29,367 nt of DNA from a virus (IMGVR_UViG_3300020312_000003:1-29367), one strand, 5' to 3'. Counted from the stretch's first letter, positions 1 to 29,367 are shown. Program-made: numbers and translations. Notes: generated from the letters alone by a model not told the origin.

Positions 1-2
1 TG

Positions 3-77
3 TACGATACTAAAAAAGAACTATCATTGGGTCGGTTCTACAACAAGGATAATATCATAGGGGAGATTCGTAAATGA
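3..77 (+). CDS. 3' end of an upstream gene (truncated by window edge)
   Basis: Frame 3 is open from the first base of the window to a TGA at 75-77, giving 24 residues that end in NIIGEIRK. The stop overlaps the ATG of the next gene in an ATGA arrangement, the usual translational coupling in phage operons. The other two frames hit stops earlier. Function cannot be judged from so short a tail. Confidence 0.5.
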   Translation, partial: YDTKKELSLGRFYNKDNIIGEIRK

Positions 78-313
78 TGCAAAGATGGAACAAACGACAG
101 TGGGCAGTCGCCAGTATTAATTTTCAAAATAATGTCAGCCCAAAGCTAAATAATGTCAGCCCAAACACTGATAGTCACAGAGCTACAGATCCTCTTTTGA
201 CTGAACTTCAAGAAATTATTTTTGATTTATATGATGAAGAAAATTTTGAATACGCAAGAAGATTGGAAGATTTTGAAATTTCTTTTATGAAATATTTGGA
301 AAATAATAGTTGA
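74..313 (+). CDS. small hypothetical protein with internal heptapeptide duplication
   Basis: A 79-residue soluble protein of unknown function. It starts with two consecutive ATG codons (74 or 77), about 8 bases after GGGGAG. Near residues 19-31 the block NNVSP occurs twice, seven residues apart, produced by an 18-base direct repeat in the DNA. The C-terminal half (from about residue 43) is acidic and predicted helical, with a pattern LQEIIFDLYDEENFEYARR. No signal peptide or membrane segment is seen. It sits in the early/accessory module, coupled to the truncated gene before it. I do not recognise the family. Confidence 0.6.
   Translation: MMQRWNKRQWAVASINFQNNVSPKLNNVSPNTDSHRATDPLLTELQEIIFDLYDEENFEYARRLEDFEISFMKYLENNS
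127..165 (+). repeat. tandem duplication, 18-base units with 21-base period
   Basis: The unit AAATAATGTCAGCCCAAA occurs at 127-144 and again, identical, at 148-165. The period is 21 bases, so the reading frame of the surrounding small gene is kept and the peptide block NNVSP is duplicated. Identity at synonymous positions suggests a recent event. Confidence 0.9.
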
Positions 314-345
314 CCTATGGTGCAGTTGTGATATTTAAGATAGCA

Positions 346-426
346 CAAGAGCAAAGTTGTTTAAATAGATCGTATGGGGTTGCTCTTGGATTGTCTCCTA
401 CAATTTAATGTTTGCCCCATACGATC
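346..426 (+). promoter_or_regulatory. intergenic RNA element with H-type pseudoknot potential
   Basis: The 136-base gap between the small genes ending at 313 and starting at 450 contains two interleaved perfect inverted repeats. Stem 1 pairs CAAGAGCAA (346-354) with TTGCTCTTG (380-388), 9 bp. Stem 2 pairs GATCGTATGGGG (368-379) with CCCCATACGATC (415-426), 12 bp. The 5' arm of stem 2 lies in the loop of stem 1 and ends one base before stem 1's 3' arm, which is the geometry of a coaxially stacked H-type pseudoknot. The long linker can form a further 5-bp hairpin, 390-394 with 400-404, exposing CTCCT. No T-tract follows, so it is not a normal terminator. It ends about 13 bases before the Shine-Dalgarno AAAGGA at 439-444, so it may control translation of the next gene. 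The pairing is seen; the regulatory role is inference. Confidence 0.6.
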
Positions 427-449
427 GCCATTAAAATGAAAGGATTAAA

Positions 450-701
450 ATGGTTAAAATAGTATCAGATGAGCTGATCACTCAGATAAACGATCAATTA
501 AAAGCAGTAGTTGAAGATGCAGTAAAAAAGCATATCGAAAATATGGATTGGTCACATGAACTAGATATATATGGTTTAGTTCAAGATGAACTAGCCCAAA
601 TGGATATGTTGGATTATATGGATACGACTACACTTGAAGATAAGATTGGTGATCAAGTAGATCATGCAGTTTCACAATTAACTATAGAAAGGAATAAATA
701 A
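450..701 (+). CDS. small acidic hypothetical protein
   Basis: An 83-residue acidic, Met- and Asp-rich protein, probably mostly helical (MVKIVSDELITQINDQ at the N-terminus). The start at 450 is set by AAAGGA at 439-444. It lies just downstream of the structured leader and two bases before the next gene. Its C-terminal residues IERNK are encoded by bases that also form the GAAAGGA ribosome binding site of the following gene. No recognised domain, signal peptide or membrane segment. It could be a small regulator or host-takeover protein, but nothing in the sequence proves that. Confidence 0.7.
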   Translation: MVKIVSDELITQINDQLKAVVEDAVKKHIENMDWSHELDIYGLVQDELAQMDMLDYMDTTTLEDKIGDQVDHAVSQLTIERNK

Positions 702-703
702 TT

Positions 704-931
704 ATGAACGTATATAGTCATAAGGTGTTGGATATAATTGGCACTACAGTTGAATTAGAAAATTTAGAAAATAATCTAAAAGTTGAAGTTTCAAAATTAA
801 TTCGTGAAACTTTAGACGATTGCCAATTAGATTTTATTGGTGGAAATGAATTAGATATTTTAATTGATACTAATGTTGATATTGAAAGCATTGTATCCAA
901 AGCATTAATAGAAAGGAAAAATGATGACTGA
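704..931 (+). CDS. small acidic hypothetical protein
   Basis: A 75-residue acidic protein of unknown function, similar in size and character to the gene before it, with which it shares a similar C-terminal signature (LIERKNDD against TIERNK). That likeness is at least partly explained by the embedded GAAAGGA ribosome binding site for the next gene. The start follows AGAAAGGAATAAATAATT. The stop overlaps the ATGATG start of the DUF932-type gene, so the three genes 450-2039 form a coupled set. Confidence 0.65.
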   Translation: MNVYSHKVLDIIGTTVELENLENNLKVEVSKLIRETLDDCQLDFIGGNELDILIDTNVDIESIVSKALIERKNDD

Positions 932-2039
932 TCAAATTGATATTGAAGAACTAATAGATGCGAACATTCAAAACAATCTTGAAGGTGAAAATAATATTGA
1001 AACATTCAAGACTAATGTTCCACCAAAATGGAATGTATCATTAGACGATTGTGGTTATAAACAGTTGCCCAATGGTACTGAATTTGTACATGATGATGTA
1101 CGCAATATTAGACTATTCGAGGATGTTGGAACTGTCGAACCAGTACCATTATTTGTGGATAAACCTTTTGGGGTTGGCATGGGAACAATGCAAAAACTTG
1201 AAAAGTATCGAGGGCTTATTTCAACGCATACTGGTGACGTTTTAAACTGTCGCCCTATCTCTGATACTTACAAACTTGTTAATCATTCTGAATTATTTGA
1301 AAAGCAGGGAAAGTATTTGCAGGATAACTCAGATTTACCTTTGGACAATGTTGAAGTCATTGATCGAGTATATGAGAATGGAAGACGTGCTAGTCGCACA
1401 ATTCATTTCAATGATCTTAAAATGGATGTAGGTCAAAATGACTTAGTTAAATGTCGCTTAGATGTTTTTAATTCTGTCGATATGTCTTGGGCTTTCCAAG
1501 TATTTAGTGGGGCTTATAGATCGCTATGTCAAAACACTCAAGTATTTGGTGGTGAAAAATCTTATCAACAAAAGCATTTGCATACACAGAATTTAAATGT
1601 CGATGCATTACTCAATAATGCTAATACTAGTTTGTCTTCTTGGCACTCTAATCAAGATCAAATGATACATTGGAAAAATACTCCTATCACTGATAAGAGA
1701 TTTGCTGATTTCCTAGCAGTGACATTATGTCGAGTTGAAAGGGGTAAAGGGTCGCAGTTAATTGCTGATAGCAAATATAAAGTCAATCAAAAGCTATTGG
1801 ATTTTATGGTGCAAGTATTCCAAAAAGAAAGTCAAGATTGTGGTGCAAATATGTGGTCAGCTTATAATGCTCTTACATATTGGTCAACGCATACTGATGC
1901 AAAGTATGTTGATGTCAATGGTAAAGATCAGACATTAGGTGAGACAAAGTCAAAGCATACTGTACAACTGCATAGACAAAATAAAGTCAGACAATTATTG
2001 TCAACTGATAATTGGAATAATTTAGCACTTGTCGCATGA
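921..2039 (+). CDS. DUF932-type phage/plasmid-like protein
   Basis: A 372-residue protein resembling the DUF932 (phage/plasmid-like, TIGR03299) family, whose biochemical role is unknown to me. Features that support this from memory of the family: a segment like NCRPISDTYKLVNHSELF near residues 110-127 (the 'vvs..Y.vi.n.e.f' block), CRLDVFNSVDMSWAF followed by YRSLCQNT at about residues 178-206, and a C-terminal SAYNALTYWSTH block at about 314-325. The start is ambiguous between 921 and 924 (ATGATG); GAAAGGA ends about 4 bases upstream. No catalytic motif is obvious. It is the largest gene of the accessory module; homologues occur widely on phages and plasmids, often near recombination or replication genes. 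Confidence 0.75.
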   Translation: MMTDQIDIEELIDANIQNNLEGENNIETFKTNVPPKWNVSLDDCGYKQLPNGTEFVHDDVRNIRLFEDVGTVEPVPLFVDKPFGVGMGTMQKLEKYRGLISTHTGDVLNCRPISDTYKLVNHSELFEKQGKYLQDNSDLPLDNVEVIDRVYENGRRASRTIHFNDLKMDVGQNDLVKCRLDVFNSVDMSWAFQVFSGAYRSLCQNTQVFGGEKSYQQKHLHTQNLNVDALLNNANTSLSSWHSNQDQMIHWKNTPITDKRFADFLAVTLCRVERGKGSQLIADSKYKVNQKLLDFMVQVFQKESQDCGANMWSAYNALTYWSTHTDAKYVDVNGKDQTLGETKSKHTVQLHRQNKVRQLLSTDNWNNLALVA

Positions 2040-2116
2040 TACACGATTGGATTACTAGTGCTTTTAAGCTAGTTTGGATAATTGTTTTAATAGCCATTTT
2101 ACTAGCAATATTTTAA
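2036..2116 (+). CDS. 26-residue membrane microprotein
   Basis: ATG at 2036 overlaps the TGA of the preceding gene (ATGA), and the frame stays open to TAA at 2114-2116. The peptide starts MIHDWITSAFKLVW and continues with about 17 unbroken hydrophobic residues (IIVLIAILLAIF at the end), so it would form a single membrane helix with a short polar N-terminus. There is no clear Shine-Dalgarno; translation would rely on coupling to the upstream stop. It ends just before the terminator hairpin. The size and overlap fit a phage membrane microprotein, but AT-rich DNA can give hydrophobic peptides by chance. Confidence 0.45.
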   Translation: MIHDWITSAFKLVWIIVLIAILLAIF

Positions 2117-2122
2117 AAACTG

Positions 2123-2150
2123 GGGGGTGTATTTACATCCCCTTTTTTTT
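2123..2150 (+). terminator. intrinsic terminator
   Basis: GGGGGTGT (2123-2130) pairs with ACATCCCC (2135-2142) across an ATTT loop, with one G-U wobble, followed by eight T (2143-2150). This closes the operon that starts upstream of 450. Confidence 0.9.
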
Positions 2151-2197
2151 ATGTATTATGTCACCTATAACAAAATAAAACCTTGAAAGGAAATAAA

Positions 2198-2461
2198 ATG
2201 ATAAAACATATAAAAGTACACAATATAAACAATAGACCTAATCAATTTCTAATTGTCACTCCAGATGCTCATTATTTTCAATCATACGAGAGTTTAATTG
2301 CTATGAGAGATAATGAGGGAAAAGTTTATTTAGATATTAATTACTGGGATTATTCAACAACCACTGGTAAATATAGAAATATATTTTTAAATGAAAATAA
2401 ACATTTGACACAGAAAAAGATTAATTCTAATGTTTATTCATTGGTTGATTTAAACAACTAA
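2198..2461 (+). CDS. small conserved-looking phage protein (DUF8033-like)
   Basis: An 87-residue protein. The frame is open from a TTG at 2183, but ATG 2198 is the better start because GAAAGGA lies at 2186-2192 inside that extension. The sequence has a core YFQSYESLIAMRDNEGKVYL then NYWDYSTTTGKYRNIFL near residues 55-71, which reminds me of a small phage family (DUF8033-like: 'yfqSY.s.ia.i...g.v.ld...wdyS.TT.kyr..FL'). Function unknown. It follows a terminator, so it needs its own promoter, which I could not place with confidence. Confidence 0.7.
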   Translation: MIKHIKVHNINNRPNQFLIVTPDAHYFQSYESLIAMRDNEGKVYLDINYWDYSTTTGKYRNIFLNENKHLTQKKINSNVYSLVDLNN

Positions 2462-2495
2462 TATTAAACTTTAATAACTTTGAAAGGGTTAAAAA

Positions 2496-2741
2496 ATGCA
2501 AAAATTAATTAAAGTAAATAAGGATTATATGGATAATATGGTTGCTTATGAATATAAAGATTTAAATCTAATTGCTCAACAAGTTCGAGCAGTAAAGATG
2601 CAAATTGATGCATTAACTGAATTATTAGAACATCAAGGTATTACTTGTTATGGTTCATCTAATAAACAATTAAAGTTAAAAGAGTATCAATTAGACGATA
2701 ACGAAAACTTTATTGTTAAGACTACTGAAAGGCAGTATTAA
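2496..2741 (+). CDS. small hypothetical protein
   Basis: An 81-residue protein of unknown function. The central part (about residues 25-47) is a predicted helix with a heptad-like pattern, IAQQVRAVKMQIDALTELLE, suggesting a short coiled coil or oligomeric helix. ATG 2496 follows GAAAGGG with good spacing. It is separated by one base from the zinc-ribbon gene that follows, and its last codons carry that gene's GAAAGG site. Confidence 0.65.
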   Translation: MQKLIKVNKDYMDNMVAYEYKDLNLIAQQVRAVKMQIDALTELLEHQGITCYGSSNKQLKLKEYQLDDNENFIVKTTERQY

Positions 2742-2742
2742 A

Positions 2743-2973
2743 ATGAGTATTCATGTTCCAAGTTCACAAGATATTTGTTCTTGTTCTGCTTGTGGTAAAC
2801 AACAAGAGAGATATTTATTTGTTATTGAAGATGATAAATATATTTGTGTTCATTGTTGGTTATCAAATGCAAATAAGTATATTGCAAATGAAAGAACAGA
2901 AAATAGAGTTAATGAAATGATAGATGAATGTGCAAATGCATACAGAAAAAACTACTTTTCATCTAATACTTAA
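2743..2973 (+). CDS. small zinc-ribbon-like protein
   Basis: A 76-residue protein starting at ATG 2743; an upstream in-frame TTG at 2713 has no ribosome binding site and would lie inside the previous gene. Two cysteine pairs, C14-x2-C17 (preceded by C12) and C35-x2-C38, have the spacing of a zinc ribbon, inferred to bind one Zn ion. The C-terminal half is helical and charged. Such phage miniproteins often bind nucleic acid or host protein, but the partner is unknown. It is the last gene before a terminator. Confidence 0.7.
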   Translation: MSIHVPSSQDICSCSACGKQQERYLFVIEDDKYICVHCWLSNANKYIANERTENRVNEMIDECANAYRKNYFSSNT

Positions 2974-2996
2974 TTAATAAAAAGTTCTCCCAAACT

Positions 2997-3028
2997 ACCC
3001 CTCATATTTATTTATGGGGGGTTTTTTT
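2997..3028 (+). terminator. intrinsic terminator ending the accessory module
   Basis: ACCCCTCATA (2997-3006) pairs with TATGGGGGGT (3013-3022) around a TTTATT loop, with one T-G wobble, and runs into seven T (3022-3028). It lies 24 bases after the zinc-ribbon gene. Confidence 0.9.
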
Positions 3029-3483
3029 ATGCATAAAATAATAATTACTTAAAGTATTAATATTATTAGTTATTGCATTTATATTGCTATTTTTGGTAAC
3101 ACCAATAAAACACTAATAAGTTTTATGTGCATAAAAAAGTCACTGGTAATTTTTCTATACATATATAAAAAGCTTTATTACTGTACACAATAAAGAAAAC
3201 ATTCATGTATTATTTTGTGATCTAAAGAAATTCTTTTCTTATTATAAGAATTTTCGACACGGATGGGTCGGTAGGGTCACCGGGGGTACTGGTACTTTGC
3301 TAGCAATGTCAACCGTAATTTTATATTTTGTAGTTTTTTGTATGAAAAATGGGGGTAGAACACGAATGGTTCTCCCAGCAGTGTCGTAAGGTATACATGT
3401 ATGTATACCCCGGCAGGTGATACCTTAGTATGATAGTAAATTTCTCATTTGTCAATGGCTATAAATTTTTTTTTATTGACTAA
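3029..3483 (+). other. 455-base gene-free region with clustered inverted repeats, upstream of terS
   Basis: No convincing gene on either strand. The region holds several perfect inverted repeats: 3173-3179/3189-3195 (CTTTATT/AATAAAG), 3228-3235/3246-3253 (AAATTCTT/AAGAATTT), an imperfect hairpin 3353-3361/3369-3376 (GGG-t-AGAAC/GTTCTCCC), and the palindromes at 3387-3427. Two GC-rich islands (about 3255-3300 and 3350-3420) stand out in very AT-rich surroundings; the first contains GGGTC twice and GTACTGGTAC. The position directly before the terminase genes is where cos or pac packaging sites and late promoters are usual in tailed phages. A packaging or late-control site is therefore inferred, not shown. 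Confidence 0.55.
3387..3427 (+). repeat. two mutually exclusive inverted repeats
   Basis: GGTATACAT (3390-3398) and ATGTATACC (3401-3409) form a perfect 9-bp palindrome with a GT spacer. The same left arm, as TAAGGTAT (3387-3394), also matches ATACCTTA (3420-3427) perfectly over 8 bp. As RNA only one pairing can form at a time; as DNA the short palindrome could be an operator for a dimeric repressor. It lies 67 bases upstream of the terS promoter -35 box. Confidence 0.75.
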
Positions 3484-3504
3484 ATGGGTGTCGATTCCTA
3501 TTAT
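3476..3504 (+). promoter_or_regulatory. sigma70-like promoter for the terminase/late operon
   Basis: TTGACT (3476-3481), 17-base spacer, TATTAT (3499-3504). An overlapping TATAAT (3502-3507) would give a 20-base spacer. Transcription would be expected to begin about seven bases after the -10 box, at or next to A3511, the first base of an in-frame ATG of terS. No other box pair this good was found upstream of the packaging genes. Confidence 0.65.
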
Positions 3505-3909
3505 AATAGTATGTCATTAAATTTATTACCAAATAGACAGAGTAAAAGAGAATTGACACCTCAACAAGAGTCTTTTTTAGACCACTTGTTTAAAAATGGT
3601 GGCAACATAACTGATGCTGCATTACAGGCAGGATACTCTCAAGGATCTGTAGGATGGCTCAAGGTATCATTAGCAGAAGAAATTGTAGAAAAGACCAAAT
3701 CTCTACTATCTATGGGAGCATTGAAGGCTGCAAATCAGGTAATCAGGACAATAGACAACCCTACACCAGAGAGGGGAGACGAACTACGCTTAAAAGCTGC
3801 AGAAACTCTACTCAATAGAGTTGGTTTAGGTCGTCAGGAGACTATGAATCATAATGTACAGGCAATTCATGGGGTAGTTTTACTGCCCCCTAAACGACAA
3901 ACAACGTAA
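3484..3909 (+). CDS. terS: terminase small subunit
   Basis: Putative TerS (141 residues from 3484, 132 from ATG 3511), which would recognise phage DNA and present it to TerL for packaging. An N-terminal helix-turn-helix-like segment, LTPQQESFLDHLFKNGGN then ITDAALQAGYS (about residues 22-52), is the classic TerS DNA-binding motif. It is followed by helices (LSMGALKAANQVIRTI, ELRLKAAETLLNRVG) used for ring assembly. It directly precedes terL. Neither ATG has a Shine-Dalgarno sequence. If the promoter at 3476-3504 is real, 3511 is the only start on its transcript and the mRNA would be leaderless; if transcription comes from further upstream, 3484 is possible. The family call is firm; the start is not. 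Confidence 0.85.
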   Translation: MGVDSYYNSMSLNLLPNRQSKRELTPQQESFLDHLFKNGGNITDAALQAGYSQGSVGWLKVSLAEEIVEKTKSLLSMGALKAANQVIRTIDNPTPERGDELRLKAAETLLNRVGLGRQETMNHNVQAIHGVVLLPPKRQTT

Positions 3910-3914
3910 AATGC

Positions 3915-5585
3915 ATGGCAGGAAGACCAAAAAAAGATCCTAACGCACCTAAAGCGAATTATAATCTATCCGTATTTCAAAAAGCACGTAGAGAAACACA
4001 AAAAAGACTACGTGAAGCTAACAAAAAAGCTAATAAACTAGCCATAAAAGCAGGAAATAGGAGAAAATATGCAGAAACTATTAAGAATAGTGCAATTAAA
4101 ATTGAAAAAGCTTTACAAGGCAACGATTCAGCTACAGTTGATGAGGGTGATTTACAAAATCTACCTAATTCTGTACAAAAACTTGTTGATGGTCGCGAAA
4201 TTGTTTTTAAGCCTAACGCAGGTCCTCAAGAAGACTTTTTATCGTCTCCAGAACGTGATGTATTATATGGGGGTGCAGCAGGAGGTGGGAAGAGCTTTAG
4301 CTTACTTGCTGATCCTCTTCGGTATTGCCATAATCCTAATCATAGAGGTCTTCTCCTAAGAAGAACATTAGACGAATTAACAGAACTTATAGATAAGTCA
4401 AGACAATTATATACAAAAGCATTTCCCGGTGCAAAATTTAGGGAGTCAAAATCAACTTGGGTGTTCCCATCAGGAGCAACAATATGGTTTACATACCTAG
4501 ATAAAGACAAAGACGTAACAAGATTTCAAGGTCAGTCTTTTAATTGGATAGGTATAGATGAAATAACACAGTATCCTACATCGTATGTGTGGGATTATCT
4601 CCGTTCTAGATTAAGATCGACAGATAAAGAGCTACAAGACAATTTATATATGAGATGTACTGCCAACCCCGGTGGCGTTGGTGGATGGTGGGTCAAGAAG
4701 ATGTACATAGAACCTTCTGAACCCTTTACGGCTTTCCCAGCGTGTGACATAGATACAGGAACACCTTTACTATGGCCCGATGGGCATGAAAAAGCAAGGC
4801 AACCGTTGTTCTTTCGTAAGTTTATTCCTGCACGGTTGACCGATAATCCCTATCTCATGGCTGATGGTCAATATGAAGCAATGTTGAGATCGCTCCCAGA
4901 AGTTGAACGAAAGAGACTTCTAGAAGGGGATTGGGATGTGGCAGAGGGAGCCGCCTTCCCAGAGTTTTCACGTACTAAGCATGTAGTCGAGCCTTTTGAT
5001 ATGCCGACTAACTGGCCCAGAATACGTGCAGCTGATTATGGATACGCTAGTCCATCTTGTGTTTTATGGGGTGCTATAGATTGGGATAATAATATCTGGG
5101 TTTATAGAGAACTTTACGTAAAACACTTGACTGGAGAGCAATTAGCTGATAAAATACTAGAAGTAGAACAATTAGATCCTACACCTCATTACACTGTCCT
5201 AGATTCTTCCTGTTGGAACAAAACAGGCTTTGGACCTTCTATAGCAGAAACAATGATGAGGACAGGAGTTAGATGGACTCCTGCTGATAGAAATAGGATG
5301 CAAGGTAAAATGGAAGTGCATAGTAGACTCGCTGACGATCCTCGTACAGAAGAACCTAGAGTTCGTATATTTTCTACGTGCAGCAACTTAGTTAAGCAAA
5401 TGGCAGGGATACCTTTGTCTAAAACCAATAGTGAAGATGTAGATACAAAAGCTGAAGATCATGCTTATGATGCTTTGCGTTATATGCTTATGTGTAGAGT
5501 AACAGGATATGCATCTATACATCAAACCTTAGGTCATATTAAAAATCAAGTATTTAAAGTTCAAGATGAGGTCTTTGGTTACTAA
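3915..5585 (+). CDS. terL: terminase large subunit (packaging ATPase/nuclease)
   Basis: TerL, 556 residues, drives ATP-dependent DNA translocation through the portal and cuts the concatemer. Residues 1-70 form a Lys/Arg-rich helical extension. Walker A is GGAAGGGKS (119-127, Lys126), Walker B is WIGIDE (211-216, Asp215/Glu216), and the coupling motif CTANPGG is at 248-254. The RNase H-like nuclease domain has candidate metal-binding acidic residues Asp374 (RAADYG), Asp430 (TVLDSS) and Asp519 (HAYDALRY). All key motifs are intact and the length is normal. The gene starts five bases after terS, again without a clear Shine-Dalgarno, and its stop overlaps the ATG of the next gene. Confidence 0.96.
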   Translation: MAGRPKKDPNAPKANYNLSVFQKARRETQKRLREANKKANKLAIKAGNRRKYAETIKNSAIKIEKALQGNDSATVDEGDLQNLPNSVQKLVDGREIVFKPNAGPQEDFLSSPERDVLYGGAAGGGKSFSLLADPLRYCHNPNHRGLLLRRTLDELTELIDKSRQLYTKAFPGAKFRESKSTWVFPSGATIWFTYLDKDKDVTRFQGQSFNWIGIDEITQYPTSYVWDYLRSRLRSTDKELQDNLYMRCTANPGGVGGWWVKKMYIEPSEPFTAFPACDIDTGTPLLWPDGHEKARQPLFFRKFIPARLTDNPYLMADGQYEAMLRSLPEVERKRLLEGDWDVAEGAAFPEFSRTKHVVEPFDMPTNWPRIRAADYGYASPSCVLWGAIDWDNNIWVYRELYVKHLTGEQLADKILEVEQLDPTPHYTVLDSSCWNKTGFGPSIAETMMRTGVRWTPADRNRMQGKMEVHSRLADDPRTEEPRVRIFSTCSNLVKQMAGIPLSKTNSEDVDTKAEDHAYDALRYMLMCRVTGYASIHQTLGHIKNQVFKVQDEVFGY

Positions 5586-7546
5586 TGGCTTTTTTTAATG
5601 AAAATTTTGAAAAATTAATAGCAGACTCTGGTGAGTTAAGAAAAGATTTCTTAGATAAAACTCCCCTAATCAATCTTGTGGTAAACGCTAATACTTTTAG
5701 CAATAGACAGGCTGTAGGTAAAAAATTAGGTGAATTAGGTTTATCTGAATTAACGTTAGGCGATATAAATAATAATAAAGAAGCAAAAGCAAAATTTGCA
5801 AATGCAATTATTAATGATGGATCTGAAGACGCAAATAAAATACTTCAGTCATTTAAAAAAGTATTTAATGAAGCAGGGTATGTAGCAAAAGGAAATAATA
5901 ATCCTGTTCGACTTCTTTTAGATGATGTTGTTGGAGAAGCAAAAAGAGTAGCAACTTTTCCACAATCAAGAGAAGCTATAAGAAAAATTCCTATTCCGTA
6001 TAAGGATACTACTCCTTACCAAAAAATTGCAAAGGTAGCATCTGGTTTAATAAACAGTAAAGATGTAAAACAAAGAGAAGCAGGGTATCTTACTCTTATG
6101 ATTCTTGTAGGGGGATATAGAGCTTCTGATTTAAAAAATTTAAAATTAGAAAAAATAGATTTTAATACAGGATTTGTTTCTGAGTTACTCATAAAAGATG
6201 CAATAATAAGTGCCACAAAAGGAAATCAAGAACCTGTATATAAAGCAGGTATTTTTACTCCTGATATATTAGATATTATAAAAGAATTTTCTGGGGGTAG
6301 AACAGACGGTTTAGTATTTAAAAATTTAGCTGCGTCACAAAAAATAGCAAATCAAGCTCTAAAAAATGCAAAAATACCTACTGGGTATACTGTCAAAGGT
6401 ATAGAAAAAGGAGGAGATTTTACTTTAGAAGATTTAAGAAAAATGTCTGAAACTCATTTAAGTGCTATGGGAATACTAGAAAATTCTCCTGAAAGAGATT
6501 TTTTAACTTTAAGAGGAAACCCTACTACTGTTAGAGGATATATTGCTACTGGTAATATGGGTAGGTTAGAATCAGCACACGTAAAAAGATTATCTATACA
6601 TTCTCTTTTAAATGGTCAAACTTCTATTGCACAGTATTTAGCCAATATAGGTATAAAAAATCTTAGCAATAGAACAAAAAAATATAATGCTACAGCCGAA
6701 ACATTTAAAGCAACTCCGTGGTTTATACAAGAACAATTAGAAAAAAAATATCCTAATTTACAATTAGGCGATGAATTTATATCAACTAAAATTAATGTAG
6801 TTAGTGATGATTTAGCACAAAAATCTCAAGCTGTTTCTGTAAAAGAGTTAGAGTTACAACAAGCTAATTTAGATATAGAATTAGGAAAAAAATCAAAAGA
6901 AGCTGCCCAAGCTAGACTAGAATCACAAAACGCAGTAAAAGTAGCAAAAGAAAATAAATTGTTAGATCTTGGAGATAAAGTATTTGCTAGTTTAGGTATT
7001 CCTACAGGAAACGAAAATGTAGATGAGTTTCGTGCTTTAGACGAATCTCCTACAGAATTAATATTTGGAGAACCATCTCCTGACGGAACTGCAACAATTG
7101 CAGATTCTTCTGGTGACATGTTTGGAGATATGCAAACAACATTAGCTAGAGGAGCTTCTAAGTTTGGTGCAGCAGGTAGAGCAGGAGCAGGTTTAGCGGC
7201 AGTATTTCAAGGCGAAGGTGATATTGAAAGTGTTGGACAAACAGCATTTGATATAGCAAAAGATGAAGGTATAATTCAAGGTATAAAAAAAGCAGGTCAA
7301 GCCGCTCTTAAGTTAGATCCTCGTGGAAGATTTTTATCGACAGTAGCAGAAGCCGTACCTATAGCATTTGGGATTTCAAAAATATCCCCTAATCAATCGC
7401 TATACCCTGATGAAAACTTTGCTAAACCTATAGGTGAACAGCCTGAAAGAGGAAGTGACGATGCTGACGAATTTGTGTACAGCGAAGACGATAGAACAAC
7501 AGTTAGGGATTTTCCCCAAGATAATTTTTTAAATTTTAATAAATAA
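5585..7546 (+). CDS. tyrosine-recombinase-like domain fused to a coiled-coil/Gly-Ala-rich C-terminus
   Basis: A 653-residue protein between TerL and portal. Residues about 60-330 look like a tyrosine recombinase: Arg179 in GGYRASDLKNLKLEKIDF (box I), Lys212 in ATKGNQEPV (beta-hairpin Lys), Arg285 in LEDLRKMSETHLSAMGI (box II, with the THL..G pattern of Xer/Int proteins), and Tyr319 in NPTTVRGYIATG (nucleophile position). Spacings R-K 33, R-R 106, R-Y 34 fit the family. The usual box II His is Glu282, and the usual His/Trp nine residues before Tyr is Arg310, so the active site is altered. Residues about 405-460 are a charged coiled coil, about 510-600 are Gly/Ala-rich amphipathic helix as in ejected virion proteins, and the last 45 are acidic. 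The motifs are seen; whether it recombines DNA or is a structural or ejection protein is open. Confidence 0.65.
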   Translation: MAFFNENFEKLIADSGELRKDFLDKTPLINLVVNANTFSNRQAVGKKLGELGLSELTLGDINNNKEAKAKFANAIINDGSEDANKILQSFKKVFNEAGYVAKGNNNPVRLLLDDVVGEAKRVATFPQSREAIRKIPIPYKDTTPYQKIAKVASGLINSKDVKQREAGYLTLMILVGGYRASDLKNLKLEKIDFNTGFVSELLIKDAIISATKGNQEPVYKAGIFTPDILDIIKEFSGGRTDGLVFKNLAASQKIANQALKNAKIPTGYTVKGIEKGGDFTLEDLRKMSETHLSAMGILENSPERDFLTLRGNPTTVRGYIATGNMGRLESAHVKRLSIHSLLNGQTSIAQYLANIGIKNLSNRTKKYNATAETFKATPWFIQEQLEKKYPNLQLGDEFISTKINVVSDDLAQKSQAVSVKELELQQANLDIELGKKSKEAAQARLESQNAVKVAKENKLLDLGDKVFASLGIPTGNENVDEFRALDESPTELIFGEPSPDGTATIADSSGDMFGDMQTTLARGASKFGAAGRAGAGLAAVFQGEGDIESVGQTAFDIAKDEGIIQGIKKAGQAALKLDPRGRFLSTVAEAVPIAFGISKISPNQSLYPDENFAKPIGEQPERGSDDADEFVYSEDDRTTVRDFPQDNFLNFNK

Positions 7547-7556
7547 GGAGAGTACA

Positions 7557-7775
7557 ATGCCCGGTAACAATTATAATTATGGTGCTTCTTACATTATGAA
7601 CTCAGATAAAACATCAGTTGATGATGCTATGGGTTCTAATGTTTTAACTAGAGAACCACTTGAGTTTGATACTAGAGCATCTAGAGATGTGCTTACAGTA
7701 GATATGCCTAAAAAGCAAACTAAAACTACTGTAGACAATTCTTTGTTTGCAATGGCTAACGAAAAAGACTACTAG
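7557..7775 (+). CDS. small hypothetical protein before portal
   Basis: A 72-residue polar protein beginning MPGNNYNYGASYIMN, with no domain I recognise, no signal peptide and no membrane helix. It has a strong Shine-Dalgarno (AAGGAG at 7547-7552, six bases before ATG). Ten bases separate it from the portal gene. Its place between the recombinase-like virion-locus gene and the portal suggests a minor virion or assembly role, which is inference from position only. Confidence 0.65.
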   Translation: MPGNNYNYGASYIMNSDKTSVDDAMGSNVLTREPLEFDTRASRDVLTVDMPKKQTKTTVDNSLFAMANEKDY

Positions 7776-7785
7776 AAAGTAGGTT

Positions 7786-9900
7786 ATGTCTGATAATTTT
7801 TTAGAACCTGCAGACGATACAGTTGTACCTGTCGTAGAACCTAGTGAAAGTATGCCCGGACTTATTGGGTATATTAAAAACAAGCTAGAGGAAGCAGAAC
7901 ACAATAGGCTATCCCATGAAAAGGATTGGCTACAAGCGTATAAAAACTTTAGGGGTATATACGACAGCACTACTGTATACCGTGATTCTGAACGTTCTAA
8001 AGTATTTATCAAGATAACTAAAACTAAAGTTCTAGCAGCATACGGTCAAATAGTTGACATATTATTTTCTAATAAAAAATTTCCTATAGTTGTTGAGCCT
8101 ACTCCTATACCAGAAGGTATAGCAGAGTTTGCACATTTACAGACACCTATAGATCAAGTCGTACAACCACCAAAACAAGACCCATATGGTTTTCAAGGCG
8201 ATGGCAGAAATATAGCTCCCGGTGCTATGGAAGCATCTCCATCTATGGATATATTAGGTGGTTTGGAAGATCAGTTTGCAAATGCACCTATAGCAGAAGG
8301 ACCTGCTAAAGCAGGAGAACCACAAATTAGTCCTGCACAAAAGGCAGCTCTTAAATTAGAGAAATACATACATGATCAGCTTTTAGATACTAGTGCAGTT
8401 AATGTATTAAGAAATGCAATATTTGAGGCCGCACTATTAGGAACTGGAATTGTAAAAGGTCCTTTTAACTTTCATAAAAGAATACATAAATGGGAACGTG
8501 GAGAAAACGGTCAAAGAAATTATGTTCCATATGAAAAGACTGTGCCTAGACTTGAACATGTTTCTATATGGGATTTTCATCCTGATCCTAATGCAACAAG
8601 CATGGATGACTGCGAATATGTTATTCAACGTCATAGATTAAACAAACAACAAATGAGAGGTTTAATCAGTATACCTCATTTCTACAAAGAAGCTATAGAA
8701 GATTGTATAGCTATGGGTCCTAATTATAATAATAAATATTATGAAGACACTATACGTAGAGAAGAAAACCAAACAACATACGAAGAAAATAGATATGAAG
8801 TATTAGAATATTGGGGTGTATTAGACGCTAAGTTAGCTAGAGAAGTGGGTATGGAAATACCTGAAGATCTTAGTGAATTAGACCAAGTGCAGGTTAATAT
8901 ATGGGTATCAGGTATGCACATACTAAGATGTGTATTAAATCCTTTTACACCATCTAGAATACCATATCAAGTAATACCATACGAAATCAATCCTTATCAA
9001 TTGTGGGGTGTAGGTGTTGCAGAAAATATGGAAGATGCTCAAATGTTAATGAATGGTCATGTAAGAATGGCTATAGATAACTTGACATTAGCAGGAAATT
9101 TAGTATTTGATGTAGATGAAGCAAGTTTAGTTCCGGGACAAAACATGGACATCTTTCCCGGAAAGATATTTAGAAGACAGTCAGGTGTAACAGGAACAGC
9201 TATAAATGGTTTAAAGTTTCCTAATACTGCACCAGAAAATTTACAAATGTATCAAATAAGTCGTCAGTTAGCAGACGAAGAAACAGGGTTGCCATCAATT
9301 ATGCACGGACAAACTGGAGTATCTGGAACAGGAAGAACAGCTTCTGGATTATCTATGTTGTTAGGGGGTGCATCTTTATCACTTAAAACAGTTATAAAAA
9401 ATATTGATGACCACCTGTTAAAACCTTTGGGTGAAGCTATGTTTCAATGGAACATGCAATTTAATGAACAAGCTCCTGATATACAAGGAGACTTAGAAAT
9501 AAAACCTAGAGGTGTTTCTGCAGTAATGCAAAAAGAAGTAAGAAGTCAACGTCTTACAGCATTATTACAAACTGTAGGAAATCCAATGCTAGCACCGTTT
9601 ATAAAAATACCTAACTTAATTAGAGAGTTAGCTATATCTCAAGATATAGATCCTGATAGTCTAGTTAATGATGTAAACGAAGCACAAATTTTTGCACAAA
9701 TGTTAAAAGGACTACAAGATGCTCAACAAGAAACAAGCCAGCAAGGTCAGCCCAATAGTAACCAACGAGAAAGCGTGGATCGCTCTGGAGGAGTTCCTAG
9801 AGGAGCAAATCAAAATAGCCCTCAAGGGGCTGGTGGTGGCACAATCGGCACAGGACCTGTACCGTCTGCAGGGGAAAGTGGCTTCACTGGAAATGATTAA
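7786..9900 (+). CDS. portal (head-tail connector) protein
   Basis: The 704-residue portal forms the dodecameric ring through which DNA is packaged and ejected. Supporting features: an N-terminal KDWLQAYKNFRGIYDS segment, RSKVFIKITKTKVLAAYGQIVDILF (about residues 66-90), the ALLGTGIVKGPF core (about 219-230), RLEHVSIWDFHPDPNATSMDDCEYVI (about 252-277) typical of P22/SU10/N4-type podovirus portals, and QTGVSGTGRTASGLSMLLGGA (about 507-527). The position after TerL and before the scaffold/MCP agrees. From about residue 645 the protein becomes Gln-, Gly- and Pro-rich and disordered, and this tail is encoded by the same bases as another gene in a second frame. Confidence 0.92.
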   Translation: MSDNFLEPADDTVVPVVEPSESMPGLIGYIKNKLEEAEHNRLSHEKDWLQAYKNFRGIYDSTTVYRDSERSKVFIKITKTKVLAAYGQIVDILFSNKKFPIVVEPTPIPEGIAEFAHLQTPIDQVVQPPKQDPYGFQGDGRNIAPGAMEASPSMDILGGLEDQFANAPIAEGPAKAGEPQISPAQKAALKLEKYIHDQLLDTSAVNVLRNAIFEAALLGTGIVKGPFNFHKRIHKWERGENGQRNYVPYEKTVPRLEHVSIWDFHPDPNATSMDDCEYVIQRHRLNKQQMRGLISIPHFYKEAIEDCIAMGPNYNNKYYEDTIRREENQTTYEENRYEVLEYWGVLDAKLAREVGMEIPEDLSELDQVQVNIWVSGMHILRCVLNPFTPSRIPYQVIPYEINPYQLWGVGVAENMEDAQMLMNGHVRMAIDNLTLAGNLVFDVDEASLVPGQNMDIFPGKIFRRQSGVTGTAINGLKFPNTAPENLQMYQISRQLADEETGLPSIMHGQTGVSGTGRTASGLSMLLGGASLSLKTVIKNIDDHLLKPLGEAMFQWNMQFNEQAPDIQGDLEIKPRGVSAVMQKEVRSQRLTALLQTVGNPMLAPFIKIPNLIRELAISQDIDPDSLVNDVNEAQIFAQMLKGLQDAQQETSQQGQPNSNQRESVDRSGGVPRGANQNSPQGAGGGTIGTGPVPSAGESGFTGND
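9706..9711 (+). promoter_or_regulatory. ribosome binding site inside portal gene
   Basis: AAAGGA at 9706-9711 lies within the portal reading frame and sits seven bases before ATG 9719, supporting an independent start for the overlapping gene in the +1 frame. Confidence 0.7.
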
Positions 9901-9955
9901 AGGTTTAAAATTAGATTACTATGCAGCTATGAAAGTAAAACAAAATAATGAGTGA
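9719..9955 (+). CDS. small coiled-coil protein overprinted on the portal 3' end
   Basis: A 78-residue protein in the +1 frame relative to portal, sharing 182 bases with it and then running on to 9955. It has a good internal Shine-Dalgarno. Residues about 17-72 read as an amphipathic helix with regular heptads: AWIALEEFLEEQIKIALKG, then SAQDLYRLQGKVASLEMIKG. This matches the small 'W..l...L......L......Q G....L' proteins often encoded right after podovirus portals, which is why I regard this frame as the constrained one and the portal's Gln/Gly-rich tail as the secondary frame. The stop overlaps the start of the next gene by 8 bases. Confidence 0.8.
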   Translation: MLNKKQASKVSPIVTNEKAWIALEEFLEEQIKIALKGLVVAQSAQDLYRLQGKVASLEMIKGLKLDYYAAMKVKQNNE

Positions 9956-11798
9956 ATGGCGAACATTTATAACTGATAACTATACTTTTGATAAAAACAA
10001 AGGGTATGTTTTAGATACTAGTAGACCTATGCCTAAATTTTTACAAAGGTTAAATAAAGGTATAAATAGAACCTTTAGAACTCTTAGAACATCTAATCCA
10101 TTTAATTTAACTACACCTAGTGTACCTAGAACTGGAGAGGTATCTCAAGTAACTGGTGGTAGTAGTGATAATAAAAGTCCATATGAAAAGATTGATGCAA
10201 CTGATGGTGGTTCTTTTATTAATAGGATGAAAAATATATCTACTTCTCCTTCAGTAACAGGAAGTAGTTATTCTATAGCTACTGGTAAACAAATGCAAGG
10301 AACTTTAGGTGTAGCAGATTTAATGTTAGGGCCTTTAGCAGGACCTGCAAAACTTTTAAGTGGTTTGACAAAAGCACATTTAGAAACTATATCTGCAAGA
10401 GCAGCATTAGGCGATGAAGGATTTGCCATAGGAATGTATGATGGTAGACCTATAGGTTTAAGTAAAGGATTTTTAGGATATCAATTAACTGGTGTTTATC
10501 CTGAAGATCAAAGAAGAAACATTATAAATGATTTATTACAGTTATCTCAACAAGGAAAAGGTTCAGGATTTTTAGGTAGTCAATATACAAAGTTTGGCAT
10601 GGGGGATGCAGGTTTTGATAAAGAATTTACAAAATCTATAAATGAATCTAATTTATCTACTAACTTAAAAAATAGATTATTAGATACATCTACAAAAATA
10701 AAAACTTCAGATCAATATGTAAAAGAAACAGAAAAAACTGGTAAAGTTAGTTCTGGTCAAAGTTTTGATACGCTTAGACAAGAAAAACAAAAAACTAAAG
10801 AGGGAGCAGAAGGATTTACTGGTGAGTTTGGATTTAATGATGGGGGTTTTATAGGAGGTCCTCCTAGTCAATATTCTCCTCAAAAAACAATAGCTGATGA
10901 TGTTAACTTTGAAGCTAGAGAAGGTGGTTTTGTTATAAATGCACCTGCTGTTCAAAAATTTGGAGAAAAAAAATTAAATGCCATGTACAATAAGGCAAAA
11001 AAACAAAGCAAGTCTCCTAGTTTAGCTATGGGTGGAGAAGTACCCATAAAAATATCTAAAGGAGAAATGTACATACCACCAGAACATGTAAATGCTATGG
11101 GGGGCATGGAGTTTTTAAAAAAAATAAATGATCAAGGTAAACCCACTGTTACTGCGTTAAATAAAGGGTTTATGAACGGATATAACCAAGGAGATGAAGT
11201 ACAAGGAAATGAAGTTGATATAGGTTACGAAATTCCTTCTGATGACTTTATGTCTAAATTAAAAGATTTTAATAAAAAGAAAAGAAATAGATCAGAACGA
11301 GATAATTTTATATTAAGCCTATCAGATGAAGAAGCTTTGTCTTTAGCTTTTTTAACTGAAACTGTTGCATCAAAAGCATCTTTAACAACTATGCAAAAAA
11401 TTGGTGATGTAATACTTAATAGAGTTAATGATCAACAATTTGAATTTAAAAACTTAAAATCAATTAAAGATGTTTTGTTACAAAGAACTAATAGGGGAAA
11501 GGGCAGTAAAATGGTTGCATTTGATGGTCTAGAACCTAGTATTTTACAAGCAAGAATATCAGAAATTTTATCAGGAAAAGCTCCAGACGCTTTAGAAAAA
11601 ACTTACACAGCCGCAATAAATACTTTGGACACAGAGCCTGATTTAGAACAATACAGATTACCTTCACATATATTATATTATAAAAAACCCGGAGTTGGAG
11701 GATCTTCATGGCATGACAAATCGCCACTTTTAGCTCCGTTAATAGATGATGAAGGACACACTTTTTACGGAAGGTATATGACAGAGGAATTTCCGTAA
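9948..11798 (+). CDS. virion protein with C-terminal SleB-like cell wall hydrolase domain
   Basis: A 616-residue probable virion protein. The N-terminal 300 residues are low in recognisable motifs (Ser/Thr/Gly-rich, then helical). The middle (about 295-415) contains two similar blocks, GGFVINAPAVQKFGEKKLNAM and GGEVPIKISKGEMYIPPEHV followed by NAMGGMEFLKKIN, a repeat type common in marine phage structural proteins. The C-terminus (about 460-616) resembles the Hydrolase_2/SleB lytic-transglycosylase fold: Glu471 in LAFLTETVAS as the likely catalytic acid, then IGDVILNRVND, and a terminal HTFYGRYM. It would open the peptidoglycan during genome entry. A separate T4-type endolysin at 16290 serves lysis, so this one is most likely virion-borne. 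Confidence 0.75.
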   Translation: MSEWRTFITDNYTFDKNKGYVLDTSRPMPKFLQRLNKGINRTFRTLRTSNPFNLTTPSVPRTGEVSQVTGGSSDNKSPYEKIDATDGGSFINRMKNISTSPSVTGSSYSIATGKQMQGTLGVADLMLGPLAGPAKLLSGLTKAHLETISARAALGDEGFAIGMYDGRPIGLSKGFLGYQLTGVYPEDQRRNIINDLLQLSQQGKGSGFLGSQYTKFGMGDAGFDKEFTKSINESNLSTNLKNRLLDTSTKIKTSDQYVKETEKTGKVSSGQSFDTLRQEKQKTKEGAEGFTGEFGFNDGGFIGGPPSQYSPQKTIADDVNFEAREGGFVINAPAVQKFGEKKLNAMYNKAKKQSKSPSLAMGGEVPIKISKGEMYIPPEHVNAMGGMEFLKKINDQGKPTVTALNKGFMNGYNQGDEVQGNEVDIGYEIPSDDFMSKLKDFNKKKRNRSERDNFILSLSDEEALSLAFLTETVASKASLTTMQKIGDVILNRVNDQQFEFKNLKSIKDVLLQRTNRGKGSKMVAFDGLEPSILQARISEILSGKAPDALEKTYTAAINTLDTEPDLEQYRLPSHILYYKKPGVGGSSWHDKSPLLAPLIDDEGHTFYGRYMTEEFP

Positions 11799-11807
11799 AT
11801 CAACCGT

Positions 11808-11874
11808 CAGCTACCTATAATAATATAGCCCTGACTACAACCAAAGCAGCTACCCATTCGCCAATGTGGCCCTG
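11808..11874 (+). repeat. paired short direct repeats before the scaffold gene
   Basis: In the 93-base gap, CAGCTACC occurs at 11808-11815 and 11847-11854, and GCCCTG at 11828-11833 and 11869-11874, giving two copies of CAGCTACC-N12/14-GCCCTG. They are direct, not inverted, so no hairpin is implied. A TATAAT at 11816-11821 lies inside the first copy but has no good -35 partner. Confidence 0.65.
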
Positions 11875-11891
11875 CATTAAGGAGAAAAAAT

Positions 11892-12761
11892 ATGGCAAAA
11901 AAGCAACGAGGTGCAAGAGCAAATAAACCTAACGATTCTTTTGGCACTATAAATAATGATTCTTTATACAAAGGTAATTATCGTGATGATGTTTACAAAG
12001 AGGATGAAGAACAAAATTTAGAAACTGCAGAAGTTAAAGAGGAAACTACTTCTAAAGAAGCAGAGACGTTTGTTTCTACAGAAAAAGATCAACCCCATGA
12101 TTATAAAAAAAGGTATGATGATTTAAAACGTCATTATGACAATAAAATAAAACAACATGAGGAAGAGAAAAAACAACTTAGTTCTGCTATGGAAATGGCA
12201 AAACAAAAAGGTGTTGAGTTACCTAAAACTCCTGAAGAATTAGAACAGTTTAAAACAGAGTACCCAGATGTTTATGATGTAGTGCAAACTATAGCATCTA
12301 TGAAAGCAAAAGAACAATCTGATGAACTCCAAAAAGAACTGGATACTATAAAGACAAAAGAAAAAGATTTAAAGGTTCAAAATGCTTATGCAGAGTTGTT
12401 AAATAATCATTCTGATTTTAATGAACTAAGACAAGATGAAAAATTTATAAAATGGCTAGAGGATCAACCTGTCTCTATATCTGATGGTATTCTAAGAAAT
12501 AACACAGATGCAAGATGGGCTTCTAGAGTCGTTGATTTATATAAAGCAGATTCAAAAGTAAAACCTACTTCACAATCTACTCAAAGTTCAGCAGCAACCA
12601 TTGTAAAATCTCCAAAAGCTAGAGAAATAAATTCTACTGGTGGAGATAAAAGAATATGGAAAGCAAGCGACATTGGTAAATTGAAACCGTGGGAATTTGA
12701 AAAAGTTGAAAAAGAAATTGACGAAGCTAGAGCCGAAGGTCGTATAGATTTCGCATCTTAA
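11892..12761 (+). CDS. capsid scaffolding protein
   Basis: A 289-residue highly charged, helical protein directly before the major capsid gene, the classic place of the scaffold. Residues 1-80 are polar and disordered (MAKKQRGARANKPNDS...). Residues 70-160 are rich in Lys/Glu with coiled-coil heptads (YKKRYDDLKRHYDNKI, SDELQKELDTIKTKEKD). A tail rich in Ser/Thr is followed by a short basic/acidic C-terminal helix pair (WKASDIGKLKPWEFEKVEKE), which in scaffolds contacts the coat protein. It would guide procapsid assembly and then leave. AAGGAG stands eight bases before the start. Confidence 0.82.
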   Translation: MAKKQRGARANKPNDSFGTINNDSLYKGNYRDDVYKEDEEQNLETAEVKEETTSKEAETFVSTEKDQPHDYKKRYDDLKRHYDNKIKQHEEEKKQLSSAMEMAKQKGVELPKTPEELEQFKTEYPDVYDVVQTIASMKAKEQSDELQKELDTIKTKEKDLKVQNAYAELLNNHSDFNELRQDEKFIKWLEDQPVSISDGILRNNTDARWASRVVDLYKADSKVKPTSQSTQSSAATIVKSPKAREINSTGGDKRIWKASDIGKLKPWEFEKVEKEIDEARAEGRIDFAS

Positions 12762-12790
12762 AATTTTAACTTTTAAGAAGGAGAAAGCTC

Positions 12791-13780
12791 ATGGCTTTTA
12801 ATAGTGCAGCAGGTTATGGTAACCTGCCTTCTGGTAATTTTACACCAGAAATATTTAGCCAAAAAGTTTTAAAATTTTTCCGTAGAGCTTCGGTTGTAGA
12901 AGATATAACTAATACAGACTACTACGGTGAGATTGAGAACTTTGGCGACACCGTGAAGATTATTAAAGAACCAACACTTACGATTTCATCGTATTCTAGA
13001 GGTTCTGTAATTAATCCTCAAGATTTGGCTGACGACCAAATCACAATGACTGTTGATCAAGCAAATGCATTTGCATTTAAGATCGATGACATTGAAGAAC
13101 GTCATTCACATGTGAACTTTGAAGCATTAGCAACTTCATCAGGTGCATATTCATTGAAGAGAAATTATGATTCTAATATTCTTCAAGTTATGTCTGATGG
13201 AGCAGGTATCGGTGGATCAGCCGTGTCAGGTACAACCTTGACAACAACTGATGCAACTGGTTTAGGTACAACTAATACTCCTATCAGAGTTGACACTGCC
13301 GATAACGGTATTAATCTTTTGTTAACTATGGCTCGTCATTTAGATGACCAAAGTGTTCCAGAAGAAAACCGTTGGTTCATAGCACCACCTAAGTTCTATG
13401 AATTTGCTCTTAAAGCAGGAAATAAAATAGCTGAAGTCCAAGTTACTGGCGATGCATCAACTCCGTTAAGAAACGGTCTTGTATACAACGGCACATTAGC
13501 TGGATTTAAGTTATATAAGACTACTGCTCTTAATAGCACAGGTGGAACAGATCAAGTAACACTAACAGATGCTACAGGCACATTAGAAACTGATTCATCT
13601 GAACATGTTATTTTAGCTGGTCACATGTCTTCAACTGCTACAGCTTCGCATATTGCAAAGACAGAAGTTGTACGTTCAACTGAAACCTTTAGCGATATAG
13701 TACGTGGTCTTCACGTCTTTGGAAGAAAAGTCCTTAGACAAGAAGCTCTTTGCCGTGCTGTAATTAGCTACGCAGCGTAA
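12791..13780 (+). CDS. major capsid protein
   Basis: A 329-residue protein, inferred HK97-fold coat protein of the podovirus T7/P22-like branch. The N-terminal MAFNSAAGYGNLPSGNFTPE is followed by IFSQKVLKFFRRASVVEDI (about 20-38), matching the 'ws..v...f...s....i' start of such coats. GDTVKIIKEPTLTIS (about 53-67) fits the E-loop/P-domain area, then TMTVDQANAFAFKIDDIEERHS, and a C-terminal GLHVFGRKVLRQEALCRAVI. It follows the scaffold and has a strong Shine-Dalgarno (AAGGAG). Base and codon use look slightly less AT-rich than in its neighbours, as usual for a highly expressed coat gene. Confidence 0.88.
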   Translation: MAFNSAAGYGNLPSGNFTPEIFSQKVLKFFRRASVVEDITNTDYYGEIENFGDTVKIIKEPTLTISSYSRGSVINPQDLADDQITMTVDQANAFAFKIDDIEERHSHVNFEALATSSGAYSLKRNYDSNILQVMSDGAGIGGSAVSGTTLTTTDATGLGTTNTPIRVDTADNGINLLLTMARHLDDQSVPEENRWFIAPPKFYEFALKAGNKIAEVQVTGDASTPLRNGLVYNGTLAGFKLYKTTALNSTGGTDQVTLTDATGTLETDSSEHVILAGHMSSTATASHIAKTEVVRSTETFSDIVRGLHVFGRKVLRQEALCRAVISYAA

Positions 13781-13791
13781 GGGAGGATTAC

Positions 13792-14265
13792 ATGGCAGAA
13801 TATGATGCTACACCGAATGGTGGAACTACTGGTCATCCAGCTAATGTTGCAAGACCTTATGTAATGACTTCTAAAGTACACGACACTGCTGATGGTGGTG
13901 CAGGGGGAGATGTTATTAAATTAATAGACGTTCCTGCTGATACTATGATTGTTGCAGGTGTTTTAGAAGTTCTTGAAGCAAGAGGTAATTCGCAAATAAC
14001 TATGGATATTGGTATTACTGGTGGTGATGTAGACTGTTTTATTGACGGCTCTACATTAGCTGCTGGTTTTACACCATTTCTTGAAGCTGCAACAGGTGCT
14101 TCTGGCTCTAACGCTAGAATTTTAACCTCTGCAGATACCATTGATGCGTTAATTATCGATGCTGGGTCAACTGGTGAAAGCACAGCAAGATTTCGTGTTC
14201 ACGTTATCTTATGTGACATTTCTAAAAATCCTGTCGAAACTGCTACAGTTTCAACTGGAACTTAA
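13792..14265 (+). CDS. probable capsid accessory/decoration protein
   Basis: A 157-residue beta-rich protein (Gly, Thr, Ala-rich, no helices of note) eleven bases after the major capsid gene, with its own GGAGG site. MAEYDATPNGGTTGH is followed by alternating hydrophobic strands (VIKLIDVPADTMIVAGVLEVLE, ARFRVHVILCDIS). I do not recognise a named family, but small beta proteins immediately after the coat gene are commonly head decoration or fibre-anchoring proteins. A strong terminator follows at once, so it ends the head operon. Confidence 0.6.
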   Translation: MAEYDATPNGGTTGHPANVARPYVMTSKVHDTADGGAGGDVIKLIDVPADTMIVAGVLEVLEARGNSQITMDIGITGGDVDCFIDGSTLAAGFTPFLEAATGASGSNARILTSADTIDALIIDAGSTGESTARFRVHVILCDISKNPVETATVSTGT

Positions 14266-14272
14266 TTTATTT

Positions 14273-14298
14273 GGGGGCAGGGCAACTTGCCCCCTTTT
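14273..14298 (+). terminator. intrinsic terminator after capsid genes
   Basis: GGGGGCA (14273-14279) pairs perfectly with TGCCCCC (14288-14294) around an eight-base loop and is followed by TTTT. It separates the head genes from the small basic/exported gene cluster. Confidence 0.88.
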
Positions 14299-14301
14299 AC
14301 T

Positions 14302-14478
14302 ATGATATGGGTTCTTCTAATTTTTTTATCTGGCACAGTCCAAGATAGTATCTACTTTGATAATTTAGATACATGTTTAAAGATTGCAAAAAAAATTAGA
14401 GATCAAAATTGGAGTCAGTCTTTGGCAGGAGATAAAATTTGGGTCAAAGCTTACTGCGTTCCTCAGAAAGTCGAATAA
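14302..14478 (+). CDS. small exported two-cysteine protein
   Basis: A 58-residue protein starting at ATG 14302; an in-frame TTG at 14287 lies inside the terminator hairpin and is rejected. The N-terminus MIWVLLIFLSGTVQDS resembles a short signal peptide or membrane anchor, and the rest has Cys25 and Cys52, which could form a disulfide in the periplasm. It resembles the proteins at 15298 and 17285 (hydrophobic start, a Cys followed by a helix, then a CV motif). There is no clear Shine-Dalgarno. The stop overlaps the next ATG. Function unknown; periplasmic or envelope interaction is inferred. Confidence 0.55.
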   Translation: MIWVLLIFLSGTVQDSIYFDNLDTCLKIAKKIRDQNWSQSLAGDKIWVKAYCVPQKVE

Positions 14479-14762
14479 TGGCAAGAAAACCAGATAAACA
14501 ACCACCACGAACAAAAAAATATTATCGATCCACCAAGTCTGGTGCAGGTATGACTAAGGCAGGTGTGGCGAAATATAGACGAGATAATCCCGGAAGTAAA
14601 CTTAAAACAGCCGTTACAGGTAAAGTTAAAAAGGGAAGTAAGGATGCCAAGCGTAGGAAATCATACTGTGCTAGATCTGCAGGACAGATGAAAAAATTTC
14701 CTAAAGCAGCAAAAAACCCTAACAGCAGATTAAGACAAGCACGAAGGAGATGGAAGTGTTAA
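14478..14762 (+). CDS. small highly basic protein (DUF6321-like)
   Basis: A 94-residue very basic protein starting at ATG 14478 (TAATG overlap with the previous stop). It contains GMTKAGVAKYRRDNPGSKLK (about 31-50), then KGSKDAKRRKSYCARSAGQM (about 58-77) and ends RLRQARRRWKC. From memory, this pattern ('G.t.kGv.kyrr.nPgsklktaVt...KkgSk.akRrksfCaR..g') is a family shared by marine phages and large algal viruses. High charge suggests nucleic acid binding or charge neutralisation, but no function is established. The basic genes from 14478 to 15298 overlap in series. Confidence 0.72.
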   Translation: MARKPDKQPPRTKKYYRSTKSGAGMTKAGVAKYRRDNPGSKLKTAVTGKVKKGSKDAKRRKSYCARSAGQMKKFPKAAKNPNSRLRQARRRWKC

Positions 14763-14914
14763 AAAAAGTACCAGCTAAAAATAAAGGATTAAAAAAATTA
14801 CCGACAGCAGTTAGAAATAAAATGGGATTTATGAAAAAAGGTGGTAAACTAAAACCTGCAATGAAATACGGAGGAGGTCTTAAAAGTGGCATCAAAAAAA
14901 TCAAAAAAAAGTAA
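14756..14914 (+). CDS. 52-residue basic microprotein, GTG start
   Basis: Reads MLKKVPAKNKGLKKLPTAV, then RNKMGFMKKGGKLKPAMKYG and a Lys-rich end. GTG 14756 is favoured because AAGGAG (14744-14749) lies six bases before it; the alternative ATG 14750 touches the Shine-Dalgarno directly. It overlaps the preceding gene by 7 bases and the following gene by 29. The motif 'lPt.VRNKMGfMkkGG' recurs, as I recall, in short proteins of marine phages. Almost a third of the residues are lysine. No function is known. Confidence 0.65.
   Translation: MLKKVPAKNKGLKKLPTAVRNKMGFMKKGGKLKPAMKYGGGLKSGIKKIKKK
14870..14878 (+). promoter_or_regulatory. strong ribosome binding site
   Basis: GGAGGAGGT at 14869-14878 region, seven bases before GTG 14886, is nearly a full anti-16S match and fixes the GTG as the start of the next microgene. 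Confidence 0.75.
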
Positions 14915-15053
14915 AGGTGCAACACCCAAAAATAAAGCTTTATATGCAAAAGTAAAAGCAGAAGCAAAACGTAAATTTAAAGTATACCCATCTGCATATG
15001 CAAACGCATGGTTAGTGCGTACATATAAGAAAAGGGGTGGAACTTACGCATAA
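14886..15053 (+). CDS. 55-residue basic microprotein, GTG start
   Basis: The frame from GTG 14886 encodes MASKKSKKSKGATPKN then ALYAKVKAEAKRKFKVYPSA and AYANAWLVRTYKKRGGTYA. The C-terminal half ('Y..vK.eak.kF.vyPSaYAna.lv..YKkrGG.y') is a motif I associate with small conserved proteins of phages and large algal viruses, and its clear amphipathic pattern supports a real gene. Its Shine-Dalgarno is exceptionally strong, and its TAA overlaps the ATG of the next gene (TAATG). It is too short and GTG-started, so it is easily missed. Confidence 0.8.
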   Translation: MASKKSKKSKGATPKNKALYAKVKAEAKRKFKVYPSAYANAWLVRTYKKRGGTYA

Positions 15054-15298
15054 TGGCTAAACCCAAAGGTGGACTAACAAAATGGTTCAAAGAAGATTGG
15101 CGAGATGTTAAAACTGGCAAGAAGTGTGGTAGATCTGGTAAAGAAAAGAAATCTAGACCGTATCCTGCATGTCGCCCTAAATCTGTAGCTGGAAGGATAA
15201 GCAAATCAGAAGCACGAAAGAAGACAGGACCTAAGGCTGTAAAATGGTCTGTTACTGCTTCTGGAAGAAAACGCAAGAAGACAAGGAGAAAAGCGTAA
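15053..15298 (+). CDS. small basic protein (DUF5872-like)
   Basis: An 81-residue protein, KPKGGLTKWFKEDWRDVKTG then KKCGRSGKEKKSRPYPACRP followed by an SKSEARKKTGPKAVKW region and a Lys/Arg-rich tail. This is the pattern I recall as DUF5872 ('GLt.WFkedWvdi...k.CGR..k.k.kYP.CRP..'), found in marine phages, large algal viruses and some bacteria. Two Cys (about residues 23 and 41) could bind metal. Function unknown. TAATG overlaps couple it to both neighbours. Confidence 0.8.
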   Translation: MAKPKGGLTKWFKEDWRDVKTGKKCGRSGKEKKSRPYPACRPKSVAGRISKSEARKKTGPKAVKWSVTASGRKRKKTRRKA

Positions 15299-15507
15299 TG
15301 TGGATTCCAGTAATAACAATACTATGGGCATTGAGTGATAGTGCTACATGGGTAAATTTTCCAATGGTTAATTTTCCATTTACTTCATCTGACAATTGCT
15401 ATGAGTATGTAGCAAAAGTGAGATCTAGTATAACCCAAGATCCTCAATATTTAAATGGATATAGCACTTGCGTATACATTGGTAAACCAACAGGAGAAAA
15501 TACATGA
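15298..15507 (+). CDS. small exported two-cysteine protein
   Basis: 69 residues from ATG 15298, with AAGGAG nine bases upstream. The N-terminus MWIPVITILWALSDSATW looks like a signal peptide; Cys34 and Cys58 lie in SSDNCYEYVAKVR and GYSTCVYIGKP. The Cys-helix-CV(Y/F)IG layout is shared with the protein at 17285 and, more loosely, 14302, so these are probably paralogues. Likely periplasmic; function unknown. The stop overlaps the next start (ATGA). Confidence 0.7.
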   Translation: MWIPVITILWALSDSATWVNFPMVNFPFTSSDNCYEYVAKVRSSITQDPQYLNGYSTCVYIGKPTGENT

Positions 15508-15692
15508 GTAAATTAGGAAGATATGGTAATTATCCAAGAAAACCTGCATTTGGAGACACTCCAACTTTACCCCCTAAAATACGTAAAGCAGTTATAAAAG
15601 AAAATACTGTGCGTAACGTAAAAGGTGAAACAGAAATAATAGGAAATGCTCCTAATGTTAATTACCTTAAAAAGAAATATTACGGCATTTAA
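15504..15692 (+). CDS. small hypothetical protein
   Basis: A 62-residue soluble basic protein, MSKLGRYGNYPRKPAFGDTP at the N-terminus and ending NYLKKKYYGI. ATGA overlap with the gene before it; GGAG lies about nine bases upstream. The next gene starts at once. No domain or membrane segment recognised. It belongs by position to the late small-gene cluster leading into the lysis block. Confidence 0.6.
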   Translation: MSKLGRYGNYPRKPAFGDTPTLPPKIRKAVIKENTVRNVKGETEIIGNAPNVNYLKKKYYGI

Positions 15693-16079
15693 ATGTTTCA
15701 AGCACTTATAGGACCTATATCTGAACTTGCAGGATCATTCATGCAAGGGCAAATTAATAAACAGAAAGCAAAAGCAACGCTTGCACAAACTAAAGCTGAA
15801 GCCGAAGCAGAGATAATGCGTACTGCGGCCACACATGATTCAAAGTGGGAAATCATTATGGCACAAGGCACTCAAAACAGTTTTAAAGATGAGCTTGTCA
15901 CAATCGTTATATTGATTCCAACAATATTAGTCTTTATTCCGGGCATGGAAGAGATTGTAAAAAACGGTTTTGCTAGACTTAATGAATTACCTGAATGGTA
16001 TACATATTTACTATTCTTAACGGTATCTGCGGCATTAGGCATAAGAGGATTGGATAAATTTAAAAATGTCCGAAAATAA
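15693..16079 (+). CDS. putative holin (GTA_holin_3TM-like membrane protein)
   Basis: 128 residues with a charged Ala/Lys/Glu helix (about 21-45), then KWEIIMAQGTQNSFKDELVT (51-70), a membrane segment at about 68-84 and a second at about 102-118. The arrangement 'W....a..S.kDE' directly before the first membrane helix, followed by GMEEIVKNGFARLNELPEWY, matches what I remember of the 3-TM holin family found in gene transfer agents and marine phages. It stands two genes ahead of the endolysin, as expected for a holin, which would permeabilise the inner membrane at lysis. Confidence 0.65.
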   Translation: MFQALIGPISELAGSFMQGQINKQKAKATLAQTKAEAEAEIMRTAATHDSKWEIIMAQGTQNSFKDELVTIVILIPTILVFIPGMEEIVKNGFARLNELPEWYTYLLFLTVSAALGIRGLDKFKNVRK

Positions 16080-16290
16080 TGATTTAATCCCTGATAAAAT
16101 GGCTTATCAGGTAAATAAGAGAAGAATGGCATGGGTTTTAATTATTCTTATGGGTATTACCACTATCCTAACTTTAGCATTTCCAGACAGGCTTGCAGAA
16201 GCAGAGAGTATTCTTATGACTCAATACATAAGTATGTGTGGCTTAGTGGGAGCTTATTTTGGTTTTAGTGCAATTAGTGGGAGAAAATAG
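16066..16290 (+). CDS. two-helix membrane protein, holin-associated
   Basis: 74 residues, two predicted membrane helices (about 21-39 and 49-70) with charged ends (NKRR before the first, SGRK at the end). It overlaps the preceding membrane gene by 14 bases, and its TAG overlaps the GTG start of the endolysin. A second holin or antiholin is the natural reading from size, topology and place, but the sequence alone does not separate these. Confidence 0.55.
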   Translation: MSENNDLIPDKMAYQVNKRRMAWVLIILMGITTILTLAFPDRLAEAESILMTQYISMCGLVGAYFGFSAISGRK

Positions 16291-16748
16291 TGGAAACAAT
16301 AATAGATAGATTACGTGTTGAATTAGAAATTGATGAGGGTTGTAAGTATCATATTTATTTGGATCATTTAGGATTACCTACAGCAGGAATAGGGCATTTA
16401 ATTAAAGAGTCTGATCCAGAGCATGGTAAGCCTGTAGGTACAATTATAAGTAAAGAACGAGTTGATGAGTGGTTTGAACAAGACATTATGACTACAATAC
16501 ATGACTGTAAAAAAGTATTCGATGATTGGAACGCTATGAACGAAGAAGTAAAATTAATCATGGCAAATATGATGTTTAATCTCGGATATCCAAGATTTTG
16601 TAAATTTAGATTAATGATACAGGCTGTAAGAGATGGCGACCACATCGAAGCCGCAAACCAGATGAAACAGAGTAGATGGTACAAACAGGTAACAAACAGG
16701 GCAGAAAGACTGATAAGCCGAATGAAAGGTGTCGATTTACACAAATAG
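16290..16748 (+). CDS. endolysin, T4-lysozyme type (GH24 muramidase)
   Basis: 152 residues from GTG 16290. The catalytic triad is arranged as in T4 lysozyme: Glu16 (IDEG), Asp25 (YLDHLG) and Thr31 (PTAGIGH), with the same 9 and 6 residue spacings as E11/D20/T26. The C-terminal NRAERLISRMKG matches the 'nRa.R.i..f.tG' end of the family. It cleaves the glycan strands of peptidoglycan. There is no signal peptide or SAR helix, so it needs a holin, and two membrane proteins stand directly upstream. Length is close to that of T4 lysozyme (164). Confidence 0.9.
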   Translation: METIIDRLRVELEIDEGCKYHIYLDHLGLPTAGIGHLIKESDPEHGKPVGTIISKERVDEWFEQDIMTTIHDCKKVFDDWNAMNEEVKLIMANMMFNLGYPRFCKFRLMIQAVRDGDHIEAANQMKQSRWYKQVTNRAERLISRMKGVDLHK

Positions 16749-16773
16749 AACTTATCAAACAGCAAGACAGGGA

Positions 16774-16819
16774 GAGACATAAGCTAGCCTTGTCTCAATA
16801 TTTTAAACCTAGAGACAAG
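16774..16819 (+). repeat. three-arm alternative hairpin after the endolysin
   Basis: GAGACA (16774-16779) can pair with TGTCTC (16791-16796). The same TGTCTC, extended as CTTGTCTC (16789-16796), also pairs perfectly with GAGACAAG (16812-16819). The two hairpins exclude each other. The second has an eight-base stem and ends six bases before the Shine-Dalgarno AAAGGA (16825-16830 area) of the next gene. Only a weak T-rich run (ATTTT) follows the first, so it is at best a poor terminator. Confidence 0.6.
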
Positions 16820-16838
16820 AAATTTAAAGGATATAAAC

Positions 16839-17318
16839 ATGCTTGACCCAATCACCCTATCTGCTGCTGTTAGTGGAGCAACAGCGGCATACAATGGCAT
16901 AAAAAAAGCCATTATGATGGGTCGTGAGATTGAAGACTTAGGATCTCAATTGTCCACATGGATGTCGGCTGTAAGTGATGTAGATAACATTCACAAAAAT
17001 GCAAACAGTCCTTCAACGTTTGATAAACTATTTAATGGCTCAATTGAACAAGTTGCAATAGAGTCTTTCGCAAGTAAAAAGAAACTTGCAAAACAAAGGG
17101 AAGAACTTAAAAATTTTTTAGTGGCACATTACGGAACAAAAGCATGGGATGATTTGATCCGTGAAGAAGGTCGTATAAGACGAGCTAGAAAGGAAGCTGT
17201 GTATGCTAGGGAAGAAAAAAACAGACAGATACGAGACTATACCATCATAGGCATCGCATCACTTATAGGATGTGGAGCATTAGGATGGATGATATGGATA
17301 ATAAGTCTTTCCGTTTAG
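16839..17318 (+). CDS. coiled-coil protein with C-terminal membrane anchor
   Basis: 159 residues: N-terminal MLDPITLSAAVSGATAAYNG, a long charged helical body (about 65-130, with KKKLAKQREELKNFLVAHYG and EEGRIRRARKEAVYAREEKN), and a single hydrophobic segment at about 134-157 rich in Ile, Gly and Trp. Tail-anchored topology. It is placed just after the endolysin. A spanin-like or virion role is possible, but inner-membrane spanins normally carry the anchor at the N-terminus, so I leave the function open. The Shine-Dalgarno AAAGGA is well placed. Confidence 0.7.
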   Translation: MLDPITLSAAVSGATAAYNGIKKAIMMGREIEDLGSQLSTWMSAVSDVDNIHKNANSPSTFDKLFNGSIEQVAIESFASKKKLAKQREELKNFLVAHYGTKAWDDLIREEGRIRRARKEAVYAREEKNRQIRDYTIIGIASLIGCGALGWMIWIISLSV

Positions 17319-17590
17319 CTTTACTTGCACTAGCTTTTGCTCTTTATATCTTGTTAGGAATAAGTGAAGCAAGAGGTGAAATGACGACTTGTAGATTAGC
17401 AAGTCAAATATTGGGGAACAAACAACGTGTGTGTGTATTTATTGGAGCAAACAATACTCAATATAGAGAATACCTTCCGTATGATGCTGGAGAATGTCCA
17501 AGAGAGTATCAATGCCCTTATAGACCGAATGAAGAACCCTTTGATATAAGAAGCGTTGTACGCAGTATAAAAGAACAGTTTACAAAATAG
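17285..17590 (+). CDS. exported four-cysteine protein
   Basis: 101 residues from ATG 17285, chosen because GGAG (17274-17277) lies seven bases upstream; an ATG at 17270 is also in frame. A hydrophobic segment LALLALAFALYILLGIS (about 11-27) followed by EARGE suggests a cleavable signal peptide; no lipobox Cys is present. The mature part has Cys36, 50, 71 and 77. TTCRLASQIL and QRVCVFIGANN match the Cys-helix-CVxIG layout of 15298. It overlaps the preceding gene by 34 bases. Probably periplasmic; possibly linked to lysis by position only. Confidence 0.65.
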   Translation: MDDMDNKSFRLALLALAFALYILLGISEARGEMTTCRLASQILGNKQRVCVFIGANNTQYREYLPYDAGECPREYQCPYRPNEEPFDIRSVVRSIKEQFTK

Positions 17591-17612
17591 GACTACATCT
17601 GTATACTAAAAT

Positions 17613-17765
17613 ATGAAAACTTTTATAAAAGAAGCTCTTGAATTTGCAATAAAAAAAGCAAAGTCTGACCAACAGGTAAAAGAAATAAAAACTAATTTTC
17701 GTGATATATACAAAAGCATAGTAAAGTTGAATAAAGATGACAAACGAACCAAGACGTTATCGTAA
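17613..17765 (+). CDS. 50-residue charged microprotein
   Basis: ATG 17613 opens a frame to TAA 17763-17765 encoding MKTFIKEALEFAIKKAKSDQ then a continuing charged helix (VKEIKTNFRDIYKSIVKLNK). It fills the otherwise empty gap between 17590 and 17737 and overlaps the next gene by 29 bases. There is no strong Shine-Dalgarno, but the amphipathic helix pattern is regular. Moderate support only. Confidence 0.5.
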   Translation: MKTFIKEALEFAIKKAKSDQQVKEIKTNFRDIYKSIVKLNKDDKRTKTLS

Positions 17766-18093
17766 TATATCACATGCAGTTACAACTACAGCTTTTGCTA
17801 GTCAGGATGTGTACACTTGTCCTGCAAATACGACAGCAATAGTAAAAGAAATTATAGTAACAAACATAGATGGAACAAATGCCGCAGACATAACGTTAGC
17901 TTTACATGATAGTTCTGCAAGTTCAGCAAAAGCATTTGTTTCTACAAAATCAGTTAGTGCAGATGATTTTCTTAGAATTGATACTGCAAATATTTATTTA
18001 GAAGCTTCTGATAAAATACAAGCACAGGCAAGTGCAAACAGCGATTTAAACCTGTTTTTATTTTTAGAAGAATATTATGACCCAAGTAGATAA
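17737..18093 (+). CDS. small beta-rich virion protein
   Basis: 118 residues, MTNEPRRYRNISHAVTTTAF followed by alternating strands (VYTCPANTTAIVKEIIVTN, ADITLALHDSS, DKIQAQASANSDLNLFLFL). This pattern recalls small phage jelly-roll-like proteins associated with tail fibres or capsids. The gene at 20734 encodes a similar protein (108 residues, VGITVANITSSQIAVEVYI), so the two flank the long fibre gene as probable paralogues. Function unproven. Confidence 0.6.
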   Translation: MTNEPRRYRNISHAVTTTAFASQDVYTCPANTTAIVKEIIVTNIDGTNAADITLALHDSSASSAKAFVSTKSVSADDFLRIDTANIYLEASDKIQAQASANSDLNLFLFLEEYYDPSR

Positions 18094-18102
18094 GGAGAAA
18101 TA

Positions 18103-18486
18103 ATGGCAAAATCTAATTACTTAGAAAACAAAGTCATCGATCACTTTCTTGGTACGTCATCAACGTCAGCACCATCAAATGTGTATATGGGGTTATTTAC
18201 ATCAAATCCAACAGATGCTAACAGTGGCACTGAAGTAAGTGGTAATGGTTACAGCAGACAAGTTATAACTTTTAATGCTGCTTCAAGTGGATCTGCAACA
18301 AACAGTTCAGCAGAAACATTTACAGCTAGTGGTGGTAACTGGGGAACGATTACCCATTTTGGAATATTTGATGCATCAACCAGTGGTAATTTATTATATC
18401 ATGGTGCTTTGACAGATGACAAAGTTATTGAGGATGGTGACTCACTTGTTGTTGCAACGACTGCAATTACAATAACAGAGACTTAA
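18103..18486 (+). CDS. tail-fibre-associated protein (Gp80-like)
   Basis: 127 residues: LENKVIDHFLGTSSTSAPSN (about 6-25) then VYMGLFTSNPTDA, GNGYSRQVITFNAASSG, FTASGGNWGTITHFGIFD and GNLLYHGALTDDKVIEDGDS. The order 'LNk.L.h.fg....tpp.vYvGLfTs.Pt....g.EvsGgGYaRq.vtF..as.g..tN.a.v.F..a.g.WGtvthfgifDa..gGnll..g.l...k.i..Gd' is familiar from phage tail-fibre-like and Gp80-type proteins. AAGGAG stands before ATG. It begins the receptor-binding cassette. Confidence 0.75.
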   Translation: MAKSNYLENKVIDHFLGTSSTSAPSNVYMGLFTSNPTDANSGTEVSGNGYSRQVITFNAASSGSATNSSAETFTASGGNWGTITHFGIFDASTSGNLLYHGALTDDKVIEDGDSLVVATTAITITET

Positions 18487-18488
18487 AC

Positions 18489-20720
18489 ATGGCATTAGTA
18501 GTAGCTGATCGTGTAAAACAAACTGCGGCCACTATATCAGGTCAGGGAACTTATACCCTTTCTGGAACTTTTACAGGTTTTCAAACCTTTACTGATGGGG
18601 TAGGTGATGGCAATACTACATACTATGCAGCTGTACAAGATGCTAATTTTGAAATAGGAATTGGTACATACACAGCTAGTGGTACAACTTTAGCACGTAC
18701 AACTATTCTTCAAAGCTCTAACAGTGACAACGCTGTTAACTGGTCTTCGGCTACTCCCACAATATTTACAACATATCCTGCAGACAAAGCTGTATTTAAA
18801 GATGCTAGTAATAACATCAACGGAACATTCGTTGGTAACATTACTGGAAACGTTACAGGTAACGTTACAGGTAACACTTCTGGTACTGCGGCAACTGTAA
18901 CAGGTGCAGCACAAACAAACATCACATCTGTCGGAACTTTAACAAGTCTTACAACATCTGGTGACATAACTGTAGGTGATGACTTAACAGTTCAAGGTGG
19001 TCAAATAGATTTACGGTCTAACAGTGGTGCTGTTGGTAAGATGAAGTTTTACTGTGAAGTAAGTAATGCTCATGCACAAACATTACAAGCACAACCACAT
19101 TCAGCAGCTAGTAGTGCTGTTCTTGTTTTACCTACTGCATCTGGAACTTTGTTAGGTTCAGGAGATGCTGTATCTGTTAAAAATTCGTATTTATTAGACA
19201 CAGACATAAAGATTGGTGAAGATGACCAAACAAAGATTGACTTTGAAACAGCAGATGAAATACACTTCTATGCTGCTAATGTAGAACAAGTTTATTTAGC
19301 CGATAATATCTTTGGACCTCAATCAGATAGTGATGTAGATTTAGGCACTACAAGCGTTAGATGGAAAGACGCTTATGTAGATAGCGTGACAGTAACTGAC
19401 AATGTAACTATAGGTGGTAATCTTACAGTTAATGGTACTACAACTACAATAGACACAACCAATACAGTCGTCAAAGACAGCTTATTAGGTCTAAACAATG
19501 GTGCATCTTCTAACTCTAATGATAGTGGTATTATTATTGAAAGGGGTTCAACAGGCAATGATGCATTATTAATATGGGATGAATCTGCTGACAAATGGGC
19601 TTTAGGTACAACTACAGATAATGCTAGTAGTACAGGCAACCTTAACATGACAACAGGTACGTTAGTTGCTAACATAGAAGGTAATGTAACAGGTAATCTA
19701 ACAGGTAATGTAACAGGTAATGCAGACACAGCAACTACTGCTACAAATGCTACTCATGTTACAGTAACAGATAATGAAAGTACGGCTGAAGCAAATCTAA
19801 TAACTTTTGTTGAAAATGCTCAAACAGGAACAGGCAATCATGGCTTGGAAATGGATGGCAATTTTAAATATAATCCAAGCACTGGTACAGTGATGGCAAG
19901 TGTATTTAGACCAGAAAATGGAAATCAAGCAAATATAATGTTTACTAATGCCAGTGGTCAATTATGTTTTGGAATGGATGGCGATAGTAGTAAGATTACT
20001 TTCTTTTTAGACGATGAAGATGGACAACCAATATTTACTTTCCAAGAAGAAGATGGAACAGATATTATGGATGGTGGTGATACAGATGTTACTGTACATA
20101 AACCATTCATAGCAAACAGTACAATAACAGCATCTGGTAGAATAATAGTAGATGATACAACAGATGCTACAAGCACAACAGATGGTTCGCTACAAACTGA
20201 TGGTGGATTATCTGTAGCTAAAAATGCTATAATTGGTGTTGATCTGAAAGTTGGAGATGATCTTGTTCTTAATTCTGATGCAGGTCGTATATTTTTTGGT
20301 TCTGACCTTGAAGTTGTTTTAACTCATGTTCACAATACTGGTTTAAAATTAAACAGTTCAAAACAATTACAGTTTGGTGATGATGGAACATACATTCATC
20401 AATCAGCAGATGGTGTTTTAGATTTAGTTGCAGATACTGAACTTGAACTTAATGGTGCAATAGTAGATGTTAATTCAACTAATGGTAATGTAGATATTAG
20501 TGCAACTGGTGGAAATATACAATTAACTGGTGATACAGGCAATTCAGTAAAAGTTACTGGAGTTTTAGAAACTACAGGAAATATAGAATTAGGTAATTCA
20601 TCTGATACAACTTTATCAAGAGCAAGTGCTGGAGTTATGGCAGTAGAAGGCAATGAAGTTTTAACATCATCAACTGGTGCAACAAAAGGGTTCGTTACAG
20701 CTATGGCGATTGCCTTGTGA
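18489..20720 (+). CDS. large tail fibre with GNVTGN repeats
   Basis: 743 residues, almost wholly beta-predicted and rich in Gly, Asn, Thr and Ser, as in trimeric fibres. After an N-terminal domain come NITGNVTGNVTGNTSG repeats (about 115-131), a TSVGTLTSLTTSGDITVGDD module, a TTTIDTTNTVVKDSLLGLNN module followed by DSGIIIERGSTGNDALLIWD (about 343-362), and a second repeat block IEGNVTGNLTGNVTGN (about 396-411). These modules are widespread in marine phage fibres and move between them by recombination. The end does not carry an S74 domain. It most likely forms a receptor-binding or spacer fibre. Confidence 0.85.
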   Translation: MALVVADRVKQTAATISGQGTYTLSGTFTGFQTFTDGVGDGNTTYYAAVQDANFEIGIGTYTASGTTLARTTILQSSNSDNAVNWSSATPTIFTTYPADKAVFKDASNNINGTFVGNITGNVTGNVTGNTSGTAATVTGAAQTNITSVGTLTSLTTSGDITVGDDLTVQGGQIDLRSNSGAVGKMKFYCEVSNAHAQTLQAQPHSAASSAVLVLPTASGTLLGSGDAVSVKNSYLLDTDIKIGEDDQTKIDFETADEIHFYAANVEQVYLADNIFGPQSDSDVDLGTTSVRWKDAYVDSVTVTDNVTIGGNLTVNGTTTTIDTTNTVVKDSLLGLNNGASSNSNDSGIIIERGSTGNDALLIWDESADKWALGTTTDNASSTGNLNMTTGTLVANIEGNVTGNLTGNVTGNADTATTATNATHVTVTDNESTAEANLITFVENAQTGTGNHGLEMDGNFKYNPSTGTVMASVFRPENGNQANIMFTNASGQLCFGMDGDSSKITFFLDDEDGQPIFTFQEEDGTDIMDGGDTDVTVHKPFIANSTITASGRIIVDDTTDATSTTDGSLQTDGGLSVAKNAIIGVDLKVGDDLVLNSDAGRIFFGSDLEVVLTHVHNTGLKLNSSKQLQFGDDGTYIHQSADGVLDLVADTELELNGAIVDVNSTNGNVDISATGGNIQLTGDTGNSVKVTGVLETTGNIELGNSSDTTLSRASAGVMAVEGNEVLTSSTGATKGFVTAMAIAL
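18834..18881 (+). repeat. 12-base tandem repeat inside fibre gene (first block)
   Basis: Four 12-base units of the type GGTAACGTTACA encode four G-N-x-T tetrapeptides. The two central units differ by one base. Confidence 0.85.
19680..19727 (+). repeat. 12-base tandem repeat inside fibre gene (second block)
   Basis: Four 12-base units of the type GGTAATGTAACA, encoding G-N-x-T tetrapeptides like the first block but with different codons (AAT/GTA instead of AAC/GTT), so the two blocks have separate histories. Confidence 0.85.
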
Positions 20721-20733
20721 ATAGGAGAATATA

Positions 20734-21060
20734 ATGGCACAAGATTTTGAACGAAATACTGCAAATAGTGTTGGAACAAGTGCAGTAACTTTAAGAACAG
20801 CAAATTCTGATGATGCAATTGTAGGAATAACAGTTGCTAATATAACATCAAGTCAAATTGCAGTGGAAGTATATATCAATGACGGATCAAATGATATACA
20901 CATTGTAAAAGATGCACCTATCCCAGCAGGTTCAAGTTTGCAGGTTTTAGATGGTGGAGCTAAAATAGTTATGGTGTCTGGCGATGCACTTAAAGTTAAA
21001 AGTGATACTGCCAGTTCAGCAGATGTTTGGGTTTCAGTTGTTGATGCAATCAGTACATAG
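20734..21060 (+). CDS. small beta-rich virion protein
   Basis: 108 residues beginning MAQDFERNTANSVGTSAVTL, with strands VGITVANITSSQIAVEVYI, DIHIVKDAPIPAGSSLQVL and ALKVKSDTASSADVWVSVV. The same type of small beta protein is encoded at 17737. The 'i.vaNi......v.v.i.dg....y.v.....pI.aGssl.......l..gd.l.v.....' pattern is common in phage particle proteins next to fibres. Good Shine-Dalgarno (AGGAG). Possible fibre-base or capsid decoration. Confidence 0.65.
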   Translation: MAQDFERNTANSVGTSAVTLRTANSDDAIVGITVANITSSQIAVEVYINDGSNDIHIVKDAPIPAGSSLQVLDGGAKIVMVSGDALKVKSDTASSADVWVSVVDAIST

Positions 21061-21068
21061 GAAATAGT

Positions 21069-21983
21069 ATGCCGTATTTAGGAAATCATCCAACAGCAAA
21101 CTTTTCATCAGTCACTAAAGATACGTTTGATGGTAATGCTTCTTCATACACTTTATCTAAACCAGCAACAACAAATGGTGTAGCCGTTTATGTTGAAAAC
21201 GTAAGACAGATACCAACAACAGCATATTCAGTTAGTGGTACAACATTAACTTTTACAGGAACTACCCCAGCAGGTACAAATAATGTGTATGTAATGCACC
21301 ACAATACACCAGTAAGCACAGCAACACATCCTTCTGCACAGGATTTAACTGCGGCAAATGCTACTCTTACTGGAGATGTAACAGTAACAGGTGCATCAAC
21401 ATTTAACGGAACTGTAGCTGGTACTGCAATGACCCTTTTAAATACAACTACAGTTTCTTCTGCTGTAGCAAGTGTAACTTTTAGTTCGTCTTTAATAACT
21501 GATGCATACATGGATTACAAAGTTACTGTTAGACATACAGCACCAGTAACAAATGGACAAGCTCTTACTGTTTTTCCATCAGATGATAATGGTTCAAATT
21601 ACGATATACTTATTGAACAAGCTATGGCATATCACGATTTAAAATCAACTGCTCAAGGTCAAGCTAATACAGTAGGTAATAGTTCAGCTAAAATTAATAT
21701 AGGTACTGGAACAGAAAATACAGCAAATAAAGGTCTTAATGCAGACATATATTTTATTGGGTTAAGAAATACTACTGGTATTAAAGCAATGTATTATAAT
21801 TGTATTGGAATACATGACCTTGATGGTGGTCATAACACTGGTAATGATTATTGGTGGGATGGTGCTGCAAAAATTATAGGGTCATCAAATACTGATAGAA
21901 CAGCAATAAATAATTTAAAGTTTGCATACGTTAGTGGCAATGTTGCACAAGGCACATTTAGTCTTTATGGGATAAAATCATAA
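21069..21983 (+). CDS. tail fibre protein, MPYLG-type N-terminus
   Basis: 304 residues. The N-terminus MPYLGNHPTANFSSVTKDTF with ASSYTLSKPATTNGVAVYVE and TTLTFTGTTPAGTNNVYV is a phage fibre anchor module shared in type with the MPYIG fibre at 22278. A short TLTGDVTVTGASTFNG spacer (about 99-114) leads to a globular beta C-terminus (about 125-304) likely to carry the binding site: ASVTFSSSLITDAYMDYKVT at the start and a terminal GNVAQGTFSLYGIKS. The stop overlaps the next gene's start. Confidence 0.78.
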   Translation: MPYLGNHPTANFSSVTKDTFDGNASSYTLSKPATTNGVAVYVENVRQIPTTAYSVSGTTLTFTGTTPAGTNNVYVMHHNTPVSTATHPSAQDLTAANATLTGDVTVTGASTFNGTVAGTAMTLLNTTTVSSAVASVTFSSSLITDAYMDYKVTVRHTAPVTNGQALTVFPSDDNGSNYDILIEQAMAYHDLKSTAQGQANTVGNSSAKINIGTGTENTANKGLNADIYFIGLRNTTGIKAMYYNCIGIHDLDGGHNTGNDYWWDGAAKIIGSSNTDRTAINNLKFAYVSGNVAQGTFSLYGIKS

Positions 21984-22267
21984 TGAAAAAAATAGTTGAT
22001 GGCATTGAAATTGAAATGACAGATGCAGAGATTGCATCAAAACAAGCAGAAGATAAAGCAAATTTAGAAGGCACATTAGTGCAAAGAATGGCTAAATTAA
22101 GAAACAAAAGAAATATCCTATTAACTGAAACAGATTGGATGGCTAACTCTGATGTTACTATGAGTAACGATTGGAAGACATACAGACAAGCATTACGAGA
22201 CATTACAAAAACAGAACCAGTTGATATGGCTCTAAGCAATATAACATTTCCAACGAAACCGAGTTAA
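21983..22267 (+). CDS. tail assembly chaperone-like protein
   Basis: 94 residues. VDGIEIEMTDAEIASKQAED at the N-terminus and MAKLRNKRNILLTETDWMAN (about 35-54) then DWKTYRQALRDITKTEPVD match the 'lR..RN.lL..tDW......l......yRqaLRdi' pattern of the phage tail-assembly-chaperone family (Phage_tail_APC-like). Such proteins are usually encoded right after a fibre gene and help fold or attach it. The TAATG-type overlap with the upstream fibre supports that pairing. Placing it between two MPY(L/I)G fibres suggests it serves one or both. Confidence 0.75.
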   Translation: MKKIVDGIEIEMTDAEIASKQAEDKANLEGTLVQRMAKLRNKRNILLTETDWMANSDVTMSNDWKTYRQALRDITKTEPVDMALSNITFPTKPS

Positions 22268-22277
22268 GGAATAACAT

Positions 22278-23762
22278 ATGCCATACATAGGAAGATCAAC
22301 AGACGGATTTGGAGTACGAAGTAGATTCGTATATCTCGCTTCAAGTGGTGACACATCCGTAAGTGGAGCAGATGCCAATGGTGCTACTCTAACATTTACA
22401 GATGGTGCATACGTTGACGTGTATCTCAATGGTGTTTTACTAAAACCAACAACAGACTATAACACAAGCACGGCAGGAACGATAGCAGGTCTATCAGCAC
22501 TCAACACAAATGATGAAGTGACTGTTATAGTCTATGATGTATTTACTGTTGCTGACATGGTAAGTGCTACAAGTGGTGGTACGTTTAGTGGTGCTGTAAG
22601 TTTACCAGATAATGTAAATTTAAATATTGGTACAGGTAGTGATTTGTCTGTGCATTGGGATGGAACAGATGGTCATATTACAGTTGATGGCACTTTAAAT
22701 ATAGATGGCAGCGGTGAAACATTAGCAAAATTTATTGATGATGGTGCTGTAGAACTTTATCATAATAATTCAAAAAAATCAGAAACTACAGCTAATGGTA
22801 TAGTAGTAGGTGGTGTAACAGCCGAAACACATAACTCAAGTATGAAAACAGTACAAGTTGGTGCAAGAGGATTTTTAACACCTTTTGATAGTGGTGCTGT
22901 TTATTTAAATAGTAATATTTTTTATAATACAAGTAGTCAATGGGAATATGCTACGGCAGGTGGAGGTAATGTATTATCATTAAATAATGGAAGTTTATAT
23001 TATTATCATGTCCAAAATGGAAGTGATGGTGGAACAGCATCATTAGTTGAAAGATTTGTAATTGCTAATAACAACAATAATAATGATAATTACATTTATT
23101 ATAAATCAAATAGAAACTCAGTAGCACATTACTTTCAAAATGAACATGATACATACCCTTACGGATGTTACATAGAATTTCCAAATGCATCTCCAGATAA
23201 TAATAGCCAATATTTTTTAACTTGCCATGACAGCACTATTGCAAGACTAAGAATATATGCAGATGGTGATGTTGTAAACCATGATAATTCTTATGGTTCA
23301 ACTTCTGATGAAAGGCTAAAACAAGATATTGTTGATGCTAGTTCTCAGTGGGATGATATTAAAAACATAAAAATTAGAAATTTTAAAAAGAAAGATGATG
23401 TTGAAAAATATGGTGATAAAGCATGGTCGCAGATAGGTGTTATTGCACAAGAATTAGAAACAATTAGTCCAAAATTAATTAGAGAAACAGAACCAGATGA
23501 AAATGATGTAGCAATTAATTCTGAGTTTGGAACAGTAGTAGATGATACAGACAAACCTATTGAGTACAAAGAAACAGATACTATACCAGATGGTAAAAAA
23601 GTTGGCGATATTAAAGGGTATGAGAAAAAAGTTGAAGTAAAGTCAAATGTAAAAGCTGTTATGTATTCTGTGCTTTACATGAAAGCTGTCAAAGCCTTAC
23701 AAGAAGCAATGACACGAATAGAAACATTAGAAGCTAAAGTAAAAGCATTGGAGGAAGCGTAG
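22278..23762 (+). CDS. tail fibre/spike with C-terminal S74 intramolecular chaperone
   Basis: 494 residues. N-terminal anchor MPYIGRSTDGFGVRSRFVYL, LNGVLLKPTTDYNTSTAG, a linker with DLSVHWDGTDGHITVDGTLN (about 123-142), and a central beta domain. The C-terminus from about 340 is a peptidase S74 chaperone: Ser343-Asp-Glu-Arg-Leu-Lys348 has the Ser-to-Lys spacing of five known for endosialidase-type chaperones, followed by IGVIAQELE and a final coiled coil MTRIETLEAKVKALEEA. The domain trimerises the fibre and then cuts itself off at the Ser, so the mature fibre would end near residue 342. All key residues are present. Confidence 0.85.
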   Translation: MPYIGRSTDGFGVRSRFVYLASSGDTSVSGADANGATLTFTDGAYVDVYLNGVLLKPTTDYNTSTAGTIAGLSALNTNDEVTVIVYDVFTVADMVSATSGGTFSGAVSLPDNVNLNIGTGSDLSVHWDGTDGHITVDGTLNIDGSGETLAKFIDDGAVELYHNNSKKSETTANGIVVGGVTAETHNSSMKTVQVGARGFLTPFDSGAVYLNSNIFYNTSSQWEYATAGGGNVLSLNNGSLYYYHVQNGSDGGTASLVERFVIANNNNNNDNYIYYKSNRNSVAHYFQNEHDTYPYGCYIEFPNASPDNNSQYFLTCHDSTIARLRIYADGDVVNHDNSYGSTSDERLKQDIVDASSQWDDIKNIKIRNFKKKDDVEKYGDKAWSQIGVIAQELETISPKLIRETEPDENDVAINSEFGTVVDDTDKPIEYKETDTIPDGKKVGDIKGYEKKVEVKSNVKAVMYSVLYMKAVKALQEAMTRIETLEAKVKALEEA

Positions 23763-24881
23763 ATGAGCCGAGCAAGAACATTCGCAGATTTAGCCACAGC
23801 ATCTGAGGGTACAAGTTTAGCTAATCGTAATATGATTGGTAATGGTGCATTTAATATAGACCAAAGAAACACAACATTTACTAAAACTGGAAGTGGTGGT
23901 GGTAAAGTAATAGAAAGATGGCGAGAAGGACAATCTAATGTTGGTCAACTATCTGTAGAAGTTGCAAGAGCAACAGATTCTCCTGATACTTTTCCCGGTA
24001 GTTATTCTTTAAAACTTCAAGTTAAAACTCCTGAAAGTTCGCTTGCGGCAAATGAAGATATGACTCTTCTTACAAAAATAGAAGGTAAAGACTGTCAAAG
24101 ACTTCTTTATGGAACATCAGGTGCAAAAACTGCTACATTATCTTTTTGGGTTAAATCAAGTATAGCAGGAACTTTTGCAGTAGGAATTTATCAAGAAGAT
24201 GGAAATGATAATATATCAAAACCTTACACTATTAATTCTGCTGACACTTGGGAACACAAAACTATTACATATCCCGGAAATACGATGGCGGCTATAAATG
24301 ACGATAATACAACAGGATTACAAATACAATGGTACATTTCTATTGGCAGTAATTCAACTGGTGGCTCTAATGGTGATGTTTGGCATGAATATACTGCTAA
24401 TAAGTTTGCATTTGGTCATGTAACAAATACACATATAACAACAGATGAAAGCACATTTCAACTTACTGGAGTGCAGTTTGAATTAGGTGATGTTGCAACA
24501 CCTTTTGAGTTGTTACCAATAGCAGAAGATTTAGCCAGATGTCAAAGGTATTTTTACAAATTTTTATCAACTGATATTTATGGTCCGTTAGGAGCAACTG
24601 GTATGCAGATTAATACTAACTCTACAAGTGGTACTATGTATCAAGGGATGCATCCTGTAACGATGAGAGCAGCACCAACAATGGCTTACGGAGGAACTTG
24701 GACTGCTGAAGTGGCTGAAGGAAGTGCAGCTTTTGCGTTAACAGGAAGTGTAAGAACAAGCACTTTATTTTGGCAATCACAAGAACCTATACCTACAAGT
24801 GGTGCTAATAGTGGTGATGCAGCTATGGTTTATTCTAACAATGATAACGATGCTTTTTTTTCAGGCGATGCAGAATTATAG
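23763..24881 (+). CDS. tail fibre/appendage with carbohydrate-binding-like domain
   Basis: 372 residues. A short N-terminal MSRARTFADLATASEGTSLA then NRNMIGNGAFNIDQRNTTFT and a domain with YSLKLQVKTPESSL, TATLSFWVKSSIAGTFAVGI, TWEHKTITYPGN and FQLTGVQFELGDVATPFELL, then ARCQRYFYKF. This order ('NliiNGdf.i.qR......YsLki..........l.fwvks...G.y.v.......tfq.t.vqlE.G..aTpfe...........CqRYyy') is a widespread phage fibre module resembling a carbohydrate-binding jelly roll, followed by a distal beta domain. It likely contacts host surface glycans. AGGA/GGAGG precedes the ATG. Confidence 0.8.
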   Translation: MSRARTFADLATASEGTSLANRNMIGNGAFNIDQRNTTFTKTGSGGGKVIERWREGQSNVGQLSVEVARATDSPDTFPGSYSLKLQVKTPESSLAANEDMTLLTKIEGKDCQRLLYGTSGAKTATLSFWVKSSIAGTFAVGIYQEDGNDNISKPYTINSADTWEHKTITYPGNTMAAINDDNTTGLQIQWYISIGSNSTGGSNGDVWHEYTANKFAFGHVTNTHITTDESTFQLTGVQFELGDVATPFELLPIAEDLARCQRYFYKFLSTDIYGPLGATGMQINTNSTSGTMYQGMHPVTMRAAPTMAYGGTWTAEVAEGSAAFALTGSVRTSTLFWQSQEPIPTSGANSGDAAMVYSNNDNDAFFSGDAEL

Positions 24882-24889
24882 GATATTTT

Positions 24890-25075
24890 ATGGATATTAA
24901 ATCAGCAAAATATATAAAGGACTCATTAGCTAATGATGGTAGTTATAGTAACATAAGATTAGTTCTTAATGATGGAGTGGTTGTGGCTGTTCCTATAAAT
25001 ACAGAAAACTTAGACTATGTTGAATTAATGAAACAAGTGGATGCAGGTGAACTGACTATAGAGGATGCAGACTGA
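24890..25075 (+). CDS. small acidic fibre-associated protein
   Basis: 61 residues, MDIKSAKYIKDSLANDGSYS then NIRLVLNDGVVVAVPI and DYVELMKQVDAGELTIEDAD. The pattern 'I..v.dG....VPi...N..Y.el..wv..Gn.i..a' is common in short phage proteins encoded beside tail fibres, and I take it as a fibre-associated or assembly protein on that basis. AGGA stands before ATG; the TGATGG overlap couples it to the following fibre gene. Confidence 0.7.
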   Translation: MDIKSAKYIKDSLANDGSYSNIRLVLNDGVVVAVPINTENLDYVELMKQVDAGELTIEDAD

Positions 25076-25629
25076 TGGCAATAACAACTTTAGGTGCAAA
25101 TGCAATAGGAACATTAAGTGGTACAAATTTGCCAACTGGTGCAGTATTGCAAACACTACAAGCAAATAAAACAGACAAACAGTTAATAGAGAGTACATCA
25201 TTTGTTGATATTTTAACACAACAAATTACACCATCAGCAACTTCAAGTGGCATCCTTGTAATGGCTTATGTTACAGCAAGTGGTTATGGACACTATGACA
25301 TAAGAGTAACTAGAAATGATGATAACATAGAAAACGCAGGTGGAACTGGTGTAGGTATGGGTGATCAAGTGGGTTCAAATAGAATAAGAAGTGCTGCTCA
25401 CTTTTACGGTGTCACTAATTATCTTACTACTTATGATTCAGCCGCACCATGTGTTGTTTTATTAGATTATCCAAATACAACATCAGCTATAACTTATAAA
25501 ATAAAAGGAGCAACTCCTAATAGTGCAACTTCTTATGATATGAATGTAAATCATCAATATTCAGATGGAGATAGTGCTTGGGCTGCAACTACTATAACTA
25601 CTCTTACAGTTCAGGAGATAAGAGGATGA
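25075..25629 (+). CDS. short tail fibre/receptor-binding protein
   Basis: 184 residues. MAITTLGANAIGTLSGTNLP at the N-terminus with LPTGAVLQTLQANKTDKQLI is a known phage fibre anchor pattern ('lp.GsVLQv......d......t.fvdi....itP...'), followed by SGILVMAYVTASGYGHYDIR and a beta-rich tip (about 85-184) ending TTLTVQEIRG. Compact, probably a distal tip or alternative adhesin. It overlaps both neighbouring genes. Confidence 0.75.
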   Translation: MAITTLGANAIGTLSGTNLPTGAVLQTLQANKTDKQLIESTSFVDILTQQITPSATSSGILVMAYVTASGYGHYDIRVTRNDDNIENAGGTGVGMGDQVGSNRIRSAAHFYGVTNYLTTYDSAAPCVVLLDYPNTTSAITYKIKGATPNSATSYDMNVNHQYSDGDSAWAATTITTLTVQEIRG

Positions 25630-25853
25630 TACCAGAAGGAACAGTAAAAAATAAATTTTCACTAGCCTTAAAAAATTTAAAAGTTAGTGGTTGGACAGTT
25701 CTTGGTGATAACCCAACTAATGAAACAGAATTTTTAGCTAGATTTCATAAAGTTGTAAGTGTAGATGCTAACAACAATGCTATTACAAGTAATGACCCAA
25801 GCAAGTTCGGTGTAACATGGTCACAGATAAAAACAGAGATGGATAAACTTTAA
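25626..25853 (+). CDS. small hypothetical protein
   Basis: 75 residues from ATG 25626, which has AGGAG about nine bases upstream and an ATGA overlap; a longer in-frame extension to 25578 lies inside the previous gene and is not needed. MIPEGTVKNKFSLALKNLKV is followed by TNETEFLARFHKVVSVDANN and GVTWSQIKTEMDKL. Soluble, helical ends; I have no family for it. By place it belongs to the fibre cassette. Confidence 0.65.
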   Translation: MIPEGTVKNKFSLALKNLKVSGWTVLGDNPTNETEFLARFHKVVSVDANNNAITSNDPSKFGVTWSQIKTEMDKL

Positions 25854-26363
25854 ATGTTTTCCGTATTTCCACTATCGACTAAATCTTTATCAGGAACATT
25901 TGCAACAACCATTTCAGCAAGTGTTTCAGCAGATGCAACAGCAACAGGATCAGCATCTGTAACAGCAAGAGTCGGTGCTAGTATAAGTGGAGATGCAACG
26001 TGTACAGGTAGTGCTACAGTATTTACTGGATCATCTGCAATCATCACAACACTTACTGGTGATGCAACAGCAACTGCAACGGTTACACGTTCTAGACCAA
26101 CAAGTGCAAGTATATCTGCAGATGCAACTGTTAATTCAATAACGGCAACTAGAAGTAGACCAGCAACTGCATCAATTGCAGGAGATGCAACAGCAACAGG
26201 ATCGGCAGCTAAAATATTCTTTTTTGATCCTGCATTGTTTTCAAAAAATAGAGTAGCTAAAGTACCATTTGAAGAAACACGAATAGCGAGAGTGGAGTTT
26301 CAAATTTTACGACAGGCTAGTGTTCCACAAGATGAATTTAGAAATGTAAAGGTAGCAGCATAA
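25854..26363 (+). CDS. Ala/Ser/Thr repeat protein with beta tail
   Basis: 169 residues. Five repeats of a unit with the core (A/G)-D-A-T occur with Asp at residues 27, 47, 70, 90 and 111, a period of 20-23 residues, each introduced by a stretch such as ASISGDATCTGSA or ASISADATVNSITATRSRP. The last 50 residues differ: IFFFDPALFSKNRVAKVPFE and then RIARVEFQILRQASVPQDEF. It could be a short fibre shaft or collar protein ending in a docking domain. No membrane segment; starts immediately after the preceding stop. Confidence 0.7.
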   Translation: MFSVFPLSTKSLSGTFATTISASVSADATATGSASVTARVGASISGDATCTGSATVFTGSSAIITTLTGDATATATVTRSRPTSASISADATVNSITATRSRPATASIAGDATATGSAAKIFFFDPALFSKNRVAKVPFEETRIARVEFQILRQASVPQDEFRNVKVAA

Positions 26364-26743
26364 TGGCATTACAATGGCCCAATAAAGATCCTGACGAAAG
26401 ATTAGATTTTACAATTGATTGGTCACGATTCTTAGATAATTTTGGTAATCCAGTAACAATAGCGAGTGTTCAATGGAAGATGATTTCAGGAACAACGGAG
26501 AGCAGTGCATTAAGTGCTGGTAATACGTTTGATGAAACAGGAGCAGTTGTTGCAACAGCATTAGGTATAACTGTTGAAAATATTGTAAACACTACTACAA
26601 CAGCAACACTTGTGCTTAGTGGTGGAGTTGCTAATAAAGAATACAGATTTGTATGTGAAATTACTACAACAAGTTCTTCACAAACAAATGCAGCTATTGT
26701 TACAAAAAGGGTTGTACATCTTAGTGTTAAGGAAAGAGTATAA
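26363..26743 (+). CDS. Ig-like phage structural protein
   Basis: 126 residues. WPNKDPDERLDFTIDWSRFL (about 5-24) then TIASVQWKMISGTT, TTTTATLVLSGGVANKEYRF and a final TKRVVHLSVKERV. The order 'w..KdPde.ldy.iDWs..L...d.I.s..W..........t.....tt...lsGG..g..y...n.itts.g......i.l.v' is a common phage virion protein with an Ig-like beta fold, usually found near the adaptor or fibres. The exact place in the particle is unknown. TAATGG overlaps join it to both neighbours. Confidence 0.75.
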   Translation: MALQWPNKDPDERLDFTIDWSRFLDNFGNPVTIASVQWKMISGTTESSALSAGNTFDETGAVVATALGITVENIVNTTTTATLVLSGGVANKEYRFVCEITTTSSSQTNAAIVTKRVVHLSVKERV

Positions 26744-27423
26744 TGGCATATAATTTTTTAGATATGGTAAACGTTGTGTGTAAGCGTTTAAATGAAGAAG
26801 AACTTACATCCAGCAATTTTGCTTCGGCTACAGGATTTTACTCTCAAATAAAAGATTCTGTTAATGCAGCTATAAGAGATATAGGCTTCTATCACGATTA
26901 CTGGCCCTATAATCATACTGAAATTTCACAAATATTAATAGCAGGTCGTTCACGTTATGTGTTTCCAGCAGAAGCAAAATTTGTAGATTTTAAAAGTTTT
27001 AGGATACGTAGAGATACATCATTAAATGTTGGTGAAGCAAAAAAATTAGAACATATAACTTACGATGAATACTTAGATAAGCACATAGATCAAGAAGACG
27101 AAACAGATACAACTAAAGGTGGTGTACCAGAAAAAGTTTTTAGAGGTCAAAATGAAGAATTTGGTATTGTTCCAATGCCAGATAAAGCATACAAAGTTAC
27201 TTTTGAATATTTTAAATACACTGAAGATCTAGAATTACACAATGATGTTTCTAGAGTGCCAGAGAGATTTAAATATGTAATTATAGATGGAGCTATGTAT
27301 CATACCTATATGTTTAGAGATAACATAGAGTCAGCACAAATATCATTTAAAAAATTTAAAGATGGTATGGATTACATGAGAAAAGTATTAATTAATGAAA
27401 ATATTTATGTAAGGGCTGTGTAA
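26743..27423 (+). CDS. head-to-tail adaptor (SU10/P22 gp4/T7 gp11-like)
   Basis: 226 residues, mostly helical at the N-terminus (FLDMVNVVCKRLNEEEL, SQIKDSVNAAIRDIGFYHDY) then a beta domain with RSRYVFPAEAKFVDFKSFRI, VFRGQNEEFGIVPMPDKAYK and a C-terminal helix pair (ERFKYVIIDGAMYHTYMFRD). The layout fits the adaptor below the portal in short-tailed phages (tail tubular protein A/SU10 adaptor type). It is directly followed by the nozzle gene, the normal pairing. Confidence 0.75.
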   Translation: MAYNFLDMVNVVCKRLNEEELTSSNFASATGFYSQIKDSVNAAIRDIGFYHDYWPYNHTEISQILIAGRSRYVFPAEAKFVDFKSFRIRRDTSLNVGEAKKLEHITYDEYLDKHIDQEDETDTTKGGVPEKVFRGQNEEFGIVPMPDKAYKVTFEYFKYTEDLELHNDVSRVPERFKYVIIDGAMYHTYMFRDNIESAQISFKKFKDGMDYMRKVLINENIYVRAV

Positions 27424-28985
27424 TGCCTGATAGGTTGCAAACGTATCCATTAGAATTTAAAGGTGGTTTAATTACAAACTTATCTCCTTTACAGCATGGG
27501 GCAACAGCACCGGGATCGGCACGAGTTTTAACAAACTTTGAACCATCTATTGAAGGTGGTTACAGACGCATTAAAGGTTTTGAAAAATTTAATACTAATG
27601 CAGTAACAGGCACAGGAAATCTTTTAGGGGTCGTGCAATTTAGAGGACAAGTTGTTACTGCAAGAGGACAATCATCTGGTAATCCTCATTTGTATCTTGT
27701 TCCTTCAGGGAGTGGATCACATGTTGATTTATCTACGTCAATAGAATTAGGACCAAACGCAACAAAAGTTAGATTTTTAAATTATAATTTTGATGGCAAT
27801 GAGTACCTAGCTATTGTTGATGGAATAGGGTATCCTTTACTATTAAAAGGTACAACAGCAGGAAATTTATCAAAACTAACATCTAGCAACGGAACAACTG
27901 ACATTGATGGTGCGTCACATGTTGCTGTATTTAAAAACCATTTAATAATTGGAAATGACGATAAACTTGTATTTTCTGCACCTTATGAAGATGACGATTT
28001 TGATCCTACTAACGGTGCAGGAACAATTCGTGTTGGTGGAGATATAACTTCTCTTATAGCTTTTCGTGATCAACTTGTTATATTTTGTGAAAATAAAATA
28101 TTTAGACTTGTTGGATCAAGTGCGGCTGATTTTCAATTAAGTCCTATCGCTAGTGACATTGGTTGTGTAGAGGGGGATACCGTACAAGAAGTAGGTGGTG
28201 ATATTGTTTTTTTATCAAAAGATGGTATTAGAACTATATCAGGTACAGAAAAAGTTGGTGATTTTAATTTATTATCTATTTCAAAAGTTATACAGGATCG
28301 TGTAAAAGATTTTGTATCAACACACTCAGATTTTTCTAGCGTCACTATAGGATCAAAAACACAATACAGAATATTTGGATTTTCTACTAGTATTACAACA
28401 AGTTCATCAAAAGGGTTTATAGGAACACAAGTATTAGGAGAAGGGGGTGTGCAGTTCAATTGGGCTGAAACTAATGGAATACGAGCAAAAGTTGCACATT
28501 CTAGTTTACGTCAAGGTATAGAGCTTGTTGTTTTTGGAGAAACAGATGGGTTTGTTTATAAAATGGAATCAGGAAATAGTTTTGGAGGAGAAAACATTGT
28601 TGCAAATTTTTCAACTCCTTATTTTCCTATTACAGATCCACGCTTGCGTAAAACAATATATAAGGCTATAATATATACAGACCCTCAAGGATCACTAGAT
28701 GTTGATTTTTCTTTAAAATTTGATTTGTCTGAAACAGGAGTTATTGAGCCTAACGTAATAAACATAGAAAACACAGCAGGAACAACAGGAGTATTTTTGT
28801 ACGGTAATTCAGACAGTCTATACGGAACTGCTTTATACAGTGGGGGTACATTGAAATCTGTGTTTACAAAACAAACAAAAGGATCAGGTTACATTGTGTC
28901 ATTACAATTTGTAGAAGATTCAACAAATCCACCATATTCATTTGATGCTGTATCATTAGAGTATGGTCAATATGGGAGAAGATAA
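27423..28985 (+). CDS. tail nozzle/tail tubular protein B-like
   Basis: 520 residues, beta-propeller-like repeats: GGLITNLSPLQHGATAPGSA near the N-terminus with RVLTNFEPSIEGGYRRIKGF (about 34-53), HVAVFKNHLIIGNDDKLVFS, SLIAFRDQLVIFCENKIFRL and DIVFLSKDGIRTISGTEKVG. The 'l.nf.p...GGy.rR.G...f' start and the repeated 'l..fr.rL....' strands are typical of podovirus tail nozzles (T7 gp12/P22 gp10-like functional group). It forms the distal tail tube and fibre platform. Coupled to the adaptor by a TAATG overlap. Confidence 0.8.
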   Translation: MPDRLQTYPLEFKGGLITNLSPLQHGATAPGSARVLTNFEPSIEGGYRRIKGFEKFNTNAVTGTGNLLGVVQFRGQVVTARGQSSGNPHLYLVPSGSGSHVDLSTSIELGPNATKVRFLNYNFDGNEYLAIVDGIGYPLLLKGTTAGNLSKLTSSNGTTDIDGASHVAVFKNHLIIGNDDKLVFSAPYEDDDFDPTNGAGTIRVGGDITSLIAFRDQLVIFCENKIFRLVGSSAADFQLSPIASDIGCVEGDTVQEVGGDIVFLSKDGIRTISGTEKVGDFNLLSISKVIQDRVKDFVSTHSDFSSVTIGSKTQYRIFGFSTSITTSSSKGFIGTQVLGEGGVQFNWAETNGIRAKVAHSSLRQGIELVVFGETDGFVYKMESGNSFGGENIVANFSTPYFPITDPRLRKTIYKAIIYTDPQGSLDVDFSLKFDLSETGVIEPNVINIENTAGTTGVFLYGNSDSLYGTALYSGGTLKSVFTKQTKGSGYIVSLQFVEDSTNPPYSFDAVSLEYGQYGRR

Positions 28986-29367
28986 TGGGTACAGCTTATG
29001 CGGCTAGACTAAAACTTAATGACATAGCAACTGGTAATGTTATAGATGCTGATGATTTTAACGCTGAATTTAATGCTATATTAAATGCTTTTGCTGTAAG
29101 TGGACACACACATAATGGCGATGCAGGTGAAGGTGGAGCTATTGAAAAGATAGGACCTAGCCACCAATACTTAACAGACGGTGATTCATTTTATCCATCA
29201 GCAACTAGTTTAGATTTAGGTAAAACAGGCAACCAGTGGGATAATATTTATATTGATGGTAAGGCATATATAGATGGGCTAGGTGAAGACATACTGGTTG
29301 ATACTGCATTTAAAATACAGTTTAGAGATTCTGATATATACATAAATTCTGGTGCTGATGGTGAGTT
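28985..29367 (+). CDS. tail fibre protein, N-terminal part (cut by window end)
   Basis: An open frame from ATG 28985 (TAATG overlap with the nozzle gene) through the last base, at least 127 residues. It begins MGTAYAARLKLNDIATGNVI, has INAILNAF-like ILNAFAVSGHTHNGD (a 'n..f.a....HsHdG...qG..i' fibre anchor motif), and then LDLGKTGNQWDNIYIDGKAY, a repeat type also seen at about residue 280-300 of the 18489 fibre (LGTTSVRWKDAYVD). It is probably the main fibre joined to the nozzle; the receptor-binding end is outside the window. Confidence 0.8.
   Translation, partial: MGTAYAARLKLNDIATGNVIDADDFNAEFNAILNAFAVSGHTHNGDAGEGGAIEKIGPSHQYLTDGDSFYPSATSLDLGKTGNQWDNIYIDGKAYIDGLGEDILVDTAFKIQFRDSDIYINSGADGE

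What the first reader, a model, noticed from the sequence alone, without database searches (positions are those of the whole stretch)
5585..7546. Tyrosine-recombinase-like catalytic domain embedded in a virion-locus protein
Between terL and portal, where integrases are not normally found, a 653-residue protein carries Arg179, Lys212, Arg285 and Tyr319 in sequence contexts and spacings close to XerD-type recombinases (from memory XerD has R148, K172, R247, Y279). The box II stretch LRKMSETHL..MG strongly resembles LRHSFATHL..SG. The two histidine positions are changed (Glu282, Arg310). A further 320 residues of coiled coil and Gly/Ala-rich helix, as in ejected internal proteins, follow. Either a recombinase is packaged and injected with the genome, or a recombinase fold was recruited as a structural protein. 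Both would be unusual.
Basis: partly seen in the sequence, partly recalled or inferred. Interest (0 to 1): 0.85.

Follow-up and report, generated by a model that had tools for sequence, protein, structure and literature searches.

The report
Swapped recombinase in phage packaging operon
Every genome examined from one uncultured marine phage group carries a DNA-recombining enzyme between its DNA-packaging motor gene and its portal gene, and closely related phages keep exchanging that one gene for very different versions, which suggests an unusual recombinase that may travel inside the virus particle.

Summary
Window 5585-7546 encodes a 653-aa protein ("X") whose residues 1-345 form a tyrosine-recombinase core-binding plus catalytic module. 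AlphaFold gives pLDDT ~90 over residues 1-470. The best PDB fold matches are all recombinases. A family profile hits XerA/XerD at E 7e-11 to 8e-8. Synteny-guided sampling gave 119 homologues, most sharing only 11-25% identity with P0001. Arg179 is kept in 118 and Arg285 in 119, with His/Arg at 310 in all 119 and a Tyr downstream in 118. Catalysis is therefore probably retained. The first His of HxxR is never His.

New facts: X occurs in 96/96 distinct contigs of one uncultured HMO-2011/HTVC103P-related marine clade, always next to TerL. It is absent from 80 loci of the HTVC033P-type sister clade and from all eight isolates examined. X is hypervariable: TerL is ~80% and portal ~76% identical, while X is mostly unalignable by BLAST. 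Phages with 96-99% identical flanks carry unrelated X, with breakpoints at the X start codon. C-tails track the flanks better than cores do. No lysogeny genes, prophages or recombination site were found.

My reading: a late-made, probably virion-borne tyrosine recombinase. Packaging and DNA target are inferred, not shown.

The parts
5585..7546 (+). X: 653-aa tyrosine recombinase with C-terminal extension (P0001)
5585..5974 (+). residues 1-130: all-helical N-terminal part, matches the core-binding domain of Tn1549 Int, lambda Int and Cre
   Evidence: helices and pLDDT mostly >90; VIA alignments from residue 12-26 onward; profile match to lambda Int 71-343
5975..6619 (+). residues 131-345: catalytic (CAT) domain
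   Evidence: Pfam PF00589 168-296; VIA Z 10.5 to 4a8e over 132-352
6119..6121 (+). Arg179, box I Arg (GYRASD; D182 is the D/E at +3)
   Evidence: 118/119 homologues; D/E at 182 in 73/119
6218..6220 (+). Lys212, candidate beta-hairpin Lys
   Evidence: hairpin Lys present in 118/119, exact column uncertain; K243 of L121 >=90% conserved in A5
6428..6430 (+). Glu282 at the HxxR His position
   Evidence: mostly S/T/Y/K/E in the family, never His
6437..6439 (+). Arg285, box II Arg
   Evidence: 119/119
6512..6514 (+). Arg310 at the second box II His/Trp position
   Evidence: His 77, Arg 42 of 119
6539..6541 (+). Tyr319, nucleophile candidate
   Evidence: a Tyr 6-21 residues downstream of position 310 in 118/119
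6806..6991 (+). residues 408-469: single 62-residue helix (coiled-coil-like)
6992..7543 (+). residues 470-653: low-confidence, Gly/Ala-rich tail ending DNFLNFNK; tail types are shared between otherwise different alleles
   Evidence: pLDDT mostly <50; tails
3484..3909 (+). terminase small subunit (context)
   Evidence: Pfam Terminase_2 E 3e-5, just under its gathering score
3915..5585 (+). terminase large subunit; left conserved flank of the swapped cassette
   Evidence: PHROG_979; median 80% id in clade
7557..7775 (+). conserved 72-aa ORF between X and portal
   Evidence: median 63% id in 130 loci
7786..9900 (+). portal; right conserved flank
   Evidence: PF23899, PHROG_332; closest isolate HTVC033P ~52%

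Best explanation
X is a genuine tyrosine site-specific recombinase that this phage clade has fixed as a core gene in its late packaging/head operon. Shown by computation: fold, conserved catalytic residues, position lock between TerL and the 72-aa ORF/portal, extreme allelic diversity with cassette-like exchange, purifying selection on the catalytic domain within alleles, and a separable C-terminal region that tracks the flanking virion genes better than the catalytic core does. Inferred: (1) X is translated late, coupled to TerL; (2) its C-terminal coil and tail put it into the virion during assembly; (3) it is ejected with the genome and acts at once in the next cell, through a covalent Tyr-DNA intermediate, on a DNA target that differs between alleles; (4) diversity is kept because the target (host chromosome, resident element or competing phage) varies.
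For: Fold: profile hits to XerA/XerD/XerH/lambda Int; AlphaFold plus VIA Z 10.5 to Xer 4a8e for P0001, and recombinases fill the top 32 VIA rows for allele L121, 16% identical to P0001. Catalysis: R179 118/119, R285 119/119, H/R310 119/119, downstream Tyr 118/119, while mean column identity is 12-14%. dN/dS of the catalytic domain 0.02-0.42 against 0.07-0.73 for the C-terminal part. Late locus and position lock: start overlaps the TerL stop; 96/96 contigs of the clade; a search starting from an X allele (L121) found X only in this locus; 0/80 sister-clade loci. Virion link: C-terminal 70 aa similarity tracks flanks (rho 0.40) while the core does not (0.11); six alleles end in GGFI/GGFV tails, a motif also in the putative virion protein after the portal. 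Hypervariability.
Against: No proteomics: virion presence is unproven, and tail/flank co-variation may partly reflect linkage (the N-terminal 70 aa show a weaker trend). The window allele itself has Glu at the HxxR position and Arg at 310, so its activity is less certain than that of His alleles. No target site was found on the phage genome.
Confidence: 0.42

Rival explanations
1. X is an active late recombinase that never enters the virion: it resolves dimers, concatemers or branched replication intermediates just before packaging (XerCD/Cre-like, or like the genome-processing role proposed for baculovirus VLF-1).
For: Location next to TerL and portal; catalytic residues kept; lytic-looking genome with T7-type endonuclease I, Pol I, DnaB-like helicase and RNR; lytic phiCbK and Lacusarx also carry tyrosine recombinases (PMC3556154, PMC5648845).
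Against: A housekeeping role does not predict swapping of the whole enzyme between phages with near-identical packaging genes; no lox/dif-like perfect-arm repeat shared by three or more genomes with the same allele; sister phages do without it.
Confidence: 0.22
2. X is the clade's lysogeny integrase, moved from the early region into the late operon and swapped like other integrase modules.
For: HMO-2011, CRP-2 and ctYwJ313 carry a canonical integrase elsewhere, whereas none of the clade records checked has a PF00589 hit other than X; integrase specificity swapping would explain the diversity.
Against: No room for attP beside X (0-6 nt to TerL in nearly all contigs; ORF about 10 nt downstream in the window), no tRNA-like attP in the window, no repressor detected, no TerL relative in 84,980 bacterial/archaeal genomes by exact-peptide scans.
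Confidence: 0.14
3. X is a recombinase fold recruited as a catalytically dead structural or DNA-binding protein, as SPbeta MrpR became a repressor.
For: HxxR His absent family-wide; Arg at 310 in 42/119; long coil and tail.
Against: MrpR lost both catalytic Args (PMC10516654); X keeps both in essentially every allele despite mostly 11-25% identity to P0001, plus Tyr, and the catalytic domain is under purifying selection.
Confidence: 0.12
4. X is a selfish or competitive locus: an allele acts on co-infecting phages with other alleles and is copied into them, like a homing gene but with a recombinase.
For: Clean allele replacement between near-identical flanks with breakpoints at the X start and near its end.
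Against: 100% occupancy and tails tied to the backbone suggest a fixed function; ordinary homologous recombination in the flanks suffices for the exchange.
Confidence: 0.08

Closest known systems
XerA/XerD/XerH and lambda-type integrases (tyrosine recombinase superfamily, PF00589)
   Same: Core-binding plus catalytic fold; box I Arg, hairpin Lys, box II Arg, His (or Arg) and Tyr in order
   Different: HxxR His never present; ~300-residue C-terminal extension; late packaging locus; extreme allelic swapping
Baculovirus VLF-1 (tyrosine recombinase family protein of the nucleocapsid end; PMC6669607, PMC3649998)
   Same: Recombinase-family protein tied to capsid formation and genome processing in a DNA virus; VLF-1 is the precedent for a virion-borne member whose Tyr is needed for infectious virus
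   Different: No sequence link tested; VLF-1 is a conserved gene with no allele swapping reported; unrelated virus and host
HMO-2011/CRP-type early integrases (e.g. CRP-3, integrates into tRNA-Met; PMC6918029)
   Same: Tyrosine integrases of phages with a related head/packaging module
   Different: About 300 aa, early region, canonical PF00589 (E 1e-21); the survey of HTVC103P-type genomes reports no integrase (PMC8528129)
MrpR of SPbeta (PMC10516654)
   Same: Phage protein with a tyrosine-recombinase fold outside a classical integrase role
   Different: MrpR lost the catalytic Args and is a repressor; X keeps them
phiCbK gp143 and Lacusarx XerC/XerD (PMC3556154, PMC5648845)
   Same: Tyrosine recombinases in phages thought to be lytic
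   Different: Not described between terL and portal, no C-terminal extension described, no allele swapping described

Membership tests
Tyrosine recombinase superfamily | Core-binding plus catalytic domain fold | tested here: met
   AlphaFold plus Foldseek/VIA for two alleles
Tyrosine recombinase superfamily | Sequence-profile homology | tested here: met
   Family profile vs PDB XerA 6.7e-11; 21/76 members hit PF00589, 22 hit PHROG_1 and 14 PHROG_216; P0001 alone is below the Pfam gathering score
Tyrosine recombinase superfamily | Two catalytic Args and the Tyr nucleophile | tested here: met
   R179 118/119, R285 119/119, downstream Tyr 118/119
Tyrosine recombinase superfamily | Beta-hairpin Lys | tested here: inconclusive
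   Lys in hairpin 118/119, exact column uncertain in MAFFT; >=90% in A5
Tyrosine recombinase superfamily | His (or Lys) of HxxR | tested here: not met
   never His, Lys in 14 of 119, otherwise mostly S/T/Y; Glu in the window. This position is known to vary among recombinases (own knowledge), so it lowers confidence in activity rather than excluding the superfamily
Tyrosine recombinase superfamily | Second box II residue His/Trp | tested here: inconclusive
   His in 77/119, Arg in 42/119 including the window
Tyrosine recombinase superfamily | DNA cleavage and strand exchange | not testable with these tools
   needs biochemistry
Temperate-phage integrase | attP next to int and integrated prophages | tested here: not met
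   No space for attP, no tRNA-like site in window, no prophage found by exact-peptide scans
Virion-borne recombinase (VLF-1-like) | Protein present in purified virions | not testable with these tools
   no proteomics; only position and tail co-variation
Protelomerase | Protelomerase profile and telomere palindrome | tested here: inconclusive
   No protelomerase profile among hits at E<=0.01; palindromes only scanned roughly

The most novel reading that the evidence does not exclude
A polymorphic, injected recombinase system: each phage carries one of many swappable recombinase modules joined to a virion-targeting tail, and uses it on non-self or host DNA (resident prophage, plasmid, competitor phage or a chromosomal site) at the moment of entry, so that allele diversity is maintained by selection.
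Probability: 0.2. Interest if true: 0.92.

Novelty: new variant of a known kind. Interest (0 to 1): 0.76.

Why it matters
Tyrosine recombinases are normally read as markers of lysogeny. Here one is a fixed late gene of a marine phage group that looks lytic, and it is by far the most divergent of the packaging/head genes compared. If it is virion-borne, it would be a phage counterpart to baculovirus VLF-1 and would show that phages can deliver a site-specific recombinase with their genome. It also matters for annotation: the published survey of HTVC103P-type genomes reports no integrase, and a profile search with X would reveal a recombinase in this clade. The many natural alleles are a source of recombinases with unknown specificities.

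Tried and rejected
- tblastn of four different X alleles against 50,697 phage records: no match.
- A homologue between terL and portal in eight isolate/reference records (HTVC033P, HMO-2011, CRP-2, Aeromonas 1233, CHOED, RHph_N3_13, phiM6, ctYwJ313): none.
- Prophages carrying this TerL in 84,980 genomes: none in two scans; limited to exact 7-8-residue peptides and one genome per species.
- Y319 looked lost (Met) in 23 sequences: an alignment offset; a Tyr follows 3-4 residues later.
- attP or a constrained DNA element inside X: no strong signal. The highest-scoring windows near the C-tail fit recent exchange.
- Shared lox/dif-like inverted repeats in genomes with the same allele: none in three or more of seven (partial contigs, perfect 8-nt arms only).
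- Anti-phage defence profiles (PADLOC): none.
- C-terminal profile against other ORFs of the loci, to find a shared virion domain: only X itself above noise.
- Assembly end of the sister contig as a physical genome end: rejected, since in the other long contigs X lies at quite different distances from the ends.
- GC3 test of host tracking: same-core pairs have closer backbone GC3, but this is confounded and only suggestive.
- A first literature search for a virion-associated phage tyrosine recombinase found none; the library lacks most subscription journals.

Full report
WHAT IS THERE. Window 5585-7546 is an intact 653-codon ORF whose ATG overlaps the TerL stop codon (TAATG), followed closely by a 72-aa ORF (7557-7775) and then the portal (7786-9900). 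The window is part of a ~56 kb phage genome: contig G001 is 99.8-99.9% identical to it over the whole window except about 50 bp and supplies the rest. By portal it is related to HTVC033P/HTVC103P-type pelagiphages and to the HMO-2011 group, ~45-53% identity to the closest isolates.

IT IS A TYROSINE RECOMBINASE BY SEQUENCE AND FOLD. Alone, P0001 hits Pfam Phage_integrase at E 0.0015 (18.8 bits against a gathering score of 27.1) and PHROG_216 integrase at 0.0094. A single-sequence search found, besides a copy identical in sequence, only one other allele in IMG/VR (82% identical) and nothing in 50,697 phage records. Fetching contigs by TerL and portal instead showed that each uncultured relative has a 545-792-aa ORF at this place, and these ORFs form one BLAST-connected family. 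A profile of 90 of them hits XerA (6.7e-11), XerD, XerH and lambda Int among solved structures. AlphaFold on that alignment gives pLDDT about 90 for residues 1-470 and under 50 for most of 481-653. Foldseek/VIA return Xer, Tn1549 Int, lambda Int, Cre, Flp and topoisomerase IB, best Z 10.5 over residues 132-352; phage integrases lead the viral library. A second allele, L121 (16% identical), folds likewise and matches recombinases in its 32 best VIA rows, although with a lower Z (9.4) and a weak full-length Foldseek score.

CATALYTIC RESIDUES. In 119 homologues, R285 is invariant, R179 is kept in 118 (the other is a gap), position 310 is His (77) or Arg (42), and a Tyr lies 6-21 residues downstream in 118. 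These stand out against a mean column identity of 12-14%. D182 matches the Asp/Glu three residues after the box I Arg. The HxxR His position is S, T, Y, K, E and others but never His. The hairpin Lys is present but its exact column is uncertain. SPbeta MrpR, the known phage case of a recruited recombinase fold, lost both Args (PMC10516654); X did not. Within alleles, dN/dS of the catalytic domain is 0.02-0.42 and of the C-terminal part 0.07-0.73. Catalytic function is therefore more likely than a dead scaffold, with more doubt for the R310-type allele in this window.

A FIXED BUT HYPERVARIABLE LOCUS. X is present in 96 of 96 distinct contigs with both TerL and portal, starting 0-6 nt after the TerL stop in all but one. 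A search starting from the L121 allele found X only in this position, and 80 loci of the HTVC033P-type sister clade have none. Against the window, TerL has median 80% identity, the 72-aa ORF 63% and portal 76%, whereas X is detected by BLAST in only 27 loci at median 28%. Pairs with 96-99% identical TerL and portal can carry unrelated X. At the DNA level identity runs through TerL, usually stops within a few nt of the X start codon and resumes at the X stop or inside its C-terminal region. Core identity hardly tracks flank identity (rho 0.11), whereas the last 70 residues do (0.40); among pairs with unrelated cores, the share with similar tails rises from 0 to 30% as flanks get closer. Linkage may contribute: the first 70 residues show a weaker trend. 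Tails fall into a few types such as GSFLN, SGGFINK and GFISYTP; the GGFI motif also occurs in the putative virion protein after the portal.

LIFESTYLE AND TARGET. Long contigs of the clade show no Phage_integrase hit other than X, while HMO-2011, CRP-2 and ctYwJ313 have a canonical integrase elsewhere in the genome. A divergent second recombinase could escape this profile, as several X alleles do. The survey of such genomes reports no integrase in HTVC103P-type groups (PMC8528129). The sister genome encodes primase, DnaB-like helicase, Pol I, Cas4-type exonuclease, RNR and T7-type endonuclease I, with no recognisable repressor. I found no prophage, attP, constrained DNA in X, or allele-linked inverted repeat. 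Each negative has limits stated under Tried and rejected.

MECHANISM. Shown: fold, residues, position, variability, selection. Inferred: late synthesis by translational coupling with TerL; incorporation in the virion through the coil and tail; ejection with the genome; Tyr-mediated cleavage and strand transfer on an allele-specific target in the new cell. Late expression makes classical integration in the same cell unlikely, and a housekeeping packaging role does not explain allele swapping, so I rank virion-borne action first, at moderate confidence. VLF-1 of baculoviruses (PMC6669607, PMC3649998) is the closest precedent for a virion-borne family member.

VERDICT. Membership in the tyrosine recombinase superfamily is well supported, with one canonical residue (the HxxR His) tested and absent; membership among temperate-phage integrases is not supported. 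The new elements are the locus, the fused tail and the allele swapping. I rate it a new variant of a known kind.

Noticed in passing
window 9948-11798: Putative virion protein after the portal combines GGFI/EGGFVI tape-measure-like motifs with a weak C-terminal cell-wall hydrolase (Hydrolase_2) match (E 0.007); it is also fast-diverging (median coverage of BLAST hits 0.23).
   Followed up: partly
window 7557-7775: Conserved 72-aa ORF between X and portal (MPGNNYNYGASYIMNSDKTSVDD...), present throughout the clade at ~63% identity; function unknown.
   Followed up: partly
window 3390-3409: Near-perfect palindrome GGTATACATGTATGTATACC about 75 nt upstream of terS in a non-coding stretch; could be a packaging or regulatory site.
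   Followed up: no
L012-L168 (TerL genes): TerL genes of the clade, about 78-94% identical in protein to the window's, span third-position GC 25-57%, suggesting hosts of very different base composition.
   Followed up: partly
L056 vs L078; L104 vs L152: The same recombinase core (84-93% identical) occurs on diverged backbones (flanks ~84-86%), in the first pair with an entirely different C-tail.
   Followed up: partly
L169:12541-12924 (sister genome G001): T7-type endonuclease I (PF05367, E 5e-40) in a phage with Pol I and DnaB-like helicase, consistent with a lytic lifestyle.
   Followed up: no
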